From: Mycolicibacterium monacense
Lineage (GTDB): Bacteria > Actinomycetota > Actinomycetes > Mycobacteriales > Mycobacteriaceae
NCBI RefSeq assembly: GCF_010731575.1
Contig: NZ_AP022617.1
Location: 124,001-188,000, forward strand
Length of the DNA: 64,000 bases
Direction of reading: 5' to 3'
Shown here: piece by piece, positions 1 through 64,000 of the stretch
How the letters are laid out: every line of letters starts with the position of its first letter
Numbering within the stretch: the stretch's first letter is position 1
Translations under genes and position numbers: made by a program
Notes under the pieces: model-generated
Seen by the model: only the letters and a program-made list of their open reading frames with translations
Database searches by the model: none
What the model was told of the DNA's origin: nothing

Positions 1-409
1 ACGACACCGTGACCACGCGGTCGGTGATCTTGGGCAGCAGCAGATTGGTCAGCGCGAAGTGGCCGAGGTGGTTGGTGCCGATCTGGCTCTCGAACCCGTC
101 GACGGTCCGTGCGTAGGGCACCGCCATGATCCCGGCGTTGTTGACCAGCACGTCCACCCTGTCGGTGCCCGCGGCGAACTCGCGCACCGACGCGAGGTCC
201 TGCAGATCGAGTTTGCGGACGGTGACGTTGCCGGTCATGGTGGCCGCGGCCTCGTCGCCCTTGGCGGTGTTGCGCACCGCGAGGACGACGTCGGCGCCGA
301 CGCGGGCCAGTTCGCGGGCGGTGACGAGGCCGAGGCCGCTGTTGGCTCCGGTGACGATCACCGAGCGGCCGGCGAAGGAGGGGAGGTCGGCGGCGGTCCA
401 GTCACTCAT
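1..409 (-). CDS. SDR-family NAD(P)-dependent oxidoreductase, N-terminal part
   Basis: Partial gene: it starts with ATG at 409 and runs off the left edge, leaving about 136 residues. The visible part is a Rossmann fold of the short-chain dehydrogenase/reductase family: the nucleotide-binding glycine motif TGANSGLG lies near residue 21, and the NNAG motif that stabilises the central sheet lies near residue 95. It resembles the retinol dehydrogenase-like SDRs common in mycobacteria. The catalytic YxxxK lies outside the window, so substrate and activity cannot be judged. It is transcribed away from lpqT, which lies 26 bases upstream on the same strand. Confidence 0.85.
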   Translation of the reverse strand, partial: MSDWTAADLPSFAGRSVIVTGANSGLGLVTARELARVGADVVLAVRNTAKGDEAAATMTGNVTVRKLDLQDLASVREFAAGTDRVDVLVNNAGIMAVPYARTVDGFESQIGTNHLGHFALTNLLLPKITDRVVTVS

Positions 410-435
410 GGTTGCCACTGTATCGGCGGGTGCGG

Positions 436-1095
436 CTACTTCTTCGGGGCGACGGTGAAGCCGGTGAGGATCGCCTCGATGTCCTTGCCGTACTTCTCGG
501 CCTCGTTGGCGAAGCTGGTGACGGTCAGCTGGACGAGGTAGCGCTGGTTGGCCGGCGGTGACCCGGTTGCGATGACGATCCGGTTGTAGGTCTGCATGCG
601 CTGGCCGTTGAGGTCGTAGGTGCCCTCGACCATCGCCGACGGCAGCCCGCGCCAGTTCTCCTGCGAGGCGTTGAGTTCCTTGAAGTTCTCCGACAGCCGC
701 GCGTCGTCGTCGCCGTGTTTGATCGCCTCGGCGGGGTCGAACTGACCGGTCAGCTCGAACACCAGGAGCATCGCGATCGGGTACGTGTCACCCTTGGCGA
801 TCACCCGGGTGCCCGGTTCGAACTGCGTGCCGGGATACGGCTGCCAGCCCGGCGGTGTCGGGATGCTGACGGTGAGGTCGGGCAGCTTCTCCGGCGCGAC
901 GGTCCGGCCGGTGACGCCGGCCTCCTCCAGGTACTGCGCGACGGGCACCGGCGTCTCGGTGGGTGTCTCCGGCGACGGCGCAGCGCTGCTCGACGTGCTC
1001 CAGACCGATTGGTAGTCAGGGGTTTCCGCGCCGCATCCGCCGATGGCGAGGACCAGCAGCGCGGCCGCGGCCGCGGTGACGCGGCGGGCTGTCAC
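436..1095 (-). CDS. lpqT: LpqT-like lipoprotein (LpqN/LpqT family)
   Basis: A 219-residue exported lipoprotein. The GTG start is followed by two arginines, a hydrophobic stretch and the lipobox-type sequence IGGC, with the lipidated Cys near residue 21. A Ser/Thr/Pro-rich linker follows, then a globular domain of the LpqN/LpqT family seen only in mycobacteria and relatives. The molecular function of the family is unsettled; LpqN itself has been linked to cell-envelope transport partners. The start overlaps the arsC stop by four bases (GTGA), so translation is probably coupled. Position next to arsC, prs and glmU matches lpqT (Rv1016c) of M. tuberculosis, which supports the name. Confidence 0.85.
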   Translation of the reverse strand: MTARRVTAAAAALLVLAIGGCGAETPDYQSVWSTSSSAAPSPETPTETPVPVAQYLEEAGVTGRTVAPEKLPDLTVSIPTPPGWQPYPGTQFEPGTRVIAKGDTYPIAMLLVFELTGQFDPAEAIKHGDDDARLSENFKELNASQENWRGLPSAMVEGTYDLNGQRMQTYNRIVIATGSPPANQRYLVQLTVTSFANEAEKYGKDIEAILTGFTVAPKK

Positions 1096-1454
1096 AGGAT
1101 CTCGCGCACCGCGTCGATCGGCCGGGCCAGCCGGGTGCCCTTGTCGGTCACCACGAACGGCCGCTCGATGAGGATCGGGTGCTCGGCGAGCGCGTCGAGC
1201 AACTCGTCGTCGGTCGCGTCGGCCAGATTCAGTTCGTTGTACAGCGCTTCGCGTTTGCGGACCGCGGTGCGCACGTCGATCCCGGCGGCCTCGATCATCG
1301 CGGCGAGTTCGGCGCGTGACGGCGGTGTCTTGAGGTACTGCACCACGTCGGGCTCGATACCGTTCTCGCGCAACAGATCCAGGGTCTTACGCGACGTCGA
1401 GCACTTCGGGTTGTGGTAGATCACGGCGGCGGGCCGCCCGTCAGTCGATGCCAC
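1092..1454 (-). CDS. arsC: arsenate reductase, ArsC/glutaredoxin-dependent family
   Basis: A 120-residue thioredoxin-fold protein of the ArsC/Spx family. The active-site region YHNPKCSTSRK lies near residues 13-23, with Cys18 at the position of the catalytic cysteine of E. coli ArsC. The conserved basic residues RPFVV and LARP toward the C-terminus agree with the arsenate-binding pattern. Such proteins reduce arsenate to arsenite with glutathione or another thiol; mycobacteria lack glutathione, so the real reductant is unknown and the role may be a general thiol one. The GTG start directly abuts the prs stop codon (no gap), and the gene overlaps lpqT by four bases, so it sits inside a prs-arsC-lpqT transcript. 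No ars regulator or efflux pump is adjacent. Confidence 0.85.
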   Translation of the reverse strand: MASTDGRPAAVIYHNPKCSTSRKTLDLLRENGIEPDVVQYLKTPPSRAELAAMIEAAGIDVRTAVRKREALYNELNLADATDDELLDALAEHPILIERPFVVTDKGTRLARPIDAVREIL

Positions 1455-2435
1455 TTACGCCGACCCGTCGAAAAGGCTTGTCACCGAACCGTTGTCGAAC
1501 ACCGCGCGGATCGTGTTGGCCAGCAGCGGGGCGATGGACAGCACGGTCAGTTGCGGGAACTGCTTGTCCTCGCCGATGGGCAGGGTGTTGGTGACGATGA
1601 CCTCGCGGGCGCCGCATTCGGCGAGGCGTTCGCGCGCCGGATGCGACAGCACCCCGTGGGTCGCGGCGATGATCACATCGCCCGCACCCTCCTGCTTGAG
1701 CAGCTTCACCGCTCCGGCGATGGTGCCGCCGGTGTCGATCATGTCGTCGGTCAGCACGCAGGTCTTACCGCGCACGTCGCCGACCACGCGGTTGGACACC
1801 ACCTGGTTCGGCACCAGCGGATCGCGGGTCTTGTGGATGAAGGCCAGCGGCGTACCACCGAGCGAGTCGGCCCACTTCTCCGCCACGCGCACCCGGCCCG
1901 AGTCGGGGGAGACCACGACCATGTCCTCGGAGGGATAGTGCTCGGCGATGTAGCCGGTCAGCAGCTTCTGCGCCCGCATGTGGTCGACGGGTCCGTCGAA
2001 GAACCCCTGGATCTGGTCGGTGTGCAGGTCGACGGTGAGGATCCGGTTGGCGCCTGCGGTCTTGAGCAGGTCGGCGACCAAACGGGCCGAGATCGGCTCG
2101 CGGCCGCGGTGCTTCTTGTCCTGCCGCGCGTACGGGTAGAACGGCAGGATCGCGGTGATCCGCTTGGCGCTGCCGCGCTTGAGCGCGTCGATCATGATGA
2201 GCTGTTCCATCAGCCACTGGTTCAGCGGTGCCGGATGGGACTGCAGGACGAATGCGTCGCAGCCACGTACGGATTCGTCGAAGCGGACGAAGATCTCGCC
2301 GTTGGCGAAGTCGCGCGCGGTCTGCGCGGTCACCGGAGTGTCGAGCTCCTTGGCGACCTGTTCAGCCAGTTCCGGGTGCGCGCGGCCCGAGAAGAGCATC
2401 AGATTCTTGCGGTTGTCGGTCCACTCGGTGCCCAC
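1455..2435 (-). CDS. prs: ribose-phosphate pyrophosphokinase (PRPP synthase)
   Basis: Makes phosphoribosyl pyrophosphate from ribose 5-phosphate and ATP in the cytosol, feeding purine, pyrimidine, histidine, tryptophan and (in mycobacteria) arabinan precursor synthesis. The 326-residue product contains the class I signatures: NGEIFVRF near the N-terminus, the flexible-loop/ATP region around YARQDKKHRGREPIS, DLHTDQIQGFF, and the PRPP loop LTDDMIDTGGT. I chose the GTG at 2435 because it gives the length of the M. tuberculosis enzyme and is preceded by a good ribosome site (GCGAGGG). A longer frame begins with GTG at 2540 and overlaps the glmU stop as GTGA; its extra 35 residues do not look conserved, but it cannot be excluded. 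Confidence 0.95.
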   Translation of the reverse strand: MGTEWTDNRKNLMLFSGRAHPELAEQVAKELDTPVTAQTARDFANGEIFVRFDESVRGCDAFVLQSHPAPLNQWLMEQLIMIDALKRGSAKRITAILPFYPYARQDKKHRGREPISARLVADLLKTAGANRILTVDLHTDQIQGFFDGPVDHMRAQKLLTGYIAEHYPSEDMVVVSPDSGRVRVAEKWADSLGGTPLAFIHKTRDPLVPNQVVSNRVVGDVRGKTCVLTDDMIDTGGTIAGAVKLLKQEGAGDVIIAATHGVLSHPARERLAECGAREVIVTNTLPIGEDKQFPQLTVLSIAPLLANTIRAVFDNGSVTSLFDGSA

Positions 2436-2536
2436 TGTGCGCCCTCGCCGGTCGGGGATCGTGTCGGCCCAATCGTACGTAGCGTTTCTGGTCGTTCGTG
2501 CCCGGGTTACCGGATCGAGAACAGAAGTGGTCGAGG

Positions 2537-4030
2537 TCACGACCCCTGGGAGTCGTCGTGGTGGCCGAGCGCCTGCTCCGCTGCTTCACCCGATGCGCGC
2601 TCCGCCGCGCGTGCCGCGGCCGAACCCGGGCGTTTGCGGACCACCCAGCCCTCGATGTTGCGCTGCGACCCGGCCGAGACCGCCAGCGCGCCCGGCGGCA
2701 CGTTGCGCCGGATCACCGTGCCCGCACCGGTGTAGGCGCCGTCCCCGACGGTCACGGGCGCGACGAACATGGTGTCCGAGCCGGTCCGCACGTGCGACCC
2801 GATGGTCGTGCGGTTCTTGGTCTCGCCGTCGTAGTTGACGAAGACGCTCGACGCGCCGATGTTGCTGTGCTCGCCGATGTCGGCGTCGCCGACGTAGGTC
2901 AGGTGCGGCACCTTGGTGCCTGCACCGATCGTCGCGTTCTTCGTCTCCACGAATGCACCGAGTTTGCCCTCGGCGCCCAGCGCGGTGCCCGGCCGCAGAT
3001 AGGTGAACGGGCCGACGGTGGCGCCGGCGCCGATGAGGGACTCCGAGCCGTGGGTGCGGACCACCGAGGCGCCGTCGCCGACGGTGACGTCGCTCAGCGT
3101 GGTGTCCGGTCCGACGTCACAACGCCCGCCGACGCGGGTGCGGCCGAGCAACTGGGTGCCGGGCCGGATGACGGTGTCGCGGCCGATGGTCACGTCGACG
3201 TCGATCCAGGTGGAGCCCGGGTCGATCACGGTGACACCGGCGCGCTGGTGGGCGGTGACGATGCGGCGGTTGAGCTCGGCGCCCAGCGCCGCCAACTGCA
3301 CGCGGTCGTTGACGCCGGCCACCAGGGCGCTGTCGTCGACGTGCCGGGCCCGCACGCTGAGGCCGTCCTGCCGGAAGATCGCGATGACGTCGGTGAGGTA
3401 CAGCTCGTGCTGGGCGTTGTCGGACCGCAGGCGGCGCAGCGCCGAACGCAGCGCGGTGATGTCGAAGGCGTAGACGCCGGCGTTGACCTCGCGGATGGCC
3501 CGCTGCGACGGGCTGGCGTCGGCCTGTTCGACGATGCTGGTGACCTCGTTGTCCTGGGTCCGCAGGATGCGCCCGTACCCGGTCGGGTCGTCGACGGTCG
3601 TGGTCAGCACGGTGGCCGCGGCCGAACCGTGGGTGGCCAGCAGGTCGGCCATGGTGTCGGCGTCGAGCAGCGGGACGTCGCCCGCGGTCACCACGACGAC
3701 CCCCGTGAAGTCCTCGGGCAGCGCCGCGAGCCCGCACTCGGCGGCGTGGCCGGTGCCGAGCTGCTGATCCTGGATCGCGACGTCGATCGGGCGGCCGAGG
3801 TCGGTGGCCAGCGCCTCGACGGCGGGGGCGATGCGTTCGCGGTCGTGTCCGAGCACCACCACCAGGTGCTGCGGGGCCACCTTCGCCACGGTGTGCAGGG
3901 CGTGCGCGAGCATGCTGCGGCCGCCGAGGGTGTGCAGCACCTTCGGGATGTCCGAGCGCATCCGGGTGCCCGCGCCCGCGGCCAGCACGAGAACTGCAGT
4001 ATCGGTCGAAGAGGTCGTCGAAGAGGTCAT
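2537..4030 (-). CDS. glmU: bifunctional GlmU: GlcN-1-P acetyltransferase / GlcNAc-1-P uridyltransferase
   Basis: Catalyses the last two steps to UDP-N-acetylglucosamine, the precursor of peptidoglycan and of the arabinogalactan linker. The 497-residue protein has an N-terminal nucleotidyltransferase domain with the loop [18 protein letters not shown] (about residues 16-33) and a C-terminal left-handed beta-helix of hexapeptide repeats (about 270-470, visible as repeating IG/VG units, including [17 protein letters not shown] and [10 protein letters not shown]). A charged, low-complexity tail follows, as in other actinobacterial GlmU. It lies just downstream of a tRNA-Gln gene on the same strand and overlaps or abuts prs, so both are probably co-transcribed. 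Confidence 0.96.
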
Positions 4031-4034
4031 ATTG

Positions 4035-4106
4035 CTCCGTCGCCAGGACTCGAACCTGAACTATCTGAACCAAAATCAGAGGTGCTGCCGATTACACCAC
4101 GACGGA
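4035..4106 (-). tRNA. tRNA-Gln (anticodon TTG)
   Basis: A 72-base cloverleaf can be folded by eye. Acceptor arms TCCGTCG / CGACGGA pair perfectly; the anticodon arm is TCTGA-TTTTGGT-TCAGA, placing TTG at positions 34-36; the T arm contains GTTCGAGTC. The discriminator is G and the complete CCA end is not encoded. It sits four bases upstream of the glmU start on the same strand, the arrangement seen beside glmU in M. tuberculosis. Confidence 0.93.
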
Positions 4107-4149
4107 TCGATCACCTCGAGATGGTAGTCGAAGCCGATACGCTCGCCTT

Positions 4150-4788
4150 ATGGCAGCGCCTGACAAGGAAGTGCGCGCACCCCGCGCCCGGATGACCGGC
4201 AGTGAACGGCGCCAACAGCTCGTCGAGATCGCCAAGTCGCTGTTCGCCCAGCGCGGTTACGAGGGCACTTCGATCGAGGAGATCGCGCAGCGCGCCAACG
4301 TGAGCAAACCCGTGGTCTACGAACACTTCGGCGGTAAGGAAGGGCTCTACGCCGTGGTCGTCGACCGCGAGATGTCGGCGTTGCTCGACGGCATCACCTC
4401 GTCGCTGACCAACAACCGCTCGCGGGTGCGGGTGGAGCGGGTCGCGCTCGCGCTGCTGACCTACGTCGAGGAGCGCACCGACGGCTTCCGCATCCTGATC
4501 CGGGATTCACCGGCGGCGATCACCTCGGGCACCTATTCGACCCTGCTCAACGACGCCGTCAACCAGGTCAGCTCGATCCTCGCGGGTGACTTCTCCCGCC
4601 GGGGGCTCGATCCGGAGCTGGCGCCGCTGTACGCCCAGGCCCTGGTGGGGTCGGTGTCGATGACCGCGCAGTGGTGGCTCGACACCCGTGAGCCCAAGAA
4701 AGAGGTCGTCGCCGCGCATCTGGTGAACCTGATGTGGAACGGCCTGACCCATCTGGAGGCCGACCCGCGGTTGCAGGACGAGGAGTGA
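4150..4788 (+). CDS. TetR/AcrR family transcriptional regulator
   Basis: A 212-residue one-component regulator. The N-terminal TetR helix-turn-helix spans about residues 14-60 (EIAKSLFAQRGYEGTSIEEIAQRA, then NVSKPVVYEHFGGKEGLY); the remainder is the all-helical ligand-binding and dimerisation domain. It occupies the place of Rv1019 between glmU and mfd in M. tuberculosis, where the homologue is a TetR regulator too. It starts 43 bases from the tRNA-Gln, divergently, so it may control its own promoter. The ligand is unknown. Its stop lies one base from the stop of the convergent glycine-rich gene. Confidence 0.9.
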   Translation: MAAPDKEVRAPRARMTGSERRQQLVEIAKSLFAQRGYEGTSIEEIAQRANVSKPVVYEHFGGKEGLYAVVVDREMSALLDGITSSLTNNRSRVRVERVALALLTYVEERTDGFRILIRDSPAAITSGTYSTLLNDAVNQVSSILAGDFSRRGLDPELAPLYAQALVGSVSMTAQWWLDTREPKKEVVAAHLVNLMWNGLTHLEADPRLQDEE

Positions 4789-4789
4789 C

Positions 4790-6436
4790 TCAGTCGGCGC
4801 CGGTGCCGCTGCTGCCGTCGGCGCCGTCTTTGCCGTCCTTTCCTACCTTGGCGCCACCGTCGCCGCCGCGGCCGCCGGATCCCGACCAGCCGGTGCCGTC
4901 GCCGCCGTTCCCGCCGTTGCCGAAGCCCTTTGCGTCACCGCCGTCGCCGCCGCCGCCGATACCGTCGACGTCGCTTCCGATGCCGTCACCGCCGCGGCCG
5001 CCGTTGCCGCCGATGCTGCCGCCCGCGCCGCCGTCACCGCCGATGCCGGCGAAGGTGCCGGTTGCCTTGCCGCCGTCTCCGCCGTCGCCGATCCGCCCGC
5101 CGTCGCCCCCGTCACCGCCGACGGCGACACCGTCGTCGGAGTCCTCGGCGACGATCTCGGCGTCGCCGCCTGCGCCGCCGTTGCCGATGCCGTGGGCGTG
5201 TCCGCCCCAGCCGGCGACGGCGGTGGAGATCGCATACGCGTCGCCGCCGCGGCCGCCGTTGCCTGCGAGTCGTCCGCCGTTGCCGCCGTCACCGCCGTAG
5301 GCGACCTCGTCGTACTGTCCGCCGCGGCCGCCCGCGCCGCCATTGCCCACCAGCCCGGCGGCGCCGCCGTCGCCGCCGACGCCGTAGTCGCCGATGGCGA
5401 TGCCGCCGTCGCCGCCGTTGCCGACGAGTTCTCCGCCCCGGCCGCCCTTCCCGCCGGTCCCGTAGTCGAAGCCCGTGAAGCCGCCGATGCCGCCGTTGCC
5501 GAACCAGCCGGCGTTCCCGCCGTTGCCCGCGTCGACGAATTCCGCACTGGCGATGCCGCCGTTACCGCCGTTGCCGAACAGGAGGCCACCGCGACCGCCG
5601 TCACCCGCCGCGGCGGTGGCCGTCGCCCTACCGCCGTGGCCGCCGTTGCCGATCAACCCGGCCGCGCCGCCGACGCCACCGTTGGCGCCGTCGCCGCCGT
5701 TGCCCCACAGCAGGCCGCCGCGGCCGCCGTTACAGGCCGTGCCGGTGCAGTCTCGCGCGGCGTCGACCCCGTCGCCGAACAGACCGAGGATGGGTCCGCG
5801 GGACGTGAGGGTTGTCAGGGTTGTCAGCGCGAGAGTCTGACGTCCGTGCACCCCGGGGTCGGATGCCGGCGAGCACGCGACCGTGCCGTTGCGGCAGAAC
5901 ACCTGCCGGTCACCCCTGAGGTGGTAGGTGCCGCCGTGCACATCCCGGTAGTCGACGCTGTTCTGATATCCCAGGACCGACAAGACGAAATTCGAGCCCT
6001 CGGCGTTGACGTGGTTCACGCGCCCGAGGTCGATCAGGACGGAGATGCCGTCTCCCTCGACCGTGGCTCGGCTGTCCGAGCTGTTGACCGTGGCGCGGCT
6101 GCCGGTTCCCGTCACGTAGGCCAGGCTGCGCTCCTCGGTCACCACGGCGACGGCCCCGTCACCGGTGGCTTCGGCGACCGACCGGTCAGCGCGCACTTCC
6201 GCCCTGGCGTTCGCCCCCTTGGCCGTCGCCCAGTTGTTGTGCGACCAATCGTCCGCCCCCGTGCCGATCGAGCTGGCCGTGGCGGTGCCCTCCTGGTGTT
6301 TGAGTTCGCCGTTGATCGAGATGGCGAGGTGGCCGGGTGTCGGAGGGGTGGCGGCGTGGGCCGCGAAGGCCGGGGTGAGACCGACCCCGAGGGCAGCGGT
6401 GAGTACCGCGATTCGACCGACCGGCGTGCGCGCCAT
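4790..6436 (-). CDS. secreted glycine-rich PGRS-type repeat protein without a PE domain
   Basis: A 548-residue exported protein. The chosen ATG (MARTPVGRI...) has AAAGGTC five bases upstream; an in-frame ATG 21 bases further upstream lacks this. A signal peptide ends near AAHA (about residue 28). Residues 29-210 form a unique polar domain with periodic T/S/A/V alternation and four cysteines (near FCRNGTVAC and DCTGTAC). From about residue 215 to the end are tandem NGGxGG / GGxGGxxG repeats, as in the PGRS part of PE_PGRS proteins. There is no N-terminal PE domain, so export is likely by Sec and not by ESX-5. PGRS regions bind calcium or sit at the cell surface in some cases; no function is inferred here. 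Confidence 0.75.
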   Translation of the reverse strand: MARTPVGRIAVLTAALGVGLTPAFAAHAATPPTPGHLAISINGELKHQEGTATASSIGTGADDWSHNNWATAKGANARAEVRADRSVAEATGDGAVAVVTEERSLAYVTGTGSRATVNSSDSRATVEGDGISVLIDLGRVNHVNAEGSNFVLSVLGYQNSVDYRDVHGGTYHLRGDRQVFCRNGTVACSPASDPGVHGRQTLALTTLTTLTSRGPILGLFGDGVDAARDCTGTACNGGRGGLLWGNGGDGANGGVGGAAGLIGNGGHGGRATATAAAGDGGRGGLLFGNGGNGGIASAEFVDAGNGGNAGWFGNGGIGGFTGFDYGTGGKGGRGGELVGNGGDGGIAIGDYGVGGDGGAAGLVGNGGAGGRGGQYDEVAYGGDGGNGGRLAGNGGRGGDAYAISTAVAGWGGHAHGIGNGGAGGDAEIVAEDSDDGVAVGGDGGDGGRIGDGGDGGKATGTFAGIGGDGGAGGSIGGNGGRGGDGIGSDVDGIGGGGDGGDAKGFGNGGNGGDGTGWSGSGGRGGDGGAKVGKDGKDGADGSSGTGAD

Positions 6437-6714
6437 CGTGACCTTTCGAGTGTGCACCGCCTGTGATCACGGACGGTGACGACAGACAAGCCGTCAGCGT
6501 TGCTCGTGCTGCCGGACCGGTGGCTTGGGCAATGGATCGGGCTTCGCCTGTCGTGCAGGAGCGGCTGGTGCCCAGGGCTTCTCGGGAAGCGTAGACGGAT
6601 ATTATCGATATCAACGAAATCTCGCCGCAGTTCCGAAAAATGTGCTGGGCAACGTCCGGGAGTCGGCGTGCATCGCGGTGCGCCGGGCAGATCCGGGATT
6701 CCCGCGCAGGCGCC

Positions 6715-6720
6715 TAGAAT
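6715..6720 (+). promoter_or_regulatory. candidate -10 element of mfd
   Basis: TAGAAT fits the mycobacterial -10 consensus (TANNNT) and ends nine bases before the mfd ATG at 6730. Transcription would start at or just before the start codon, giving a leaderless or nearly leaderless mRNA, a common arrangement in mycobacteria. No clear -35 was recognised. The stretch 6437-6714 upstream holds no gene that I can support. Confidence 0.4.
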
Positions 6721-6729
6721 GGGGTCATC

Positions 6730-9700
6730 ATGACCGTATCGGGGCTTCATCATGTCCAGACCCCGATTGCGGGGCTCATCGAGTTGGCGTTGCGCGATCC
6801 GTGTCTGGCCGATCTGTCCGCACGCGCCGCCGACAAACCCGACGATCTCGCGATGGTGGGTCCGGCCAGTGCCCGGCTCCTCGTCACCGCCGCGCTCGCG
6901 CAGGCCGGCCCGCTGCTCGTCGTCACCGCCACCGGCCGGGAGGCCGACGATCTGACCGCGGAGTTGCGCGGGGTGATCGGCGACTCCGCGGCGCTGTTCC
7001 CGTCCTGGGAGACGCTTCCGCACGAGCGGTTGTCACCCGGTGTGGACACCGTCGGCGCGCGGATGATGCTGTTGCGCCGGCTCGCGCATCCCGATGACGC
7101 CCGCCTCGGCCCGCCGCTGCGGGTGGTGGTCACCACGGCCCGCTCACTGGTGCAGCCGATGGCGCCGGGTCTGGCAGAGGTCGAGCCGGTGACGCTGACC
7201 GTGGGCGCCGAGATGGATTTCGACGGCGTCATCAAGCGGCTGGTCGATCTGGCCTACACGCGCTGCGACATGGTGGCCAAGCGTGGCGAGTTCGCGGTCC
7301 GCGGCGGCATCCTCGACGTGTTCCCGCCGACCGCCGAACATCCGGTGCGCGTCGAGTTCTGGGGTGACGAGATCTCCGAGATGCGGATGTTCGCCGTCGC
7401 CGATCAGCGGTCCATCCCCGAGATCGAGGTCGACACCGTCATCGCGGTGCCGTGCCGCGAGCTGCTGATGTCCGACGAGGTGAGAAGTCGTGCTGCCGTG
7501 CTCGCTGCGGAGCACCCGACCCACGAGAACTCCGTGCCGGGCAGCGTGCCCGACATGCTGGCCAAACTCGCCGAGGGAATCCCGGTCGACGGGATGGAGG
7601 CGCTGCTGCCGCTGTTGCGGCCGACCGATTTGGCGATGCTGTCCGACCACCTGCCGGACGGCGCGCCGATCCTGGTGTGCGATCCGGAGAAGGTGCGCAC
7701 CCGCGCCGGGGATCTGATCAAGACCGGTCGGGAGTTCCTCGAGGCGTCGTGGTCGACGGCCGCCGTCGGTGGTGCCGCGCCGATCGACCTGGAGGCGATG
7801 GGCGCGTCGGGCTTCCTCGGTTTCGAGGAGGTGCGCACCGGCGCGCGGGCCGGCGGCCACCCGTGGTGGACGCTGAGCCAGCTGTCGGACGAGAAGGCGA
7901 TCGAACTCGACATCCGGTCGGCGCCGTCGGCGCGCGGGCAGCAGTCGTCGGTCGAGGAGATCTTCGCGATGCTCCGCGCGCACGTGGCGACCGGCGGCTA
8001 CGGCGCGGTCGTCACCCCCGGTGCGGGCACCGCGCACCGCGTCGTCGAGCAGCTCGGCGAAAACGACACGCCCGCAACGATGCTCGAGCCCGGCGAGGAG
8101 CCGAAGGCCGGTGTCGTCGGGGTGCTGAAGGGGCCGCTGCACGACGGGGTGGTGCTGCCGGGCGCGAACCTGGTGATCGTCACCGAGGCCGATCTGACCG
8201 GCAGCCGCGTCACCGCGACCGAGGGCAAACGCCTTGCCGCCAAACGGCGCAACGTCGTCGACCCGCTGGCCCTGACGGCGGGGGACCTGGTGGTCCACGA
8301 TCAGCACGGCATCGGCCGGTTCGTCGAGATGACCGAACGCGTCGTCGGCGGTGCGCGCCGCGAGTACCTGGTGCTGGAGTACGCGTCGAGTAAACGCGGG
8401 GGCGGGTCCGACCGGCTCTACGTGCCGATGGACTCCCTCGACCAGCTGTCGCGCTACGTCGGCGGTGAGGCGCCGTCGCTGTCCAAACTCGGCGGCAGCG
8501 ACTGGGCCAACACCAAGACCAAGGCGCGCCGGGCCGTGCGGGAGATCGCCAGCGAGCTGGTGGCGCTCTACGCCAAACGGCAGGCCGCGCCCGGCCACGC
8601 CTTCAGCCCGGACACCCCGTGGCAGAACGAGATGGAGGACGCGTTCGGGTTCACCGAGACCGTCGACCAGCTCACCGCCATCGAGGAGGTCAAGGCCGAT
8701 ATGGAGAAGCCGGTCCCGATGGACCGGGTGATCTGCGGCGACGTCGGTTACGGCAAGACCGAGATCGCGGTGCGCGCGGCGTTCAAGGCGGTGCAGGACG
8801 GTAAGCAGGTGGCGGTGCTCGTGCCGACCACGCTGCTGGCCGACCAGCACCTGCAGACGTTCACCGCGCGGATGGCCGGCTTCCCTGTGACCGTGAAAGG
8901 CCTGTCGCGCTTCACCGACCCCGCCGAGTCCCGCGCCGCGCTCGAGGGCATGAAGGACGGCTCGGTCGACATCGTCATCGGCACCCACCGCCTGCTGCAG
9001 ACCGGGGTGGTGTGGAAGGACCTCGGGCTGATCATCGTCGACGAGGAACAGCGGTTCGGCGTCGAGCACAAGGAGCACATCAAATCGATGCGCACCCACG
9101 TCGACGTGCTGACCATGAGCGCCACGCCGATCCCGCGCACGCTGGAGATGAGCCTGGCCGGTATCCGCGAGATGTCGACGATCCTCACGCCGCCCGAGGA
9201 GCGCTACCCGGTGCTGACCTACGTCGGGCCGCAGGACGACAAACAGGTCGCCGCGGCGCTGCGGCGCGAACTGCTGCGCGACGGGCAGGCGTTCTACATC
9301 CACAACCGGGTGCGCACCATCGATCAGGCGGCGTCGAAGATCGCCGCGCTGGTGCCCGAGGCCCGGGTCGTCGTCGCCCACGGCCAGATGCCCGAGGAAC
9401 TGCTGGAGCGCACGGTCGAGGGGTTCTGGAACCGCGAGTACGACATCCTCGTGTGCACGACGATCGTCGAGACCGGCCTCGACATCTCGAACGCCAACAC
9501 GCTGATCGTCGAGCGCGCCGACACCTTCGGCCTGTCGCAGCTGCACCAGCTGCGGGGCCGGGTGGGCCGCAGCCGCGAACGCGGATACGCCTACTTCCTG
9601 TATCCGCCCGAGCAGCCGTTGACCGAGACCGCGTACGACCGGCTGGCCACCATCGCGCAGAACAACGAACTCGGCGCGGGTATGGCCGTGGCCATGAAGG

Positions 9701-10365
9701 ACCTCGAGATCCGCGGGGCGGGCAACGTGCTCGGCGCCGAACAGTCCGGTCACGTGGCCGGGGTCGGGTTCGACCTCTACGTGCGCCTGGTCGGTGAGGC
9801 CGTCGAGGCCTATCGAGCGGCCGCCGACGGGAAAACCGTTGCGACACCGCAGGAAACGAAGGATGTTCGGATCGACCTGCCGGTCGATGCGAACCTGCCG
9901 CCGGACTACATCGGCAGTGACCGGCTGCGGCTCGAGGCCTACCGGCGGCTGGCCGCCGCCCAGGACGACGCCGGCGTCGACGCGGTCATCGACGAACTCG
10001 TCGACCGCTACGGACCGCTGCCCGAACCGGCGCAGCGCCTGGTCGGCGTCGCGCGGCTGCGGCTGGTGTGCCGCGAGTACGGCATCACCGACGTCAGCTC
10101 GGTGTCGGCGTCGACGGTCAAGCTGTCGCCGATGGAGCTGCCGGACTCGGCGCAGTTGCGGCTCAAGCGGATGTATCCCGGGGCCACCTACCGGGCGACG
10201 ACCGGGACGGTGTCGGTGCCCATCCCGCGCGCCACCGACAGCGTCGGCGCACCGCGCATCCGGGACGCCGAACTGGTCGCGATGGTGGCCGGTTTGGTTC
10301 TCGCGCTCAATGGAAAACCGCAGGCGCAGATCGATACGGCGAAGTTCGGGGGGTCACGAGCATGA
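6730..10365 (+). CDS. mfd: transcription-repair coupling factor Mfd
   Basis: A 1211-residue DNA translocase that removes RNA polymerase stalled at lesions and recruits UvrA. Domains in order: UvrB-homology region (about 1-330), RNA-polymerase-interacting domain (about 490-560, [16 protein letters not shown]), RecG-like superfamily 2 helicase motor with Walker [10 protein letters not shown] near residue 672 and Walker B DEEQRFG near 772, motif [17 protein letters not shown] in motif VI, and the C-terminal TRCF domain. Length and motif order are complete. The stop overlaps the mazG start (ATGA), so the two genes are coupled, as in M. tuberculosis (Rv1020-Rv1021). Confidence 0.97.
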
Positions 10366-11324
10366 CGGTTGTCCTGGTCGATCCCCGCCGCCCCTCACTC
10401 GTCCCGGTCGAGGCGATCGGACTGCTCGCCGGCGACCTGCAATACACCGAGGAGATGCCGATCAAGGTGCCGTGGTCGCTGCCTGCGGCGCGGCCATGCT
10501 TCGCGGGTGACCCCGAAGACAACAGGGCGCCGGTGCTGCTGTCGTCGGATCCGGACCACCCCGCGGTCAGGTCCCGGCTGGCGGCCGGTGACCGGCTGAT
10601 CTCGGCACCCGATCCGCAGCCCGGCGAACGCCTCGTCGACGCGGTCGCGATGATGGACAAGCTGCGCACCTCGGGGCCGTGGGAGAGCGAGCAGACCCAC
10701 GCGTCGCTGCGCCGCTACCTGCTCGAGGAGACCTACGAACTCTTCGACGCGGTGCGCAGCGGCGACGCGGACGAACTGCGGGCCGAACTCGGCGATGTGC
10801 TGCTGCAGGTGCTGTTCCACGCCCGCATCGCCGAAGACGCCTCCCAGCATGCGTTCACCATCGACGACGTGGCCGAATCCCTGATCCGCAAACTCGGCAA
10901 CCGCGTGCCGGCGGTGCTTGCGGGAGAATCGGTTTCGCTCGACGAGCAGTTGGCGCAGTGGGAGGAGCGCAAGGCCCTCGAGAAGACGCGTGCGTCGTGT
11001 ATGGACGACGTGCCGACCGCCCAGCCGGCGTTGGCGCTGGCGCAGAAGGTGTTGGCGCGCGTGACCGCCGCGGGGCTGCCCGAAGACCTGATCCCCGCCA
11101 CGCTCACCACGGTGCAGGTGTCGGGGGATCACGACGCCGAGAACGCGCTGCGCGCAGACGTTCTCGAGTTCATGGACACGGTGCGCGGTGTCGAGCGCGC
11201 GGTCGCGGCCGCCCGTCGCGGTGAGGACGTCGCCGACGAACTCGACAGCACACCGGCCACCCGGATCACCGAGGAGGAGTGGCGGGCGCACTGGCCGACA
11301 AGGTCCGCCGAAGACCCGCGCTAG
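10362..11324 (+). CDS. mazG: nucleoside triphosphate pyrophosphohydrolase MazG
   Basis: Hydrolyses NTPs and dNTPs to monophosphates, including damaged nucleotides, and influences (p)ppGpp-related stress. The 320-residue product has an actinobacterial N-terminal extension (about 100 residues) followed by the MazG fold: the metal-binding EETYE (about residue 124) and [13 protein letters not shown] (about 143) helices supply the acidic residues. The ATG at 10362 overlaps the mfd stop as ATGA; in-frame starts further upstream lie inside mfd and are disregarded. The gene ends 118 bases before the convergent efeB stop, with a long palindrome between them. Confidence 0.93.
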
Positions 11325-11342
11325 CGTCGCATCCGGCGGGTA

Positions 11343-11418
11343 TGTGTGAGTCCCGAATGCGATATCGCCGGTGCTAGCTGATAGCGCGGGCGATATCGAA
11401 TCTCGAAGGGACACACCA
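11343..11418. terminator. long imperfect inverted repeat between convergent mazG and efeB
   Basis: The core arms CGATATCGCC (11360-11369) and GGCGATATCG (11389-11398) are perfect complements around a 19-base loop. Outside them TGTGTGAGTCCC (from 11343) and GGGACACACCA (to about 11420) also pair with small bulges. The placement between two convergent stops suggests a bidirectional terminator, although there is no U-tract. The arms themselves contain the self-complementary CGATATCG, so a protein-binding operator is an alternative. Confidence 0.5.
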
Positions 11419-11442
11419 CCTGGAGATTGGTGCGCGTGTGAC

Positions 11443-12702
11443 TCAGTCGACCAGTCGGTCGCCGAGGAAGCGGTCCTCGCCGGTCACGCCGGGCAGCATG
11501 AAGAAGAACCCGCCCCCGACGGGCAGGATGTACTCCTCGAGCGGTTCGCCCTTGAGTCGCCGCTGGACGGTCAGGAAGCCCTTCTCGAGGCTGCGCTGGT
11601 AGGACACGAACGCCAACCCCTGGTCGAGGCGGCCGGCGCCGTCGAAACCCCGTGAGTATGAAAAGCCGCGCCGCAGAATGAGATTCTGCTCGGTCTCGGC
11701 CGTGCGGGGGTTCGCCAGCCGGATGTGCGCGTCGAGTTTGATGCGCTTACCGTCCGGGTCTTCGGCGTAGTCCGGGTCGGCGAACTCGTCGGTCATCCCG
11801 ATCGGTGCGCCGCTGACCTTGCGCCGCCCGAAGATCGCCTCCTGTTCGGCGAGTCGGGTGCGGTCCCAGAACTCGACGAACATGCGGATGATGCGGACGG
11901 CCTGATACGAGCCGCCGACCGCCCAGTCCGGTTCGCCGTCGTCGGGCCCCACCCACACGTGCCGGTCCATCAGCGCGTCGTCCTCCGGGTCGAGGTTCGA
12001 CGTCCCGTCCTTGAATCCCAACAGGTTTCGCGGTGTCGCCGCCTCCGACGCCGGCCCGGCGCCGATACCGCGGGCGTAGCCGTCGACCATCCAGCGCAGG
12101 ACCAGGTGGCTGCGGGTGCGGCGCATCAGCTGTCGCAGCGCGAACTGCACGGTGTCGGTGTGGCCGGCCTCCAGGATGATCGAGACGTCCCCGTGTGAGA
12201 GCTTGGGATCCAACCGGTCGTTCGCCAGGAACGGCATCGTCTCGAGTTCGCGGGGTTTGCGGTCGGCCAGACCGAACCGGTCGTCGAACAGCGATGCGCC
12301 GACACCGACGACCACCGACAGGTTGTCCGGCGGCGGTTTCTCCCCGAGGATCCCGGAGTCCACCGGGGGATAGGCGGGGTCACGCACCTCGGGCGGTCTG
12401 CCCGCCATCAGGCCCCGGATCTCGTCGGTCAATTCGGCGAGCGTCGCCGCCAGCCCGGCCCGGTCCTTCGACAACACGTTGAAGGAGGCGATCAGCCCCT
12501 GCTCGGGGATCGGCACCGACGTGATGCCGGTCTGGTGCGGGCCGTCGAACGGGACGAAACGCGCTCCGGACACCGGCGCAGCAGGCCGTGCGTCCGAACA
12601 TCCGGACAGCGCCGCACCGACGCCGACCGCGGCGCCGGTGCCCAGCGCGCCGGCGAAGAACGTCCGGCGCGAAAGACCTGTACGCCGCGAACCTCCGGTC
12701 AC
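11443..12702 (-). CDS. efeB: EfeB, Tat-exported Dyp-type heme peroxidase/deferrochelatase
   Basis: A 419-residue periplasmic heme peroxidase of the iron-uptake system. The N-terminus carries a twin-arginine signal (SRRTFFAGALG, residues 11-21) with a Cys soon after (LSGC), so it may also be lipidated. The Dyp signature GXXDG is present as GFKDGTSN near residue 228, in the usual place; the conserved heme-side His and Arg lie downstream. EfeB is thought to oxidise ferrous iron or release iron from heme for EfeO. The GTG start overlaps the efeO stop by four bases, so the pair is coupled. A separate membrane permease EfeU is not present next to it. Confidence 0.93.
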   Translation of the reverse strand: MTGGSRRTGLSRRTFFAGALGTGAAVGVGAALSGCSDARPAAPVSGARFVPFDGPHQTGITSVPIPEQGLIASFNVLSKDRAGLAATLAELTDEIRGLMAGRPPEVRDPAYPPVDSGILGEKPPPDNLSVVVGVGASLFDDRFGLADRKPRELETMPFLANDRLDPKLSHGDVSIILEAGHTDTVQFALRQLMRRTRSHLVLRWMVDGYARGIGAGPASEAATPRNLLGFKDGTSNLDPEDDALMDRHVWVGPDDGEPDWAVGGSYQAVRIIRMFVEFWDRTRLAEQEAIFGRRKVSGAPIGMTDEFADPDYAEDPDGKRIKLDAHIRLANPRTAETEQNLILRRGFSYSRGFDGAGRLDQGLAFVSYQRSLEKGFLTVQRRLKGEPLEEYILPVGGGFFFMLPGVTGEDRFLGDRLVD

Positions 12703-13628
12703 GTCAGCTTCAACGCTCCCGACACCTGGGAGAGGTTCTCGGACAGACCGGCCAACTGCGCCTTCATCTTGTCGATCGTCGCGGGGTCGACGGTCACCTC
12801 GGGGCAGCGCGCTGACGGGTACGGGTCGTTCTCGGTGCAGAACAGCACGAAGCCGTCGCCGCGGCGCAGCGGGCCCAGGGTCGCGAAGATCTCCGAGAAC
12901 CCGGCCTCGATCTTGCCCAGCAGCGCGGGATCGGCCTTCACGAGCGCGGGCGAGAGACGGTTCACCGCGGCCTCAGAACCCTGCAGGTTGGCCTCGAAAT
13001 CCCACAGGTCGGTCTTGGAGTAGCGGTCCTCCTCGCCGGTGATCTTGCCTTCCGACACCTCTTCGATGAGTTCGGCCGCCCCGGTCGACACGTCGACCGG
13101 CGTCACGTCGACCGTCGGCAGCTGCTTCTGCAGCGTCGCGACGTCGGCGTCGAGCTGATCGGCGAACTGCGCACCGCCCTCGGTGGTGTTCTGCGAGAAC
13201 AGCAGGTACTCGAGGCGGTGCCAGCCGGTGAACGCCGGGTCGTCGACGCCGGCGAAGTCGTCGACGCGGGCGTCGACCTTGCCGTCGATCTCCTCGACGA
13301 GGCCGGCCAGCGGCTCGATGCGCTCCCAGGGCAGGCGCGAGGGGGCGAAGGCGTCCTGGGCGGCCTGCAGGTTGTTCGCCCGCACCGCGTCGGTCAGCGT
13401 CTTGACGGCGCCGACGAGCTCGTCGGCCTGGGCGATCGCGTACGCCTTGTACTCGGTGGCCGCCTTCTGGGCCTCGGGGCTGGGCGCCGCGGCGGCCGCG
13501 GAGGACTCCGAGGTCCCCGAAGTCGTCGACGACGTCTCGGAATCGCCGCCCTCGCCGTTGCTCGAACAGCCGGCCAGAACCACAGCCAATGCCACCACCG
13601 GTACCTGCCAGGCGATATGCCGTCCCAT
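12699..13628 (-). CDS. efeO: EfeO, iron-binding lipoprotein of the EfeUOB uptake system
   Basis: A 309-residue extracytoplasmic protein. The start is ATG with a strong ribosome site (GGGAGGT). The signal sequence ends in a lipobox, VLAGC, with Cys20; a Ser/Thr linker follows. The rest is an EfeO/imelysin (M75) helical domain: the metal-site motif HxxE is visible in GWHRLEYLLF (about residue 140). EfeO binds ferric iron outside the membrane for transfer to the EfeU permease. No EfeU gene is in the window, so the permease must be elsewhere or replaced. A candidate IdeR box lies 46 bases upstream. Confidence 0.92.
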   Translation of the reverse strand: MGRHIAWQVPVVALAVVLAGCSSNGEGGDSETSSTTSGTSESSAAAAAPSPEAQKAATEYKAYAIAQADELVGAVKTLTDAVRANNLQAAQDAFAPSRLPWERIEPLAGLVEEIDGKVDARVDDFAGVDDPAFTGWHRLEYLLFSQNTTEGGAQFADQLDADVATLQKQLPTVDVTPVDVSTGAAELIEEVSEGKITGEEDRYSKTDLWDFEANLQGSEAAVNRLSPALVKADPALLGKIEAGFSEIFATLGPLRRGDGFVLFCTENDPYPSARCPEVTVDPATIDKMKAQLAGLSENLSQVSGALKLT

Positions 13629-13674
13629 CGGACCTCCCTTGATCGGAGCCGAACATTACCCTGCAGCCCGACCG

Positions 13675-13693
13675 ACAGGGTAGGCATACCTAA
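13675..13693 (-). promoter_or_regulatory. candidate IdeR iron box upstream of efeO
   Basis: The 19 bases ACAGGGTAGGCATACCTAA match the mycobacterial iron box TTAGGTTAGGCTAACCTAA at 14 of 19 positions, counted by eye, including both TAGG/CCTA half-site cores. The site ends 46 bases upstream of the efeO ATG. IdeR bound to Fe(II) represses iron-acquisition genes, so the efeO-efeB pair would be expressed on iron starvation. The match is direct; regulation is inference. Confidence 0.65.
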
Positions 13694-13859
13694 AAATTCG
13701 CCCCGGGGCGTCCGAGGCGACGGTCGCACTCCGCGCGAGTCGATACTCTGGAGGCCGCCTGTCGACGCGCTGCGGCAACCTCGCCACGGCTTGTGAAACG
13801 GCCGGTTACGTACCGTCGCATGGGAGTATGGAGCGACGACCGTCGGTTTAGGGAGTGCG

Positions 13860-15988
<2,129 letters not shown>

Positions 15989-16008
15989 GCATGGTGCGCT
16001 GAAAGACG

Positions 16009-16683
16009 ATGCCCGAATCGAAGCGGCCCGATCCGAAACGTCGGTCCCCGGCCTCCCGGCCGGGTAAGCCCGGCGGTGCGAACCGGGGCCGTCCGAAGGG
16101 CACGTCGACTCCGCGCCGGGAACCGCGCGCCATCGAGGCCAAGCCGGCGTCCGAACAGCCGGACGCCGAATCGGTCGGCCATGCGATCGTGCGGCGGGCC
16201 GAACAGCTCGCCGTCGAGCAGTCCGAACAGCGGTTCGGTTCGGCGGCGCGGCGCGCGGCGATCCTGGCGGCGGTGGTGTGTGTGCTGACGTTGACGATCG
16301 CCGGGCCGGTGCGCACCTACTTCTCCCAGCGCACGGAGATGAAGCAGCTCAAGGCCACCGAGGAGCAGTTGCGTGAACAGATCGCCGAACTCGAGCAGCA
16401 GAAGGTGAAGTTGGCCGACCCGGTGTTCATCGCCGCGCAGGCGCGTGAGCGGCTGGGTTTCGTGATGCCCGGCGACATCCCGTTCCAGGTGCAACTGCCG
16501 CCCGGGGCGGTCGCACCCGGCAGCCGACCGGCCGACGAGCAGCCGAACGCCCCGTCCGGGCAGCCCTGGTACACCTCGCTGTGGAAGACGATCGCCGACG
16601 AACCGCACGGGGCGCCCGCTCCGCCCCCCGTTCCGCCGGGGCCGCCGCCTCCGCCCGCACCACCCCCGCCGCCCGGTGGTTGA
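16009..16683 (+). CDS. ftsB: FtsB/DivIC-family septum formation initiator
   Basis: A 224-residue bitopic membrane protein of the divisome. A basic cytoplasmic N-terminus of about 85 residues precedes one membrane helix (about 84-102, AAILAAVVCVLTLTIAG), then a short coiled coil (EMKQLKATEEQLREQIAELEQQ, seen in pieces) and the conserved ARERLGFVMPGD motif. The C-terminus is a proline-rich tail ending in PPPPGG. The family scaffolds FtsQ and FtsL at the septum. Corresponds to Rv1024 by position and structure. The stop overlaps the next gene by eight bases. Confidence 0.88.
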   Translation: MPESKRPDPKRRSPASRPGKPGGANRGRPKGTSTPRREPRAIEAKPASEQPDAESVGHAIVRRAEQLAVEQSEQRFGSAARRAAILAAVVCVLTLTIAGPVRTYFSQRTEMKQLKATEEQLREQIAELEQQKVKLADPVFIAAQARERLGFVMPGDIPFQVQLPPGAVAPGSRPADEQPNAPSGQPWYTSLWKTIADEPHGAPAPPPVPPGPPPPPAPPPPPGG

Positions 16684-17176
16684 GCGCAGTGATCTGGACG
16701 CCGTCGCGCGGCAGTTGGGCCGTGAGCCGCGAGGTGTCCTGGAGATCGCCTACCGCTGCCCCAACGGAGAGCCCGGTGTCGTCAAGACCGCACCGCGGCT
16801 ACCCGACGGCACCCCGTTCCCGACGCTGTACTACCTCACCCATCCGGTGCTGACGGCGGCGGCCAGTCGCCTGGAGTCGTCGGGCCTGATGCGGCAGATG
16901 ACCGAAAGGCTCTCTGAGGACCCGGAATTGGCCGATGCGTACCGGCGGGCGCACGAGTCGTTCCTGGCCGAACGCGATGCGATCGAACCGCTGGGCACCA
17001 CGTTCTCGGGCGGCGGGATGCCGGATCGGGTGAAATGTCTGCACGTGGTGATCGCGCACTCGCTGGCCAAGGGGCCGGGCGTGAACCCGTTCGGTGACGA
17101 GGCGCTGGCGATCCTGGCCGCCGAACCGGGTATGCAGGGAATTCTGGACGCGGACGTGTGGAGGTTGCGTGGTTAG
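16676..17176 (+). CDS. DUF501 domain-containing protein
   Basis: A 166-residue soluble protein covering the whole DUF501 domain (IAYRCPNGEPGVVKTAPRLPDG near the N-terminus; GGMPDRVKCLHVVIAHSLA near 118-136; GINPFGDEA-type sequence near 140). The family occurs between ftsB and ppx in most actinobacteria and its function is unknown; the cysteines and histidines at CLHVVIAH suggest a metal or thiol site, but this is a guess. The GTG start overlaps ftsB by eight bases and its stop overlaps the ppx start by eight, so the three are translationally coupled. Confidence 0.88.
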   Translation: MVERSDLDAVARQLGREPRGVLEIAYRCPNGEPGVVKTAPRLPDGTPFPTLYYLTHPVLTAAASRLESSGLMRQMTERLSEDPELADAYRRAHESFLAERDAIEPLGTTFSGGGMPDRVKCLHVVIAHSLAKGPGVNPFGDEALAILAAEPGMQGILDADVWRLRG

Positions 17177-18107
17177 GGTGGCGGCGGTCGACTGCGGGAC
17201 CAACTCGATCCGGTTGCTGATCGCCGATGCCGCCGAGGGCCGGCTGACCGATGTGCACCGGGAGATGCGCATCGTGCGGCTGGGCCAAGGTGTCGACGCC
17301 ACAGGCGAATTCGCGCCGGACGCATTGGCCCGCACCCAGGGTGCGCTGGCCGCGTACGCGGAGTTGATGCGCGCCTACGAGGTGGCGAGGGTGCGGATGG
17401 TCGCGACGTCGGCGGCCCGCGACGTCGCCAACCGCGATGCGTTCTTCCAGATGACCGCCGACGTGCTGGGTGAGGTGGTCGACGGGGCGGTGGCCGAGGT
17501 CATCACGGGCACCGAGGAAGCCGAGTTGTCGTTCCGCGGCGCGGTGGCCGAACTCGACCCGGCGGACGGGCCGTTCGTCGTCGTCGACCTCGGCGGCGGG
17601 TCGACGGAGGTCGTGGTGGGCCGGGACCGGGTGGACGCGAGCTTCTCGGCCGACATCGGCTGTGTGCGGCTGACGGAGCGGTGCCTGCACTCGGATCCGC
17701 CGACGGCCGAGGAGGTGTCGGCCGCGCGGGAGTTCATCCGCGGCGCGCTCGACGAGGCGCTGCAGCAGGTGCCCGTGCAGGGGGCGCGGACCTGGGTCGG
17801 CGTGGCGGGGACCATGACGACGCTCGCGGCGCTGGCGCATCGGATGACGACGTACGACTCCGAGGCAATTCACCTGTCGCGGGTGGGTTTTCGCTCACTG
17901 CTGGAGGTGTGCGACGAGCTCATCGCGATGACGCGTCAGCAGCGGGCGGCGCTGGGTCCGATGCACGAGGGGCGCGTCGACGTGATCGGCGGCGGCGCGA
18001 TCATCGTCGAGGAACTGGCGCGTGAACTCGGCGAGCGGGCCGGGATCAACGAACTGGTCGTCAGCGAACACGACATCCTCGACGGCATCGCGCTGTCGAT
18101 CGCCTAG
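17169..18107 (+). CDS. ppx2: Ppx/GppA exopolyphosphatase family protein
   Basis: A 312-residue member of the sugar kinase/actin-like phosphatase fold. The P-loop-like VDCGTNSIRLLIAD is at residues 7-20 and the second phosphate loop VVDLGGGSTEVVVG near 138. The family hydrolyses polyphosphate or the pentaphosphate of pppGpp. The single-domain length matches Ppx2 of M. tuberculosis (Rv1026), which occupies the same place; that protein has weak exopolyphosphatase activity, and the physiological substrate is debated. The GTG at 17169 was chosen because it begins the conserved N-terminus (MVRVAAVDCG). The last four bases overlap the convergent radical SAM gene. Confidence 0.9.
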   Translation: MVRVAAVDCGTNSIRLLIADAAEGRLTDVHREMRIVRLGQGVDATGEFAPDALARTQGALAAYAELMRAYEVARVRMVATSAARDVANRDAFFQMTADVLGEVVDGAVAEVITGTEEAELSFRGAVAELDPADGPFVVVDLGGGSTEVVVGRDRVDASFSADIGCVRLTERCLHSDPPTAEEVSAAREFIRGALDEALQQVPVQGARTWVGVAGTMTTLAALAHRMTTYDSEAIHLSRVGFRSLLEVCDELIAMTRQQRAALGPMHEGRVDVIGGGAIIVEELARELGERAGINELVVSEHDILDGIALSIA

Positions 18108-19660
18108 CGCACCGCGACGATCGGCAGCGCCGCACCGGCGGTGGCCGAAAGCCGTTGGCGCGCCAGGGCCGGCCACGCCTGCACCGCGCAGAACGGGGCG
18201 CACTGGTCCTGTGCGCTGCGGGTGCCGACGTGTACGCAGCACTGCACGAGGCGTTCCTCGATCATCGTCGACATGTCCATGAAGGGTTTGACGGTGATCC
18301 GGACGACGCGCTCACCGAGCAGGCGCCGTACCTTGCGCCGTCGCCCGGGGAGCGCGGAGGAGGCCAGGGTCAGCAGCGTCGACATGCCGAGATCGCAACT
18401 CTGGCAGATGATCTGCCAGATGTCGCCGATCTGGGGATGTGACAGCGAGGACTGTTCGGACAGCAGGCCGAGCAGCGATTCCTGCACGGCCATCCGCAGT
18501 TGCCGGGGGATTTCGGAGTCGGCGATGCGGTTGGCCACCAGGCCGAGTTTCTCCTTGAGGTTGTCGTGCCCGATGAGCGCGACGAGCGAGCGCCACTGGT
18601 CGTTGTCGTCGCGGATCAGATAGCCGACGGAGCAGCAATGCGGGTGTGAGCACGGCAGCGCGGTGAGATCCCGCCACGTCACCGCACCGCCGGTCTGCGG
18701 GCCGAGTCGGCTGAGCACACCGGTGTGGGTGAGGCGGTGCTGCGGGTCGATGTCACCCGATCTGCCGGAACCGAACTGCGGTTGGATGGTCAACCCGCCG
18801 ACGTACGGGGTGGCCAGTGCGAGGCGGACCATGTCCCCGATCTCGTCGTCGTTGACGCCCAGTGCGGTCGTCATGACCAGCGTGGTGAAGATCTCCCGCT
18901 CCGAGAGGCGTTGCAGCGCCGCACGTTTGATCCGGCGCAGATCGCCGCCGCGGTGGTGCCGGTGCGCCGCCTCGGAGAGCCCGTCGTACTGCAGGTACAC
19001 CTCGACACGTTCGCGGTGGGCGGTCAGCAGGTCGAGCAGGGCGTCGTCGGTGGCGATGCGGACACCGTTGGTGTTGACCAGGATCCGGGTGATCGGGCGG
19101 TCGACGAGTTCGGTGAGCAGCTCGGCCAGCCGGGGGTGGAGGGTGGGTTCGCCGCCGCTGAGCATGACCACGTCGAGGCGGCCGTTCTCGCGCCGCAGGC
19201 GTTGATCGACGTTGGCCAGCACCTCGGCGACGGGCACCACGTTGCGCAGGTCGGGTGAGGACTCGGTGAAGCAGGTGGGGCAGCGTAGGTTGCAGGTGTC
19301 GGAGATGTCCTGCAGGAGGATGCAGGTGTGCTGGGTCTGCATCTCCGGCAGACCGCGCAGGTACGCCTGGGGAATCGGGTCGAAGTTGCCCGGCACGTCG
19401 GGGGTGTGGACCTTCGTCGGCGCCGTCCACTCCTCCAGGTAGGACAGGATCTCGGGCACCTCGTCGTAGAGCGTGCGTACCAGACCGTGGCTGCGGCAGC
19501 CCCGTTCGAGCCATACGCGGCCGTCGCGTTCGACGAGTCGGCCGCTGAGCCGTTCCACGTCGGCCAGTGGGCGTTCGGGGGCCTCGTCGTGGCAGTGCGG
19601 GCAGTAGGCGGTGACGTAGCGGTGCAAGCGGTCACCGCGCAGACCCATGCCGGCGGTCAT
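18104..19660 (-). CDS. radical SAM protein resembling the MJ0619/Tes (tetraether lipid synthase) family
   Basis: A 518-residue enzyme. The ATG at 19660 overlaps the upstream gene as ATGA. Residues 20-59 hold a rubredoxin-like site, YCPHC plus ERGCRSHG (Cys20, 23, 55). The radical SAM cluster motif CNLRCPTC is at 123-130, and SGGEPTLHP near 165 is the SAM-binding GGE motif. The C-terminus is rich in cysteines (SHPHCCSVGY, CQSCD, QCCVHVG, QCAPFCAVQAW), suggesting auxiliary iron-sulfur clusters. This layout (N-terminal zinc/rubredoxin site, SAM core, Cys-rich tail) is that of MJ0619 and of the archaeal tetraether synthase Tes, which joins lipid chains. A lipid substrate fits the operon, which encodes an Lgt-like protein; the exact reaction is not known. 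Confidence 0.75.
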   Translation of the reverse strand: MTAGMGLRGDRLHRYVTAYCPHCHDEAPERPLADVERLSGRLVERDGRVWLERGCRSHGLVRTLYDEVPEILSYLEEWTAPTKVHTPDVPGNFDPIPQAYLRGLPEMQTQHTCILLQDISDTCNLRCPTCFTESSPDLRNVVPVAEVLANVDQRLRRENGRLDVVMLSGGEPTLHPRLAELLTELVDRPITRILVNTNGVRIATDDALLDLLTAHRERVEVYLQYDGLSEAAHRHHRGGDLRRIKRAALQRLSEREIFTTLVMTTALGVNDDEIGDMVRLALATPYVGGLTIQPQFGSGRSGDIDPQHRLTHTGVLSRLGPQTGGAVTWRDLTALPCSHPHCCSVGYLIRDDNDQWRSLVALIGHDNLKEKLGLVANRIADSEIPRQLRMAVQESLLGLLSEQSSLSHPQIGDIWQIICQSCDLGMSTLLTLASSALPGRRRKVRRLLGERVVRITVKPFMDMSTMIEERLVQCCVHVGTRSAQDQCAPFCAVQAWPALARQRLSATAGAALPIVAVR

Positions 19661-20025
19661 GTCGCGTACAGGGACGGGTTGATGCCGGTGCAGATCCCGA
19701 CGGTGACCAGAGACACCAGCGCCCAGCCGACCATCAGGCCGAGGCCGATGCCCTTGGCCTGTGGGTTGCGGACCGTCAGCAGCGCGGCGCCGCCACCGAA
19801 GGCGATGAGCGCCAGCATGACCGCGGCGGCTCCGAGGATGATGTTCGCCGAGTCCGTCGACGAGCTGGCGATGATGAACGCCAGGAAACCCAGCAGCGAG
19901 TTCAGCGCGATGTAGACCGGTGCGCCGACGAACACCATGCCGATCGAGATCTTCTTCGGCGGTTGCGGCGGTGGCGCCGGGTAGCCGTAGCCGCCGGGAT
20001 TCGGCGGGCCTGGCGGATGGTTCAT
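19657..20025 (-). CDS. small proline-rich N-terminus membrane protein
   Basis: A 122-residue protein with no family that I recognise. The ATG at 20025 overlaps the Lgt-like stop (ATGA) and the stop overlaps the radical SAM start (ATGA), so it is tightly embedded in the operon. The first 25 residues are Pro/Gly/Tyr-rich (NHPPGPPNPGGYGYPAPPPQ), as in many actinobacterial membrane proteins. Three to four hydrophobic segments follow (about 30-55, 60-80, 95-115). A longer frame upstream exists, but its extra residues lie inside the preceding gene. Confidence 0.7.
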   Translation of the reverse strand: MNHPPGPPNPGGYGYPAPPPQPPKKISIGMVFVGAPVYIALNSLLGFLAFIIASSSTDSANIILGAAAVMLALIAFGGGAALLTVRNPQAKGIGLGLMVGWALVSLVTVGICTGINPSLYAT

Positions 20026-20807
20026 GCACGCACTTCCTGCTGGTGGGCTGCGGAGCGATAGTAACCACGACGGTGGCCGTACCACAGTCGAATCCCGATG
20101 AGGAGCAGCGACGGCAGCAGGAACCACTGCGGCCGAGTGAGATCGAGCCACACGGTCTCGTTGGCGCGGGTGAACTCGACGAGGAAGCGGAAGGTGGCAT
20201 AGCCGGCGATGTAGAGCACGAACAGCTCCCCGGGGTGGCGGATCCGGTCACGAAGCCACAGCAGGATGACGAAAGCGGCGAGCTGGAAGGCGATTTCGTA
20301 GAGGAATGACGGATGCATGGCCTGGCCGGTGAGACAGCCCGGGCAGTCGGGGGTGGTGGCCGGTGCGTGGATTCCCCAGGGCAGCGTGGTGGGACGTCCG
20401 GGCGCTTCGGTGAGGTGGCAGCCGATGCGTCCGACGGCGATGCCGAGGGCGACCGCCGGGGCGAACAGGTCGCCGGTCTTGCCGCGGTAACCGCCGATGC
20501 GTTTGGCGACAAGGACTCCGAGGTAGGCGCCGAGGAGGCCGCCGAGAACGCTGCGGGACCCGAATTGCCATGCCTCCGCGAGGCTGGGATTGGCGGTGAG
20601 GTCGAGGTGGCGGGCCCACCCCGACAGTCGCATACCGATCGCGCCGCCGACGAGGGCGCCGGAGGCCGCGACGACGGACTGTTCGTTGACCGCACCCCGT
20701 CGACGGGCCTCGGCGACGAAGACGACCAGAGCGGCGAGGACCCCCAGGCCGATGAAGACGCCGTGCACCGGCACCGCGACGGGGCCGAGGTGCCACTCGG
20801 GGGTCAT
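20022..20807 (-). CDS. Lgt-like prolipoprotein diacylglyceryl transferase homologue
   Basis: A 261-residue polytopic membrane protein (about seven helices) of the Lgt fold. Lgt moves diacylglycerol from phosphatidylglycerol to lipobox cysteines. The conserved regions are recognisable: VHGVFIGLGV near residue 14, GRIGCHLTE at 126-134 and HPSFLYE at 165-171, corresponding to GRxGNFxNxE and HPxQLYE of classical Lgt. The asparagine of the GRxGN motif is replaced by Cys130. Four cysteines in or near a loop (Cys130, Cys155, Cys158) are unusual. It may be a paralogue that acts on another acceptor or lipid, since mycobacteria have a separate housekeeping lgt. Coupled to downstream genes. Confidence 0.8.
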   Translation of the reverse strand: MTPEWHLGPVAVPVHGVFIGLGVLAALVVFVAEARRRGAVNEQSVVAASGALVGGAIGMRLSGWARHLDLTANPSLAEAWQFGSRSVLGGLLGAYLGVLVAKRIGGYRGKTGDLFAPAVALGIAVGRIGCHLTEAPGRPTTLPWGIHAPATTPDCPGCLTGQAMHPSFLYEIAFQLAAFVILLWLRDRIRHPGELFVLYIAGYATFRFLVEFTRANETVWLDLTRPQWFLLPSLLLIGIRLWYGHRRGYYRSAAHQQEVRA

Positions 20808-20847
20808 CGGCGGAATGTAGCGGCCCGGTCACCGGGTGCGCAACGGC

Positions 20848-21552
20848 TCACGCGGCCAACGACAGTCCGGCGGCCAGCGCGAACCCGAGGACCGCTGCCA
20901 GACCTGCCTGTTCGCGCGCCTTCTCGGTGGCCTCCGGGATCATCGACCCGACGAGCATGACGAGCAGCGCACCGGCCGCGAATCCGTCGATCCCGCCCTG
21001 CAGCGATGCGCCCGCGATCTCCCGCAACTGGTATCCGCCCACGGTGGCGGCAGCGCAGAGGAGTGCGATCGCCGTCCAGCCCAGCACAATGCCCTTGACC
21101 CGGTGACCGGCGCCGCGCAGATCGCTCGCCGACCCGACGGCCTCCGGCAGGTTCGAGACGAAGATCGCCGTCAGCAGCGCCGGACTGACCGCGCCGCCGG
21201 CGGCGATTCCGATGCCGAGGACGGCTTGTTCCGGTATGCCGTCGAGCAGGGCGCCGAGTAGCAGCGGTATGCCCGCCGTCGTCTTCTTCCCGTTGCCGAC
21301 GCGGTCCACCAGGTGATCGGCGATGAAGAACGTCACCGCTCCGGCGGCCAGACCGAGGGATACCGATAGGGCGCCACCGACGCGGAATCCCTCCTCCGCC
21401 AACTCGAACGAGATGCCGGCGACCAGCGCGCCGGCGCCGAAGCCGAGGACCAGACCGATGAGGTGGCGGTTCCAGTCGCGCGCGACACCCGCCAATGCGC
21501 CGACGATCAAGGAGGAGGCGGCGACCAGTCCCCAGAGCAGCGCGCCGAGCAC
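20848..21552 (-). CDS. ZIP-family metal permease
   Basis: A 234-residue membrane protein with about eight predicted helices. The paired helices LLGALLDGIPEQAVLG (about 100) and AIFVSNLPEAVGSA (about 130) match the metal-binding TM4/TM5 helices of ZIP transporters, where classical HxxxE residues are here D-G-I-P-E and N-L-P-E. This subfamily is common in actinobacteria; the metal (Zn, Fe or Mn) cannot be told. The start is GTG, three bases after the stop of the DUF4383 gene, and the Lgt-like gene follows after 40 bases, so all three are likely co-transcribed. Confidence 0.75.
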   Translation of the reverse strand: MLGALLWGLVAASSLIVGALAGVARDWNRHLIGLVLGFGAGALVAGISFELAEEGFRVGGALSVSLGLAAGAVTFFIADHLVDRVGNGKKTTAGIPLLLGALLDGIPEQAVLGIGIAAGGAVSPALLTAIFVSNLPEAVGSASDLRGAGHRVKGIVLGWTAIALLCAAATVGGYQLREIAGASLQGGIDGFAAGALLVMLVGSMIPEATEKAREQAGLAAVLGFALAAGLSLAA

Positions 21553-21555
21553 AGG

Positions 21556-22023
21556 CTAGGCGCGGGACTTGGCGCGTGGGCGCGATCTGGGCTTCGTCGG
21601 ATCGTGTTGTGCGGCAAGGGTCAGCGCCAGCACCAGCATCACGACGCCGAGCGTGAAATGCAGCCAGTTGTCGGCGCGGTTGAGGGGGAAGACCTCGGCG
21701 ATACCGCTGTGGCCGGAGCCGGCGCGGTAGAACCACACGCCGAGCAGCGCGACCCCGCCTGCGAGCAGATACGCCCGCGACGCGGCATACGTGCGGGCGC
21801 AGAACATGCCGGCCGCGCCGAGCAGGAGATGGAGCACGTTGTGCAGTCCCGATGTGGCGAACACCCCGAACAGCAGGGCATCGGACTGGTGCCCGATCCA
21901 TTCGAGGCGTTCGTAGTTTGTGGTGACGCCGGGCAGGAAGCCGAGGGCGCCGAGGAGGAGGTATCCGGTGCCGACGATCAGTGCCGCACCCTGGACGGCC
22001 ATCAACGTGGGTCTTCTCGCCAT
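21556..22023 (-). CDS. DUF4383 membrane protein
   Basis: A 155-residue protein with four membrane helices (about 12-32, 55-75, 82-102, 125-145) and a basic C-terminal tail. The motif LHNVLHLLLGAAG near residue 65 and NWLHFTLGVVML near 120 are typical of DUF4383, a family of unknown function. The ATG at 22023 has GGGAGGCGAG just upstream; an earlier in-frame ATG lacks this. It is the first gene of a minus-strand operon that runs through the ZIP, Lgt-like, small membrane and radical SAM genes. The short leader contains no motif that I can assign. Confidence 0.75.
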   Translation of the reverse strand: MARRPTLMAVQGAALIVGTGYLLLGALGFLPGVTTNYERLEWIGHQSDALLFGVFATSGLHNVLHLLLGAAGMFCARTYAASRAYLLAGGVALLGVWFYRAGSGHSGIAEVFPLNRADNWLHFTLGVVMLVLALTLAAQHDPTKPRSRPRAKSRA

Positions 22024-22181
22024 CGCTCGCCTCCCGTTGACCTGCACAGGAGCAATACCCGTGCGGCGGGACGATTAACCGGTACCCGGATTTCGCTGCG
22101 TGAGCGGGTGCTCGACGGCTCAGGCCACGCCGAGCAACGCGTGCAATAGCCGCGCCGGTCGGCGTTCCTCATTCGCGCCTC

Positions 22182-23528
22182 CTACCCGGGCGGGTCATCC
22201 CCCTCCGACTTGTCGGTGAGGTAGCGGTGGGGGTGGAAGTGGTTGTTGATGCGGGGTTGGCCGGTGTCGTGGTCGGCGGGTGGGGTCCATTCGGTGCGGC
22301 CGTTGCCGGGCCGGTGGGTGGTCCATCCGGTTTTCTCGATGAGCAGGTTGGCGGGTTGACACGCCAGGGTGAGGTCGTCGATGTCGGTGCGCCCACCGCG
22401 GGAGTAGTCGTGGGTGTGGTGGGCTTCGGTCCAGTAGAACGGCACGGTGCAGCCGGGGTGGGTGCAGCCTTTGTCGCGGGCGAACAGGGCCAGGCGTTGC
22501 GCGGTCGACGCCGTGCGGCGGGCGCGGCCGAAATACAGGATCTCTTCGGTGTGGTCGTCGAACACCGCCAGGTAGTGCCGGGAGTGGGCGGCCATCCGGA
22601 TCAGATCCCGGATGGGCAGGCGGTTGCCGCCGCCGGTGTGGGCCCACCCGGCGGCACGTTCAAGCTCGCTGAGCGTCATCGTCGCGACGATGCTGGCGGG
22701 AACGCCGGCGACCTGGCCGAGGGAGCCGGAGGTGACCGCGTCGCGTAGGACGGTGGTGAGCGCGTCGTGGTGGCGTTGGCCGGTGGTGCGGTCGTCGCGG
22801 CCGGTGTGGGTGTCGTCGTGGGGCAGGTTGGTGCCGGGGGCGGCGTATTTGGCGGCGATGAGGTCCCAGTGCCCGCGGGCTTCGGGGGTGAGCCACCCCG
22901 AGACCCGGCTCATGCCGTCGGCCTGTTGGCGGCCGACGGTGAACTCGCGGCGGCGTTGGTGGGTGTGGTGGTCGGGTTCGGTGCCGTCCTGGTCGATGAA
23001 CCCCAGCAGGGTGTCGGCGACCTTGCGGAAGTCCTCGGGCCGCAGTGCGCTGGCGTGGCCGACCAGGTCGCGTTCGTAGTGGTCGCGGCGCTCCCAGGAC
23101 ACCCATGCCGGAAGTTTCCTGACGAACTCCTGGATGATGCGCACATGCGTGGTGCCGATGTCGCCGCGGGCGACCGCATCGGCGGTGTGGGCCAACTCGG
23201 TCTGCACCCGCTCCCCGGTCAGGGTGTAGCGCGGCCCCAACTGGCGCGCGTCAGAAAGCCGATCACCGGCGGCTTTGTCGCTGATTCGCAGACTGCTGGT
23301 GAGCAGTTTCTTCAACGATGTGGCACCCCAATCCCTGGGGTTGGCCTGATCGACCAGGCGGGCGGTCAACGCGTGGTCGATCGCCAGATCGCGGCGGTGG
23401 CCACGTTCGCGCAGTTCGATGACTTCCAGGGTTTGAGCGGCGCTCAGCGACTCCACCGGCAGCGCGGCGAGTGCGGCGCGGGCGGCTTCGAATTCGGCGA
23501 ATGCCGCGACGACTGCTGCCCCATCCAT
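22182..23528 (-). CDS. 13E12-repeat family HNH endonuclease (DUF222)
   Basis: A 448-residue protein with an N-terminal DUF222 domain (residues 1-330) and a C-terminal HNH nuclease motif (ARDKGCTHPGCTVPFYWTEAHHTHDYSRGG, read in parts, near residue 360-390) with zinc-binding cysteines and the HH of the catalytic site. These 13E12 genes are multicopy in mycobacteria and often damage-inducible. I prefer the ATG at 23528 because a perfect SOS box lies just upstream; a longer frame from 23588 would put the box inside the coding region. The physiological role (mobile or repair-related) is unknown. Confidence 0.85.
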   Translation of the reverse strand: MDGAAVVAAFAEFEAARAALAALPVESLSAAQTLEVIELRERGHRRDLAIDHALTARLVDQANPRDWGATSLKKLLTSSLRISDKAAGDRLSDARQLGPRYTLTGERVQTELAHTADAVARGDIGTTHVRIIQEFVRKLPAWVSWERRDHYERDLVGHASALRPEDFRKVADTLLGFIDQDGTEPDHHTHQRRREFTVGRQQADGMSRVSGWLTPEARGHWDLIAAKYAAPGTNLPHDDTHTGRDDRTTGQRHHDALTTVLRDAVTSGSLGQVAGVPASIVATMTLSELERAAGWAHTGGGNRLPIRDLIRMAAHSRHYLAVFDDHTEEILYFGRARRTASTAQRLALFARDKGCTHPGCTVPFYWTEAHHTHDYSRGGRTDIDDLTLACQPANLLIEKTGWTTHRPGNGRTEWTPPADHDTGQPRINNHFHPHRYLTDKSEGDDPPG

Positions 23529-23531
23529 ACG

Positions 23532-23547
23532 TCGAACACTAGTTCGA
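23532..23547. promoter_or_regulatory. LexA SOS box (TCGAAC-N4-GTTCGA)
   Basis: TCGAACACTAGTTCGA is a perfect palindrome of the mycobacterial SOS box, with the 4-base spacer ACTA. It lies three bases upstream of the 13E12 gene's ATG at 23528. Known 13E12 genes of M. tuberculosis are LexA-regulated, so DNA damage probably induces this gene. The site position, so near the start codon, implies that LexA would block initiation of a leaderless or short-leader transcript. Confidence 0.85.
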
Positions 23548-23627
23548 CCCACCGACAAAACCGCTGAGGTTGTGACTGTGGAAACCACTGTGACGAAAGA
23601 GGTTTCGAGCAGTCTGAGGGGAGGCGG

Positions 23628-25505
23628 TTACCTCTTCTCGCGCAGCACCGGATGCAGCTTGTCGAGCACTGCCGGGTCCTCGATCGTCGAGGGCAGCGGT
23701 TCGTCACGACCTTCGGCGAGGCCGCGCATCGTCTTGCGCAGGATCTTGCCCGAGCGGGTCTTCGGCAGTGCGTGAACCACGTCGACCTGCTTCAGGCACG
23801 CCACCGCGCCGATGTTGTCGCGTACGGCCGCGACGAGTTCGGCCTCGAGCCCCTGGGCGTCGGCCCCGCTCTTGAGGACCACGAACCCGCGCGGCACCTG
23901 TCCCTTGATCTCGTCGGCCACCCCGATCACCGCGCACTCCGCGACGGCCGGATGCGCGGCGAGCACCGCTTCGATCGACCCGGTGGACAGCCGGTGGCCG
24001 GCCACGTTGATCACGTCGTCGGTGCGGCCCATCACGAACAGATAGCCGTCGTCGTCGACGTAGCCACCGTCACCGGTCAGGTAGTAACCCGGGAAGGCGC
24101 GCAAATACGAGGCGATGTAGCGGTCGTCGTCACCCCACAGCGTCGGCAGCGTGCCCGGAGGCAGCGGCAGCTTCACACAGATCGCGCCCTCCTCGTTCGG
24201 ACCGCATTCCGAGCCGTCCGGGTGCAGGATCCGGACGTCGTAACCGGGCATGGGCACTGTCGCCGACCCGGGCTTGACCGGCATGGGTTCGACGCCCATC
24301 GGGTCGGCCGCGATGGCCCACCCGGTCTCCGTCTGCCACCAGTGGTCGACGATCGGGATGCCCAGCTTGTCGGCCGCCCACTGATAGGTGTCCGGGTCGA
24401 GGCGCTCGCCGGCCTGAAAGAGGTATTCGAGTTTCGACAGGTCGTAGCGGCCGATCTCGCGGCCATGCGGATCTTCCTTCTTGATCGCGCGGATGGCCGT
24501 CGGCGCGGTGAAGAGCGCCTTCACGCCGTACTCGGCGGCGACCCGCCAGAACGCGCCGGCGTCCGGGGTGTGGACCGGTTTGCCTTCGTAGAGAACGGTT
24601 GTCGCGCCGAGGAGAAGCGGTGCGTACACGATGTAGGAGTGGCCGACCACCCAGCCGACATCCGAGGCGGCCCAGTACACATCGCCGGGCTGGGTGTCGT
24701 AGATGTTGCGCATGCTCCACAGCAGGGCGACGGCGTGCCCGCCGTTGTCGCGGACGATGCCTTTCGGTTTGCCGGTGGTGCCCGAGGTGTAGAGGACGTA
24801 GAGCGGGTCGGTGGCGGCGACCGGTACGGGGTCGACGGCGTCGGCGCCGGCGACGAGTTCGGTCCAGTCGTGGTCGCGGCCGTCGGTGAGTTCGCAGCGG
24901 TGGTGTTCGCGCTGCAGGATCACACATCCGACCGGTTTGTGTTCGGCCATCTCGAGGGCGGCGTCGAGCATCGGTTTGTACTCGATGGTGCGGGTCGGCT
25001 CGACACCGCAGGACGCCGACACCACCACCGTGGGGCGGGCGTCGTCGATGCGGGCGGCCAGTTCGTGGGCGGCGAATCCGCCGAACACCACGGAGTGCAC
25101 CGCGCCCAGGCGTGCGCACGCCAGCATCGCGATCAGCGCTTCGGGGACCATCGGCAGGTAGATGACGACGCGGTCGCCCTTTTCGACGCCGAGCTCGCGC
25201 AGCGCCCCGGCGAACCGTGCGGTCTGATCGAGCAACTCGCGGTAGGTGTAGGTGCCTTTGACGCCGGTGACGGGGGAGTCGTAGATCAGCGCGGCCTTCT
25301 CGCCGCGGCCATCCTCGACGTGGCGGTCCAGGGCGTTGGCGCAGGTGTTGAGCTCACCGTCGGGGAACCAGCGGTAGAACGGCGGGTTGGAGTCGTCGAG
25401 GACGCGGGTGGGTTCCCTGGTCCAGGCGACCGCTCGGGCGGCCTCCGCCCAGAACTTCTCGGGATCGTCGATGCTGGCCCTGAACAGGTCTCGATAGCCG
25501 CTCAT
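23628..25505 (-). CDS. short-chain acyl-CoA synthetase (PrpE/ACSS3-like)
   Basis: A 625-residue AMP-forming ligase that activates propionate or acetate with CoA. The adenylate motif YTSGTTGKPKGIVRDNGGH is near residue 235, the Y/G-rich core motif WWQTETGW near 390, and the C-terminal catalytic lysine region KTRSGKILRKTMR near 595. The N-terminal sequence YRDLFRASIDDPEKFW and length follow the propionyl-CoA synthetase (PrpE) type. It would feed the methylcitrate or methylmalonyl pathways, but substrate is inferred. It lies downstream of kdpE in the same direction, separated by a strong hairpin that would end kdp transcription. Confidence 0.85.
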   Translation of the reverse strand: MSGYRDLFRASIDDPEKFWAEAARAVAWTREPTRVLDDSNPPFYRWFPDGELNTCANALDRHVEDGRGEKAALIYDSPVTGVKGTYTYRELLDQTARFAGALRELGVEKGDRVVIYLPMVPEALIAMLACARLGAVHSVVFGGFAAHELAARIDDARPTVVVSASCGVEPTRTIEYKPMLDAALEMAEHKPVGCVILQREHHRCELTDGRDHDWTELVAGADAVDPVPVAATDPLYVLYTSGTTGKPKGIVRDNGGHAVALLWSMRNIYDTQPGDVYWAASDVGWVVGHSYIVYAPLLLGATTVLYEGKPVHTPDAGAFWRVAAEYGVKALFTAPTAIRAIKKEDPHGREIGRYDLSKLEYLFQAGERLDPDTYQWAADKLGIPIVDHWWQTETGWAIAADPMGVEPMPVKPGSATVPMPGYDVRILHPDGSECGPNEEGAICVKLPLPPGTLPTLWGDDDRYIASYLRAFPGYYLTGDGGYVDDDGYLFVMGRTDDVINVAGHRLSTGSIEAVLAAHPAVAECAVIGVADEIKGQVPRGFVVLKSGADAQGLEAELVAAVRDNIGAVACLKQVDVVHALPKTRSGKILRKTMRGLAEGRDEPLPSTIEDPAVLDKLHPVLREKR

Positions 25506-25540
25506 ACCGGCACGCTATACCGACCGGCCCCGACCTCGGC

Positions 25541-25596
25541 GAGCAGACGCAAAAGTGCCCGAAAACAGCCCTGAATCGGGACATTTGCGTCTGCTC
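25541..25596. terminator. long-stem hairpin between kdpE and the acyl-CoA synthetase gene
   Basis: GAGCAGACGCAAAAGTGCCCGA (25541-25562) pairs with TCGGGACATTTGCGTCTGCTC (25576-25596), a stem of about 20 pairs with one or two mismatches and a 13-base loop. It sits in the only gap between kdpE (stop at 25608) and the next gene on the same strand (start at 25505). The arm sequence resembles dispersed mycobacterial intergenic repeats that I recall, so it may be a repeat family as well as a terminator. Confidence 0.65.
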
Positions 25597-25607
25597 GGCG
25601 GGATTCG

Positions 25608-26288
25608 CTACTGCTGGAACCGGTACCCCATACCCGCCTCGGTGAGCAGGTGCCGAGGACGGGACGGGTCGTCTTCGAGTTTGCGGCGCAGCTGGGCGAG
25701 ATATACCCGCAGATAGTGCGTCTCCTTCGCGTACGCCGGACCCCACACCTCCTTGAGTAACTCCTCCCGGCCGACGAGCTTGCCGCGGTGGCGCACCAGC
25801 ATCTCGAGCATGCCCCACTCGGTCGGGGTGAGGTGCACCTCCGCGCCGTTCTTGACGACCCGCTTGGCGGCCAGGTCGACGGTGAATGATCCGGTCACCA
25901 CCACCGGTTCGTCGCCGTCGGACTCTTTGGTCGCGCGGCGCACGGCGGCCCGCAACCGGGCCAGGAACTCGTCCATCCCAAAGGGTTTGGTGACGTAGTC
26001 GTCGGCGCCGGCGTCGAGCGCCTCGACCTTGTCGGAGGAGTCGGTGCGGGCGGACAGCACGATGACCGGTGCCGACAACCACCCGCGCAGGCCGGCCAGC
26101 ACCTCGATGCCGGACATGTCGGGCAGTCCGAGGTCGAGCACGATGACGTCGGGTTTGTGATCGGCGGCCGAACGCAGCGCCTCGGCGCCGGTGGCGGCGG
26201 TGGTCACCTCGTAGCCGCGCACCGACAGGTTGATCTTCAGCGCCCGCAGGATCTGCGGTTCGTCGTCGACGACGAGCACGCGGGTCAC
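25608..26288 (-). CDS. kdpE: KdpE response regulator
   Basis: A 226-residue OmpR/PhoB-type regulator of potassium uptake. The receiver domain has the acidic pocket VVDDE (residues 5-9), the phospho-acceptor aspartate in VIVLDLGLPDMSG (about 52) and the lysine TKPFG (about 101). The C-terminal winged helix contains LTPTEWGMLEMLVRH and the arm motif ETHYLRVYLAQLRRKLE. The GTG start overlaps the kdpD stop by four bases (GTGA). It is the last gene of the kdp operon and its transcript is closed by the hairpin described beside it. Confidence 0.95.
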   Translation of the reverse strand: MTRVLVVDDEPQILRALKINLSVRGYEVTTAATGAEALRSAADHKPDVIVLDLGLPDMSGIEVLAGLRGWLSAPVIVLSARTDSSDKVEALDAGADDYVTKPFGMDEFLARLRAAVRRATKESDGDEPVVVTGSFTVDLAAKRVVKNGAEVHLTPTEWGMLEMLVRHRGKLVGREELLKEVWGPAYAKETHYLRVYLAQLRRKLEDDPSRPRHLLTEAGMGYRFQQ

Positions 26289-28810
26289 GCGTGGGCCTCC
26301 TGCGGTGCGGCGAGGTCGATTTCGACGGTCAGGCCCCCGCCCGGGGTGTCGTTCGCGGTGACCGTACCGCCCATCGCCTCGACGAATCCGCGGGCCACCG
26401 AAAGCCCGAGCCCGACGCCGCTGGTCGTGTCCTGGTCACCGAGCCGCTGAAAGGCGCCGAACACCCTGTCCTGGCCGCCGGGCGGTATGCCGGGCCCGGT
26501 ATCGGTGACGGCGATCAGCACCCGCTCACCCACGCGTCCGGCCGTCACACGCACCGGGCCGTCGGGCGCGTACCGCAGGGCGTTGTCGATGAGGTTGGCC
26601 AGCACCCGCTCGAGCAGACCGCTGTCCGCGGCCACCACGCACCCGTCGACGTCCACCTCGACCCGGTCGATCCCGATGTCTCCGGAACCCGTGGCCCCCC
26701 TGCTGATTCCGAGAAGGGCGCGCTGCACCGCCTCCTCGAGGTAGACGGCACTCAGCTGTGGACGCACCACCCCCGCGGCCAGTCTCGACGAATCGAGCAG
26801 GTTGGCGACCAGGGCGGTCAGCTGGTCGACCGACTCCTCGACGGTGGCCAGGAGTTCGGCCCGGTCGTCGGCGGAGAAGTCGACCTCGTCGGAGCGCAGG
26901 CTCGACACGGCGGCTTTGGCCGCCGCCAGCGGGGTGCGCAGGTCGTGGCTGACCGCAGAGAGCAGCGACCGGCGCAACTCGTCGGCGCGGGCGATGGCTT
27001 CGGCGCGGCCGGCCTCTTCGGTGAGCTCGCGCTGGCGGACCAGACCGGCGGCCTGCCCGGCGACGGCCGAGAGCACGCGGCGGTCGCGGGCGGCGAGTTT
27101 GCGCCCGGCCAGCAGCAGCCAGAACTCGTCGTCGCCGACTTCGATGGCGGTGTCGGCGGTGTTGACGTCGACGCACGGGTCCGCACCGACGCAGGCGACG
27201 ACCCCGGCCTTCTCGCGCAGCAGGCTGACCGCCCGTTGGCCGTAGGTCTCGCGGACCCGCTCGAGCAGGACGGTCAGGTCCGCGCCCCGGAGGACGGCGC
27301 CGGCGAACAGGGCGAGCAGTTCGGCTTCCCGCGCGGCATGGCGCGCCTCGCGGCGCCGGCTGGCGGCACCGTCGACCAGGGCCGCGACGGCCACCGCGAC
27401 GGCGAGCATCACCACGATCGTCAGTGCGCTGTCGGGTTCGGCGATGGTGAAGGTGTGGCGGGGGTTGATGAGGAAGTAGTTGAGGAGCAGACCGGACAGC
27501 ACGGCCGACAGCGCCGCCGGCGCCACGCCGCCGAGCAGTGCGACGAGCAGGACCCCGACGAAGAACACCGCGCTCTCGCCGGCCACGCCGAGCAGTGGGT
27601 CGAGCAGCAGCACCGTCAGCGCGCAGATCGCGGCGGGTACGGCCAGAGCGGCCAGCCACGACGCCGCCCGCCGGGTGCGGGGCGACGCCGTCGGGCTTCG
27701 GTGCGCCTCGTCATGGGTGACCATGTGGACGTCGATCTTGCCGGACCGCTGGACGACGGCCGCGCCGATGCCCTCGTCGAGGATGCGTGCCCAGCGGGAC
27801 CGCCGGGAGGTGCCGAGTACCAGCTGGGTGGCGTTGCGTTCGCGCGCGAAATCCAGCAGCGCCGTGGGCACGTCGTCGCCGGTGACGGTGTGCAGGGTGG
27901 CGCCCAGGCTGGCCGCGAGTTCGCGCACCCGGCCCATCTCGGGTGCCGAGACACCGGTGAGACCGTCGCCGCGCACGACGTGTACGACCATCAGTTCGGC
28001 GCTCGACTTCGACGCGATACGTGAGGCGCGGCGCACCAGCGTCTCGGATTCGGGTCCACCGGTGACCGCGACGACGACGCGTTCACGCGCCTCCCAAGTG
28101 TCGGTGATCCGGTTGTCGGCCCGGTACTTCGCCAGCGCGGCGTCGACCTGATCGGCCAGCCACAGCAGCGCCAGCTCGCGCAGCGCGGTGAGGTTGCCGC
28201 GCCGGAAGTAGTTGGACAGCGCCGCGTCGATGCGTTCGGGGGCGTAGACGTTGCCGTGAGAAAGCCTGCGGCGCAACGCCTCAGGGGTGATGTCGACCAG
28301 CTCGACCTGATCGGCGGACCGGACGACCTCGTCGGGGACCGTCTCGCGCTGTTCGATACCGGTGATCTGGGTGACGACGTCGTTGAGGCTCTCGAGGTGC
28401 TGGACGTTGACCGTCGAGATCACCGTGATCCCCGCGGCCAGAAGCTCTTCGACGTCCTGCCAGCGTTTGGCGTTGCGGCTACCCGGGGTGTTGGTGTGCG
28501 CGAGTTCGTCGACCAGGGCGACCTCGGGACGGCGGGCGAGGACGGCGTCGACGTCGAGTTCGGGGAACCGGCCGCCCCGGTAGGTGACGTGACGCGGGGG
28601 GAGCACCTCGATGCCGTCGAGCAGTTCGGCGGTCTTGGCGCGGCCGTGGGTCTCGACGACGGCGGCGACCACGTCGGTGCCGCGCGCCAGGCGCCGGTGC
28701 GCTTCGCCGAGCATCGCGTAGGTCTTGCCGACGCCGGGAGCTGCGCCCAGGTAGATGCGCAGCTCCCCGCGTTTCGGGCCGTTGGCCACCGTCACGCCTT
28801 CATCATCCAC
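26285..28810 (-). CDS. kdpD: KdpD sensor histidine kinase
   Basis: An 841-residue membrane sensor. The N-terminal KdpD domain has Walker [10 protein letters not shown] (about 22-30) and DELAHTN, then a universal-stress-like domain. A membrane domain of four helices occupies about 400-500. The kinase core follows: H-box [15 protein letters not shown] near 640, N-box, G1 [10 protein letters not shown] and G2 GVGLGLS near the C-terminus. It phosphorylates KdpE when potassium is low. The GTG start lies eight bases inside kdpC. The cluster is unusual for mycobacteria in having kdpD on the same strand as kdpFABC. Confidence 0.93.
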
Positions 28811-29678
28811 CGTCCAGGGCGAGGTTGAGTTCGAGGACGTTGACCCGCGGCTCGCCCATGAACCCCAACGTGCGCCCCTCGGTGTGGGCGGCGACGAGTG
28901 CGCGCACCCGCTCTGGACTCAGCCCACGCGCCGCCGCCACCCGCGCGACCTGCAGTTCGGCGTAGGCGGGGGAGATGTGCGGATCCAGGCCGCTGCCGCT
29001 GGCGGTCACGGCGTCGGCCGGGACCGGCGGGTCGGCGGGGGCGCCGCCCCGGATCGGCACGATCTGGCCCGTGCCGTAGTCCTCACCGTCTCTGGCGCAT
29101 TCGACGCGCACGCCTTCGTAGGTGTCGAGGAACGGCCGATCCGTGCTCGCGCAGGGTTCGTTGACGCTGGTCACCCGGACCGGACGGGTGACGAGCCCGT
29201 TGGTGTCGCGGGGGCCGATGACCGACAGCACCGCTCCCACCCCGCCGCCGGTGCAGAACGGGCGTGCCCCGGCATCGTCTGTCAAGCCCTCGAGACGCGC
29301 GACGGCCAGGCTGCGTGCGCAGACCTGGGTGAGCAGGCTGGGCCGGTCCGGGGTGTCGACGATGTCCTCGGGGCCCAGGTTGGTGGCCCCGGACGACAGC
29401 GGGTCGTAACCGTCGCCGGCCGCCGACGGCCTGCCCTGGAAGTACTGCGGCAGCGGGTTGCCGTCGGCGTCGGTGTAGAGCTGGCCGATGAGGCTGCTGC
29501 CCAGCGGCTTTCCGTCCTGTTCGAGGAGGGATCCGTCGGCCTGGTCCCGCAGGCCCGGCAGCTGTGCGACCAGCCAGATCAGGACGGGGTAGGCGAGGCC
29601 GACGGCAACGGTCAGCACGAGCAGCGCGCGTAATGCCGCGGCGTGCCCGCGGAGGATGCTGGAGAGTTTCACGGTCAC
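28803..29678 (-). CDS. kdpC: KdpC subunit of the potassium-transporting ATPase
   Basis: A 291-residue single-pass subunit; the membrane helix is near residues 18-40 ([23 protein letters not shown]). The conserved C-terminal region with [22 protein letters not shown] (about 225-247) is present. The protein is about 90 residues longer than classical KdpC because of insertions in the middle of the periplasmic domain (about 110-190), which I cannot assign. It stabilises the KdpA-KdpB complex and affects ATP affinity. The GTG start overlaps the kdpB stop by four bases. Confidence 0.9.
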
Positions 29679-31816
29679 ATTCCCGGGAGGAGTTGGACGA
29701 CGAGGTCGATGAGTTTGATACCGATGAACGGTGCGACGATGCCGCCGACGCCGTAGACGGACAGGTTGCGGCTCAACAGTTTCGACGCGCCGCCGGGGGT
29801 GTAGCGCACACCGCGCAGCGCCAGCGGGATCAGCGCGACGATCACCAGTGCGTTGAACACGACGGCGGACAGGATCGCCGACTGCGGGCTGTGCAGGCGC
29901 ATCACGTTGAGCAGGTCGAGGCCGGGGAAGAGTCCGACGAACAACGCCGGGATGATCGCGAAGTACTTCGCGATGTCGTTGGCGATCGAGAAGGTGGTGA
30001 GCGCACCCCGGGTGATCAGCAGTTGCTTGCCGATCGCGACGATCTCGATGAGCTTGGTCGGATCGGAGTCGAGGTCGATCATGTTGCCGGCCTCCTTGGC
30101 CGCCGGCGTACCGCTGTTCATCGCGACGCCGACGTCGGCCTGCGCGAGCGCGGGTGCGTCGTTGGTGCCGTCACCGGTCATCGCGACGAGCTTGCCGCCG
30201 GCCTGCTCCTTCTTGATCAGCGCCATCTTGTCTTCGGGGGTGGCTTCGGCGAGGAAGTCGTCGACGCCGGCCTCGTCCGCGATCGCCCTGGCGGTCAACG
30301 GGTTGTCGCCGGTGATCATCACGGTGCGGATGCCCATGCGGCGCATCTCGTCGAACCGTTCCCGCATACCTTGTTTGACGACGTCCTTGAGGTGGATCAC
30401 GCCGAGGATGTCGGCGCGCCCGTCGCTCACCCGTCCGACGACGAGTGCGGTGCCTCCGGCGACGGAGATCCGCGTGACGATGGCGTCGAGTTCAGCTGGG
30501 ACAGAACCACCTTCGGAGCGAATCCACTCGGCCACCGAACTGGCCGCTCCCTTGCGCAGCCGGTGACCGCCGGTGTCGACACCCGACATCCGGGTGGTGG
30601 CGCTGAACTCGACCCAGTGCGCGTCGGCGAGTTCACCGGGTGTGCGGGCGCGCAACCCGTACTGCTGTTTGGCGAACACGACGATCGAGCGTCCCTCCGG
30701 TGTCTCGTCGGCGAGGCTCGACAGTTGCGCCGCGTCGGCGAGTTCGGCGGTGGTGACGCCGGTGAGCGGGACGAACTCGGCGGCCTGCCGGTTGCCCAAC
30801 GTGATGGTGCCGGTCTTGTCGAGCAGCAGCGTGTTGACGTCCCCCGCGGCCTCGACGGCCCGGCCCGACATGGCCAGTACGTTGCGCTGCACCAAGCGGT
30901 CCATCCCGGCGATTCCGATCGCGGACAGCAGCGCCCCGATGGTGGTGGGGATCAGGCAGACCAGCAGCGAGACCAACACGATCCCGGTGATGCCGTCGCC
31001 GTCCAGGGCGAGGCTGTCGGGGACGCCGGGGTTACCGGCCTTGGCGTAGATGGCCAGCGGTTGCAGGGTGGCGACGGCGATGACGAACACGATCGTCAGT
31101 GACGTCAGCAGGATGTTCAGCGCGATCTCGTTGGGTGTCTTCTGCCGGTTGGCGCCTTCCACCAGCGCGATCATGCGGTCGATGAAGCTGTCGCCCGGCT
31201 TCTGCGTGATCCGCACGACGACGCGATCGCTGAGCACCGTGGTGCCGCCCGTCACCGCCGAACGGTCACCGCCGGATTCGCGGATGACCGGGGCGGATTC
31301 GCCGGTGATCGCCGATTCATCCACCGAGGCAATGCCTTCCACCACTTCACCGTCGCCGGGAATGACCTCGCCGGCTTCGACCACGACGACGTCGCCCTGG
31401 CGTAGCAGTGGTGCGGCGACCTCCTCCTCGGTACCGGGGTGGCCCGGTGCCCATCCGATGAGACGTCGGGCCATGGTGTCGGCCTTGGTCTTTCGCAGGG
31501 TCTCGGCCTGCGCCTTGCCGCGGCCCTCGGCGACGGCTTCGGCGAGGTTGGCGAACACGACCGTCAGCCACAGCCACGCGACGGTCAGCCCGCCGAACCA
31601 GGTCGGGTCGATCAGTGCCAGTGCGGTGCTCCACAAAGCGCCGATCTCGACGATCAGCATCACCGGGTTGCGCCAGAGTGTGCGGGGGTCGAGTTTGCGC
31701 AGCGCCGCCGGTGTCGACCGCCACAGCATCGCCGGGTCGAGGAGGCCGCCCCGGATCTTCTGCGGCGTCGGATCGTCGGGGTGGGCGGTGCGCGCGTCGA
31801 TGGTGGTGAGGGTCAT
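29675..31816 (-). CDS. kdpB: KdpB, P-type ATPase subunit of potassium uptake
   Basis: A 713-residue catalytic subunit. The phosphorylation motif DKTGTIT is present ([17 protein letters not shown], near residue 330), with [13 protein letters not shown] (about 180) in the actuator domain, and [16 protein letters not shown] (about 545) in the hinge. Residues 1-25 are a basic, cytoplasmic lead. It hydrolyses ATP to drive potassium through KdpA. kdpA ends one base upstream, so the genes are coupled. Confidence 0.96.
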
Positions 31817-31817
31817 G

Positions 31818-33488
31818 TCAGTGAAGTCCTTCAGCGAGGGGACCGAGTGCGAGCACGGGCAGGAAGGTGAGCGCGACGAGAATCAACGTGACGCCGGTGA
31901 CCATGCCGACGAACTGCGGTCGGTGGGTGGGCAAGGTGCCGACCGATGCCGGCGTCCGTCCCTGGCGGGCGAAGGATCCGGCCAGGGCGAGGACGAGGAT
32001 GATCGGCAGGAAGCGGCCGAACACCATCGCCAGGCCGAGCGCGGTGTTGTACCACTCGGTGTTGACCGACAGGCCCGCGAACGCCGATCCGTTGTTGTTG
32101 CCCGCCGAGGTGAACGCGTAGAGCACCTCGGACAGGCCGTGCGGGCCGGTGTTGAGCATGCCGTCGCGTTGTCCGGGCAGGGCCATGGCCACCGCGGTGC
32201 CGATCAGCACGATCAGCGGCGTCACCAGGAAATAGGTTGCAGCGAGCTTGATTTCGCGGGGTGTGATCTTCTTGCCGAGGTACTCCGGGGTGCGGCCCAC
32301 CATGAGGCCCGCGACGAACACCGTGATGACCGCCAGCACCAGCATGCTGTAGAGCCCCGAGCCGACGCCGCCCGGTGCGACCTCGCCGAGCTGCATGTTG
32401 AACAGCGTCATCAGCCCGCCGAGGCTGGTGTAGGAGTCGTGGAACGAGTCGACGGCACCGGTGGACGTCAGTGTGGTCAGGTCGGCGAACACGGCGGAGT
32501 CGGCGACACCGAAGCGCTGTTCGACACCTTCGGTCGCCGAGCCGACGGCAGTGGGGACGGTGCCGTGCGCCTGCGACTGGAACAGCATCATCAGCGAGAG
32601 GCTGAGCGTGGCGATGACCGCCATGACCGCGAGGATCGCCGCACCCTGTTTGCGACTGCCCACCATGCGCCCGAAGGTCCGCGGCAGGGAGAACGCGATG
32701 CAGGACAGCAGAAAGATCTCCACCCAGTTGGTCCAGGTGGTCGGGTTCTCGAACGGGTGCGCGGAGTTGGCGTTGAAGAATCCGCCGCCGTTGGTGCCGA
32801 GTTCCTTGATCGCCTCCTGGCTGGCGACGGGACCGCCGGGGATGGTCTGCTGGGCGCCCGACAGTGTCGAGACGACGGTGTCGTGCAGGGCGAAGTTCTG
32901 GATCACCCCGCCGGAGACCAGGATGATCGCGCCGATGATGCTGAGCGGCAGCAGGATCCGCAGGCAGCCTCGGATGAGGTCGACCCAGAAGTTGCCGAGC
33001 TCTCCGGTGTCGCGGCGGGCCAGGCCGCGGACGAAGGCCATCGCGACGGCCATCCCGACGGCGGCCGACACGAAGTTCTGCACGCTCAGGCCGGCCATCT
33101 GGACGAGGTGGCCCTGGGTGGATTCGCCGGAGTAGGCCTGCCAGTTCGTGTTGGTCACGAAGCTCACGGCGGTGTTCCACGCGAGTGCCGGCGTCATCTC
33201 GGTCGCGGGGTCGTTCAGGTGCAGAGGCAGCCGGCCCTGGAGCAGCTGGAGGCCGAACAGGAACAGGATGCTGACGGCGGAGAAGGCCAGCACGCTACGG
33301 GCGTAGGAACCCCAGCCCTGTTCGGCGGCGGGGTCGGCGCCGATGAGGCGGTAGGCCACTCGCTCTGCGCGCCAGTGCTTCTCGGAGGCGTAGACGCGGT
33401 ACATGTAGTCGCCCAGGGGCACATGGACGGCGGCGAGGGCGAGGGCCAGGCTGAGGGCGAAGAGGATGCCCGCGGTGGTGGTGCTCAC
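31818..33488 (-). CDS. kdpA: KdpA, potassium-binding channel subunit
   Basis: A 556-residue membrane protein with about ten helices. Four selectivity-filter-type loops are visible, for example [15 protein letters not shown] (about 115), [19 protein letters not shown] (about 230), and [15 protein letters not shown] (about 460), as expected for the K+-binding subunit. The GTG start follows the kdpF stop by two bases, so kdpFAB are co-transcribed and coupled. No defect is seen. Confidence 0.96.
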
Positions 33489-33490
33489 GC

Positions 33491-33577
33491 TCAGAACCTC
33501 TCCGGGAACAGCAGCGCGGCGAAGAGGAACACCACGATCGCGGCGGCCAGGACCAGCCCGACGATGTTCGCGATCAC
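33491..33577 (-). CDS. kdpF: KdpF, 28-residue stabilising peptide
   Basis: A 28-residue one-helix membrane peptide ([20 protein letters not shown]...). The sequence NIVGLVLA and the terminal FPERF match mycobacterial KdpF. It was found by reading the frame directly upstream of kdpA. The start is GTG at 33577, overlapping the stop of the preceding small peptide gene (GTGA). KdpF stabilises the KdpABC complex. Confidence 0.85.
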
Positions 33578-33657
33578 AGCTGTTCGACCCACTTCTGGAC
33601 GAGGCCGAGCAGCGCGAAGACCGCCACCGTCAGCAGGACGTAAACGAGCACAGACAT
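33574..33657 (-). CDS. 27-residue membrane peptide upstream of kdpF
   Basis: A short open frame, [20 protein letters not shown] followed by QKWVEQL, forms a single membrane helix. It starts with ATG at 33657 after the ribosome site GGGAGA and ends in TGA overlapping the kdpF GTG start. A strong ribosome site, coupling and an unbroken hydrophobic profile make it likely to be real; it would be the first gene of the kdp transcript. Whether it is a second KdpF-like subunit or a leader peptide is not known. Confidence 0.6.
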
Positions 33658-33734
33658 TCCGTCTCCCGTATCTGCGCCACCGGCTCTCGGTGGCCGTCGA
33701 CCAGCATCGGCGCGGTGGTGACCGTTGCCGAGGG

Positions 33735-33753
33735 TCTTGACGTTTTCTTGACG
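33735..33753 (-). promoter_or_regulatory. candidate KdpE-binding direct repeat
   Basis: TCTTGACG occurs twice, at 33735-33742 and 33746-33753, with an 11-base period (CGTCAAGA-AAA-CGTCAAGA read toward the operon). Direct repeats at one helical turn are typical for OmpR/PhoB-family regulators. The repeat lies 78 bases upstream of the first kdp start (33657). It is therefore a natural candidate for KdpE, but no known mycobacterial KdpE consensus was used to call it. Confidence 0.5.
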
Positions 33754-33842
33754 GGGCGGTGGCGCACCTTTACGGACGCTTAGCACTCGCGGGAGGCTCT
33801 CAGCTTCTGGACAGGCTGGTGTGAGGTCGCGGCGACACCATC

Positions 33843-34529
33843 GTGGACATGATTCGCATTCGCCGTTCTCGAACGCTGCCCCGCCACACCGTGTGCCACC
33901 GGGCGTTACGCGGGACGCCGCTGCAGGTGCCCGCGGAGTTGTTGACGACGGCTCCGGTGGCGGAGTGGGTGCGCCGGCGGGGCCTGGGCGTCGACGTGGG
34001 CTCCGCCGAGGAGCTGCGGGTGGCGTTGCAGGCGGGTCTGCCCGCGTCGCGGGTGGCAGCACAGTGCCGCGATGTGGAGGCGGTCGAGGCGGCGGTGTCT
34101 GCAGCGGTCGGGCGGTTCGTGATCGGCGGGTGGGCCGAGGTGCTGTTGTTGGCGGGTCGGCGAGACGGTGCGCATCGGGTGGTCGTCGATGTCAGCGAGG
34201 GGAGCGGTGAGCGGTTGGCGGCGTCGGTGATGTCGATGGGCCGGCTGGACGTGGTGGGGTTACGCTGCCGCGTCGGGGCAGGTGAGGCCGAGGCGCGCGA
34301 CGCGGTGCGCAGGATGATCGAACAGATGGCGCGGCTGCGCCGCAAGCACGGGGTGATCCTGACCCGGGCGTGCCTGTCGGGGTACGGGCGAGGTGACGCC
34401 GGGCCGGAGGAGTTGCGGCGCGGGGTGCATCATCTGCAGTTGGCGGCGGAGGAGGCGTGTGCCCGGCTGCGGTATCCGCGGCCGGCGTTGGTGCTCTCCT
34501 TGCACGCGGCGGCGCTGGTGGAGTCCTGA
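33843..34529 (+). CDS. fold-type III PLP enzyme-like protein (decarboxylase/racemase N-terminal barrel), probably non-classical
   Basis: A 228-residue protein. The piece RRRGLGVDVGSAEELRVALQAGLPASRVA (about 40-66, read in parts) strongly resembles the TIM-barrel N-terminus of diaminopimelate/ornithine decarboxylases (GLGVDVASGGEL..ALxAG). The usual PLP lysine near the N-terminus (YAxKA/V-K) is not seen, and the C-terminal beta-barrel domain is missing. It may be a degenerate or regulatory relative. The start could be GTG at 33843 or ATG at 33849. It diverges from the kdp promoter region, and a perfect hairpin follows its stop. Confidence 0.6.
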   Translation: MDMIRIRRSRTLPRHTVCHRALRGTPLQVPAELLTTAPVAEWVRRRGLGVDVGSAEELRVALQAGLPASRVAAQCRDVEAVEAAVSAAVGRFVIGGWAEVLLLAGRRDGAHRVVVDVSEGSGERLAASVMSMGRLDVVGLRCRVGAGEAEARDAVRRMIEQMARLRRKHGVILTRACLSGYGRGDAGPEELRRGVHHLQLAAEEACARLRYPRPALVLSLHAAALVES

Positions 34530-34544
34530 GCTGTCTTCGTCGCC

Positions 34545-34599
34545 GAGTTCTACACCAGGGTCGTCAAAGCCGCCGCTTGACGACCCTGGTGTAGAACTC
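34545..34599. terminator. perfect 23-bp stem bidirectional terminator
   Basis: GAGTTCTACACCAGGGTCGTCAA (34545-34567) and its exact reverse complement (34577-34599) surround a nine-base loop. It lies between the convergent decarboxylase-like gene (stop 34529) and ridA (stop codon 34598-34600), and overlaps the ridA stop. The perfect stem and location indicate a terminator for both genes. A U-run is absent, as usual for mycobacterial terminators. Confidence 0.75.
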
Positions 34600-35005
34600 A
34601 GTCGATGACCGCGGTCGCTTCGATCTCCACGAGCATGTCGGGTTCGGCGAGGGCCGCGACGCCGATACCGGTCAGCGGGGGAGCCGCGGTGATGCCGAGC
34701 GTGGCTTGGGCGCGGGCGAGGCCGTCCGCGAAGGCAGGCATCTTCTCGGGCGTCCAGTCGACGAGGTAGACGGTCAGCTTCGCGACGTCGTCGAAGGTGG
34801 CGCCGGCCGCGGCGAGCGCTGCGCCGATGTTGAGGTAACACTGCTCGACCTGGGCGGCGAGGTCGCCCTCACCGACGGCGGCTCCGGTGGCGTCGCGGGC
34901 GACCTGGCCGGCGATGAAGACGAGTTTGGACCCGGTGGCCACGGAGACCTGGTGGTACAGGCCCACGGCGGGAAGGCCTTCGGGGTTGATCGGGGTGATC
35001 GGCAT
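34598..35005 (-). CDS. RidA/YjgF family enamine/imine deaminase
   Basis: A 135-residue protein. RidA proteins deaminate reactive enamine/imine intermediates; some members have other substrates. Typical landmarks are VFIAGQVARDATG (about 36-48), the AQVEQCYLNIGAAL segment, and the C-terminal LVEIEATAV; the Arg of the active site (RPARS-type region) is not obvious, so catalytic status is uncertain. The ATG at 35005 was chosen because of the ribosome site AGGAG eight bases upstream; a longer frame exists. The stop is embedded in a terminator hairpin. Confidence 0.85.
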   Translation of the reverse strand: MPITPINPEGLPAVGLYHQVSVATGSKLVFIAGQVARDATGAAVGEGDLAAQVEQCYLNIGAALAAAGATFDDVAKLTVYLVDWTPEKMPAFADGLARAQATLGITAAPPLTGIGVAALAEPDMLVEIEATAVID

Positions 35006-35126
35006 CTGCGCTCCTGTGGTGTCGACGTGCCGCGTCAACATATGGGGGGCACGCCCGGTCAGCAAGTGGGTCGGCAGATCTCCTGTCGCAGAGCACTTTT
35101 GCGGCCATCGATCCTGCTTCAGCCCT

Positions 35127-36440
35127 TCACGTGCTCGCGTCCTCGCGCTTGATGGCGTGGCCGAGCACCGGTGCCAGCGCGACGCCGATGATCGAGGCGA
35201 GGATGACGACGTAGAACCCGGCAGACGGATTGTTGGTCGCGGTCTCGGCCAGCCCGAACAGGTAGGGCCCGACGAACCCGCCGATCAGTCCGATGGTGTT
35301 GATGAACGCCAGGCTGGCCGCCGCCATCAGTCCGGACATGCGGGCCATCGCGATCGACCAGAACAGCGGCAGGGTGCCGAACACGAAGATCATCGAGATC
35401 GCGATGAGCAGGATGCGGGCCAACGCACTGGAGGAGAGCATGAACGCGATCGAGGTGACCAGTGTGGCGGCGGCCAGGATGCCGACGGCGCTCGCCTCGC
35501 GCGGGTACCGGGCGAACAGGCGGGGGATCACCAGCACGCCGATCGTCGCGCCGATTCCCGCGCTGCCGGACAGGAGCCCGATGAGGAACGAACCGCTGAT
35601 GTCGAGATCCTCGACGATCGCGGGGATGTTGAAAACGATTCCGACGTTGGTGATCTGGTTGAAGAAGTAGATCAGCGCGACCACGATGACGAAGGGTCGG
35701 CCGAAGGCCTCCTTGACGTTGCCGCGGATCCGGGTCGCGGTGTCGTGGTGGGCGCCCGCGGCGCGTTCGGTGAGAATCTGCGCCTCGTCGGCGGACAGCC
35801 ACCGCGCCTCGCTGGGTACCTGGGGAAGCTTGAACCACACCAGGACGCCGACGAGGACGGTCACGAGGCCTTCGATGAGGAACATCCACTGCCAGCCGTG
35901 CAGGCCGAATGCGCTGTCGAGCTCCATCAGCGCGCCGCCCATGGGGCCGCCGACGACGAGCGCGATGGTGGGCGCCAGGTAGATGAACCCGACGACGGTG
36001 GCGCGGTAGCTCTGCGCGAACCAGACCGTGACCATGTACATCAGGGCGGGGTAAAGGCCGGCCTCGGCGGCGCCGAGCAGGAATCGCATGATGTAGAAGG
36101 ACAGGTCGCCCTGAACGAACATCATGAGCGCCGACAAAGTGCCCCACGTGACGGCGATGCGGGCGATCCACCGCCGCGGCCCGACGCGATACATGATCAG
36201 GTTGCTCGGGACTTCGAGGAACGCGTAGCTGATGAAGAAGATGCCCGCGCCGAAGCCGAATGCCGCGGCGCTGATGCCCGCGTCGGCTTCGAGGTGGGTT
36301 TTCGCGAGCGCGACGTTGGTGCGGTCGATGTAGGCCATGAAGTAGACCGCGCACATGACGGGCAGCAGGCGTAGAACGGCCTTGCGCGTGGCGCGCTTGT
36401 GCAGTTCGTCCGCCGATGCGAGCACAGAATCGATGCTCAT
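35127..36440 (-). CDS. MFS transporter of the anion:cation symporter (ACS) family
   Basis: A 437-residue protein with twelve predicted helices. FMAYIDRTNVALAK near residue 34 is the ACS signature, and the loop between helices 2-3 carries VGPRRWIARI. Members move hexuronates, phthalates, nicotinate or other organic anions. It is divergent from a TetR gene, with an inverted repeat in between, so it is probably under that repressor's control. The substrate cannot be deduced from sequence alone. Confidence 0.85.
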   Translation of the reverse strand: MSIDSVLASADELHKRATRKAVLRLLPVMCAVYFMAYIDRTNVALAKTHLEADAGISAAAFGFGAGIFFISYAFLEVPSNLIMYRVGPRRWIARIAVTWGTLSALMMFVQGDLSFYIMRFLLGAAEAGLYPALMYMVTVWFAQSYRATVVGFIYLAPTIALVVGGPMGGALMELDSAFGLHGWQWMFLIEGLVTVLVGVLVWFKLPQVPSEARWLSADEAQILTERAAGAHHDTATRIRGNVKEAFGRPFVIVVALIYFFNQITNVGIVFNIPAIVEDLDISGSFLIGLLSGSAGIGATIGVLVIPRLFARYPREASAVGILAAATLVTSIAFMLSSSALARILLIAISMIFVFGTLPLFWSIAMARMSGLMAAASLAFINTIGLIGGFVGPYLFGLAETATNNPSAGFYVVILASIIGVALAPVLGHAIKREDAST

Positions 36441-36522
36441 ATGGCTCCTTTGGTTGCGTCACGGTCGCGCGTGGGAGAGCTGATTTGCCGTGTACCGAGT
36501 GGCGTGAAACGCCCTCACCAGG

Positions 36523-36541
36523 GATACTACTGAGTATTATC
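36523..36541. promoter_or_regulatory. candidate TetR operator between MFS and tetR
   Basis: GATACTAC-TGA-GTATTATC is an imperfect palindrome with 7 of 8 pairs matching, in the 116-base gap between the divergent MFS (start 36440) and TetR (start 36557) genes. A shared regulator-binding site is likely; which protein binds is inference. Confidence 0.5.
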
Positions 36542-36556
36542 GTAACGAGGGTCACA

Positions 36557-37222
36557 ATGGGTGTCAATCGTGAGCGTCGCGGACGCGGAGATGAGGTCGA
36601 GGTGAGCGCGAGCGCCGAACTGGAGTCGGATGTCAAAGGTCGGATACTCGATGCCGCGGCCGAGGCCTTCATGGCGCGCGGGTTCGCGAACACCACCATC
36701 GACGACATCGCCGATGAGGTGGGTGCCACCAAGGGGCTGATCTACTACCACTTCCGGTCGAAGTTCGACATCTTCCTCGCGGTCTATCAGGACGGGATGC
36801 GCCGGGTGCGCGAACGCGTCGAACCGCATTCGACCGCACCGGGTACCGGCTTCGAGCGGCTGCACGCGATGTCCGTCGCGCACCTGGAGAACCTCATGAC
36901 CGAGTTGGGTTACCACCACGTGGTGCATCAGGGTGTCCGCCATCAGGATTCGACGGCGTTGAAGGTGCGGCAGCGGGACGCACTGACCGCGCTGAACGAG
37001 CTACGACGTGACTACGAGCGGATGTTCCGCCGAGTCATCGCCGAGGGGATCGCCGACGGGTCACTGCGAAAAGTGGACGAAGCGCTCGCGACCCGGACCC
37101 TGCTCAGTAACCTCAACGCCGTCGATGTCTGGTATCGCAGGATCGACGGTCAGACCGACGAGGAGATTCGCGCGCTGGCCGGCGATGTGGTCGACCTGCT
37201 GATCGGGGGACTCGGCGCCTGA
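36557..37222 (+). CDS. TetR/AcrR family transcriptional regulator
   Basis: A 221-residue regulator; the helix-turn-helix is ILDAAAEAFMARGFANTTIDDIADEVGATKGLIYYHFRSK (about 26-65, read in parts). The chosen ATG at 36557 is preceded by GAGGGT; longer upstream frames extend into the promoter. The C-terminal domain is TetR_C type (TetR_C_33-like helices). The divergent MFS transporter gene is the probable target. No ligand can be inferred. Confidence 0.85.
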   Translation: MGVNRERRGRGDEVEVSASAELESDVKGRILDAAAEAFMARGFANTTIDDIADEVGATKGLIYYHFRSKFDIFLAVYQDGMRRVRERVEPHSTAPGTGFERLHAMSVAHLENLMTELGYHHVVHQGVRHQDSTALKVRQRDALTALNELRRDYERMFRRVIAEGIADGSLRKVDEALATRTLLSNLNAVDVWYRRIDGQTDEEIRALAGDVVDLLIGGLGA

Positions 37223-37282
37223 GGGTCGGTCGAACAGCGTCCCGATGAAGAGGGGTGGGCATGGCGTTGGCGCTCAAGGCGA

Positions 37283-38494
37283 TTGGCGAATGAGCTCGAA
37301 TCGCACGCAGGCGCCCGCCCGATCGCACCGATTGCGCTGGGTCCTGCTGGCGTTGTGCTCACCGAGATCACCAGTTGGGGGGTGCTGTACTACGCCTTCA
37401 CCGTGCTCTCCGACCAGATCACCGCCGAGACGGGATGGTCGGCCCCCGCGGTGACCGCAGCGTTCTCGGCGGGACTGGTGACCTCGGCGTTCGTCGGTAT
37501 CCCGGTCGGCAGGTGGCTGGACCGGGTTGGTCCACGCTGGATCATGACGGCCGGTTCGGCCCTGGGTTGCGTTTCCGTGGTCGCAGTGGTGGCCGCATCG
37601 TCGTACGCCTGGTTCGTCGCGGCGTGGGTGCTCGCCGGTGTGGCGATGAGCGCGGTCTTCTATGCACCGGCGTTCGCCGCCCTCACCCGGTTCTTCGGCG
37701 CCGACGCCGTGCGGGCACTGACGGTCCTGACGTTGGTGGCCGGCTTCGCCAGCACCGTGTTCGCACCGCTGACCGCCGCGTTGTCGGCGCAGTTGAGTTG
37801 GCGCAGCACCTATCTGGTGTTGGCCGTGGTGATGGCGGTCATCACGATCCCCGCGCACTTCTTCGGCCTGCGGCGACCCTGGCCGGCCGTGGTGACCGCC
37901 CACGCGGTGGAGTCCCCGACGCGCACGGCGCGCAGTGGTGCGTTCATCGCGTTGGTGGCGGTGTTCGCCCTCGGTGGGGTGGCGTCGTATGCGGTGATCA
38001 TCAACCTGGTGCCCCTGATGGCCGAGCGCGGCATCAGCACGGGCGCCGCGGCGGTCGCGCTTGGGCTCGGCGGCGCCGGGCAGGTTATGGGCCGACTGGG
38101 CTATCAGACCCTGGTGCGCCGCGTCGGTGTCGTGACGCGGACGGTGGTGATCATGGCCGGTATCGCGGCCACGACCGCGCTCCTGGGGGTCTTCACCGGC
38201 TACGCCGCCCTGCTGGCGGTCGCGATCGGCGCGGGCGTGATGCGCGGAATCATGACGCTGCTTCAGGCGACAGCGGTCACCGAGCGTTGGGGCGCAACCC
38301 ATTACGGCCATCTCAGCGGGATCCTCAACGCACCGGTGATGATCGCCACCGCCATCGGGCCCTTCGTCGGTGCGGCCCTGGCGAGCATCCTCGGCGGTTA
38401 CGCGGCGATGTTCCTCGCGCTCGGTGCGGTCGCAGCCGTCGCCGCGGTCACGGCTTTGGCGACCTCGACTCATTCCCGGCGCCGGCGAGACTGA
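37283..38494 (+). CDS. MFS transporter
   Basis: A 403-residue protein with about twelve helices. It begins with TTG at 37283 (uncertain); a real start within this frame is hard to choose since no good ribosome site is seen. The TM2-TM3 loop has GRWLDRVGPRWIM, and the middle loop is short. The sequence ITSWGVLYYAF resembles the monocarboxylate/oxalate-formate type of MFS. Follows the tetR gene by 60 bases in the same direction and may be in the same unit. Confidence 0.75.
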   Translation: MANELESHAGARPIAPIALGPAGVVLTEITSWGVLYYAFTVLSDQITAETGWSAPAVTAAFSAGLVTSAFVGIPVGRWLDRVGPRWIMTAGSALGCVSVVAVVAASSYAWFVAAWVLAGVAMSAVFYAPAFAALTRFFGADAVRALTVLTLVAGFASTVFAPLTAALSAQLSWRSTYLVLAVVMAVITIPAHFFGLRRPWPAVVTAHAVESPTRTARSGAFIALVAVFALGGVASYAVIINLVPLMAERGISTGAAAVALGLGGAGQVMGRLGYQTLVRRVGVVTRTVVIMAGIAATTALLGVFTGYAALLAVAIGAGVMRGIMTLLQATAVTERWGATHYGHLSGILNAPVMIATAIGPFVGAALASILGGYAAMFLALGAVAAVAAVTALATSTHSRRRRD

Positions 38495-38563
38495 CCGGAT
38501 CGCCGCGCTTCCGAGGACGTCCCGGAGCCGCGAACCGGCCTCAGTATGCTTCCACCTGCAGAA

Positions 38564-38637
38564 GCCCCCATAGCCCAATTGGCAGAGGCAGCGGACTTAA
38601 AATCCGCCCAGTGTCGGTTCGAGTCCGACTGGGGGCA
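38564..38637 (+). tRNA. tRNA-Leu (anticodon TAA)
   Basis: A 74-base cloverleaf. The acceptor stem GCCCCCA/TGGGGGC pairs perfectly; the anticodon arm GCGGA-CTTAAAA-TCCGC gives anticodon TAA (leucine, UUA codons); T arm GTCGG-TTCGAGT-CCGAC is canonical; discriminator A. The variable loop is only five bases (CCAGT), whereas leucine tRNAs normally have a long variable arm. The CCA end is not encoded. Confidence 0.9.
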
Positions 38638-38743
38638 CAGCCGACGCCTATGGGCCACGCCCGGGACGGACCGCCGTATCCGATTCGGCGGGAGTCGGGT
38701 TTGACGTGAGCGTTTCCCTTGGCCGCAAGCCTCCGCCGAAAAG

Positions 38744-39331
38744 GTGTCCGCCGAACGGATGATTCGGTTGCTGACAGGTCGACCCACGTCGGCGAAGCCC
38801 GCATATGGCCGGCCGGTCTGGGAGGATCTCGAACTGATCGCCGTATGTTACGAGAGGTGCGCGGGAATGTCCTTATGGGAAGATGCCGCAGCGAAGAAGG
38901 CTGCGGAACGGTCGCAGACCAGTGCGGAAGAACGAGCTGATCAGCGGTTGGCGGAACAGCAGCGTGCGCAACTCAAAGAATTCGTCGAGGCAATGACTCG
39001 CCTGGGCGTGGCGCCCACCAAGCAGACGTTCTGGTCCAATGTCGGCATCCGCGACAGCGGAGGGACGAAGAAGGTCCGCGTCCCCGCGATGCAGGGGTGG
39101 ACGATCAAGCACGACCCGGGACGTTACGACATGCACCCGACGCACTATTTCGTTGCGACCACCGGGGACGTCTACAGCAGCACTGTCCCACCCCACCAGA
39201 AGATGTTCTCGAAACCACCGCTCCCTGAGCCTTGGGCTCTACCGATCAAGTGGGATCACTGGGGGCAATTGTTCGAAAGCAAGACTCTCGGTGAAAGGTT
39301 GCGGGACATCATTGCCGAGAAGATGGCCTAA
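38744..39331 (+). CDS. hypothetical protein, possibly coiled-coil
   Basis: A 195-residue protein of unknown function. No domain is recognised. Around residues 45-80 is a charged Ala/Glu/Gln/Arg-rich stretch (AEERADQRLAEQQRAQLKE) likely to be helical coiled coil, and the C-terminal part is aromatic-rich (KWDHWGQLF). The start at GTG 38744 is uncertain; ATG at 38759 is an alternative. It stands alone between a tRNA and a Ddn gene in the accessory region. Confidence 0.5.
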   Translation: MSAERMIRLLTGRPTSAKPAYGRPVWEDLELIAVCYERCAGMSLWEDAAAKKAAERSQTSAEERADQRLAEQQRAQLKEFVEAMTRLGVAPTKQTFWSNVGIRDSGGTKKVRVPAMQGWTIKHDPGRYDMHPTHYFVATTGDVYSSTVPPHQKMFSKPPLPEPWALPIKWDHWGQLFESKTLGERLRDIIAEKMA

Positions 39332-39341
39332 ACGGCACACC

Positions 39342-39347
39342 TAGACT
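39342..39347 (+). promoter_or_regulatory. candidate -10 of the Ddn-family gene (leaderless)
   Basis: TAGACT ends six bases before the ATG at 39354, so the transcript probably begins at the start codon itself. The same element and spacing (seven bases) precede the paralogous gene at 47544. Confidence 0.45.
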
Positions 39348-39353
39348 CTGACC

Positions 39354-39749
39354 ATGCGCATGCCTCGGGGAGTCGCACAGTTCAACCGGCGGGTCACCAA
39401 TCCGGCGGCGCGGGCGATCACGCCGTGGCTTCCGAACCTCGGGACGCTCGAGCATGTGGGCCGAAAGTCAGGCAAGCGCTACCGAACCCCGCTCCTCGTC
39501 TTCCCGACCGAGGAGGGCTACGCCATCCTCGTCGGCTACGGCCTGCAGACCGACTGGCTGAAGAACGTGCTGGCCGGCGGTCCCACCGTGCTGCACAAGC
39601 GCGGACACGCCGTCACGCTCACGAACCCGCGGGTGGTCGACAAGGCCGAGGCCGCGGCCCTCGTCGCCCCCCGTTCCCGACTGTTCTACCGGGCGTTTCC
39701 CTACAACGAGGCGGCCCTGCTCCTGACGCGTGCAGACTCCGCGCGCTGA
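39354..39749 (+). CDS. deazaflavin (F420)-dependent nitroreductase-family protein (Ddn type)
   Basis: A 131-residue split-barrel protein. It resembles the F420-dependent Ddn family of mycobacteria: LEHVGRKSGKRYRTPLL (about 32-48) is the F420/phosphate-binding segment of FDOR-A proteins and DWLKNVLAGG (about 66-75) follows. It uses reduced F420 to reduce quinones or nitro-aromatics; the natural substrate is unknown. A paralogue of the same length, about four-fifths identical, is 8 kb away. The promoter looks leaderless. Confidence 0.88.
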   Translation: MRMPRGVAQFNRRVTNPAARAITPWLPNLGTLEHVGRKSGKRYRTPLLVFPTEEGYAILVGYGLQTDWLKNVLAGGPTVLHKRGHAVTLTNPRVVDKAEAAALVAPRSRLFYRAFPYNEAALLLTRADSAR

Positions 39750-39761
39750 CCGCAAACGAGG

Positions 39762-40631
39762 TCAGACCCGTTGCGGCGCCGGGTGATCGCCGCGGACCGA
39801 ACGGATCAGCAGTTGCATCGTGTCGGCCGACGCGGATCCTTCCGCGGTGGTCGTGACGGACAACGCCTGCTCGGGGGAGCGGGCCAGCGTGAGGTTCTGC
39901 TGGGTGACGGTGAGCGGGCCGACCAGGGGGTGATGCAGGTCGTAGGTATCGGCCTCACAGCGTTTGACCCGATGATCGGCCCACAGGGACACGAACTCCG
40001 GGCTCTTGACCGTCAGTTCACCGATCAGCGCGGACAGCAGCGCGTCCTCGGGGTGGCGGCCCGCGACGTGACGCAGGTTCCCCACCACCGCCCGCGCCTT
40101 ACGCGGCCAGTCCAGGTACAGCTCGCGGGTGTGCGGGTCGAGGAACATCATCCGGGCCAGATTCGGGCGCTCGGTCGCCCGTTCCACCGCCTCGCGGTCG
40201 ATGTGGCCGGCCACCAGTGCGTGACCGACGTCGTTCCAGGCCAGGACATCGGTGCGCCGGCCGACCACGACCGCGGGAAGATCGCCGAGGGAACGCAACA
40301 GGTCGCGGGTGAGCGTGTTGACACGTTCGGCCGGCGGCCGCCGGACCGGCTCGGTCCGCCGGGTGGCGAGGTCTCGAAGATGTTGTCGCTCATATTCGTT
40401 CAACTGCAGGGCGCGGGCCAGCGAATCCAGGATCGCTGCCGAGGCGTTCACGGACTGCCCCTGCTCCAAGCGCGTGTAGTACGACACGCTCACACCCGCC
40501 AACTGCGCGAGTTCCTCGCGACGCAGTCCGGCCACCCGTCGGCGCTCACCGTAATGCTGCAACCCGACGTCCTCCGGATTCACCTGCGCACGACGCGCCC
40601 GCAGGAACTCGCCGAGTCGTTCAGAGGCCAT
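39762..40631 (-). CDS. XRE-type regulator with MmyB-like ligand-binding domain
   Basis: A 289-residue regulator. The N-terminal HTH (RRVAGLRREELAQLAGVSVSYYTRLEQG, about 31-58 read in parts) is typical of actinobacterial MmyB-type proteins, followed by the PAS-like MmyB domain (about 100-270) that binds a hydrophobic ligand. It diverges from the MBL hydrolase-esterase pair and likely regulates them. An inverted repeat of the CTACC...GGTAG type is in the intergenic gap. Confidence 0.85.
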   Translation of the reverse strand: MASERLGEFLRARRAQVNPEDVGLQHYGERRRVAGLRREELAQLAGVSVSYYTRLEQGQSVNASAAILDSLARALQLNEYERQHLRDLATRRTEPVRRPPAERVNTLTRDLLRSLGDLPAVVVGRRTDVLAWNDVGHALVAGHIDREAVERATERPNLARMMFLDPHTRELYLDWPRKARAVVGNLRHVAGRHPEDALLSALIGELTVKSPEFVSLWADHRVKRCEADTYDLHHPLVGPLTVTQQNLTLARSPEQALSVTTTAEGSASADTMQLLIRSVRGDHPAPQRV

Positions 40632-40659
40632 ACCCCACTATGCGTCACACGCGGCCGGG

Positions 40660-40682
40660 CTACCTGACCCTGACAGGGGTAG
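40660..40682. promoter_or_regulatory. candidate operator between XRE regulator and MBL gene
   Basis: CTACCTGACCCTGACAGGGGTAG contains the outer pair CTACC/GGTAG and inner CCTG/CAGG half-sites in the 99-base divergent gap. The position suggests binding by the adjacent MmyB-type regulator; no consensus is known to me. Confidence 0.4.
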
Positions 40683-40730
40683 GCAAACGCGGGGCTGGTC
40701 CGCCCGCCACCGGCGACCCACGCTGGGCGC

Positions 40731-41639
40731 ATGGACGAAATCGTGTTGGGCGACGTCACCGTCACCCGGGTTCTCGAGTACTACGGTTCGGTGCGGCTCT
40801 CCCCGCAGACGTTCTTCCCGGAGGCCGACCCCACCGCCTGGCGGCACAACGAGCACTGGCTGGCCCCCGACTTCCTCGACCCGGCCGCCGACGTCTGCGT
40901 CTCGGCCATCCAGACCTGGGTGCTGCGCAGCGCCGGCGCCACCATCCTGGTGGACACCGGTGTCGGCAATGACAAGGAACGGCCCAACACGCCGGTCTGG
41001 CACCGGCTGCAGACCGACTACCTCGACAACCTCGCCGCCGCCGGGGTGCGACCCGAGGACGCCGACTACGTGATCAACACCCACGTGCATGTCGACCACG
41101 TCGGCTGGAACACCCGTCTGGTCGACGGACACTGGGAACCGACCTTCCCGAACGCGACCTACCTGATACCGCGGGCCGACTTCGACTACTGGAACCCCGC
41201 CAACCGGCAGTCCGCAAATCCCGACCACCGAACCCTCTTCCTGGACAGCGTGGCTCCGGTGCACGCCGCCGGGCAGACGGTGCTGTGGGAGGACACCTTC
41301 GCCGTCGACGCGAACGTGCGGTTGCAGACCGCGCCGGGACACACGCCGGGCTCGTCGGTGGTGACGCTGGAATCCGGCACCGACCGGGCGGTGTTCGTCG
41401 GGGACATGCTGCACACCCCATTGCAATTCGTCGAACCAGACGTCAACAGCTGCTTCTGCGAAGATCCCGCGCAGGCCCGCGCGACCCGCCGCCGGGTGTT
41501 CGGCTGGGCAGCCGATACGAACACGCTGGTGGTACCCGCTCACCTCGGCGGACACGGAGCCGCCGAACTCGCCCGCGACGGCGACCGGTTCACCATCACG
41601 AAGTGGGCACCGTTCGATCGGGTGACAGCCCGTGTCTGA
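40731..41639 (+). CDS. metallo-beta-lactamase fold hydrolase
   Basis: A 302-residue MBL-fold enzyme. The zinc motif HxHxDH is THVHVDHVGW (about 120-129). LVDTGVGND lies near residue 80, and the downstream His/Asp ligands are in TAPGHTPGSS (about 202) and VGDMLHTP (about 223); PAHLGGHG near the end is the last His. No specific substrate is suggested (lactones, quorum-type or esters are possible). The stop overlaps the esterase start by eight bases, so the pair forms an operon. Confidence 0.85.
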   Translation: MDEIVLGDVTVTRVLEYYGSVRLSPQTFFPEADPTAWRHNEHWLAPDFLDPAADVCVSAIQTWVLRSAGATILVDTGVGNDKERPNTPVWHRLQTDYLDNLAAAGVRPEDADYVINTHVHVDHVGWNTRLVDGHWEPTFPNATYLIPRADFDYWNPANRQSANPDHRTLFLDSVAPVHAAGQTVLWEDTFAVDANVRLQTAPGHTPGSSVVTLESGTDRAVFVGDMLHTPLQFVEPDVNSCFCEDPAQARATRRRVFGWAADTNTLVVPAHLGGHGAAELARDGDRFTITKWAPFDRVTARV

Positions 41640-43038
41640 CCCCGTCGTCATGACCGGATCCGGGGCCGTCCGCGGTCGAACGCTCGCTGATTCCCAGGTC
41701 TTCTATGCCATTCCCTACGCCGCCGCCCCAGAAGGGCGGGCGCGGTTCGCCGCGCCGGAACCGCACCCGCCGTGGCCAGGGATCCGGGACGCGACCATGC
41801 CGGGACCGACGGCACCGCAGCCTCGGCGGGACGGCTTCGGCCGCCTCGACATGTCACCGTTCTTCGGGCCCGGGTGGGTGCGCGATCCGGACTACCTGAC
41901 GGTCAACATCTGGACGCCGCACGCGAATGCCACAGCAGGGCAACCCTATCCGGTCATGGTGTTCGTGCACGGCGGGGGTTTCGTCGCCGGTTCGACGCGC
42001 ACACCGCTCTACGACGGGTCGGCGTTCGCGCGCGACGGCGTGGTCCTGGTGACCGTCACCTACCGGCTGGGCATCGCGGGGTTCCTCGACATCGCGGGTG
42101 CGCCGCGAAACCGCGGCCTGCTCGATGTGCTCACAGCGCTAGCCTGGGTGCGCGACAACATCGCGGCGTTCGGCGGGGACCCCGACAACGTGACCCTGTT
42201 CGGTCAGTCGGCCGGCGCGACGACCACCGCGGGCGTCCTCGCCGAAGCGCAGGCGCCGACACTGATCCGGCGCGCGATCATGCAGAGCGGCAACCCCTAT
42301 GGGGCGTTCTCCCCGGACCAAGCGGAACGGGTGAGCCGGGCGGTCGCCGACGCGCTCGGCGTGGAACCGACGGTCGACGACCTGGCCGGTATCCCCGACG
42401 AGATATTGGTCGGCGTCGCTGCCGAACTGGGAGGACTGGACCTGCGCGTCGGCGACCGATTCGACCCGCTGGTCGGACTCAGTCCGTTCAGCCTCGTCTC
42501 CGACCGGCAGACCGACCCGACAGCGCATCCCGAGGTCGGCGTGCTGATCGGTACGACCACCGAAGAGGGCAACCTGTATCTGGTGCCGCAGGGGCACCTG
42601 GACATCTCGACGGAAGAAGACGTCCACGCGCTCGCGGCGCGGGTGCACCCCGATCCGGACACGCTGGTGCAGGACTACCGGACTCGCCACCCGCGGGCCT
42701 GCTGGGGTGCACTGCGCTCGACGATCCTCGGCGACGCGTTGTTCCGCACCGGCACCGAGCGTTTCGCCCTCGAGAGGCAGGCCTCGGCGCCGACGTATCG
42801 CTACGAGTTCGGCTGGCGGTCAACCGGCGTCGGGGGAGAGCTGGGTGCGGCGCACGCGGTGGACCTGCCGTTCGTCTTCGACCGCACGGACGTCGATGTG
42901 TTGCGGGGACCGCGCGGGCTACTCGGGGACGGCGATGTCCCGCCGGAACTGGTGGGCGCGATGCACGGTGCGTGGGTGCGATTCGCGACGACGGGCGATC
43001 CCGGCTGGGCGCCGAACGAACTCCGACGGTGGCGGTAG
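41632..43038 (+). CDS. type-B carboxylesterase
   Basis: A 468-residue alpha/beta hydrolase. The oxyanion-hole region VFVHGGGFVAGS (about 105) and nucleophile GQSAG (about 188, in place of the usual GESAG) are clear, as is the C-terminal His region AHAVDLPFVF (about 406). It hydrolyses carboxylic esters of unknown identity. Co-transcribed with the MBL protein and probably regulated by the divergent XRE/MmyB regulator. Confidence 0.9.
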   Translation: MSDPVVMTGSGAVRGRTLADSQVFYAIPYAAAPEGRARFAAPEPHPPWPGIRDATMPGPTAPQPRRDGFGRLDMSPFFGPGWVRDPDYLTVNIWTPHANATAGQPYPVMVFVHGGGFVAGSTRTPLYDGSAFARDGVVLVTVTYRLGIAGFLDIAGAPRNRGLLDVLTALAWVRDNIAAFGGDPDNVTLFGQSAGATTTAGVLAEAQAPTLIRRAIMQSGNPYGAFSPDQAERVSRAVADALGVEPTVDDLAGIPDEILVGVAAELGGLDLRVGDRFDPLVGLSPFSLVSDRQTDPTAHPEVGVLIGTTTEEGNLYLVPQGHLDISTEEDVHALAARVHPDPDTLVQDYRTRHPRACWGALRSTILGDALFRTGTERFALERQASAPTYRYEFGWRSTGVGGELGAAHAVDLPFVFDRTDVDVLRGPRGLLGDGDVPPELVGAMHGAWVRFATTGDPGWAPNELRRWR

Positions 43039-43169
43039 CCGGGCCGCGCGGTGTCGCCGCGGGTCTACGAACGGGCTGACAGGGTCGCCCAACGTCGTCC
43101 ACCCACCCCATTGACTATGGGCCGGATCACAGTATTGTGACCAGTGGTCATATGTGATGTGGAGGCTCG

Positions 43170-43859
43170 ATGCCGACAGTGACGTGGGCCCGACTCGATG
43201 GCGAGCGCCGGGCGGCGGTGGTGGCGGCCGCGGAGGCGGAGTTCGCCGCGCACGGCTTCTCGCACGGCAGCCTCAACGTCATCGCGCGCCGCGCGGGCGT
43301 CGCCAAGGGCAGCCTCTTCCAGTACTTCGCCGACAAACGCGACCTGTACGCGTTCATCACCGACGTGGCAAGTCAGCGGGTGCGGTCGTACATGGAGACG
43401 CAGATCCGCGAACTCGACGCGAGCAGGCCGTTCTTCCCGTTCCTCGTCGACCTCCTCGACGCATGGGTCGCCTACTTCGCCGAACATCCCAGAGAGCGAT
43501 CACTGCACGCCGCTGCGAGTTTCGAGGTCGAGACTGACGCCCGGGTCAGTGTGCGTGCCGTCGTCCACCGCCACTATTTGGAGGTGCTGCGTCCGCTGGT
43601 GCACGACGCGCGGGCTCGCGGGGATCTGCGCGATGACGCGGACACCGAGACCCTGGTCTCGCTACTGCTGATGATCCTGCCTCACCTCGCGCTGGCGCCC
43701 TATGTCCGCGGCCTCGATCCGATCCTCGGACTCGACGAACTGTCGCCCGAACAGCCGGCCCTGGCCGTGCGCCGATACGTCGCCGTGTTGTCGGCGGCCT
43801 TCCAAACCGTCCCGGTGCAGCCCTCACCGGAAACGTCCGCCCAGGAGGTAACACCATGA
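43170..43859 (+). CDS. TetR family regulator upstream of R2lox
   Basis: A 229-residue regulator; the HTH is visible in residues 16-60 ([38 protein letters not shown], in parts). The stop overlaps the R2lox start (ATGA). M. tuberculosis has the same tetR-R2lox pair (Rv0232-Rv0233). A symmetric region CACAGTATTGTGACC at about 43128-43142 lies just upstream, possibly its operator. Confidence 0.88.
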
Positions 43860-44794
43860 CCAGGACACGCTCTGACTCGCTCGCCGCAGGCGGGCTGAAT
43901 TGGGACAGCATGCCCCTCAAGCTCTTCGCCGGCGGCAACGCCAAATTCTGGGACCCCGCCGACATCGATTTCTCCAAGGACCGCGCTGACTGGGAATCGC
44001 TGTCGAATCTGGAGCGGGACTGGGCCACTCGCCTGTGCGCTCAATTCATCGCCGGTGAGGAGGCGGTCACCCAGGACATCCAGCCGTTCATGGCGGCGAT
44101 GCGCGCCGAGGGCCGGCTCGGTGACGAGATGTACCTGACGCAGTTCGCGTTCGAGGAGGCCAAGCACACGCAGGTGTTCCGCATGTGGCTCGACGCGGTC
44201 GGGATGACCGACGACCTCCAGTGCTACCTCGACGACCTGCCGTCCTACCGGCAGATGTTCTACGAGGAACTGCCCGCATCGTTGGAGGCCCTGGCCACCG
44301 ACCCGTCGCCGGCGGCTCAGGTGCGCGCGTCCGCGACCTACAACCACGTCATCGAGGGCATGATGGCCTTGACGGGATACTATGCCTGGCACCGGATTTG
44401 CGTAGATCGAAAGGTGCTGCCGGGTATGCAGGAGCTGGTCCGCCGCATCGGTGACGACGAGCGTCGGCATATGGCGTGGGGTACCTTCACCTGCCGGCGG
44501 CACGTCGCGGCCGACGACGCGAACTGGGAAGTGTTCGAGAACCGGATGAACGAGCTGATCCCTCTCGCGCTCAGCAACACCGACGATTCCTTCGCGCTGT
44601 ACGACGAAATTCCGTTCGGCTTCGCGAAGGAGGAGTTTCAGCAGTACGCCGCCGACAAGGGCATGCGCCGGTTCGGCACCATCAGCAGCGCTCGCGGCCG
44701 CGCCCTGGCAGAGATCGACGTCGACTACTCACCGTTGCAGTTGGAGGACACCTTCGCTGCGGAGGACAGTCGAGTGCTGGCCACGTCTGCCTGA
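43856..44794 (+). CDS. R2-like ligand-binding oxidase (R2lox)
   Basis: A 312-residue protein of the ferritin/R2 fold, close to Rv0233 of M. tuberculosis in my reading. All residues of the heterodinuclear Mn/Fe site are present: Glu68, Glu101, His104, Glu167, Glu202 and His205. The pair Val71 and Tyr162, which form an unusual ether cross-link in characterised R2lox, is also present. The protein binds a fatty-acid-like ligand; its physiological role is not settled. Coupled to tetR. Confidence 0.93.
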
Positions 44795-44962
44795 CCTCAC
44801 GCTCGCCGGGCTCCGGCCGTCGGCCGGTCGCCCCGAGTCTGGGCTGCGCTTGTCGTGCAATCCCCATCGGATACGACGGCTGACCATACATACTGGGCCC
44901 ACTGGATGGTCAATGTCAGCGGCAGACTTTGTCGCCGTATGCGGTCGCGAAACGGGTGGCGA

Positions 44963-45754
44963 GTGAACAGGTTTGACGGCAAGGGTGTCCTGGTGACCGG
45001 AGCGGCGTCGGGAATCGGGCAGGCGACGGTGCAGCGACTCCTGGAGGAAGGGGCCTACGTCGTCGGGCTGGACCTTCCCGAGGCTGACCGCGTCGCCGAT
45101 CGATACGCCTACCGCCGCGCCGACATCCTGGACGGGCAAGCGGTCGCTGACGCGGTGGCTGCCGTCGTGGCCGAAGCGGGGCGGCTCGACGGCGTGGTGC
45201 ACTCCGCCGGGGTGGCAGGCGGAGGACCCATCCACCTGCTGCCCGACGAAGAATGGGACCGCGTGGTCGACGTCAACCTCAAGGGCACCTTCGTCGTCAA
45301 CCGCGCCGCGCTGACCCAGATGCTGCAGCAGGACCGTGTCGACGGCGAACGCGGCGCGATCGTCAACCTGTCCAGCATCGAGGGGCTGGAGGGCACTGCG
45401 GGCGGCAGCTCCTACAACGCCTCGAAGGGCGGAGTCGTGCTGCTGACCAAGAACGCGGCAATCGACTACGGGCCGAGCGGGATTCGGGTCAACGCGATCT
45501 GTCCCGGCTTCATCGAGACACCGCTGTTCGACGCCGTTGTCGGCATGCCCGGCATGGAGCGACCGCGCGAGGGCCTACGTCACGAGCACAAGCTGCGACG
45601 GTTCGGCCGAGCGGCCGAGGTGGCCGGCGTCGCCGCCTTCCTGCTCTCGGCGGACGCCAGCTTCGTCAGCGGGCAGACGCTGGTGGTGGACGGCGGTTAC
45701 CTGGCCGGCCGTGATCATCACGTCACCGAGCTGATGGGGTTGAGCGAGCAGTAG
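44963..45754 (+). CDS. SDR-family oxidoreductase
   Basis: A 263-residue short-chain dehydrogenase. TGAASGIGQA (about 12-21) is the coenzyme motif, HSAGVAGGG replaces NNAG near 82, and the catalytic Tyr-Lys pair is in SSYNASKGG (about 149). The GTG at 44963 was chosen as the start of conserved homology (MNRFDGKGVLVTG). It follows R2lox in the same direction after 168 bases; a functional link is possible but unproven. The 3' end overlaps the convergent MpaB gene by 32 bases. Confidence 0.88.
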   Translation: MNRFDGKGVLVTGAASGIGQATVQRLLEEGAYVVGLDLPEADRVADRYAYRRADILDGQAVADAVAAVVAEAGRLDGVVHSAGVAGGGPIHLLPDEEWDRVVDVNLKGTFVVNRAALTQMLQQDRVDGERGAIVNLSSIEGLEGTAGGSSYNASKGGVVLLTKNAAIDYGPSGIRVNAICPGFIETPLFDAVVGMPGMERPREGLRHEHKLRRFGRAAEVAGVAAFLLSADASFVSGQTLVVDGGYLAGRDHHVTELMGLSEQ

Positions 45755-46622
45755 TTCGCTCCTCCTGACTGGCTGTCATCGCCCAGCGAATCCCACCGAC
45801 CAGCACCCGTCCGGATACCCGCACAGCAGTCGCCTCGAGAGGCGGAAAGTACGGCAGCCGCAACGGCTTACGGGCCCATCCCGGCAGCATCGCCACCGAG
45901 ATGGCGGCGAGCACCCCGTAGGGAGCCCGAGCGGACAATGGCAGCGGCGGCGTCAACAACAGGAATCGCGCGGCGTCGCGGGCGGCCGCTGTGCTGCGCA
46001 GTTCCGGTCGGTATGCCTCGATCCGTTCGCGCAGCTGATCCTCGGTGCGTGGCGGATTCAGCACTCCGAGAGCGGTTGCGACGCGGGAGGTGTCGGCGAC
46101 GTACGCGTCGCGGCCGGTCTGATCAAGAGGCTGTGCGCCATAGAGCTGGTGCGCCAGAAGGAAGCTGTCGATCTCGGCGATGTGCACCCATTCGAGAAGG
46201 TGGGGATCAGTGGCGTCGTAGGGTGTGCCGTCCGGCGCCACACCGCGTACGCGGCGGTGAATGCCGCGGACCTTGTCGACAGCGCGTTGCGCGTCGGCGG
46301 CCGGGCCGAAGGTCGTCACGGCGAGAAAGGTGCTGGTGCGCTGTAGACGTCCCCAGGGATCGCCGCGGTAGTCGGAGTGGCCGGCGACGCCGGCCATGGC
46401 CAGCGGATGCAGCGACTGCAGAAGCAGCGCGCGCAGTCCTCCGACGAACATCGATGCGTCGGCGTGGACGCGGCGGATCGGTCGATCCTCGGCGAACCAC
46501 CGCGGACCCGGCGTGCCGTGGATACGTGCGCGGTTGTCCGGCCCGTCCGGCCCGGCGACCATCCCGAACAGTGCGCTGCCCAGACCGCTCCTGATCGCAC
46601 CCAGTTCCCGCGCCAACACCAT
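45723..46622 (-). CDS. MpaB-family (DUF2236) oxygenase
   Basis: A 299-residue protein of the latex-clearing/MpaB type. Such heme b proteins oxidise lipid-like substrates. The segment HPLAMAGVAGHSDYRGDPWGRLQRT (about 72-96, read in parts) holds the conserved His and Arg typical of the family, and HIAEIDSFLLAHQLYG (about 142) is another landmark. The ATG at 46622 is the probable start. It is convergent with the SDR gene and divergent from the methyltransferase gene. Confidence 0.85.
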   Translation of the reverse strand: MVLARELGAIRSGLGSALFGMVAGPDGPDNRARIHGTPGPRWFAEDRPIRRVHADASMFVGGLRALLLQSLHPLAMAGVAGHSDYRGDPWGRLQRTSTFLAVTTFGPAADAQRAVDKVRGIHRRVRGVAPDGTPYDATDPHLLEWVHIAEIDSFLLAHQLYGAQPLDQTGRDAYVADTSRVATALGVLNPPRTEDQLRERIEAYRPELRSTAAARDAARFLLLTPPLPLSARAPYGVLAAISVAMLPGWARKPLRLPYFPPLEATAVRVSGRVLVGGIRWAMTASQEERTTARSTPSAR

Positions 46623-46770
46623 GACCTCGACGGTACGTGCCGGCCGGGAGGCGAGCCGGTCGCAAGACCCAGCCGTGCGCCGAAATCTCCGCGACGGTGT
46701 TCCGGTCCTCCAGCCGTACCGATGCAAGAGCCCCTTCCCTGTCGGCCGGAATCGGCGGACGCTGATGGTC

Positions 46771-47523
46771 ATGACTGATGACATGTGGGGGACAGGGGAC
46801 TATCGAGCAGTAGCAGAGAAGGTGACGTCCATCGCCGACGTGCTGGTCCGGCGGGCGGGCATCGAAGCCGGGATGGCCGTGCTTGACGTCGCGTGCGGCA
46901 CCGGCAACGCATCGATCCCTGCGGCCAAGTTGGGGGCGCGAGTATGCGGCTTGGACTTCTCGCCGGGCCTGATCGCGATTGCACGGCAATGCGGCGCCGA
47001 CGCCAACGTGGAGATCGACTGGCGGGTAGGCGATGCCCAGTCCCTTCCATTCGAGGACGACAGCTTCGACCGGGTCATCTCCGCGATCGGACACATGTTC
47101 GCGCCCGACCACAAGCGCACCGCGGATGAACTGCTCCGTGTCTGCCGGCCCGAGGGTCGCATTGCGGTCGCCTGCTGGACGCCGCAGGGCGCCATCGGCG
47201 AGATGTTCAAGCGCCTAGGCGCGATTTCTCCCGCGCCGCCGGAGGGCTTCCAGCCACCGGTGCTGTGGGGCACCGAAGAGCATGTGCGTGAGTTGCTCGG
47301 TGAATCAGTCGAATTCGAGCGGCACAACGTCGATTTCGACGAACCCTCGCCCGAGAGCTATGTCGATTTCATGCTGGCAAGCTTCCCTCCGTTGATCGCC
47401 ATGCGAGCCCAACTCGGCGACGAACTGGTGCGCGAGACCTACCTCGGTTGGGCCACCGATGTGAATGAGGCCGACGACGGGACCCTGCGCTTCCGCGGCG
47501 AGTACTTGGTGTCGGTCACCTGA
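46771..47523 (+). CDS. class I SAM-dependent methyltransferase
   Basis: A 250-residue methyltransferase. Motif I VLDVACGTGNASIPAA (about 36-51), motif II GLDFSPGLI and motif for adenine binding GDAQSLPF (about 83-90) are present. The substrate is unknown. The start could be ATG at 46765 or 46771. Followed by the Ddn-family gene after 20 bases. No rRNA or antibiotic specificity is seen. Confidence 0.88.
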   Translation: MTDDMWGTGDYRAVAEKVTSIADVLVRRAGIEAGMAVLDVACGTGNASIPAAKLGARVCGLDFSPGLIAIARQCGADANVEIDWRVGDAQSLPFEDDSFDRVISAIGHMFAPDHKRTADELLRVCRPEGRIAVACWTPQGAIGEMFKRLGAISPAPPEGFQPPVLWGTEEHVRELLGESVEFERHNVDFDEPSPESYVDFMLASFPPLIAMRAQLGDELVRETYLGWATDVNEADDGTLRFRGEYLVSVT

Positions 47524-47530
47524 CGACACC

Positions 47531-47536
47531 TAGACT
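47531..47536 (+). promoter_or_regulatory. candidate -10 of the second Ddn-family gene (leaderless)
   Basis: TAGACT, seven bases before the ATG at 47544, repeats the arrangement at the paralogous gene (39342-39347). The repeated bases ACACCTAGACT in both upstream regions indicate that the promoter was duplicated along with the gene. Confidence 0.45.
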
Positions 47537-47543
47537 TCCGAGA

Positions 47544-47939
47544 ATGCGAGTCCCTCGACGAATCGCAGAGTTCAACAAGCGAGTCACCAATCCGGTGGCT
47601 CGCACGATCACCCCGTGGCTTCCCGGCCTCGGGACGCTCGAGCACGTCGGGCGGAAGTCGGGTAAGCGATACCGAACGCCCCTCTTGGTATTCGAGACCC
47701 ATGATGGCTACGCCATCCTCATCGGCTACGGCCCGCAGACGGACTGGTTGAAGAATGTGCTGGCCGGAGGACCGACGGTGCTGCGCAAGCGTGGACGGGC
47801 TGTCGCGCTCGTCAACCCGCGGGTGGTGAGCAAGGCCGAGGCCGCAGCCCTCGTCACACCGCGTTCCCGGCTGCTCTACCGAGCGTTTCCCTACAACGAG
47901 GCAGCTCTGCTGCTGACGACCGCAGGCTCCCGGAATTAG
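47544..47939 (+). CDS. deazaflavin (F420)-dependent Ddn-family protein, paralogue
   Basis: A 131-residue protein, about four-fifths identical to the product at 39354-39749 and collinear over its full length. The same LEHVGRKSGKRYRTPLL and DWLKNVLAGG motifs are present. Differences are scattered, with the C-terminal five residues most divergent. Both may act on different quinone or nitro substrates. The IS256 element follows about 145 bases downstream, without breaking the gene. Confidence 0.88.
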   Translation: MRVPRRIAEFNKRVTNPVARTITPWLPGLGTLEHVGRKSGKRYRTPLLVFETHDGYAILIGYGPQTDWLKNVLAGGPTVLRKRGRAVALVNPRVVSKAEAAALVTPRSRLLYRAFPYNEAALLLTTAGSRN

Positions 47940-48083
47940 TTGCCCACGCAAGAGGCCTGGGGTCGTTTGCAGGGTAGCTGTGATCTCAGGCCCGCGCGAG
48001 CCCTGCCGATCGGCTACGGCGTTCCGTGGAGTCGGCGGCCTGTGCGGGAGGTTGCCACGCAAGAAGATTACGGCTGCTATTTT

Positions 48084-49554
48084 GAGGAATTGTCAATACC
48101 TGTGGATCGGGGTGTTTCAGGCGACCTCCGTTTCGGTTGATTCGGCCGGCTCGGGCGGTGTGATGTCGGCGGGGCGTTCGAGTAGCTTGCCTTTGTGGAA
48201 GACGGCGCCGGCACGGACGAGGGCGACCAGGTGGGGTGCGTTGACTGCCCGCCACCGGGCTTGTGCGGCGTCGATAAGCTTGTAGGCCATGGCAATTCCG
48301 GCCGCGCGGGATCCCGGCCCCTTGGTGACCTTCGTCCGCAATCGCACGGTGGCGAAGGTTGATTCGATCGGATTCGTGGTGCGCAAGTGGATCCAGTGTT
48401 CGGCTGGGTATTTGTAGAACTCCAACAGCACGTCGGCGTCGTCGACGATCTTGGCGACCGCCTTGGGGTACTTGGCGCCGTAGTCGATCTCGAAGGCCTT
48501 GATCGCGACCTGCGCGTGGTCGAGGTCCTCGGCGTTGTAGATCTCCCGCATCGCCGCGACCGCACCGGGTTGCGCCGATTTGGGCAGGCAGGAAAGGACA
48601 TTGGCCTGTTTGTGAAACCAGCAGCGCTGCTCGCGGGTAGCCGGGAACACCTCGCGCATCGCCTTCCAAAAGCCCAGTGCACCGTCACCGACGGCCAACA
48701 CCGGGCGATCATCCCGCGGCGGCGACACGACCGCAGCAGATCGGCCCACGACTCGGTCGATTCTCGATACCCGTCGGCCAGGGCGACGAGTTCCTTGCGG
48801 CCATCGGAGCGGACCCCGATCATCACCAACAGGCACAGCTTCTCCTGCTCGAGGCGGACCTTGAGGTGAATGCCGTCGACCCACAGGTAGACGAAGTCAG
48901 TGCCCGACAGATCCCGGGCCCCGAAGGCCTTGGCCTCCTCCTGCCACTGGCTGGTCAGCCGTGTGATCGTCGTCGCCGAGAGCCCGGCACTGGACCCGAG
49001 GAACTGCTCCAAGGCCGGCCCGAAGTCACTGGTCGACAGGCCGTGCAGGTACAGCAGCGGCAGCACCTCAGTCATCTGCGGGGACTTGCGCGCCCACGCC
49101 GGCAGGATCGCCGAGGAAAACCGCTGCCGCTCACCGGTATCGGCGTCGATACGCTTGTCGTTGACCCGCGGCGCGGTCACCGCCACCGCGCCCGCGGCGG
49201 TCAACACCTCACGCCCGGCGTGGGAGCCGTTGCGGACCACCAGCCGGCGACCGCTCTCATCGAGCTCACCGGCGTGGGCATCGATGTAGGCGGCCACCTC
49301 AGCCTTCAGCGCCGCGGCCAGCATCTGCCGGGCGCCGTCGCGCACGATCTCATCCAACAACGACCGACCACCGCCGTCATTGGCGTTGGCCTCATCGGTG
49401 TCGTGAACTACGGTGAGCATGGGCGTACCTTCCCAACCAGCGCGTCAACGCCGGTCTTGATCAGAGAACCTTGGACTTCAGATCATCCCCGGGAAGGTGC
49501 GCCCACTTTCATGCCGCCCCACCGAGGGTCATCCACAGGTTCTGATCATTGCTC
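48084..49554 (-). mobile_element. IS256-family insertion sequence, about 1471 bp
   Basis: The element contains a Mutator-type (IS256) transposase gene on the minus strand and is bounded by 24-base imperfect inverted repeats: GAGGAATTGTCAATACCTGTGGAT at 48084-48107 and the complement GAGCAATGATCAGAACCTGTGGAT at 49531-49554 (19 of 24 equal). The inner ends ACCTGTGGAT are identical. It is flanked by a 9-bp duplication. Because the transposase is frameshifted, this copy may only move with help from another copy. Confidence 0.88.
48117..49420 (-). pseudogene. IS256-family transposase, broken by a frameshift
   Basis: The reading frame starts at 49420 (MLTVVHDTDEAN...) and encodes the N-terminal part with the DDE acid in YLWVDGIHLKVRLEQ. 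Near 48703 the frame is lost: the reading RRRGMIAR leaves the conserved track, and the next frame resumes it as VLAVGDGALGFWKAM, HWIHLRTTNPIEST and so on down to 48117. The bases GCCCGG there should read GCCCCGG to keep one frame, so one C appears deleted (or the assembly missed it). IS256 transposases normally need no programmed frameshift. The total is about 430 residues, the normal length. Confidence 0.85.
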
Positions 49555-49586
49555 TGCTATTTTTCCAGGGGGTGCCAGCCGCCATG

Positions 49587-50444
49587 TCACAGAGGTGGAA
49601 CTGAACCCGACGGCGGCAGCTGCGAATCCTTCGAAACCGCCCAATACCGTAGAGCGATCGCCCACCCGACCAGCGCGGCGATCGCAACCAGGTTCGACGG
49701 CAATACCCTCGGGTCATCGATGGCGCTGACCACCGTCAGGACGGCAATCAGCACTGTCAACGCGACCCAGCAGTGAAAGAGAAAGCGGGCCAGGATGGCC
49801 CGCAGCCCTCTCAACCTGTACAGCAACAATGCACGCCGGATGGTCATTCGCGGCGCAGCGGTAACTCGTGATTCCTCGACACGCAGCGACCAGAAGCGAA
49901 ATCCCATCGCGACGAGCGTGTACAGGAAGATGACGAGAAGGTCGGTGTAGATGAGCCCGCCCGAGAAGTAATTGGGGACACCCAGCGTGTCCGTCCTACC
50001 GAAAGCGGCGCCCAGTGCCCCGCTGAACTGGAGGACCACTACGCCCAGGAAGAAGTAATAGAGGCCCCGAAGGACCCTCGCCCCTCGACGGTGCATCGGG
50101 TAGGCGAGCAGGAGGCGTCGGGCAGTGACGGATTTCGTCACTTCGGCAGACGGCGGTGGCGTGGATTCGCTGAGGAGCTCCGCGGCTTCGTCAAGCCACG
50201 CCTGTGCTTGTGCCGCCGCCTGCTGTTGCACCTCGGGTGAGTCGTTGATCAGCTTGCTGGCGCTGAACCAATCCGCGGCGAACCCTACCTGCCTACAGGC
50301 ATCTTCCACCGCCAGCTTCCGGCGGCCGGTTTGTGTTCGGCGTTCGCGCCAGTCCCCGACAACCAGAGCGAGTATCCCGATTCCAGCGGTCACAATCGGC
50401 GTGACGATGGTCAGCGCGATGCGGATGATCTGCTCGGAATCCAT
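49587..50444 (-). CDS. hypothetical membrane protein
   Basis: A 285-residue protein with no recognised family. Hydrophobic helices are near residues 7-30, 130-150, 165-185, and 225-260. Between 35 and 110 is a soluble charged stretch with a coiled-coil-like segment (VQQQAAAQAQAWLDEAAELL). The ATG at 50444 has AGGA seven bases upstream; GTG at 50447 is possible. It sits just beyond the IS element. Confidence 0.6.
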   Translation of the reverse strand: MDSEQIIRIALTIVTPIVTAGIGILALVVGDWRERRTQTGRRKLAVEDACRQVGFAADWFSASKLINDSPEVQQQAAAQAQAWLDEAAELLSESTPPPSAEVTKSVTARRLLLAYPMHRRGARVLRGLYYFFLGVVVLQFSGALGAAFGRTDTLGVPNYFSGGLIYTDLLVIFLYTLVAMGFRFWSLRVEESRVTAAPRMTIRRALLLYRLRGLRAILARFLFHCWVALTVLIAVLTVVSAIDDPRVLPSNLVAIAALVGWAIALRYWAVSKDSQLPPSGSVPPL

Positions 50445-51017
50445 CACGTGTTCCTAGCCGCGGACCTCAAAGTCCGGCCGAATCGAGGTCCAGCGACAAT
50501 CCCGGCCCAGCCGTCCCAGCGAGCCGACAGCGTGTTGGCGTTGGTCTGTATCTTGCTGTCCGCAAGCGCATCTGGCGTGCTTTGCGCCAGGGGTGCGCCC
50601 GAGGCGGATGCTGCGAGTCGGCGAAGGGGGATGGGAGGTGAACCCTCCGCCCGGAATCTGCGGTGATGGTGCCGAAAGTCCGCGTCACGTAGACATCCCT
50701 TCTCAGCCGAGCGGTCCACGCGCGCTCTGAACAGCTTGTACTGTCGCGGCCGGCCCACCCACGGTATCGGCTTTGCGGCGGTTTCAACGGATCTTCGATC
50801 GTCGCTTGTGCCGGTGATTTCCAACGGGAGGTCCTCCGTTCGTGCCGCGGCAAGCTCCGGCTCGACGATGCCGGGGTCCCACGGGGAAACCCCCGCGGAC
50901 GATCTCCACGTGTTCTCCACACAACCTCCAAGTACCGCGGGCGCGACTGCGACACGATCTGTGTCAGTCAGATGACAGCGGTTCTTCGGAATCAACACCT
51001 ACAGAAGGGTTCTCGCC
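50445..51017. other. gap without a supported gene
   Basis: I see no convincing gene here. Several open frames exist on both strands, one of 184 residues on the minus strand ending four bases into the membrane protein start, but their products are low-complexity, lack a ribosome site and look like shadows. The right part is likely the leader and promoter for the small secreted protein at 51018. Confidence 0.5.
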
Positions 51018-51350
51018 ATGAACGCCATCACCATCCACGCCCCGGTCCTGCGGGCCATCGCGCTCTCCACGTTCGCCGGGGCTGCCGCCGTGGGAGCCAT
51101 CATGTTCGGCCCGGCGTCGCCGGCCCATGCCGACTCGGCGGCCGCTACGATCCACCAGCTGGAGGCCAGCGGGTTCGACGTGAGGCTCAACCGCATCGGT
51201 AGCGCACCGCTCGAGGAATGCCGGATCACCGAGATCGGCCGGCCGCAGGAGCGGAGGCGTCTGACGTTGGTGGAGGGCCGCGACGACGACAGAGCGCTCA
51301 TTCCGGTGGTGGTCAAGCGCACCATCACCGTCTCGCTGAACTGCGCGTGA
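51018..51350 (+). CDS. small secreted protein, paralogue 1
   Basis: A 110-residue exported protein with a signal peptide cleaved near HADS (about residue 38). The mature part, about 70 residues, has two cysteines: one in SAPLEECRI (about 67) and one at the end (SLNCA), probably forming a disulfide. It is unlike any named family but clearly related to the protein encoded at 51680. Ribosome site AGAAGGG lies eight bases upstream. A PASTA-like beta-alpha arrangement (TIHQLEASGFDVRLNR) is possible. Confidence 0.75.
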   Translation: MNAITIHAPVLRAIALSTFAGAAAVGAIMFGPASPAHADSAAATIHQLEASGFDVRLNRIGSAPLEECRITEIGRPQERRRLTLVEGRDDDRALIPVVVKRTITVSLNCA

Positions 51351-51439
51351 CCCGTGACCGCGGTGCTGGGAGCACTTCGGGCCTCCGGTCCGGCCGGCTG
51401 AAACGGTTTGGCCGCCGTCCTATCGGGTGACTCTGAGGC

Positions 51440-51595
51440 ATGAGTCAGCCAAACGATCCGCCCGCCAAGCCCGTCGACGCCACCCAGGCAACCGACGAGC
51501 AGCGAGAGACGCAAGAGCAGCTCGATGATCAACATGGCGACTCGGACGCCCCCGGCGCCCACCAGAGCCGCCACGGGGTCGCCGACGAGACGTAG
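51440..51595 (+). CDS. small hydrophilic protein (51 residues), tentative
   Basis: The frame MSQPNDPPAKPVDATQATDE... to HGVADET is very polar, rich in Asp, Gln, and Pro, with no hydrophobic segment. It starts after GAGG and fills the gap between the two secreted paralogues. There is no homology that I can state. It may be an intrinsically disordered protein or a chance frame. Confidence 0.4.
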   Translation: MSQPNDPPAKPVDATQATDEQRETQEQLDDQHGDSDAPGAHQSRHGVADET

Positions 51596-51679
51596 TCCGA
51601 GGGCGATCAGCCTGGGGAAACGAACCGATCCGCCGCGGCGATAAATCGATGACGGGGTTTCGTAGAACGGATCGAAGAT

Positions 51680-52012
51680 ATGCGCCGAACATCGATATTG
51701 GCCCCTGTGCTGCTCTCCGTCGGTGCTGTGCTGGTCGCGCCGGCGATCCCCGCCCAGGCCGAAACAGCACTCGAGACCATCGCAGCGCTTGAGGCCGCGG
51801 GCTACACCGTCAACATCGACCGGGTCGGCAGCGCTCCGCTGGAGGAGTGTGTCGTCACCAGCGTCCGTAACCCGCAGACCGTCACCGAGTTGGCGCGGGT
51901 CGAACACCATGACGGACCCTTTGGCTTCGGCGGTGACGATGACGATCACGGCCGCCTGGTTCCGGTCGTCGTGTCCCGGTCCATTTCGGTGTCGCTGAAC
52001 TGCGCGGGCTAG
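51680..52012 (+). CDS. small secreted protein, paralogue 2
   Basis: A 110-residue exported protein with a signal peptide ending near AQAE (about residue 27). Like its neighbour it contains ETIAALEAAGYTVNIDRVGSAPLEEC (seen in parts) and ends in SVSLNCAG, with the same two cysteines. An acidic insert (GGDDDDHGR, about 85-93) is special to this copy. The pair looks like a tandem duplication with divergence. Function unknown. Confidence 0.75.
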   Translation: MRRTSILAPVLLSVGAVLVAPAIPAQAETALETIAALEAAGYTVNIDRVGSAPLEECVVTSVRNPQTVTELARVEHHDGPFGFGGDDDDHGRLVPVVVSRSISVSLNCAG

Positions 52013-52117
52013 TACCGCTGGCCGGTCCACCCGCGACGCAACTTTCCTCGCCGCGCCGGACGCTGACGTGACACGATTCTGGTTCACCGCAGTGGCGGCC
52101 CGGGAGGGGCTCGGAGC

Positions 52118-52945
52118 ATGCACATCACCAGGGTCGGTACCGGGGATCCTCCGTTGTTCTTCGTGCATGGGTTGGCCTGCGACGGGACGGACTGGCGCGC
52201 ACAGGTCCGGACGCTGAAGCCCACGATGACGGTCGTGACGTGCGACCTGCCCGGCCACGGCCTCAGTCCGGGAACGCCGGCCGAGTGCACCATCGAGGCC
52301 TACGGCACCGCGGTCGCCCAGGCCTTGGCCGCGCTCGATGTGCCCCCGGCGGTCCTGGTCGGCCACAGCATGGGGTGCCGGGTGGTGCTCGCGGCGAGCC
52401 GGAGGCGACCTCAGGCCGTGGCGGGTCTGGTGCTTGTGGACGGTAGCCGTATCGGCGCCGGTGATTCCGAGGCCGCCGGTCAGTCCATGGCCGACGAACT
52501 CGTCGGTGACGGCTACCTGCGATTCATGCGGAGTTTCTTCGAGTCGATGTTCGTACCGTCGAGTGATCCCGCGATCAGGCAAGCGATCGTCGACCGTGCC
52601 CTGCGCTTCCCCGCGGCGCTGGGCAGACCCTTGCTGACGGATCTGGCTCGCTGGGACGCGGGCGATGTGGAGGGCGCACTCGACGCGGTCGACGTTCCCC
52701 TCCTGGCCATCCAGAGCACCACCATGGACACCGCCCGCGAGCGGGTCTCGCTGGCGCCGGGCGTGGCATCGCCCTGGCTGGATCTGGTCGGCAGCCACGT
52801 GCCCCGATCTCGACAGGCGATCCTGCCGGGAAGCAGCCACTTTCCGCAGATCGAACTGGCCGACGAAGTGACCGCGCTGATCGGCGATTTCGCGGTCGCC
52901 GTGAAGAATGACGACCACCCACGAGAGGGTCTGACGCCCGCGTGA
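52118..52945 (+). CDS. alpha/beta hydrolase
   Basis: A 275-residue hydrolase. The oxyanion strand FFVHGLACDG (about 14-23), nucleophile GHSMG (about 86-90) and the late His in GSSHFPQIE (about 243) make a complete triad arrangement, with Asp probably near the C-terminal third. Related to pimeloyl-ester and haloperoxidase-like members; no precise substrate. Starts after a purine-rich ribosome site (GGGAGGGG, slightly distant). Confidence 0.88.
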   Translation: MHITRVGTGDPPLFFVHGLACDGTDWRAQVRTLKPTMTVVTCDLPGHGLSPGTPAECTIEAYGTAVAQALAALDVPPAVLVGHSMGCRVVLAASRRRPQAVAGLVLVDGSRIGAGDSEAAGQSMADELVGDGYLRFMRSFFESMFVPSSDPAIRQAIVDRALRFPAALGRPLLTDLARWDAGDVEGALDAVDVPLLAIQSTTMDTARERVSLAPGVASPWLDLVGSHVPRSRQAILPGSSHFPQIELADEVTALIGDFAVAVKNDDHPREGLTPA

Positions 52946-53324
52946 GGCTCGGGTCGCGCGCGCTCGGCATCGCGGCAGGTTCGCAACTCCGCATCACGGT
53001 GACTGTCCAGATCGGTTATACGACAGTCGATCCCGCGCTCCTCTTAACATTCGCAACATGTCCGTGAGGTCCTCTGGCGCACGCCGAGGCGCGGTTACTG
53101 ATCGGGCGATCACCTCGGGACATGGACGGCGCATAGGTGAGGTAGTACGCGATGACCGCCAGGGATGGGTGATGTCGGACGATTATCCGGCACCGGTGTT
53201 CGGAATCCCGGAAGCTGATCTGCAGGGCGACGCTGGCGTTCGCGGGGTCGGCCAGCGCGGAATCGTGACCGCGAATAGCTTCGAGAACGGCGCGATTGAC
53301 AATCGCCTTTCCGAGCGGCGCTGG
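52946..53324. other. intergenic region without a supported gene
   Basis: No gene can be supported. A plus-strand frame from 53058 lies mostly opposite the secreted protein gene and lacks a good start. The segment probably contains only the 3' ends and promoters of its neighbours. Confidence 0.5.
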
Positions 53325-53639
53325 TCAGTTCCCAGACGGGCGGTCTCCGCTTGGATTAGTACCTGTCACGGCGCCGCTCGGATCGGAAGCCCCTGGATTG
53401 GCCAGCCGGTGAATTTCATTGCCGTAGCCGGGTGTCTCGTTATCGCGTGCTTGAGCCCGCACGTACTCACCGCGAGTGCCGCCGCCGTAGCAGCTGCTGT
53501 TCTTTACGCAGCCCTTGACCTCTGATCCCCAGCTGGGGCCGTCCGGGTCGGCGCTAGCAATAGGCGCGCCGATAAGCAGCGTGGCACCGACTGCGGCGCC
53601 ACCGAGGAGTGTCGTGATCGTCATCTTCTTGCTCATCAT
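53325..53639 (-). CDS. small secreted mycobacterial protein
   Basis: A 104-residue exported protein: MMSKKMTITTLLGGAAVGA leads to a hydrophobic signal ending at IASAD (about residue 31), then a mature part with two cysteines (GCVKNSSCYGG, about 43-50), and a Gly/Ser/Pro-rich tail. Ribosome site AGGGGGA precedes the start. Such small Cys-paired exported proteins are common in mycobacteria; no function is known. Confidence 0.75.
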   Translation of the reverse strand: MMSKKMTITTLLGGAAVGATLLIGAPIASADPDGPSWGSEVKGCVKNSSCYGGGTRGEYVRAQARDNETPGYGNEIHRLANPGASDPSGAVTGTNPSGDRPSGN

Positions 53640-53992
53640 GAAGAGATCCCCCTGGCATCTAGTGTCGTCTGTTTGAAACTCCCGATCGGGAACTGAACGG
53701 AAGCTACAGCTATCTCAAGTCAGACTGCTGTCAGCGACTTTAGGTACTGATATTGAAGGTCACAAGGAAAATGTCTTACCTTGACACTTTTGCTGAACTA
53801 TCAACGGCTATCACATGATCAAGTTTCGCGTTGCTGTCGAGCGGTGAGCCGACTACGACCAGGTCGGCCTGACTTGCCGACATCACCGAAGGAACCTGGG
53901 ACTTCTCGATGCCCGGCCCCAATGCGCAGACGCCGCGAGCGGATTCCATACTCGGCAGGGCAATCAACTGCTCGGTCGCGTCGACAGTCTCG
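53640..53992. other. A+T-richer gap without a confident gene
   Basis: The 5' part (53650-53820) is clearly lower in GC than the rest of the window. A minus-strand frame of 80 residues (53776-54018) overlaps the tail of the tetR gene; it has no ribosome site that I trust and is not listed. Promoter elements of the secreted protein are likely inside. Confidence 0.45.
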
Positions 53993-54598
53993 TCAACGAC
54001 GCCCCTCGTCGGCATCACGCCTGCCCTCGGGAATCAAGAAGTACTGCACCCGCAACATCCGTTCGGCGAAGTCGTCGGGGTCCAACGGGTCATCGCCCTC
54101 GATCAACCACGCGGTGATCATCGCGAGGATGCCGCCGTTGATCTGAACGGCCAGATCGGCCACCAACTGGGGGTCGAGGTCGTCGCCGTGGAGGTCGCGG
54201 ATGCGGTCCCGGGTGCGCGGTAGCACCAGATCCGCCAGCCCGGCGCCCAGGCTCACCGCGTTCGGGCCGGTCAGCACCGCCCGGTAGAAGCGACGGTGGT
54301 CGGCGAAGTGGCGGAGCGCAGCCAGGGCACGTGGCTTGCCCGGCGGCAGGTTGATCACCTGCGGCACCACTTCCCGGCGCATCAGATCCAGCGCCGCTTC
54401 CATCAGCAGCGCATCGCGGTCGCCGAACTGCTGATAGGCCACCTTGCGGGTGACGCCGGCGGCCTCGGCGATATCGCTGAGCGCGACCGAGGCGGTGTCG
54501 CGTCCGGTGACCACGTCGATCGCCGCCTGGATCAGCGCGGCGCGCGACCGACGGACGCGACGGTCCCGGGCGGGGGCGGGCGCCGACATGAAAGCCAT
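53993..54598 (-). CDS. TetR family regulator of the ferredoxin-P450 cluster
   Basis: A 201-residue regulator. The HTH is in residues 15-60 (ALIQAAIDVVTGRDTASVALSDIAEAAGVTRKVAYQQFGD, read in parts). It diverges from the ferredoxin-P450-ClC genes, with repeated TGTTCC sites between, so it is probably their repressor. No ligand can be deduced. Confidence 0.88.
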   Translation of the reverse strand: MAFMSAPAPARDRRVRRSRAALIQAAIDVVTGRDTASVALSDIAEAAGVTRKVAYQQFGDRDALLMEAALDLMRREVVPQVINLPPGKPRALAALRHFADHRRFYRAVLTGPNAVSLGAGLADLVLPRTRDRIRDLHGDDLDPQLVADLAVQINGGILAMITAWLIEGDDPLDPDDFAERMLRVQYFLIPEGRRDADEGRR

Positions 54599-54623
54599 CT
54601 CACAGTTATATCCTGTGCGTTAG

Positions 54624-54658
54624 GGAACAAGTGTTCCATAAGATACGGTTGTTCCATA
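54624..54658. promoter_or_regulatory. TetR operator: palindrome GGAACA-AG-TGTTCC plus repeat TGTTCCATA
   Basis: GGAACAAGTGTTCC at 54624-54637 is a perfect palindrome. Its right half with three further bases (TGTTCCATA) is repeated at 54650-54658. All lie in the 127-base gap between the divergent tetR and ferredoxin genes. One or two TetR dimers could bind here. Confidence 0.65.
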
Positions 54659-54725
54659 GTGCCGGTCCGCGGGCCTTGTGCGGTGCGGACGCGGTACCGG
54701 ACGTTCGATCTCGTGTGAGGGACTC

Positions 54726-54917
54726 ATGAAAGTTGTTGCGCATCAAGACATGTGCGTATCCGCCGGCCAGCGCGCGTTCACTTCGCCCGCCCTGTTCGAC
54801 CAGCGTGATGACGACGGCGTCGTCGTGCTGCTGAATCAGCCGATCGCCGACCAGCACGACGATGCCCGCCGCGCGGTCGAATCCTGCCCGGCCCGGGCCA
54901 TCGACATCGAGGAGTGA
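54726..54917 (+). CDS. ferredoxin of the [3Fe-4S] type, lacking one cluster cysteine
   Basis: A 63-residue ferredoxin that would deliver electrons to the P450 encoded next to it. The start is ATG with GAGGGA upstream. Typical relatives have CxxxxxC then CP near the end. Here Cys10 and the late Cys of ESCPARA (about 54) remain, but the second position is Arg16 (SAGQRAF) instead of Cys. The codon CGC differs from TGC by one base. The fold (PALFDQRDDDGVVVLL) is intact. Cluster assembly is doubtful. Confidence 0.8.
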   Translation: MKVVAHQDMCVSAGQRAFTSPALFDQRDDDGVVVLLNQPIADQHDDARRAVESCPARAIDIEE

Positions 54918-54921
54918 CGCC

Positions 54922-56187
54922 ATGACCGTGCACGACCTGTCACCTGTCCGCTCCGGCGGCGACGCCGACCTTCCGCACTACCCCCAGCCGCGCGAGCAGG
55001 GCTGCCCGTTCGCACCGCCCGAACAGATCCGCACGCTGGCCGCCGAGAAGCCGCTGCACCGCGTCCGGTGGTGGGATGGCAGCACTCCCTGGCTGGTGAC
55101 CGGACCGGCCGAGCTGCGCTCCCTGCTGACCGATTCCCGCGTCAGCGCCGACGACGTCCACTACGCCGTCCCCCAGTGGAGCCCCACCGAGGCGCGCGAA
55201 TCGAAGCGGCGGCCCACCACCTTCCTCAACACCGACGGAAACGAGCATCGCCGCTACCGCCGGATGCTGACGCGCTCGTTCAGCGTCAAGCGGGCCAACG
55301 CATTGCGGCCGATGATCCAGCGCCACACCGACGAGTGCATCGACGCGATGCTGGCCGGACCGCGGCCGGTGGACCTGATGACCGCCCTGGCGCTTCCCGT
55401 GCCGACCATCGCCATCTGCGCGCTGCTCGGCGTGCCCTACGAAGACCACGAGACCTTCCAGCGCCACATCTCCACCGGCGTCGACCGCAGCGTCCCGGCC
55501 GAGGAAGGCCAGCGTGCGATGGCCGAATTGTTCGACTACCTGCGCACGTTCGTCACCCGGGAGGTCGAGCACCCGACCGGGGCGGACACCATCTGCGCCG
55601 AACTGGGCGAACAGGTCAGGGCGGGAAACGTCACCATGGACACCGCCATCTTCATGGCCACCAGCGTGCTCGGCGGTGGCTTCGAGACCACCGCCAACAT
55701 GATCGGTCTCGGCACGCTGGCGTTCCTGCTGAATCCCGATCAGGCCGCGATCGTGCGTGCGTCCGAGGACCCCACCGTGACCGTCGGCGCCATCGAGGAA
55801 CTGTTGCGCTATCTCGCCGTCGCCGGCAACTCGAAATGCCGAGTGGCGCTGGCGGACATCGAAATCGCCGGCGAGACCATTCGGGCAGGCGAAGGGATCG
55901 TCTCCGGGTTTCCCGCCGCCAACTGGGACAGCGGGGCCTTCGCCGAGCCGGAACGCCTCGACGTCACCCGACAGGGAAATCACCACTTGGCCTTCGGTTT
56001 CGGGCCGCACGGGTGCATCGGCCAGCAGCTGGCGCGCGTCGAGTTGCAGGTCGTGTTCGACACCCTGCTGCGCCGGATACCCGATCTGCGGCTCGCGACC
56101 AGCCTCGACGAGATCGAGTTCAAGAACAACACACGGGCCTACGGCGTCTACGCACTCCCCGTGACGTGGGGACCCGTGAAACGCTGA
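54922..56187 (+). CDS. cytochrome P450
   Basis: A 421-residue P450 (class I, soluble). The heme motif is FGFGPHGCIGQQLARVE (about 351-367), with Cys358 as heme ligand; the I-helix GGGFETTANM (about 250), ExxR in the K helix EELLRYL (about 292) and the C-helix region RYRRMLTRSF are visible. Oxidises an unknown substrate. It starts five bases after the ferredoxin stop, so both are translated from one mRNA, presumably controlled by the divergent TetR. Confidence 0.92.
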   Translation: MTVHDLSPVRSGGDADLPHYPQPREQGCPFAPPEQIRTLAAEKPLHRVRWWDGSTPWLVTGPAELRSLLTDSRVSADDVHYAVPQWSPTEARESKRRPTTFLNTDGNEHRRYRRMLTRSFSVKRANALRPMIQRHTDECIDAMLAGPRPVDLMTALALPVPTIAICALLGVPYEDHETFQRHISTGVDRSVPAEEGQRAMAELFDYLRTFVTREVEHPTGADTICAELGEQVRAGNVTMDTAIFMATSVLGGGFETTANMIGLGTLAFLLNPDQAAIVRASEDPTVTVGAIEELLRYLAVAGNSKCRVALADIEIAGETIRAGEGIVSGFPAANWDSGAFAEPERLDVTRQGNHHLAFGFGPHGCIGQQLARVELQVVFDTLLRRIPDLRLATSLDEIEFKNNTRAYGVYALPVTWGPVKR

Positions 56188-56233
56188 GCGGACAGGCCGC
56201 CACGAGGCCCTCAGTCTGCGAGACTGATGCGCC

Positions 56234-57553
56234 ATGACCGATCCGGCCGTCGACCGCGACCAGCCCGCTGAATCCGGGCGCCGATGGGTCTACCTCTGCG
56301 CGACCGCCGTCGTCGCCGGTGTGGCGATCGGTTTCATCGGCGGCGCCTTCCGCTGGTGCCTTCAGGCCGCTGACCGGTTGCGAGTCGACTTCGTCGACTG
56401 GGCACACGATCTGGCGGGCCCAGGATGGTTGGCGCCCATGGCCGCCGCGGCGCTCGGCGCGACGCTGGCCGCCCTGATCGTGCGCTGGGTGCCCCTGGCC
56501 GCAGGCAGCGGAATCCAGCACGTCGAGGCCGTCTATCGCGGCGACGCCCGCGCGCCGCTGCTGATCCTGCTGCCCGCGAAGTTCGTCGGCGGTGTGCTGT
56601 CCATCGGATCCGGACTGGTGCTCGGGCGCGAGGGGCCGACGGTGCACATGGGCGCGGCGATCGGCGCCGAGGCGGCCCGCCGCGCTCGACTTCCCGACCC
56701 CGACATCCGGATGATGCAGACGGCCGTCGGCGGCGCCGGCCTCGCGGTCGCGTTCAACGCGCCGATCGGCGGCACCCTGTTCGCGCTCGAGGAAGTGACC
56801 AAATCGTTCCGGCTGCCGACGGTGCTGACCACGCTCTTCGCGGCCGCCGCCGCGGTCGGCTGCATGCGGTTCATCCTGGGGAACGAACCGGACTTCTTCG
56901 TCACCTCGGTGGACACCCCCGCGCTGGCGTGGTTGCCCCTCTTCGTGGTCTTCGGGCTGCTGACCGGATGCCTCGGTGCGGCGTACAACCGGCTGGTGCT
57001 GTGGTTCCTCGACCATGTCGGCGGTATGCGACGCGTACCGGCGATCGCCAAGGCCGCGGTGATCGGCGCGATCATCGGCCTCGCGATGTTCGTCTACCCA
57101 GAGGCCGTCGGGGGTGGCGACACACTGACACAGCTGATCCTCGGCGGCCACGAGATCGTGCTCCCGGTGGTGGTCGGATACCTGTTGGTGCGCTTCGTCG
57201 CGGGCCCGCTGTCCTACTCGGCCGCCGTCCCGGGTGGCCTGTTCGCGCCGTTGCTGGCGGTCGGCGCGCTGTGGGGGCTGCTCTTCGTCGGGGTGAGCGG
57301 CCCCCTGTTGCCCGGTGACGTTGCCGCGCTGAGCATTCCGATGGCGCTGGTCGGGATGGCCGCATTCTTCGGAGCCACGGTGCGGGCACCGGTGACCGGC
57401 ATCGTCGTCGTCATCGAGATGACGGCCACGACGGCCGTCGCCATCCCGATGCTCGCCGCCACCGCCGCGGCCGTGCTGGCCGCCGAACTGACCGGATCAC
57501 CGCCCATCTACGACTCCCTGCGGGAGCGGATGTTGCCCCGAGCGAAGCGGTGA
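56234..57553 (+). CDS. ClC-family chloride/proton exchanger
   Basis: A 439-residue membrane protein. Selectivity motifs are GSGIQ (near residue 90), GREGPTV (about 133, with the gating Glu) and GGLFAPLL (about 332). Glu-Glu of FALEEVTKSF (about 180) corresponds to the internal proton glutamate, which suggests exchanger and not channel behaviour. The C-terminal GSPPIYDSL contains the central Tyr. Its place after the P450 operon may be chance. Confidence 0.9.
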   Translation: MTDPAVDRDQPAESGRRWVYLCATAVVAGVAIGFIGGAFRWCLQAADRLRVDFVDWAHDLAGPGWLAPMAAAALGATLAALIVRWVPLAAGSGIQHVEAVYRGDARAPLLILLPAKFVGGVLSIGSGLVLGREGPTVHMGAAIGAEAARRARLPDPDIRMMQTAVGGAGLAVAFNAPIGGTLFALEEVTKSFRLPTVLTTLFAAAAAVGCMRFILGNEPDFFVTSVDTPALAWLPLFVVFGLLTGCLGAAYNRLVLWFLDHVGGMRRVPAIAKAAVIGAIIGLAMFVYPEAVGGGDTLTQLILGGHEIVLPVVVGYLLVRFVAGPLSYSAAVPGGLFAPLLAVGALWGLLFVGVSGPLLPGDVAALSIPMALVGMAAFFGATVRAPVTGIVVVIEMTATTAVAIPMLAATAAAVLAAELTGSPPIYDSLRERMLPRAKR

Positions 57554-57572
57554 TACGGGTACGTTGAAGACC

Positions 57573-57998
57573 ATGCTCGACCGTCGACGTCGCCCGCCGC
57601 GCCGCGTGCTCGGCGCAGTCGCCGGTGCGTGCGCGGTGCTGGCCCTGTCGGCGTGCGGAACCGACACACCCACGGAGGTGTCCGCCGCCCGTCTGGTGGA
57701 TCCCGCCGAATTCGCCGCCGCAGTGGCTGAACCCGACCGGCTGACCATCAACGTGCACGTGCCCTTCGAAGGCGATATCGCCGGTACGGATCTGTCGATA
57801 CCGTTCGACCGGATCGCCGACCAGGCCGACCGCCTCCCGTCCGACCGGTCCACCGCGCTGGCCATCTACTGCCGGTCCGGGCCGATGAGCACGACCGCGG
57901 CGGAATCGCTCCGCGACCTCGGCTACACCCACGTCGTCGAACTGCGCGGCGGTATGCGGGCATGGCAGGCCGACGGGCGGCCGCTGACCGGCATCTAG
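57573..57998 (+). CDS. rhodanese-like lipoprotein
   Basis: A 141-residue secreted lipoprotein. A basic leader, hydrophobic core and lipobox LSAC (about residue 30) precede a single rhodanese domain. The active loop CRSGPMS (about 97) has the catalytic Cys. The family transfers sulfane sulfur or acts as a redox sensor; the physiological role outside the membrane is unknown. The stop overlaps the convergent MFS gene by four bases. Confidence 0.88.
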   Translation: MLDRRRRPPRRVLGAVAGACAVLALSACGTDTPTEVSAARLVDPAEFAAAVAEPDRLTINVHVPFEGDIAGTDLSIPFDRIADQADRLPSDRSTALAIYCRSGPMSTTAAESLRDLGYTHVVELRGGMRAWQADGRPLTGI

Positions 57999-59251
57999 AC
58001 CCCGGTGACGGCCGTCGGTGCGGGCCGCAGCCGACCGGTCCGGTCGAGTCGGTACAGCGCGGCTGCCGACGCGAGCCCGATCGCGGCCAGCGCCGCCCAG
58101 GTCAACCCGGCCATGCCGGCGTCGCGCGCGGCCTGCATGAGCGATCCCGTCGCGAGGTTCCCGACGAGAATTCCGACCCCGACGATGGTGTTGTAGAAGC
58201 CGTAGTGCGTGCCGACCAGCCGGTCGTTCGCCAGTGAGACGACGGTGTCCATCTCGAACGGGAACACCGCGGCCGAACCGACCGCCAGCACGCCCGCGGC
58301 CACCAGCAGCGCGGCGACCGCCGCGCCACCCCCGAATCGGCCGCCGTCCGGTACCGCCATCAGCGGGACGAACGCCGCCGCCAGGATCACCAGGCCCACC
58401 ACGAGAGAATGTCCCGCACCCCAGCGGGCGCTGAACCACCGCGTGATGCGCATTTGACCGAACACCGCCACCAGGCCGGACACCACGAACACTCCTGCGA
58501 CGATCAGGGTTTCGTCGTTCGGAGCGAGCATCCCGGCCTGCAGCGGCAGCGCCAGATACACCTGGAAGGACAACACGTACGAGCCGATCATCGCCGCCGC
58601 GAACAACAGGAACGACCGATTCGCCACCACCACACGCCAATCCGCCAGCACCGAACTCTTCTCGGTCGCCGCGGAGGCGCTGTGCTGCGGCAACGCGAAC
58701 AGTTGGGCGACGGTGAGCACCGCGAAGACGGCTGTCGCCGCCGCCGCCGCGACGCGGAAGTCGAGCACCAACAGCGCCAGCCCGACCAGCGGACCGGCCA
58801 GGATGCCGGCTTGATAGAAGATGTTGAACAGCGCGAACGCCTCGACCCGTCGCGCCCCCGAATCGGCGGCGAGATACGCGCGCACCGCAGGGTTGAACAG
58901 CGCCCCGGCGAATCCCGTTGCCGCCGAAGCGATCAACACCGCCGGTAGGGATTCGGCGAAGATGAGCAGGCCGAAACCCGCTGTCCGCAACAGGCATCCG
59001 GCCACGATGAGCGGTTTGTAGCCGAGCCGGTCGGCCAGCGTGCCGCCCACGATGAACATGCCCTGCTGGGAGAAGTTGCGGACACCCAACACCAGGCCCA
59101 CGGCCCACGCGGCCAGTCCCAGCGGCCCGGCCAGGTATCCGGCGAGGTAGGGCATCAGCATGTAGAAGCCGAGATTGATGCCGAACTGGTTGATCATCAG
59201 CAGCCGGCTGGGCCAGCCGAAGCTGCGGAACTGTGTCAGAAGGCCTGTCAC
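57995..59251 (-). CDS. MFS transporter linked to CysK2
   Basis: A 418-residue protein of twelve helices. The motif [15 protein letters not shown] (about 65-79) is the MFS A loop. The GTG start overlaps the cysK2 stop (GTGA); this gene order equals cysK2-Rv0849 of M. tuberculosis. It probably exports or imports a sulfur metabolite or metal chelate; substrate unknown. Longer open frame upstream falls inside cysK2. Confidence 0.85.
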
Positions 59252-60357
59252 CGCAGCACCGCCATCGGGTCGACGACATCGGTGCAGCGCGTCCACGACG
59301 ACACCACTCGCTCGCGCGGGTGGCCGATCACCGCGGGTCCGGCGGGCGGCGTGTGGTCGAGCAGTCCGTGGGCCCGGCAGTAGTCGTCGTTGTAGACGGT
59401 GTCGAAGTAGCGTTGTGGTCCGTCGGGGAAGATCGCGGCGATCGTGCTCGAGTCCGGCAGTGTGCGCGCGGCCCAACCGGCCACCAGCGCGACCGCTCCG
59501 ACGCTCCACCCTCCGCTGGTGTAGTGCGTGGCGGCCAGTGTGCGGCACGCCCAGACGGCGTCCTCGGGCGCCACCCAGTGCACTTCACTGAACGCCCCGT
59601 AGTCCACGTTGCCCGGATAGATGCTCGATCCGAGGCCGCGCATCAGGCGTGTGCTGGCGGGCTGACCGAAGATCGTCGACCCGATAGTGTCCACGCCGAT
59701 CAACCGTAGGGCGGGGTTCGACTCCCGCAGGACTCGGGCCACCCCTGCGGAATGCCCGCCGGTGCCCACCGAGCAGACCAGGACGTCGATGTGGCCGAGT
59801 TGGGCCTGCAGTTCCAGGGCGAGCGGCCGGTAGGCCTCGACGTTGTCGGGGTTGTTGTACTGGTCGGGATACCAGGCGTGCGGATCGGCGGAGAGGATCT
59901 GCTGCACCCGGTCCTGGCGTGCCCGCTGCCAGCCGCCGTCGGGATGCGGTTCGGTGACCATCTCGATGCGGGCGCCGTACGCGGACAGCATCCGCGCGAT
60001 GAGGGGTTCCATACCGGGGTCGGTGACCAGGGTGACCGGATGCGCGTACGCCGTGCCGGCCAGGGCCAACCCGAGGCCGAGCGTTCCGCTGGTGGATTCC
60101 ACGATGGTCGCACCGGGGCGCAGGGCGCCGCAGGCACGTCCGCGCTCGACCATGTGCATGGCGGGACGGTCTTTCATCCCGCCCGGGTTGAAGCCTTCGA
60201 GTTTGGCCCAGAAGCCGCGTTCGTCGGACGTGAAGGGTGCCGCGATACGCAGCACGGGGGTGTTGCCCACCATGGTGCCCGGCCGCTCGTAGCGGCCGAG
60301 TCGGTGGTGACGGGACGGGGACGGGTGGGGTGAACGCAGGGACAGGGCAGCTTTCAT
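59248..60357 (-). CDS. cysK2: CysK2-like PLP-dependent cysteine synthase
   Basis: A 369-residue PLP-dependent enzyme of the cysteine synthase/CBS family. The Schiff-base lysine is in [12 protein letters not shown] (about 62), the phosphate-binding loop [10 protein letters not shown] (about 197-206) and SGTLGLGLA near 90 are clear. The M. tuberculosis homologue CysK2 (Rv0848) makes S-sulfocysteine from phosphoserine and thiosulfate. The same neighbour set (lpqS-cysK2-MFS) supports the assignment. The ATG at 60357 may be preceded by shorter alternatives. Confidence 0.85.
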
Positions 60358-60462
60358 GGGGGAGCGTCGCTTCTTTTCGGGGCCGCGACGGGTGCCGCGC
60401 AGCCGCTGACGAGGGGCAGCGTCGACCGACCACGCTCGGGTGAGCAGGGTCGGCGCTGCCGA

Positions 60463-60912
60463 TCAGCGGCGCGCGATGCAGAGCCGGGTCAGCAGGACCC
60501 GACCGGTCAGAACCTCGCCCAGTCCGCGGGGTGGGCCGCGGATGAGGGCCAGCGGCGCGCCCCGGTAGAACACGGCGACCGCGACCATCGCGGCGAGCAG
60601 GCCGAGCGCCAACAGGGCGACGGTGGCGCGGGGCCGCACGGCGTCGGCGTAGGTGTCGGGGGAGACCGGGATCGAGCCGTTCTCGAAGTGCGCGTGGTCG
60701 GTCATCGCAGCGGGGTCGCCGTGCGGGCCGGCAGCCAGCGCGTGCGGCCCGTGGTGTGGATGACCGGCTCCGGGCTGGGTCCACTCGAAACCGACCGCGA
60801 CCAGCCAGAGCGCGAGCATCAGCGCGACGGCTGGGCGCCATCGCTTCTGGAGAACCGCATCGTTGAACCGCACGATGGCCCCGACCCTAACAGCGGATTT
60901 CGATTCGTCCAT
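60463..60912 (-). CDS. lpqS: LpqS-like membrane protein, probably copper-responsive
   Basis: A 149-residue protein. After a short cytoplasmic start come helix 1 (about 22-40), a His-rich loop (HPHHGPHALAAGPHG and TDHAHFENG), and helix 2 (about 98-118). It ends in LTGRVLLTRLCIARR, like M. tuberculosis LpqS (LLTRFCLARR). lpqS belongs to the copper-responsive RicR regulon in that species; here no TACCC-N5-GGGTA site is visible in the leader, so copper control is unproven. It precedes cysK2 by 105 bases. Confidence 0.7.
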   Translation of the reverse strand: MDESKSAVRVGAIVRFNDAVLQKRWRPAVALMLALWLVAVGFEWTQPGAGHPHHGPHALAAGPHGDPAAMTDHAHFENGSIPVSPDTYADAVRPRATVALLALGLLAAMVAVAVFYRGAPLALIRGPPRGLGEVLTGRVLLTRLCIARR

Positions 60913-61026
60913 CAGGCCGCCGACTTGACACCGTGTTGTGACCACTGCGCGATCTCGCTCTGCGAGACATGTTGCGCAGGAAGGTTTCCCCGTTTCATTG
61001 CGGGGACGCAAGGGTACGAGGCCTGC

Positions 61027-61815
61027 ATGAACAAGCATGTCACCGTCGCCATCGCTTTGCTCGCCGCGCCCGCCGCCGTCCTGAGCGGCTGTTCCAACGA
61101 ATCCGGGGATAGCGAAGCCACCTCAACGACATCCGGAGCAGCCAGTCCGCAGGTCATGACGACACAACTCAAGACCGTCGACGGGAAGGCGGTCGCCGAT
61201 GCCACAATCGACTTCACCGGCGGATACGCCACCGTGACCGTCGAAACCGTCGGCGACGGCACCCTCTCTCCGGGCTTCCACGGGTTGCACATCCACGAAT
61301 TCGGCCGCTGTGAGCCGAACTCGCCCGCCCCCAACGGCGGACCGACGGGCGACTTCGCCTCGTCCGGAGAGCACTTCCAGGCCGAGGGGAACACCGGTAT
61401 GCCGGCCAGCGGCGATCTGCCGCCCCTGCTGGTCCGTTCCGACGGAGCCGGCAAGCTCGTCGTAACCACCGACGCGTTCACCGAGGACCAACTGAAGGGT
61501 CCCGACGGATCGTCGATCCTCCTGCACCAGGGCGCCGACATGCCGGGTGCGACCGAAGGGGTCGACACCCGCATCGCCTGCGGTGTGATCAGCCCGGCCA
61601 GCGCCGAGACGTCCGTGTCGACGTCGACCTCCACGTCGACGGTCACCACCACGGTGGCGCCCGTCCCGCCCGCCACCGTCACCGAGACGACGACGCCGCC
61701 GACCACCGGCCCCAGCCCGACCACCACGGCAACCACCACGGTCTCCGAGACCACGCCGCCGACGACGACCACCGTGCCCACCAGCCCGGAGAGCCCGACT
61801 CCGCCGGCGGGCTGA
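61027..61815 (+). CDS. sodC: copper superoxide dismutase SodC with Ser/Thr/Pro-rich tail
   Basis: A 262-residue exported lipoprotein. Signal and lipobox VLSGC (Cys22) come first. The SOD fold has the copper ligands in HGLHIHEFGRC (about 92-102) and GEHF; a late His is in LLHQGADM. As in the M. tuberculosis enzyme, the zinc loop lacks the usual histidines (EGNTGMPASGDLPP), so it should be copper-only. A 65-residue Ser/Thr/Pro tail (TSVSTSTST... to PTPPAG) follows; I know of no similar tail in the M. tuberculosis protein. Protects against superoxide outside the membrane. Confidence 0.9.
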   Translation: MNKHVTVAIALLAAPAAVLSGCSNESGDSEATSTTSGAASPQVMTTQLKTVDGKAVADATIDFTGGYATVTVETVGDGTLSPGFHGLHIHEFGRCEPNSPAPNGGPTGDFASSGEHFQAEGNTGMPASGDLPPLLVRSDGAGKLVVTTDAFTEDQLKGPDGSSILLHQGADMPGATEGVDTRIACGVISPASAETSVSTSTSTSTVTTTVAPVPPATVTETTTPPTTGPSPTTTATTTVSETTPPTTTTVPTSPESPTPPAG

Positions 61816-61832
61816 TCGGGTTCGGCCGCGCC

Positions 61833-62138
61833 TCAGAGCATGGCGGTGAGGAACGACACGACCGCGAGCACCACCAGGATCAGTCCGACCATCACCAGGA
61901 ACGCGCCCATCGAGGCCGCCCGTTGGCGCCGGTCGTCACTTCTGGTGGCCCCCTTGACCGAGGTCTTCATCGTCCCGAAGAGTTCCGACCAGGCGATGCG
62001 TGACACACCACGTCGCGTGGCGCCGGTATCGCGCATGGGCTCGTCGGGCACCGTTCCCATGCCGTTGCCGTAGAACACCAGCCCGACCACCACGGCCACG
62101 GCGGCCAAGATCAGCAACAACACACCCAGCACCACCAT
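61833..62138 (-). CDS. small hypothetical membrane protein
   Basis: A 101-residue protein with two helices: residues 2-25 and 77-99, separated by a basic cytoplasmic loop (TGATRRGVSRIAW and RSDDRRQRAA). There is no known family. It converges with sodC with 17 bases between stops. Starts with ATG at 62138. Confidence 0.7.
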   Translation of the reverse strand: MVVLGVLLLILAAVAVVVGLVFYGNGMGTVPDEPMRDTGATRRGVSRIAWSELFGTMKTSVKGATRSDDRRQRAASMGAFLVMVGLILVVLAVVSFLTAML

Positions 62139-62208
62139 CGCGCGCCTCCCGTCGACCTCACGTTTGGGACCGCATACCCAGAACCGGGCCGGGTCGAACT
62201 CGGGACAG

Positions 62209-63108
62209 TCAGTTACCGACTCGCCGCATATCCCGGGCGGCGAGGTACTCCGGGCGAGGCCTCGACGCCGCGAACGGCTCCGACAACCGGTTCTCCACCG
62301 AGTTGAACACCAGGAAGATGTTCGACCGCGGAAACGGGGTGATGTTCGAACCCGACCCGTGCATCAGGTTCGAGTCGAACCACAGCGCGGTGCCCGCGGG
62401 ACCCGTCACCTGGTCGATCCCGAATCGCTCGGCCGCGGCGGTCAACGTGTTGCGGTCCGGCACGCCCGCCTCCTGACGGATCAGTGAGGATTCGTGGTTG
62501 TTGGCGGGCGTCGCGCCGACGCACGGGTAGAACACCTCATGTGAACCCGGCATGACCATGAGCGACCCGTTGTACGGGAAGTTCTCGGTCAGCGCGATGG
62601 AACACGAGACCGCGCGCATCGCCGGCATGCCGTCCTCCGCATGCCACGTCTCGAAATCCGAGTGCCAATAGAAGCCGCCACCGGTGAACCCCGGCATCAC
62701 GTTGATTCGCGCCTGATGGATGTAGACGTCGCTGCCCAGGATCTGGCGCGCCACGGGGAGGACGGTGTCGAGCGAGATGACCTCGGCGATGACCTCGCTG
62801 AACAGATGCGGCTGGAACACCGACCGGATGCCTCCGGTGCGCTCCCGGATGATGCGCGGGTCACCCGCGTCGGCCACGGTGCTGATCCGGGCCAGCTCAT
62901 CCTGCAGTGGCGCTAACCAGATGGGGTCCAGCGTGTCGGGCCGCACGAGGTAGCCGGCACCGGCCATCGTCCGTAGGTCAGCTCCGGTGAGCGGACCGTC
63001 GGGCTCTCGACCCCACACGGTCGGTTCGGCGCGCGTGATGGGCTCAGTAGGCTGGTCGAGTCTGGTGGGGTAGTGGTCGCGCACCCGGTGCGCCGTGTCG
63101 ACCGCCAT
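62209..63108 (-). CDS. ectD: ectoine hydroxylase EctD
   Basis: A 299-residue Fe(II)/2-oxoglutarate dioxygenase that converts ectoine to 5-hydroxyectoine. The iron ligands are His and Asp in FYWHSDFETWH (about 145-155) and the late His in LMHGSGSN (about 245). The EctD signature segment is FYWHSDFETWHAEDG. The ATG at 63108 overlaps the ectC stop (ATGA), so translation is coupled. It indicates that the organism makes hydroxyectoine as a stress solute. Confidence 0.95.
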   Translation of the reverse strand: MAVDTAHRVRDHYPTRLDQPTEPITRAEPTVWGREPDGPLTGADLRTMAGAGYLVRPDTLDPIWLAPLQDELARISTVADAGDPRIIRERTGGIRSVFQPHLFSEVIAEVISLDTVLPVARQILGSDVYIHQARINVMPGFTGGGFYWHSDFETWHAEDGMPAMRAVSCSIALTENFPYNGSLMVMPGSHEVFYPCVGATPANNHESSLIRQEAGVPDRNTLTAAAERFGIDQVTGPAGTALWFDSNLMHGSGSNITPFPRSNIFLVFNSVENRLSEPFAASRPRPEYLAARDMRRVGN

Positions 63109-63497
63109 CAACTCGCCACCGGCGCCGGATAGGCACCGGACTCGTCGTGGACCTCCTGACCCGTGACCGGCGGGTTGAACACGCACAGCATGCGGAGCTG
63201 TTCGTGACAGGTGACACGGTGGCGCTCGTGACCGTCGAGCAGGTACATGGTGCCCGGCAGGAGCGGGAACTCTTCTCCGGTCTCGTGATCGGTCAGCGTG
63301 CCGGAACCCTCGACGACCCAGACCGCCTCGACGTGGTGGCGGTAGTGGAACTCGCTGACCGAGTTCGCGTTGATGGTGGTCTCGTGGAACGAGAAGCCGA
63401 CGCCGTCGTCGGCGAGAACGATCCGCTTGGATCTCCAGTCCTTGGCCGCGACATCGCGCTCCGTACCGGTGATGGCCTGCGTGGTACGCACGATCAT
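63108..63497 (-). CDS. ectC: ectoine synthase EctC
   Basis: A 129-residue cupin enzyme that closes N-gamma-acetyl-diaminobutyrate to ectoine. Cupin landmarks include HETTINANSVSEFHYRHHVE (about 38-57, read in parts) and GTMYLLDGHERHRV (about 81-94). It lies between ectB (63529) and ectD, in the standard ectABCD order on the minus strand. Length is standard. Confidence 0.96.
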   Translation of the reverse strand: MIVRTTQAITGTERDVAAKDWRSKRIVLADDGVGFSFHETTINANSVSEFHYRHHVEAVWVVEGSGTLTDHETGEEFPLLPGTMYLLDGHERHRVTCHEQLRMLCVFNPPVTGQEVHDESGAYPAPVAS

Positions 63498-63528
63498 CGG
63501 GTGAATCCTTCCTCTCGGTGCATGTGGG

Positions 63529-64000
63529 TCACGACAGTGCGGCCGCGACGGACTCAGCCAGGACGGAGATCCCCGCCTCGAGGTCGGCTGTCGACGTGGT
63601 CAGCGGCGGAAGCAGTTTGACCACTTCGTCCGAGGGGCCGCTGGTCTCCATGAGAACGCCCCGCTCGAACGCCTTGCGGCACACCGTGGCCGCCACGGGC
63701 GCGTCGGTGAACTTCAGGCCCTGCGCCATCCCGCGTCCCCGAGCGCTGACCCCCTCGTACTCGGAGGCGATGGCTTCCAGCCGATCACGGACCATGGCCC
63801 CCTTGGCCGACGTCTGCTCCGCGAACTCGCCGTCTCGCCAGTAGGTCTTCAACGCGGCGGTGGCGGTGACAAAGGCGGGGTTGTGGCCGCGGAAGGTTCC
63901 GTTGTGCTCACCGGGGGCCCACACGTCGAGGTCTCTGCGGAACAGCGTCAGTGCCATCGGGAGGCCGTAGCCACTGATGGATTTCGACAGCGTGACGATG
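63529..64000 (-). CDS. ectB: diaminobutyrate-2-oxoglutarate transaminase EctB, C-terminal part
   Basis: The C-terminal 156 residues of a class III aminotransferase; the start lies beyond the right edge. The PLP-lysine context SKSISGYGLPM is at the edge. RDLDVWAPGEHNGTFRGHN (about 10 residues later) is typical of EctB. The enzyme makes L-2,4-diaminobutyrate from aspartate semialdehyde, the first step of ectoine synthesis. Followed by ectC after 31 bases. Confidence 0.95.
   Translation of the reverse strand, partial: IVTLSKSISGYGLPMALTLFRRDLDVWAPGEHNGTFRGHNPAFVTATAALKTYWRDGEFAEQTSAKGAMVRDRLEAIASEYEGVSARGRGMAQGLKFTDAPVAATVCRKAFERGVLMETSGPSDEVVKLLPPLTTSTADLEAGISVLAESVAAALS

Follow-up and report, generated by a model that had tools for sequence, protein, structure and literature searches.

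Five genes lie in succession on the minus strand of the window, the whole stretch of 64,000 nucleotides of Mycolicibacterium monacense DNA that we analysed. They encode (i) a Tes-fold radical SAM protein, rSAM (18104..19660, 518 aa from an ATG start), (ii) a small membrane protein, smp (19657..20025, 122 aa), (iii) an Lgt paralogue (20022..20807, 261 aa), (iv) a ZIP-like membrane protein (20848..21552) and (v) a DUF4383 protein (21556..22047, or ending at 22023 from an inner ATG). The gene for smp overlaps those of both the Lgt paralogue and rSAM by four nucleotides (ATGA), and the ORF coordinates bear out the five-ORF cluster with flanking overlaps described in the original prediction. An ORF of 863 aa in the same region is the rSAM frame extended back into the Lgt-paralogue gene. 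The ZIP-like and DUF4383 genes had also been taken as operon members. We dropped both from the module because, among the 80 named loci, the ZIP-like gene occurs at just 11 and the DUF4383 gene at just 5, and we treat them as local neighbours; the ZIP-like gene scores 20.9 bits, under its Pfam cut-off of 35.1.

The genes for rSAM, smp and the Lgt paralogue co-occur in many actinobacteria, and the set is conserved beyond chance. At 79 of the 80 named loci smp is present with its conserved cysteine, and 38 of 148 Mycobacterium genomes carry rSAM, 37 of them together with smp and this cysteine and the 38th with a diverged smp. A four-nucleotide overlap leads into rSAM at 73 loci, from smp at 56 of them and from the Lgt gene at the other 17. 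Given these linkage counts across loci and genomes, we rejected a chance neighbourhood. Absence of the Lgt-like neighbour from related genomes had been named as grounds against the original prediction; we found the linkage there. In all four genomes of the more distant set (G103, G253, G162 and G124) the genes for the Lgt paralogue and rSAM are immediate neighbours, which leaves no space for smp. In a coding-biased clustering of ORFs from the 80 loci, which split smp or merged it into other frames, only the rSAM (80 loci) and Lgt (65 loci) clusters reached all eight genus labels; cluster 4 comprised 26 loci (7 mycobacterial and 19 from Streptosporangiaceae), and clusters 2, 3 and 5–9 were confined to Streptosporangiaceae. 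A tree of the 80 loci with two outgroup rows did not point to extensive horizontal exchange among genera. The copy in G348, considered as an interrupted gene, was rejected as such, its one stop being the gene's own end.

The cysteines of rSAM occupy positions 20, 23, 55, 113, 123, 127, 130, 337, 342, 343, 419, 422, 474, 475, 487 and 491, in the layout first described from the sequence (N-terminal site, CxxxCxxC core and Cys-rich tail). H58 completes a rubredoxin-type CxxC...CxxH site with C20, C23 and C55, as reported for the archaeal tetraether lipid synthase Tes (GDGT-MAS, MJ0619; PMC9433317), and both this site and the SAM cluster C123/C127/C130 are kept in 63 of 63 members of set A1. Beyond the C-terminal C474, C475, C487 and C491, rSAM has further conserved cysteines (C113, C337, C342, C419 and C422), which distinguish it from Tes. 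The N-terminal auxiliary [Fe4S4] site of Tes (C73/C77/C80 and a His) has lost its cysteines: the corresponding region, residues 84–110, holds none at any of the 80 named loci or in any of the 63 members of A1. At all 80 loci K458 and V478 take the places of Tes Met439 and Tyr459, which are said to be invariant across 1000 archaeal homologues.

The predicted model of rSAM matches Tes over its full length, including the C-terminal domain, at 20–21% identity in structural alignments; the structure models are of middling confidence and unreliable at rSAM 82–137, the place of the lost cluster. The HMPTM zinc-ribbon profile PF23545 matches residues 13–66 with 39.4 bits (gathering score 27), a match that denotes a domain and not a function, whereas the Tes profile NF045702 gives 150.6 bits against a cut-off of 450. 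The best NCBIfam match is to TrsS, a radical SAM (seleno)protein (NF045646, 191 bits over residues 35–493), likewise below its cut-off of 490. Of the Tes-likeness of the original prediction, kinship and fold stand, and identity with Tes in profile score, auxiliary cysteines and the Met439/Tyr459 pair does not. In a 22-row tree the rSAM clade of the module sits on a long, fully supported branch; because long branches leave the positions of Tes and of two distant rows unsure, we make no sister-group claim. Kin of rSAM are also named, by name only, from Chloroflexota and Gemmatimonadota.

The Pro-rich N-terminus of smp is accompanied by three predicted transmembrane segments and a near-invariant C-terminal motif, GxCTGxNPxxY, that contains the sole cysteine, C112. 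Topology prediction places this motif outside, and the cysteine is located where a lipobox cysteine would be, at the outer end of a membrane helix. We rejected smp as a lipobox lipoprotein, since the pattern [LVIAM][ASTVIG][GAS]C matches anywhere in only 1 of 81 copies; in the 79 strict motifs the residue preceding the cysteine is F, I, Y, L, W or M. The terminal cysteine is a specific candidate acceptor.

The Lgt paralogue has the predicted fold of Lgt, matches Pfam PF01790 with 127.6 bits (gathering score 24.9) and keeps R127, Y203, R207 and E211. Five essential positions of E. coli Lgt (R143, R239, G154, Y235 and R246) are retained in 79 of 79 paralogues each, and the phospholipid-site arginines are shared with Lgt. 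At three further essential positions, Y26, H103 and N146, all 79 have H, L or I, and C, respectively (H15, L88 and C130 here), and the score against TIGR00544 (87.9 bits) falls short of the cut-off of 118.9. A separate canonical Lgt is encoded in the same genome. Not every Lgt has H103, and N146C is found in distant Lgt; M. smegmatis MSMEG_5408, with Y26H and N146C, is described as having presumed low Lgt activity (PMC13251419), and our paralogue has these two changes as well. The paralogue further differs from Lgt by a CPGC motif at 155–158. We dropped a possible covariation of CPGC with the CTG of smp because L146 and L147 have CPGC and an smp without CTG.

The product of the module is probably an unusual lipid or a lipid-tagged protein, and a lipid or lipidated acceptor may serve as the substrate. 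From linkage, fold, residues and topology signal we infer a possible, still tentative scheme in which the three genes form a membrane-lipid module, the Lgt paralogue lipidating the smp cysteine and rSAM modifying the lipid alkyl chain. In one step, the Lgt paralogue would transfer diacylglyceryl from a lipid of the phosphatidylglycerol type to the C-terminal cysteine thiol of smp. The bulky residue that precedes this cysteine should prevent cleavage by signal peptidase II, which would leave smp as an intact polytopic lipoprotein. In a further step, before or after the first, rSAM would abstract hydrogen at an unactivated alkyl-chain carbon, acting either on the donor phospholipid while it is still in the cytoplasmic leaflet or on the lipid once attached, and then couple or otherwise functionalise that carbon. 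The donor-first order is favoured because a cytoplasmic rSAM and an outward smp cysteine would lie on opposite faces. Because four genomes have the Lgt paralogue next to rSAM and no smp between them, smp cannot be the acceptor everywhere. The non-lipobox context of the cysteine, the changes at Y26, H103 and N146, the low activity presumed for MSMEG_5408 and the higher score of rSAM to TrsS than to Tes also speak against the scheme. In its most specific form, with rSAM joining or remodelling phosphatidylglycerol chains and the altered paralogue handing the lipid to the non-lipobox cysteine of a never-cleaved three-helix protein in mycobacteria and other actinobacteria, the proposal is unlikely to be right in every part.

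If lipidation of smp and chain modification by rSAM are coupled in this way, radical C–H chemistry on lipid chains, which the available literature describes for archaea and mostly anaerobic bacteria, would run in mycobacterial membranes in connection with an enzyme of protein lipidation. The second Lgt of M. smegmatis would thereby gain a function, should MSMEG_5408 be the orthologue; one cysteine would be available as a specific acceptor checkable by mass spectrometry; and the Tes-fold enzymes would be joined by a clade whose metal sites differ. The original prediction knew of no such system in mycobacteria, and among the matches listed from the open-licence PMC literature we found no description of the rSAM–smp–Lgt module.

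A free lipid as the end product is also conceivable, if somewhat doubtful. Here rSAM would make a chain-joined (membrane-spanning or macrocyclic) or chain-modified phospholipid, as do Tes and the bacterial membrane-spanning lipid synthase Mss, while the Lgt paralogue would move diacylglyceryl to another lipid or headgroup and smp would be a scaffold. Mss, which we compare by description only, is reported to have Tes architecture by modelling, and its proposed chemistry is of the same type; the available part of that report mentions no Lgt partner (PMC13274423). The full-length Tes fold and the four genomes without smp speak for such a product. Substitution of either residue in Tes (M439A or Y459F/L) leaves the enzyme active (PMC9433317), so that the loss of both in rSAM is compatible with Tes-type coupling. 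The near-universal smp cysteine exceeds what a scaffold needs, and the lost auxiliary cluster also counts against this reading.

We consider it rather unlikely that the target modified by rSAM is instead the C-terminal smp peptide, for example through a cysteine-derived cross-link in GxCTGxNPxxY, with the Lgt paralogue adding or preventing lipidation in a membrane-bound, RiPP-like maturation. Translational coupling of smp and rSAM at most loci, the near-invariant motif and the two smp matches found at 14 loci would fit such a pathway. The motif is predicted outside, however, and CTGxNPxxY was not found in five deeper relatives that retain rSAM; moreover, the whole-length match is to a lipid enzyme, and the peptide-modifying SPASM enzyme SuiB aligns less well (13.6 over 232 residues).

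It appears improbable that rSAM is functionally nearer to TrsS, or to some other Tes relative from bacteria, and acts on a substrate that is not a lipid and may be soluble, with the Lgt paralogue serving a separate step. The order of the sub-threshold profile scores favours it, as do the names given by some sources to rSAM relatives (7,8-dihydro-6-hydroxymethylpterin dimethyltransferase), an assignment that the Tes authors call incorrect for MJ0619 (PMC9433317). It also counts against this reading that eight distant Tes/TrsS-like proteins from other Actinomycetota (L099–L106), unlike the module clade, have no Lgt-paralogue match in the stretch around each, two of these contigs being shorter than 6 kb.

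Under limiting SAM, Tes gives a sulfur-containing lipid (PMC9433317). Stopping at a similar carbon–sulfur stage, rSAM could yield a chain-thiolated lipid that the Lgt paralogue couples to a second diacylglyceryl as a thioether-bridged lipid, a very remote prospect that is purely inferential, has no distinguishing sequence feature and leaves smp without a role. Lgt enzymes alkylate thiols, and the Lgt and rSAM genes pair without smp in places, both in keeping with such a coupling. Since the module is patchy in Mycobacterium (38 of the 148 genomes), natural comparisons are easy.

Five genes lie between 18104 and 22047 on the minus strand of the window. The gene of the Tes-fold radical SAM protein (rSAM; Tes is the archaeal tetraether lipid synthase MJ0619) has its ATG start at 19660, the small membrane protein (smp, 122 aa) is encoded at 19657–20025 and the paralogue of prolipoprotein diacylglyceryl transferase (Lgt paralogue) at 20022–20807, with a ZIP-like gene and a DUF4383 gene upstream of these three. 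The tight coupling of smp to both neighbours in the original prediction is borne out: the first four bases of rSAM are the last four of smp, and the smp start likewise overlaps the Lgt paralogue stop. A convergent gene on the opposite strand, which we take to encode a Ppx/GppA-like protein, ends at 18107. Upstream of the five genes, an ORF at 22182–23588 (minus strand) presumably encodes an HNH-type/13E12-repeat protein.

A scan of named genomes returned 344 rSAM relatives, the best 80 of which were retained as named loci (L019–L098): 49 rows labelled mycobacterial, including one Actinomycetes MAG without genus (L044), 29 Streptosporangiaceae and 2 Nocardia. The closest rSAM relatives in these records are from Mycobacterium species (96% identity). 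Gene order could be followed into other actinobacteria, with the recovered genes of the proposed module (rSAM, smp and Lgt paralogue) on one strand in 80/80 loci. The order is Lgt-smp-rSAM in 61 and smp-Lgt-rSAM in 17, all Nonomuraea; L070 and L075 are one module gene short each because the contig ends there. With starts chosen by alignment, a four-base overlap leads into rSAM in 73/80 loci. A ZIP-like gene is nearby in 11/80 and a DUF4383 gene in 5/80. When the coding-like ORFs of the 80 loci were clustered, no other family was represented under each of the eight genus labels. A further cluster, seen in 26 loci, is common to mycobacteria and Streptosporangiaceae.

Presence and absence of the three genes agree. 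Of 148 Mycobacterium genomes, 38 have rSAM, 41 have the Lgt paralogue and 38 have smp; all 38 rSAM-positive genomes carry the Lgt paralogue and 37 carry smp, which is strongly diverged in the 38th (G323). In two of the three additional genomes with the Lgt paralogue this gene lies at a contig end: G302, with smp and a cut-off rSAM start, and G432. The third, G382 (L136, G382:C79), holds only broken Lgt-paralogue pieces, with no rSAM or smp match on the 11-kb contig. A broken module copy with rSAM split over two frames is found on G365:C1 (L139). In a sample of 296 genomes of the class, rSAM and the Lgt paralogue both occur in the same 17. A sample of 296 genomes from the phylum gave rSAM at an identity of about 60% or higher in six, and the Lgt paralogue (E 1e-50 or better) in these same six; nine further genomes with only distant rSAM relatives gave no Lgt-paralogue match even at E 1e-30, and in one other family nine genomes match Lgt at 34–38% and have no rSAM match. 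Some genomes are shared among the three samples, and related genomes do not count as independent. As a control, ten loci with distant or fragmentary rSAM relatives (L099–L108, 4.7 to 20 kb) gave no Lgt-paralogue profile match at E 1e-3. Eight of these, L099–L106 from other Actinomycetota, encode distant Tes/TrsS-like (radical SAM (seleno)protein) enzymes of roughly 30% identity, with no Lgt-paralogue match within the fetched stretch; most have N-terminal auxiliary cysteines, which the window's rSAM clade lacks.

The Lgt paralogue scores above the Pfam LGT threshold and below that of TIGR00544, and its predicted structure (pLDDT 63) matches E. coli Lgt (5azb, E 8.7e-6). Using E. coli numbering and residue essentiality from PMC13251419, equivalents of R143, R239, Y235, G142, G145, G154, E243 and R246 are kept in 79/79 named loci; Y26 is replaced by His and N146 by Cys in all 79, and H103 by Leu in 75 and Ile in 4. 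The window's genome (one contig, 6.04 Mb) also holds a canonical Lgt at C1:1570325-1571095, in which Y, W and N are read at the Y26, H103 and N146 places. The changed residues and the separate canonical gene therefore make the paralogue a second, probably specialised copy. The canonical gene (L118, G000:C1:1570325-1571095 and downstream) encodes a very long C-terminal extension, acidic and built of repeated blocks, in an open frame of 925 codons. The module parts are members of known superfamilies. Our literature search found no paper describing this combination of genes, the set of metal sites in the rSAM clade or the smp family; the sole trace, in PMC13251419, is one sentence on M. smegmatis MSMEG_5408, which carries Y26H and N146C and is presumed to have low Lgt activity.

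The window's smp matches no Pfam family, and 13 of 27 smp members weakly match a mycobacteriophage TM family (best E 0.00038). Across 81 copies (79 named loci, L001 and L002), the strict C-terminal pattern G-x-C-T-G-x-N-[P/T] is present in 79, with S for N in the other two, and 65 copies have a single cysteine. Of 343 database relatives, the 120 that match best all carry the motif; as best matches, they are biased towards it. Five deeper relatives (L135, L145–L148) have lost the CTG part and keep G-x-C near the C-terminus. A bulky residue (F, I, Y, L, W, M) precedes the cysteine, and a lipobox-like match sought anywhere in smp occurred in 1/81 copies. Three hydrophobic segments are predicted in 72/81 copies; in these, K/R and D/E average 2.35 and 0.14 in the loop preceding the last segment, and 0.46 and 0.85 in the first loop. 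By the positive-inside rule, these charges predict that the cysteine end is on the outer side, where Lgt works. Fourteen loci contain two smp matches, mostly in tandem (L049, L061, L067, L068, L078–L081, L085, L087, L089, L091–L093).

Both rSAM and the Lgt paralogue have lipid-handling folds. The one further partner that is nearly constant is smp, which provides one cysteine, located where a membrane helix has its outer end. In the simplest reading, whose chemistry we infer, the Lgt paralogue would lipidate this cysteine and rSAM would supply or remodel the lipid chains. A bulky −1 residue disfavours cleavage by signal peptidase II (LspA) and may thus spare smp. We favour an order in which rSAM would modify the phospholipid donor before transfer, because rSAM should be cytoplasmic while the smp cysteine is predicted to lie outside. 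A reading with smp as a mere scaffold and a free lipid as the product is nearly as likely, because four more distant genomes (G103, G253, G162 and G124; L109, L110, L111 and L113) have the Lgt gene directly next to rSAM, with no smp.

A second small membrane protein (DPLRLC...SKCxLRDTRLV), with no Pfam or NCBIfam family at a useful level and sought without success in the window's genome, is encoded downstream of rSAM, at a distance of up to about 420 bases, in 26/80 named loci. It is also downstream of rSAM in the four distant genomes and G323, and in 5/6 fetched class genomes (G444, G446, G466, G561 and G544, the last apparently the same genome as L078, their contigs being equally long). Outside the 80 named loci, those with the family (DPLRLC...SKCxLRDTRLVL) in this place are L109–L112, L135 and L145–L149. 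A match was obtained in six of the 148 Mycobacterium genomes, and in five it adjoins rSAM. The rSAM gene of G162 (L111:8999-11686, minus strand; also L005/L018) contains a repeated block, LARTRGRGSRGPERVVPGGSGGGGAPPEE, inserted in frame near the position of query residue 352.
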